A stretch of 10,579 nt of DNA from Smittium mucronatum (Eukaryota; Kickxellomycota; Harpellomycetes; Harpellales; Legeriomycetaceae). A model generated the notes under the pieces. That model did no database searches. It worked only from the letters and a program-made list of their open reading frames with translations, and had not been told where the DNA came from. This document shows, one piece after another, positions 1-10,579 of the stretch. The first letter of the stretch is position 1. Every line of letters starts with the position of its first letter. The stretch lies in contig LSSL01000482.1 of the NCBI GenBank assembly GCA_001953115.1, forward strand, positions 21,952 through 32,530. Direction: 5' to 3'. Position numbers and translations under genes: made by a program.

Positions 1-75
1 GGGGGGGGGGTCTTTCGGTTGGTAGATTGTACCCTTTTCCCGTGGATACTCAGCCGGTAATCCGGCAGAGGAGCT
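1..75. other. GC-richer island at window start, possible element edge
   Basis: The first 75 bases begin with ten G and then run at close to 50% GC up to a sharp drop into A/T-rich DNA after about position 75. Both strands have an open frame across most of the island: a plus frame from the G run ends at a TAA just after it, and a minus frame runs into the C run. It is too short to name a protein. The contrast with the flank suggests the end of a mobile element or repeat that continues to the left, or a conserved repeat boundary. A short stretch resembles a pol III box A only loosely, and no tRNA fold is present. The identity is unknown. Confidence 0.4.
49..70. repeat. Short GC-rich inverted repeat (hairpin)
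   Basis: GCCGG (53-57) and CCGGC (62-66) pair around a TAAT loop. After one A-A mismatch the stem is extended by CTC (49-51) pairing with GAG (68-70). It is the strongest small fold in the GC-rich island. Its function is unknown; it could be a structural part of an element end. Confidence 0.5.
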
Positions 76-1404
76 TATTTTATTTAAGATAATATTCTTT
101 TCTATACTACTTTTTCTTTTTTTTATGTTTTTAGTATAGTTTTTAATGATTTTATCTTAAAATAAAATCCTGTAATTCAAAAAAAAAAAAGAAGAATCAA
201 AAAATATTTTTTTCACCATATTTTTAAGCAGCGTTTTATGTTTATTTTTATGTAATACAGATATTAATTATTGAAATGAATATCAAAATATGTAATGACA
301 TAATCTTAATTAACTTGCTTTTTTCAGATTTTATCTTTGTTCATTGAATGAATAAATAAATACACAAAGTTTATTTTGGAGACATTTTTTTAAACACTCA
401 CAAAATGTATCTATATCACAAACCACCTTCAATTATCTAATTATCACCATTTATTTTATTTCTTTTAGATATCAAACAAATATCCAGTAATTTTGGCCTT
501 CAATAGTGCTACAAATTTTATGATTTTTTTTAAGAAACTTATTTTGTAAAAAGAATATAAATAGTTCAGATTATTTTTGAGACTATAAGTTGCTTCATCA
601 GTGTTAAAACATGTTTTCTTTATTACTCATTTAAGATAAATGTTAGAAATAAAAACCTCACTAGTCTCAGTCATATTTTAAATTTGTTAATCATTATTAA
701 CAAAAATTAATCTGTAAAACGTGTTTCATTTTGCGATAAAAAATGGCTATATTTTAAAAAAAAATTGTTATGAATGATATTAGATAATTTAATACGATTA
801 TTCAAAATATAACTAAATAATTTCTTTATTGAAAAAGGTAAATATTAGCTATTGATGTGTAGATCTAATTTGAATTTAGAGTGAATTTCTATCTTTTTGT
901 TAAATGAGTTTTTGATACTTATTTAAAATCCCAATTAAATTTCATAAAACTTTATTACAAGTAAAACTAGAGCCTCATGTGGAAATTAATTTTTTTTATC
1001 CTAAAAAATAAATAAAGAAATGAGAAGCTAAATATAAGCTTTATATACGTTATTATTGTAATTTGGATAAAATAGATGTATAATTGAGGTGATTTATTGT
1101 TTTTAAGCCGTTCATAATAGCTTATTTAAAACAATCCTTTGACCAAGACTGAATATCCAGATATTTGAAAGATATACTTAAAAAAATACTAAGTGTTGGA
1201 TTATTAAACTGAATGCACAGATTTAGATGATGAAATGGAATCTAAGAGAGTATTTATCTCAACTTTCACTTAAACACAAACACAAACAAAAAAATAAAAC
1301 ATATTAGAGGAAAATTTTGGCAATTCAACGCGCTTTTACTCTAAGATAATTTATAATAATATTAAATAAAGTAAACCATATATGATACGACTTGAGATTT
1401 TTTT

Positions 1405-1438
1405 TTCGGAGTTTTTTTTATGATTTAAAAGCTCCGAA
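1405..1438. repeat. Inverted repeat with 12-bp stem
   Basis: TTCGGAG at 1405-1411 is the reverse complement of CTCCGAA at 1432-1438. The pairing continues inward through a T-G wobble and four T-A pairs (1413-1416 with 1427-1430), leaving a loop of about 10 nt. The GC-containing stem stands out in this flank and is preceded by a T run. In a bacterium it would pass for a terminator, but there is no gene beside it, so I treat it as an isolated foldback. Confidence 0.45.
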
Positions 1439-2619
1439 TAATATTAATTAATCTGATTTTTAAATACGTTTATCTCCACTTCATATGAATTGGATATAAC
1501 GTTCAGGGTGTTTAAGTTGGGGAATTATACCTGTTACCAGACTTTTTTTAAAGTATATATGAGTGACTCTTTTTGAATTCATACTTTTCTTGTCTAAAAG
1601 TAACGTTATATAACATGAAATTTAAATTTTAAGAGTAAGTAGTTATCTATTCTAGCAAATAAATTTTATAAAAATTAGTTTTAAATGATCAGAACATTCG
1701 CATTATTACCAATTGAAATACCTTATCGTTTATATGATCATTCATTCGATAATCAGGAAAAATTATTACTAGTTTTCGATATCATAATTTAGAAAGTAAA
1801 AAAAATTTGATAGCATCAGTATCTGCTTCTAAATAGAATCTCCCATATTATTTGACAAATTTATATCAATATACTTAGAAATCTCTAATGTAAACTAATT
1901 AAAAGATATTGGATGTTATATTTTTTATTTACAACCTTTTGTTATTTTTCCACAGGTAACAATTTTTAGTTCTTTTTTATCCTATAATGTTATAATTTTA
2001 ATATCGAAATATTTCAAAGATGTGAATTTAACAAATAGTTAATAGTTAATTGGCATAACTAAAAGAGAGCCTTCTACTTATAGCTGAAATTTAAAAATCT
2101 ATTAAAAAAAGAGCTAAAATTATATTGGGTGTTTGTGCTTATATTAAAATGAGCAAATTAAATGTTGATAATTACATAAAAGAAGGTGATGAGAGAAATA
2201 ATTTTATTTTTGGAAGTTTAAAACAATGTCTCTTTATTTTATCTTATCTTGAAGAATAATTTAATCGCTCGTCTGAATATTAGATTTTTATGAAAAAAAT
2301 AGTAAATTTTAAAACAATATAATATTTGTTAGGGTAATTAATACTAAATAGTAAGTACAATTTTTTTTAAAAAAAGGCTTCAAATATAAGTTTATATTTT
2401 TTTAAAAAATCTTTTCAAATTTAAGAAAGTTGTAATCAATCAATATGAGGTGAATTATAAGAACAAAAACCACCAATATTATACATAAAATTGCAACTAT
2501 ATTTAAATCTCGTATTTTATTCCTCCGAAAGAAAATTTGTAAATTTATAAAAGGAAAATTGATTTATGTCTTTTCCTTTATTAAGAAGACAGTTTTCATC
2601 AGCTTTTTTACTCATGTTT

Positions 2620-2652
2620 ACCTAAACATATTTTAATGTATTTAGTTTAGGT
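2620..2652. repeat. Inverted repeat ACCTAAAC / GTTTAGGT
   Basis: Perfect 8-bp arms at 2620-2627 and 2645-2652 flank a 17-base A/T-rich spacer, which itself holds a small ACAT/ATGT inner pairing. No gene adjoins it. It may be a chance or relic foldback. Confidence 0.35.
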
Positions 2653-3180
2653 TTTATATGGTAAAAAATACTGAAATTAAAAAATATATATCTAAATTTT
2701 TTTTAAGTTGTAAATAAAACCATTGTGCATTATTTTACATGATACCCCGAAATAAAAATATTTTCCTATCATAAAACTCAGAATAAATTAATATCTTGTA
2801 GAAAACAACGCTTTTAATCTTCCAAAAAAGCATAAGTTTTTAGGAAGAGAATCCAGATGACTTAATTATGTCTTAGATTGATGATTTTTATCTAAACTGA
2901 GCAGAATAAATTTATTAGAAAATTACCCGAAAGAATTTATTGCATAAATTTCCAAATAGCTTACAAATATAATAGCTTTATCATTGATACAAAGCATATT
3001 TAGAATCTTATTTTTATTAACTAGTGTTTAAATAAATTTGGGGTCATATTAAGTGATATTATACCATTTAAATAAATCATCTCAAATTAAAGGATAAAAA
3101 AACTTCAATATAAAATTAGAATAAATTTCCTAATTTTTACAATGAAAAACCATTTTATTATCAAACGAGTAAAAAAAAAA

Positions 3181-3438
3181 GGTAAAAATATTAACATCAC
3201 TAAAATCTTGCATAAAAAAACAGAAATCTGACATATATCACTAAAATTAGCATTTATAGCTAAAATCTACCATTCACCGCATTTTTCACAACTAAAATTT
3301 GTGCTTCATCACAAAAAAATTATTGATTTATTTATTGGACAAATTTTCAAAGATTGTTTCTTTTTAGGAAATTCGATTAATTTTGCCTTATTGCGCGATA
3401 TATATATGGATATGATTCTTGACAGTGATATAAGAGAC
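3181..3438 (+). repeat. Left terminal inverted repeat of the foldback element
   Basis: This arm is the reverse complement of 4298-4552 with scattered mismatches and few indels. It includes a 40-base block (3322-3361) that matches the right arm perfectly, and a TTGCGC box (3391-3396). A CTAAAAT-type motif begins at 3200, 3241, 3260 and 3292, with a degenerate copy at 3312, mostly preceded by CA or TCA. Similarity to the other arm stops after AGAGAC at 3433-3438. The outermost 15-20 bases are less alike than the interior, so the exact outer edge could lie slightly inward, near CATCAC at 3195. Confidence 0.85.
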
Positions 3439-4297
3439 AAATTTCCAATATAATTTAGTTTAAATTTATCTTGTAAGCATTCAAAAAAAAATTAAAGAAA
3501 TGAAAATTTATAGAAGATTTTCAACATTCCCTTTATTGTTGCGAAGAACATTGATACTAATAGCTTTTGAACTTATTTGGGAGGATGAAATATCCTTTTA
3601 TAGTGCAAAAAAGCTAAAAGGATTATGATGATTGTACTTATTGGTATTATCTAAAAATCTAGAATGTGAATTTACAAAAAAAATGAAATAAGGATCAAAT
3701 TTTGTTTTATCAATAATTGAGTTGACCTTCTAGAAGAATTTCAACCATTTTTCGACTATCATACATCTCATTTTTTATAATCCAAAACCATACCATTATT
3801 TTTCTATATGTTGTGACATAATATTATATGATAGAAATTAGTTCAGCTTATCAGTCTCCATAGTTAAAATGCCTAATTAATCCACTAAAAACCGGAATAA
3901 CTATTTAAACATTCTCTAAAAACTTGAAATAAATTCTAAGTGCTATTAAAATACAATCATGTAAATTTTTGGTGAATTTAAATTGCATCATGATCTTTAA
4001 AAAATAAAATAAAATCTCTGTTATTCTTTAATTATTAAATGTGAAGTGATTATAAGAGTTTCAAAAAAGATTATATATTATTTATAGTGGGACTAACATG
4101 ATATTTATTACGCCATTTAGTACATATACTATTCGATTTTATTAAATATTTAGGTAAAAAATGTTTGAACCTAATTTCACCTTTTATAGATGACTGGGTG
4201 CTGTTGATTTTTATGAATATATACCTATGATTTTATTTCGAGTTTTTTAGGTTGTAATTATTATTTTCCTTTATAAAAATCTGCAGTGAGATTGATA
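3439..4297. other. Internal unique region of the foldback element
   Basis: About 860 bases of A/T-rich sequence between the two TIRs, with stops in every frame and no transposase motif that I can see. It may be a deletion remnant of an autonomous element or captured filler DNA. Confidence 0.6.
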
Positions 4298-4552
4298 GTC
4301 TCTATTACTGTCAAAAATAATATCCATCTAATATTGCGCAATAAGGCAAAATCCATCGAATTTCTTAAATAGAAACAATCTTTGAAAATTTGTCCAATAA
4401 ATAAATCAATGATTTTTTTAGTGTTGAAGCTCAGATTTTAGTGGCCAAAAATGTGGTGAATGGTAGATTAAAGTGATAAGTGTTAAATTTTAGTGATAGT
4501 GTCAGATTTCGGGTTTGCTATGCAAGATTTTAGTGATGACAAAATGCTAACC
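4298..4552 (-). repeat. Right terminal inverted repeat of the foldback element
   Basis: Read on the minus strand, this arm repeats the left one. The perfect 40-base block lies at 4371-4410. The C starting each CTAAAAT-like motif lies at 4533, 4493, 4473, 4441 and 4421, which are offsets 20, 60, 80, 112 and 132 from the right end. These match the left-arm offsets to within one base. This arm keeps the CACTAAAA core in copies where the left arm has decayed, and the reverse is true for the third copy. Confidence 0.85.
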
Positions 4553-4584
4553 AAAAAAAAAAATATATATATATATATATATAT
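4553..4584. repeat. A11 tract running into an (AT)11 microsatellite
   Basis: Eleven A (4553-4563) abut the right end of the foldback element and continue into a pure AT dinucleotide run to 4584 (the last A starts the dinucleotide phase). The left end of the element has a matching A10 (3171-3180). This could be an A-only target duplication, a preference for poly-A targets, or slippage at the insertion edge. Confidence 0.8.
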
Positions 4585-4585
4585 C

Positions 4586-4620
4586 GAGTACTGAAGTGCA
4601 TATTTCTGATATTTTATCAT
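4586..4620 (-). repeat. Short dispersed repeat bordering the MITE (copy 1)
   Basis: On the minus strand this segment contains CAGAAATATG and CAGTACTC separated by five bases. The same 23-base core occurs at 8378-8400 on the plus strand with two differences, and weaker similarity extends a further 12 bases. In both copies the core is followed by A/T-only sequence. It lies just outside the AT microsatellite that borders the foldback element. Confidence 0.5.
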
Positions 4621-6115
4621 ATTTTTGCAAATAAAATGATTGGTATTGGATGGGTGGGGGAGACTTAATATAACCTTATCCTTAGTATTATAGTAGTTGT
4701 TATCCATCGAAGGCTAAATTATCTTTAGAATATATATCATTGGGTGGGTAATGAAGGTCATATAAAGTTAATATTGCTTGTTTCAGGTTATAAATTGAGG
4801 CTCTGGACAGGAGATAGTTATTATCAAACATATTGAACCTTTTTCAAAAAAATTGATTTAATTATGTGTTTGCAGAAACTCTTGAAATGTCAGCAATGTT
4901 ACTCCAATTTCTCTTTAGTCGTATTTTGTTTATTTTTTGTGATTTTGGTCAGTTTTGATATATATTGGATATAATATATTATTTCAACCAATAAAGGTTT
5001 ATAAAAATATTTTATGTATATGTAATCAGCCCGTTAAACGTTAGAGGTTTTTCATTTATGTGAGGCGAAGGGCGTAACTTCTATTATTTTTATTGATTAA
5101 TTATCACAAGTTTTAGAATAACATAGATAATTACTAATTTCTTGTCATCAATTAATTAAAGTCATTGAATTTTAGAAATCTATATATTTTTAGCTTCCAA
5201 AATATTTTATCTGTCGGTAAAACATCATCTAATTAGCTACTTTGGCCTTATTATTAGAATTATTGTCACATTAAACTGATTTCAATAGCTTTTTAATTAA
5301 CAAATTTATCTTTTCTCTCCTCTAACATAATTAATAACAGTCACATACAGCCATCTTTTCTAATTGAAATAGGATATTCCTACAGTTGAAAAATATCAGA
5401 TTTATAATCTTTTTTAATGTCAGCTAAAAGCTTACACTTAGTTTATATCTAGGTTAGATAGTTAACCAAATGTGTCCAGCTGATACTCGCTTTTTTTTTA
5501 TATCTCTTTATTCCATTCCAAAAACCTCTTTCGATTCAGAAATAAGTAGAGATGCGATGAATCTTCCTTCAGTCACTTAATATTATGAAATAAATGGATT
5601 TTTTGAATATAAATCGCGTTTCGAAAAAACCTAAATGATAATGAAAGCTAAAATAATTCTATTACTGTTTTTTTAGGAAGCGAATTTAATCTTGAAGGGT
5701 TCTGAAATTCATTTTTTAATTCAAACGATATTGAATTTCCAAAGATATTCCTACTATATTTAAGTGCCATATTTCCAAATTCCACATCTCATTAATCAAA
5801 TTAATGGCAGTCATCTCTCTTTTTTTATTTCCTATTTGTATAAGAGATCAGTTTAAAGGTAGGGAAGCAGTATGTGGGTTTCATTTTTTCTATACCCGAC
5901 CATTATTGATCTCTATCCTAAAAATACCTTTTCTAAGATTCAAACGTAGTAAATACTAATTTCTTGCTGATCTTTCAGGAAAACGTGTACACTTAGTGTG
6001 TTCCTCATGTTTCATTGATTTTCGGAAAATCGTCTTTTAGAGGGGCCATTTGTTTGTAATTAATTATTTAATAGGCTATTATGCAGAGTTAAGGTCGATG
6101 TAAATATGTTAGTTT

Positions 6116-6126
6116 GGGGGGGGGGG
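6116..6126 (+). repeat. Poly-G run (11 G)
   Basis: Eleven consecutive G between TT and TTAAAT. Runs this long are very unlikely by chance in DNA this A+T-rich. It could form a G-quadruplex between strands or be a slippage-prone mononucleotide microsatellite. Confidence 0.9.
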
Positions 6127-8365
6127 TTAAATATAAATACATTATAACCTGTTTCTTTCTGCCATCTTCAAGAGTTTGAGAACTGTTCTCTATTTATTTT
6201 TCATTACGTCTATCCTTTTTTCAGAATAGACTTACACTGAGAAAATATCAACATTCGGGAACATGATGAATATAAAATGATCAATAACTCTTTTTTGTCG
6301 AAGTGAATCAATTCCAGGAATAAAATATGCCAACCAAAGTAATTATAAGAGCTCAAGGCTATCCTCGTGCTGCCTCCCATGCATCTTTAAATATTTTAAA
6401 CTTTTTAATGACATGAGAATTATTGGCCATCGCAACTGAATGAATGGTTCCCCTAAAATAAGCGGCTCTCCTGTGAAAGTTTACTAGGTATTTATTTTGA
6501 TTTTATTGAACTAAACCACTTTATAATATCGATATTGTGCCATAATACCAGTCTTCGATTTATAAAATTCATTAGACGTGCCATAGATATGGGGTGGGCT
6601 TTTTTTTTATGAATATTTTCAGTTTTTTGAGTGCGTTGTTTCAGGTTTTATAGGCTTGATTACTTTTCAAAGTTGGTCCCATATCTAGGTTTACATTTCT
6701 TGATATTCATTTTATGGGTATTTATATTCATTTCCATTTGTTTTTAATTTTTTTGGATATTATCCGAATTCTCTTATATTATTAAGTATACTAGGTCTTA
6801 TAGTTTAGCTTGAATAGCGACTGTTTGTTGAATTCATATCTCCTTGCGTTCTACTATTTTCAACAATACTTATAAATTTCCATAATGCTAAAAAAATTCT
6901 CTTTTTCCTACGCCAGAACTGGTTTCAGACCATGGTGAACATATTGGCGACAAAGATAGATTAAATTTTTTTATCCCAAATTGGCACTTTCGACCATTCT
7001 GAACAAAAAAAAAGATCTTGCTTTATTTCTTGTGTATAATTATTTGAAGAAAAAAGTCCTTCATATCCAGGTATTTCATGTAAGTATTACTTTAAACCAG
7101 TCCGAAAATATGTTTGGCAATTATCTTGAATTTTTTATCCTGAAAAAATCCCTTAGTGTTTCTTGGATCTCTTATTGTTTCAGATCTCAGATCTTTTTCT
7201 TTATACAGAATAGATTACAGTAAACTCTTTGAATTTTATGATATACCTCCAGGATTGGTTTCATGCTATTAAAGTAAGTAACCTCTTGTGTAAGAACGTT
7301 ACTGAAAACTCTGACCTGTATTATTTTTTAGCTTTATGAGTGTACCGTCGACCATATGGAGTTTTTTATGTTTCTTAGAGGTTACCTTGATTCCATTTCT
7401 CACAATTTTGTCGATCCACATGTTTCCAGTAACTCAATTCCAAGCTTGATTGAACGTCGCTAGATATAATCCAAATTAAAGATCAGAATTTCAGTCGATT
7501 ATGTTCTTATTCCATTTCAACTGACGCTACTCTTTCCTTTTTTTGGAAACCCCATATTACAATCAATCTTTCTAAGAGTTTAGGAATCTCGTTGAAGCGG
7601 TGTTATTGTGGTAGTACTAGATAGAGCTTAGATTAGACTGTAATATTAAATTTTCTTAAAATTATTGTGAAGCCTTACCTTTTAGATAGAATGATTATTA
7701 TCATTGAAATAACAATTTTTTCTTGATTATTTGTGCCTTTTTTACTATATCTATCAGCTGATGTAGATTAACCAGAATTTTAACGGTCTTATTTACATTC
7801 CATAATCGTTTCTTAAAATTCATCGCCTTTATATTGCTTATAGTTAGTCGTAAAGCATTTTATAGGGATACTTTCTCATATCCCATAGTGGTCCTTTACT
7901 TTTACTTGCCATAAAATTTTTTTATAAGCTTCTGTTTTCATTGTACAAGTAAATCTGAAAGCCCCGTAGATTATATCAGTTTTCGCATTTACTCTCGTGA
8001 TTTTTTCATTGGGCTAAGGTGATTATTAGTTCATTGTACTAATTCTTGGATAGGATTGGGTAACTTCTTTGGCTTCTTATTCGTTTTGGATTGACTATAG
8101 AGGTCCTAAATAATGTTCAAAATTATAATCATAAAACTTTGATTCACTTTGAGATCTAAATTTTTTGATTTTTCTATAAAATTTTATCCAAACTGCTGCA
8201 TCTCTGCATCTCTTGAAAAGACCTTTTTATTTCAAAACTTAGGTACCTATTTCTAATCCAACATTAGATAAATAAGATATTATAACCAATCTCATCGGAG
8301 ATTGACGGAATAAAAATTATGAATACTTTAGTAATTACAGGAACTTTACCTTTATGATAGAAAGG

Positions 8366-8400
8366 GTGATAATTATGCAGAAATATGTACTACAGTACTC
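8366..8400 (+). repeat. Short dispersed repeat (copy 2)
   Basis: This is the inverted counterpart of 4586-4620: 21 of 23 bases agree over the core ending in CAGTACTC, and about 27 of 35 overall. It lies inside a 63-codon A/T-rich open stretch (8354-8545). The similarity gives that stretch some shared residues with a minus-strand opening at 4483-4707, which is a repeat effect and not protein conservation. Confidence 0.5.
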
Positions 8401-8799
8401 AATTTATAATATTTTTTATAATATTTATTCAATGATAAAAATCGTAGTATATTTGAATATTGGAGGAATTAATATAACTTTAGAGTGTGATTTTATTTTT
8501 ATTTGCAATTTTCAAAATTCGTATTATAAAGATAATAAAAATTAATAATAAGCAATCTATTGAAGGAAATACTATCAAAATACTCAAGTCAAAGATTAAT
8601 GAAATCGATTTTTAAAAATTAAAAAGAAAATTTTAAACAAAGCTATTAAATAATGGAAATAAAGATTTTTGAAAAAAAATATAAAAGAGCCATATAAAAA
8701 TGCGTTTTTAATTTTTAATTTTTTTTGGGCTCAAATCTCTATCACAGAGCAGCTTTAGGAACAATTAAGCCTAATATGTCGATATAATAGAAAATTAGA

Positions 8800-8813
8800 G
8801 GGGGGGGGGGGGG
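8800..8813 (+). repeat. Poly-G run (14 G)
   Basis: Fourteen consecutive G following TTAGA and followed by TTTAAG. It lies on the same strand as the G runs at 1-10 and 6116-6126. The function is unknown; it could mark an old element edge or be a simple mononucleotide expansion. Confidence 0.9.
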
Positions 8814-9077
8814 TTTAAGTGGTTTCTACATAACAAAAATTTACCCTCGAAAACAATAAAAAAATGCTATTATACAAAGATAATCGCTCAAAAAACGAAA
8901 ATAAAAAAAAATAAATTGATGAAAAAAATAAATAATAGTGTAAAGAAAATTATCTTACAATCCCGATTAATAAATCATAAATCAGGAATAAAAAACTACA
9001 CATAACTATATAGACGCCAGAATAAGGACACGGCGACTCTATAAGAAAAAAATATTTGTTTATTCTTGGTATTTTTA

Positions 9078-9482
9078 TTATTTTTGTGGTTTAGGATATA
9101 TTTTCAAAATTTCATACAATATATAATCCTTGGTAAAATTATTAATCCAGAAATTAGTTAATGATTTGTTTATAGTATTTATGAAGACAAAAAACTGTTT
9201 GAAAACTTTAAAAAATTCATAAGAATTGTCATCGATTCCTCTTTTCGCGCTAAAAGCTACATAATTTGAATGAATTGGATATTGAAGGCTGGATAATGAA
9301 ATAATCAATTATTTCTAGGTGTTTTTGACACGAATATTCCAATAAAAAATTAAGATATTTATAGCTAAAATTCAAAATCTAAGATCCCAACTTTGTGCCA
9401 ATTTAATTATTTTTTTACCCCCACCCTAAAATCCAAATTAGAGTTCCAAATATCCCGAAACACAATTTTTCAAATTAAAAAG
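9078..9482 (-). pseudogene. Possible LINE C-terminal tail, one frame with stops
   Basis: A single minus-strand frame, broken by stops at 9426-9428 and several later positions, reads GGGKKIIKLAQSWDL (9381-9425) and runs on into a 76-codon opening (9078-9308) with YVAFSAKRGIDD and a hydrophobic, Asn/Lys-rich end. That opening starts at TTG, lies straight after in-frame stops and is co-linear with the LINE fragments. I therefore read it as the tail of the same relic and not as a separate gene. I do not recognise a domain in it, and it could also be chance or a nested insertion. Confidence 0.35.
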
Positions 9483-9558
9483 TTGATATATTGATTTCAG
9501 AAAAAATCCTAGTATGTATGAACCATTAAATCATCTCTTTAGAAATTTTATTACACTA

Positions 9559-9670
9559 TTTATAGCTCAATAATATACATTTAACTGTTTCTGGTGCATC
9601 ATGTTAGCAGGATGGAATTTTTTTAAAAAAATTATATATTCGATAGTCGCTAGTCGCTAGGCTGTTTAAA
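9559..9670 (-). pseudogene. LINE C-terminal degenerate CCHC finger
   Basis: An overlapping frame reads LNSLATSDYRIYN, then IPSC, a TAA (9604-9606), HDAPETVKCILLSY, Lys and a TAG (9556-9558). LINE proteins of the R2/R4-like type end in a C-x2-C-x(7-9)-H-x4-C finger with an ETV.H.LL.C core. Here one Cys (9607-9609) and the ETV…ILLS core are kept. The other Cys is not visible, the His position reads Cys, and the last Cys position reads Tyr. The finger is therefore non-functional. Confidence 0.68.
9644..9660. repeat. Tandem TAGTCGC repeat (2.4 copies)
   Basis: TAGTCGC occurs twice head to tail (9644-9650, 9651-9657), followed by TAG. It lies within the LINE relic just before the finger fragment and is probably a local slippage duplication that added to the decay. 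Confidence 0.8.
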
Positions 9671-9877
9671 AAGTGTTTATTCGCATTCTACCGATGTCTT
9701 GGAGCCCAAGCTTCGGGCTTGGGGAAAAAATTAGAGATTTATCTGTTCACCTTTATCACCGATTTTCCGGTTCCCAATCCACCTGTGAATTTTCGACCTG
9801 TTATTTTTATTAATACTGTGGATTATGGTGACGGTAGTTTCTCCAATTGAATTTTTATTAATATTTTTTTTATATAT
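9669..9877 (-). pseudogene. Probable LINE C-terminal fragments, two frames
   Basis: Two overlapping open stretches fill the gap between the TWMSEL block and the zinc finger. The first (9734-9877) ends in NNRSKIHRWIGNRKIGDKGE, which is basic and rich in W, G and K. The second (9669 to about 9746) contains GLQDIGRMRINTF, close to the (L/I)GRMR.GTF motif that precedes the Cys-rich finger in many LINE proteins. A frameshift near 9735-9745 would join them, and another near 9668 leads into the finger fragment. The homology is inferred from position and motif flavour. Confidence 0.5.
9705..9723. repeat. GC-rich hairpin CCCAAGC-TTCGG-GCTTGGG
   Basis: Perfect 7-bp arms (9705-9711 and 9717-9723) enclose a 5-base loop inside the LINE relic. 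It may have been part of the coding sequence (the Pro/Lys/Leu/Gly codons there) and have no role of its own. Confidence 0.6.
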
Positions 9878-9959
9878 CTAGCATCGCGGTCACCCATGTG
9901 GCCACCTTGAACCTTATGGATGACTTGATGAGTTCAGACATCCAAGTTTTAGAATAAAA
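9873..9959 (-). pseudogene. LINE reverse transcriptase fragment: TWMSELIK block
   Basis: A 29-codon open stretch contains KTWMSELIKSSIRFKVATWV. The spacing of the two Trp and the S(D/E)LIK core is the conserved C-terminal block seen downstream of the connector in this LINE type. It lies in the expected order and distance from the ELGI motif. The frame closes at a TAA after DI (9870-9872), beside a T-rich run on the minus strand. Confidence 0.75.
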
Positions 9960-10012
9960 AAAAAATTTTATGATTGCATTCAGGCAGATCTAGTTATAAA
10001 TAAAGCGGATTA

Positions 10013-10090
10013 TATCCCTAATTCTGATCGAACTCGCTCCATTACAGCGGAATTGGATACTTCAGCTACAAGTCGAATAGTTTTGTAGAT
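10013..10090 (-). pseudogene. LINE reverse transcriptase fragment: post-thumb connector
   Basis: A 26-codon minus-strand stretch between stops reads TIRLVAEVSNSAVMERVRSE and then LGI before TAA (10010-10012). The pattern of a basic residue, LVA, a small-residue loop, then ME.(V/I)R.ELGI matches the segment that follows the thumb in LINE polymerases. Beyond the stop the same frame goes on with SALFITRSA, interrupted again. About 50 bases between this and the thumb fragment are unreadable, which points to indels. Confidence 0.85.
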
Positions 10091-10146
10091 TTATGATCTT
10101 ATAAGGTAAAATCGGGCCTCGCATATAATAAATAATTCTAGCCTCA

Positions 10147-10440
10147 ATAAAATCCAATCAGAAATATTACAGAGTTAAATAATTTAATTTTCATGCTGCT
10201 TGGTAGATCAAAATGGTTAATGAAACTATATGCTGAACAAAAAGCCTTTTTGACCTTTTTATTACCGTTTTTGATGGTTATAAAAACTTTAAATCTTTTA
10301 TTCACTATATCCTCCAAATATATATATTTATCAGAATTTGTGATTTTTTGGTCTTTTATTATCAGATCTGGATATATAAAACCGGGAAAATCCATTATGC
10401 AGCACTTGAGTGCATTTAAAGCCATCTCCCAAGTGTTTGA
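10147..10440 (-). pseudogene. LINE reverse transcriptase fragment: thumb region (broken)
   Basis: The frame follows a TGA (10441-10443) where LINE proteins of this style usually have Trp, and runs through SNTWEMALNALKCCIM to FLIGFY, ending at TGA (10144-10146). Counting from the ATG at 10423-10425, residues 1-8 (MALNALKC) are the conserved post-catalytic motif with its Lys-Cys pair. Residues 34-39 (YIYLED) correspond to the YxYLG motif, with Glu in place of Gly. Residues 57-92 (KVKKAF…SVIFLIGF) fit the helical thumb. The ATG is internal to the domain, so this 93-codon opening is not a gene of its own. The plus-strand opening at 10193-10447 is its shadow. Confidence 0.9.
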
Positions 10441-10469
10441 TCAATAATCAAATTGTTTTATGTAAATTA

Positions 10470-10579
10470 AATATCAGTCTCGGATTTGGCCAATAGCGCT
10501 GCATCATCGGCAAAGGGCAGATCAGGTATCCTAGAGGCGAGACCAGGGACATATACTCCTTGAATGCCCTTGAAAAGAT
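10470..10579 (-). pseudogene. LINE reverse transcriptase fragment: palm with FADD box (partial, broken)
   Basis: An open minus-strand frame enters from the right edge and ends at a TAA (10467-10469). It reads GIQGVYVPGL, then RIPDLPFADDAALLAKSET. FADD (10503-10514) is the non-LTR form of the catalytic YXDD motif: the two Asp bind the metal ions for DNA synthesis. The hydrophobic-polar lead-in (…PDLPFADDAALLA) is the usual setting in LINE polymerases. The catalytic residues are intact in this fragment, but the frame is lost straight after it, so it is a relic. The upstream part is cut by the window edge. Confidence 0.92.

Follow-up and report, generated by a model that had tools for sequence, protein, structure and literature searches.

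A foldback-like family with long terminal inverted repeats, probably of Mutator-like origin, in the genome of Smittium mucronatum

The stretch of DNA analysed here (the window) comprises 10,579 nucleotides of the genome of Smittium mucronatum, an insect-gut fungus (Kickxellomycota, Harpellales), and corresponds to C384:21952-32530 of the searched assembly. Between positions 3181 and 4552 it contains two long arms that are inverted copies of each other, which raises the question of whether they are the ends of a mobile element and, if so, to which group of transposons it belongs. Based on the data described below, we consider the feature to be, with a probability of roughly 0.88, an old, degenerate copy of a non-autonomous, foldback-like family of Mutator-like DNA transposons with long terminal inverted repeats (TIRs).

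Arms, ends and interior of the window copy

The left arm (3181-3438, plus strand) and the right arm (4298-4552, minus strand) were compared by global alignment after reverse complementation of one of them. Over about 255 bp, 219 identities, 34 mismatches and 7 gap positions were found, and the score of 169 compares with a mean of -17.7 (sd 6.3, maximum 2.5) in 300 single-base shuffles, which bears out the co-linearity over the full arm proposed in a preliminary description of this locus. A repeat search resolved the arms into collinear inverted blocks at 3313-3401/4331-4419 (93%), 3243-3319/4414-4490 (81%) and 3181-3233/4500-4552 (81%). The perfect block of 40 bases reported earlier was recovered as the longest exact match between the arms (3322-3361, plus strand); a 38-mer of it occurred once per strand, and none of 200 dinucleotide shuffles gave two matches.

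The outer limits of both arms were placed by alignment and family consensus, with the tip GGTAAAAATATTAACATCACTAAAATC on the left and, as reverse complement, GGTTAGCATTTTGTCATCACTAAAATC on the right. Each is flanked by ten A (3171-3180 and 4553-4562), assigned as target site duplication (TSD) with a length of 10 bp set on the family; because it sits in poly-A, this duplication is uninformative for the window copy itself. Within the left arm, about five degenerate copies of an iterated ATCACTAAAATCT-like motif were recognised by eye on the plus strand of 3196-3321, starting near 3196, 3237, 3256, 3287 and 3307. The motif recurs in the family consensus, a 19-bp tandem pair is present in the other arm at 4472-4509, and these motifs are candidate transposase-binding sites.

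The interior (3439-4297) is non-coding according to an ORF scan and comparison with the family, whose copies carry it in either orientation relative to the tips. As had been stated before, it lacks coding content: no ORF of at least 60 aa was found there, the longest stop-free stretches being 53-54 aa. Longer stop-free stretches of 81 and 67 aa exist in the interior of the family consensus, neither of which reached the Pfam cut-off. Searches of the window for Rfam matches and for tRNAs (ARAGORN) were negative.

A dispersed family with 10-bp target site duplications

The searched assembly (73.8 Mb, 2957 contigs) is probably a part of the published one, for which 102.35 Mb and 26.05% GC are given in the sections of the genome paper used here (PMC5954228). 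Searched with 3181-4552, it yielded at least 40 places including the window (40 of 87 candidates scored), and one arm alone gave 144 candidates, 40 of which were scored, so that copy counts are lower bounds. The copies are here called family A; the long ones among the matches listed are mostly 71-79% identical to the window copy. From an alignment of 20 copies a consensus of 1,400 bp with TIRs of 262 bp was derived; its arms are 96% identical over 255 bp, and the copies show about 73-92% identity to it. Copies L010 and L011, which represent the same insertion, both entered this consensus. Contigs C2120 and C363 bear one and the same insertion, the flanks being nearly identical on the left as well as on the right; C1569 starts inside the element and continues into the same right flank. 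Since L011 duplicates L010 and L046 has the same right flank, the scored places amount to at most 38 insertions. L010, L011 and L046 (C2120, C363 and C1569) may be assembly duplicates, haplotypes or a segmental duplication.

Flanking sequences were then compared in the 15 of the 40 scored copies of which both ends could be aligned. Identity of the 10-bp flanks was 0.827, as against 0.462 for re-paired flanks (z 7.2), and none of 5000 re-pairings reached 0.827. L011 was dropped from the second and third tests and the window copy (L009) from the third; without this duplicate and the poly-A copy, 13 copies still gave 0.800 versus 0.446, again with 0 of 5000 re-pairings. When lengths from 4 to 15 were compared, the second best was 12 (z 2.3), and 8, 9 and 11 gave no signal. 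Besides the window copy, 7 of the 15 copies have a perfect 10-bp TSD, six of them independent (L010, L013, L015, L019, L022 and L031, all informative); in two of the 15, L017 (0.2) and L018 (0.4), the duplication is absent. No empty site was found when the joined flanks of the 15 copies were compared with the loci extracted in this analysis.

The arms are thus repeated elsewhere in the genome, and the dispersal over at least 40 scored places, the sharp ends and the 10-bp TSDs identify a mobile foldback/MITE-like element.

A transposase-bearing family with the same tips

A search with a 35-base TIR pattern returned 37 places, and some of the contigs concerned had no match to family A. Two loci from the latter, L073 (C534) and L074 (C705), are 77-78% identical to each other in blocks of 762 and 858 bp, and their likeness to family A is limited to roughly the outer 140 bp of the TIR. 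They belong to a second family, B, which shares the tip and roughly these outer 140 bp with family A and has a decayed Mutator-like (MULE) transposase in its interior. Antisense frames of L073 and L074 contain a CxC...CxH stretch with a basic tail behind it, which looks SWIM-like by eye; the Pfam SWIM model stayed below its cut-off even in the intact frame of C583 (13.9 versus 19.6 bits), and the MULE domain was not seen by Pfam in the L073 and L074 pieces.

Genome searches with this C-terminal stretch and with PF10551 (MULE) gave at least 145 matches (150 of 270 candidates scored) and at least 147 matches (150 of 232 scored), respectively. Of the 145 matches listed for the C-terminal stretch, 29 are situated 513-662 nt downstream of a same-strand PF10551 match, and at 5 of the 37 tips the stretch lies 897-1684 nt inward of the tip with its strand pointing at the tip. 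None of these five tail-bearing, tip-linked B contigs is among the PF10551 matches listed (150 of 232 candidates scored). L075 (C1925) is a family B element of about 3 kb with both ends. In a genome search for family B, whose query begins 21 bp outside the left tip at L075:1436, 11 of the first 14 rows (51 candidates, 40 scored) contained the C-terminal stretch on the same strand, two of these (C1925 and C534) being the query loci themselves. C583 carries an open frame of 363 aa with PF10551 at 38 bits (cut-off 27.6), which in a search against 19 kb aligned with L074 (7e-20), L073 (6e-14) and L075 (2e-6); a protein search with this frame returned one relative, at 34% identity.

A direct connection between the two families was seen at the tips. 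Out of 61 family A ends, 8 were matched best by the 29-nt left tip of the B copy C1708, at 25-29 of 29 positions and at all 29 in L031; an earlier scoring with a 34-nt left tip composed from family A and B tips had given 9 ends. Family A is tied to MULE transposases by B-type tips at A ends, the alignments of the PF10551-bearing C583 frame, and the tail stretch in B copies. An intact MULE partner with the same tips was not found in the searched assembly, and none of the copies found combines the family A interior or the full 262-bp TIR with an encoded transposase; the transposase searches of the genome used MULE-type queries. The family B frames examined are interrupted by stops, and as all three examined B copies are decayed, the family is probably no longer mobile. 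The TSDs of seven further B copies are mostly ambiguous, C1173 being the only one with a perfect direct repeat of 10 bp close to its ends. Derivation of family A by plain internal deletion from the sampled MULE or family B copies was considered and rejected, as its interior gave only short and weak matches to these loci.

On these grounds family A probably owed its past mobility to Mutator-type enzymes with genes elsewhere in the genome. A MULE-type transposase would have recognised the family A TIRs in trans, perhaps via the iterated ATCACTAAAATCT motifs, and transposition would have been by cut-and-paste, the target being cut with a stagger of 10 bp.

Classical MITEs are commonly under about 0.6-0.8 kb. 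The preliminary description of a foldback/MITE element holds in that family A is mobile, non-coding, TIR-bearing and dispersed in many copies; its consensus of 1,400 bp is too long for a classical MITE. It is for this reason that we name the element a non-autonomous long-TIR MULE, on account of its 262-bp TIRs, its 10-bp TSDs and an outer TIR and tip shared with family B and its decayed MULE transposase sequence. It also falls into the structural class of foldback elements, since the TIRs occupy 2 x 262 of 1,400 bp (37%) and contain an iterated motif.

Family A is a new family of a known kind of transposon. According to the parts of a survey of long-TIR MULEs used here (PMC6446971), TIRs of such elements are commonly hundreds of bp long, a DDE transposase is encoded, a SWIM zinc finger occurs in some groups and TSDs measure 8-11 bp. 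The Smittium family resembles them in its long TIRs and in a TSD within this range, and differs in that an autonomous copy was not found here; Smittium has no occurrence in the main text of that survey. Closest in organisation is Tm1, a Mutator/Foldback family of root-knot nematodes which, as far as described in the sections of PMC3169594 used here, has composite long TIRs, asymmetric outer tips and iterated internal motifs, and comprises non-coding MITE-like members beside members with a MULE-domain transposase, as do families A and B. Unlike the Smittium family, Tm1 has a TSD of 9 bp, the tips CGGTTAA/CCTACCC, a tandem motif of 13-15 bp and a nematode host (PMC3169594, same sections), compared by description only with a TSD of 10 bp, the tips GGTAAAAAT/GGTTAGCAT, the ATCACTAAAATCT motif and a fungal host. 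No earlier description of family A was apparent in the open-licence PMC literature on foldback MULEs, Harpellales, the species and foldback recombination, judged mostly from titles and the starts of abstracts, and to this extent the label "undescribed" given to the element at first fits. The family would add a foldback-type Mutator family to the Harpellales, an order of insect-gut fungi.

Flipped interiors, possible hairpin RNA and other explanations

The two tips of family A are asymmetric (GGTAAAAAT and GGTTAGCAT), which allows the orientation of the interior to be scored. Among the 40 scored copies, 28 gave no decisive call at both tips; the remaining 12 were divided 9 to 3 between the two orientations (the nine include the duplicate L011), and none of the 12 carried two equal tips. 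The B-type left tip at eight family A ends was likewise found on either side of the interior (six left, two right). In a tree of 35 interiors, 25 of them labelled, at least seven changes of orientation were required, five of which were forced by well-supported branches. These labels include copies called at a single tip and leave out the weakly called L030, L032, L033, L037 and L045, and L011 was not on the tree. Eight changes resulted when the weaker calls were added and a minimum of three when only the 11 copies called at both tips were used; the five weakly called copies kept their orientations on later scoring with the 34-nt composite left tip. Orientation labels cluster on the tree no more than shuffled labels do.

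Because asymmetric tips flank the interior in either orientation, with repeated changes on the tree, these comparisons point to recurrent recombination between the arms as the simplest account. Repeated exchange between the two arms would have inverted the interior and may also have kept the arms alike. Tip exchange between copies is a possible alternative, and the data are compatible with flips before as well as after insertion.

Arm similarity could be evaluated in the 26 of 39 rows with enough arm columns. Here, 294 departures from the consensus are to the same base in both arms, as against about 60 expected for independent arms by a crude estimate. The left arm matched its own right arm at 0.834 and the right arms of other copies at 0.751, and the own right arm was the closest of all arms in 11 of 26 cases. 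This is suggestive, and both within-copy conversion and inheritance from diverged source copies would fit it. A more far-reaching and, in our judgement, rather doubtful idea is that the long arms serve for recombination in place: after insertion they would repeatedly recombine with and convert each other, so that the interior flips as an invertible cassette between tips that always remain one of the left and one of the right type, and siRNA against the transposase-bearing family, with which TIR ends are shared, might come from the same hairpins. With the flipped interiors, in-place recombination of long inverted arms becomes a testable question in a fungal genome.

The preliminary description had also suggested that a transcript across the element could form a stem between the arms. 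This agrees with the predicted minimum-free-energy fold of 3181-4552, a single long arm-arm stem of -428.3 kcal/mol, a value given without shuffle control for a sequence of more than 1000 nt. A single Piwi-domain match was found in the assembly, and the frame of 871 aa around it (5' end open in the fetched piece) matches 'Protein argonaute-3 [Smittium mucronatum]' with 100% identity. This match led to the rejection of a microsporidian as host, and for a nematode host an exact search for the SL1 spliced leader gave 0 matches. Of four RNase III matches in the assembly, two share a frame of 2,549 aa. An Argonaute and a Dicer-like protein are thus likely present, so that hairpin RNA could feed RNAi, and a role of the arms as small-RNA source is possible. 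The locus might then be a hairpin that the host maintains for producing siRNA against MULEs rather than just a dead transposon. The long predicted stem, the RNAi genes and the greater likeness of arms within than between copies would suit such a locus; the copies are, however, degenerate and scattered, and the likeness of their arms can stem from the source element, which makes this explanation improbable.

Still less probable is that the arms are the inverted repeats of a DIRS-like (tyrosine-recombinase) retrotransposon, of which the 1.4-kb element would be a non-autonomous derivative. DIRS elements do have inverted repeats, and at L066:4444-8895 two family A arms spaced by 4.45 kb enclose, in place of the A interior, the degenerate relic of a retroelement with a reverse transcriptase match (RVT_1, 36 bits). 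Stretches resembling RNase H and a tyrosine recombinase, DIRS-like by eye only, reach close to these arms. However, L066 is the single such case, and the other four pieces of this locus had no Pfam match above the cut-off. Neither C2173, the best other reverse transcriptase match (60%), nor the reverse transcriptase loci L069-L072 showed an element match in flanks of at most 1.5 kb, a partial test given that the L066 arms lie 1.5-2.1 kb from the reverse transcriptase. Family A has TSDs, and DIRS elements are not known to make 10-bp TSDs; family B, moreover, links the tips to a MULE transposase. DIRS termini were therefore rejected as a general explanation, and the arrangement at L066 may represent nested insertion or capture.

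Mobilisation of a foldback element by another superfamily (P/Galileo-like, hAT or Kolobok) appears similarly remote. TSDs of P elements measure 7-8 bp and those of hAT elements 8 bp, and Kolobok duplicates TTAA, whereas the TSD of family A is 10 bp and MULE transposase remnants lie inside elements with the same tips. A foldback structure did arise in the P superfamily with Galileo of Drosophila, which, in the sections of PMC3573991 used here, resembles the Smittium family in its long, internally repetitive TIRs. Its authors propose there that long TIRs attract recombination and conversion; unlike in family A, the transposase is of the P superfamily, and TIR extension and chimeric copies, not flipped interiors, are described (PMC3573991, same sections). 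Least probable of all is a local inverted duplication or assembly artefact at this single place, which the draft contig and duplicated stretches in the assembly (both flanks of C2120/C363, right flank of C1569) might suggest but which is ruled out by copies dispersed among other flanks and by their sharp ends and 10-bp TSDs.

Apart from the non-autonomous MULE family, remains of other elements were observed. At least 147 PF10551 matches and at least 150 matches to the L066 reverse transcriptase indicate a decayed load throughout the genome, despite a published repeat ratio of 2.94%; as this value was obtained by fungal RepBase masking and tandem-repeat finding according to the sections of PMC5954228 used here, the decayed transposon load is probably largely uncounted. 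Neither "transposable" nor "transposon" occurs in the main text of that paper. In the window itself, a short minus-strand frame at the contig end (10442-10577) contains GVYVPGLASRIPDLPFADDAALLAKS and by eye resembles the FADD region in the reverse transcriptase of non-LTR retrotransposons, for which Pfam gave no support in the adjoining 93-aa ORF. Finally, runs of 10, 11 and 14 G are located at 1-10, 6116-6126 and 8800-8813 of this AT-rich region.
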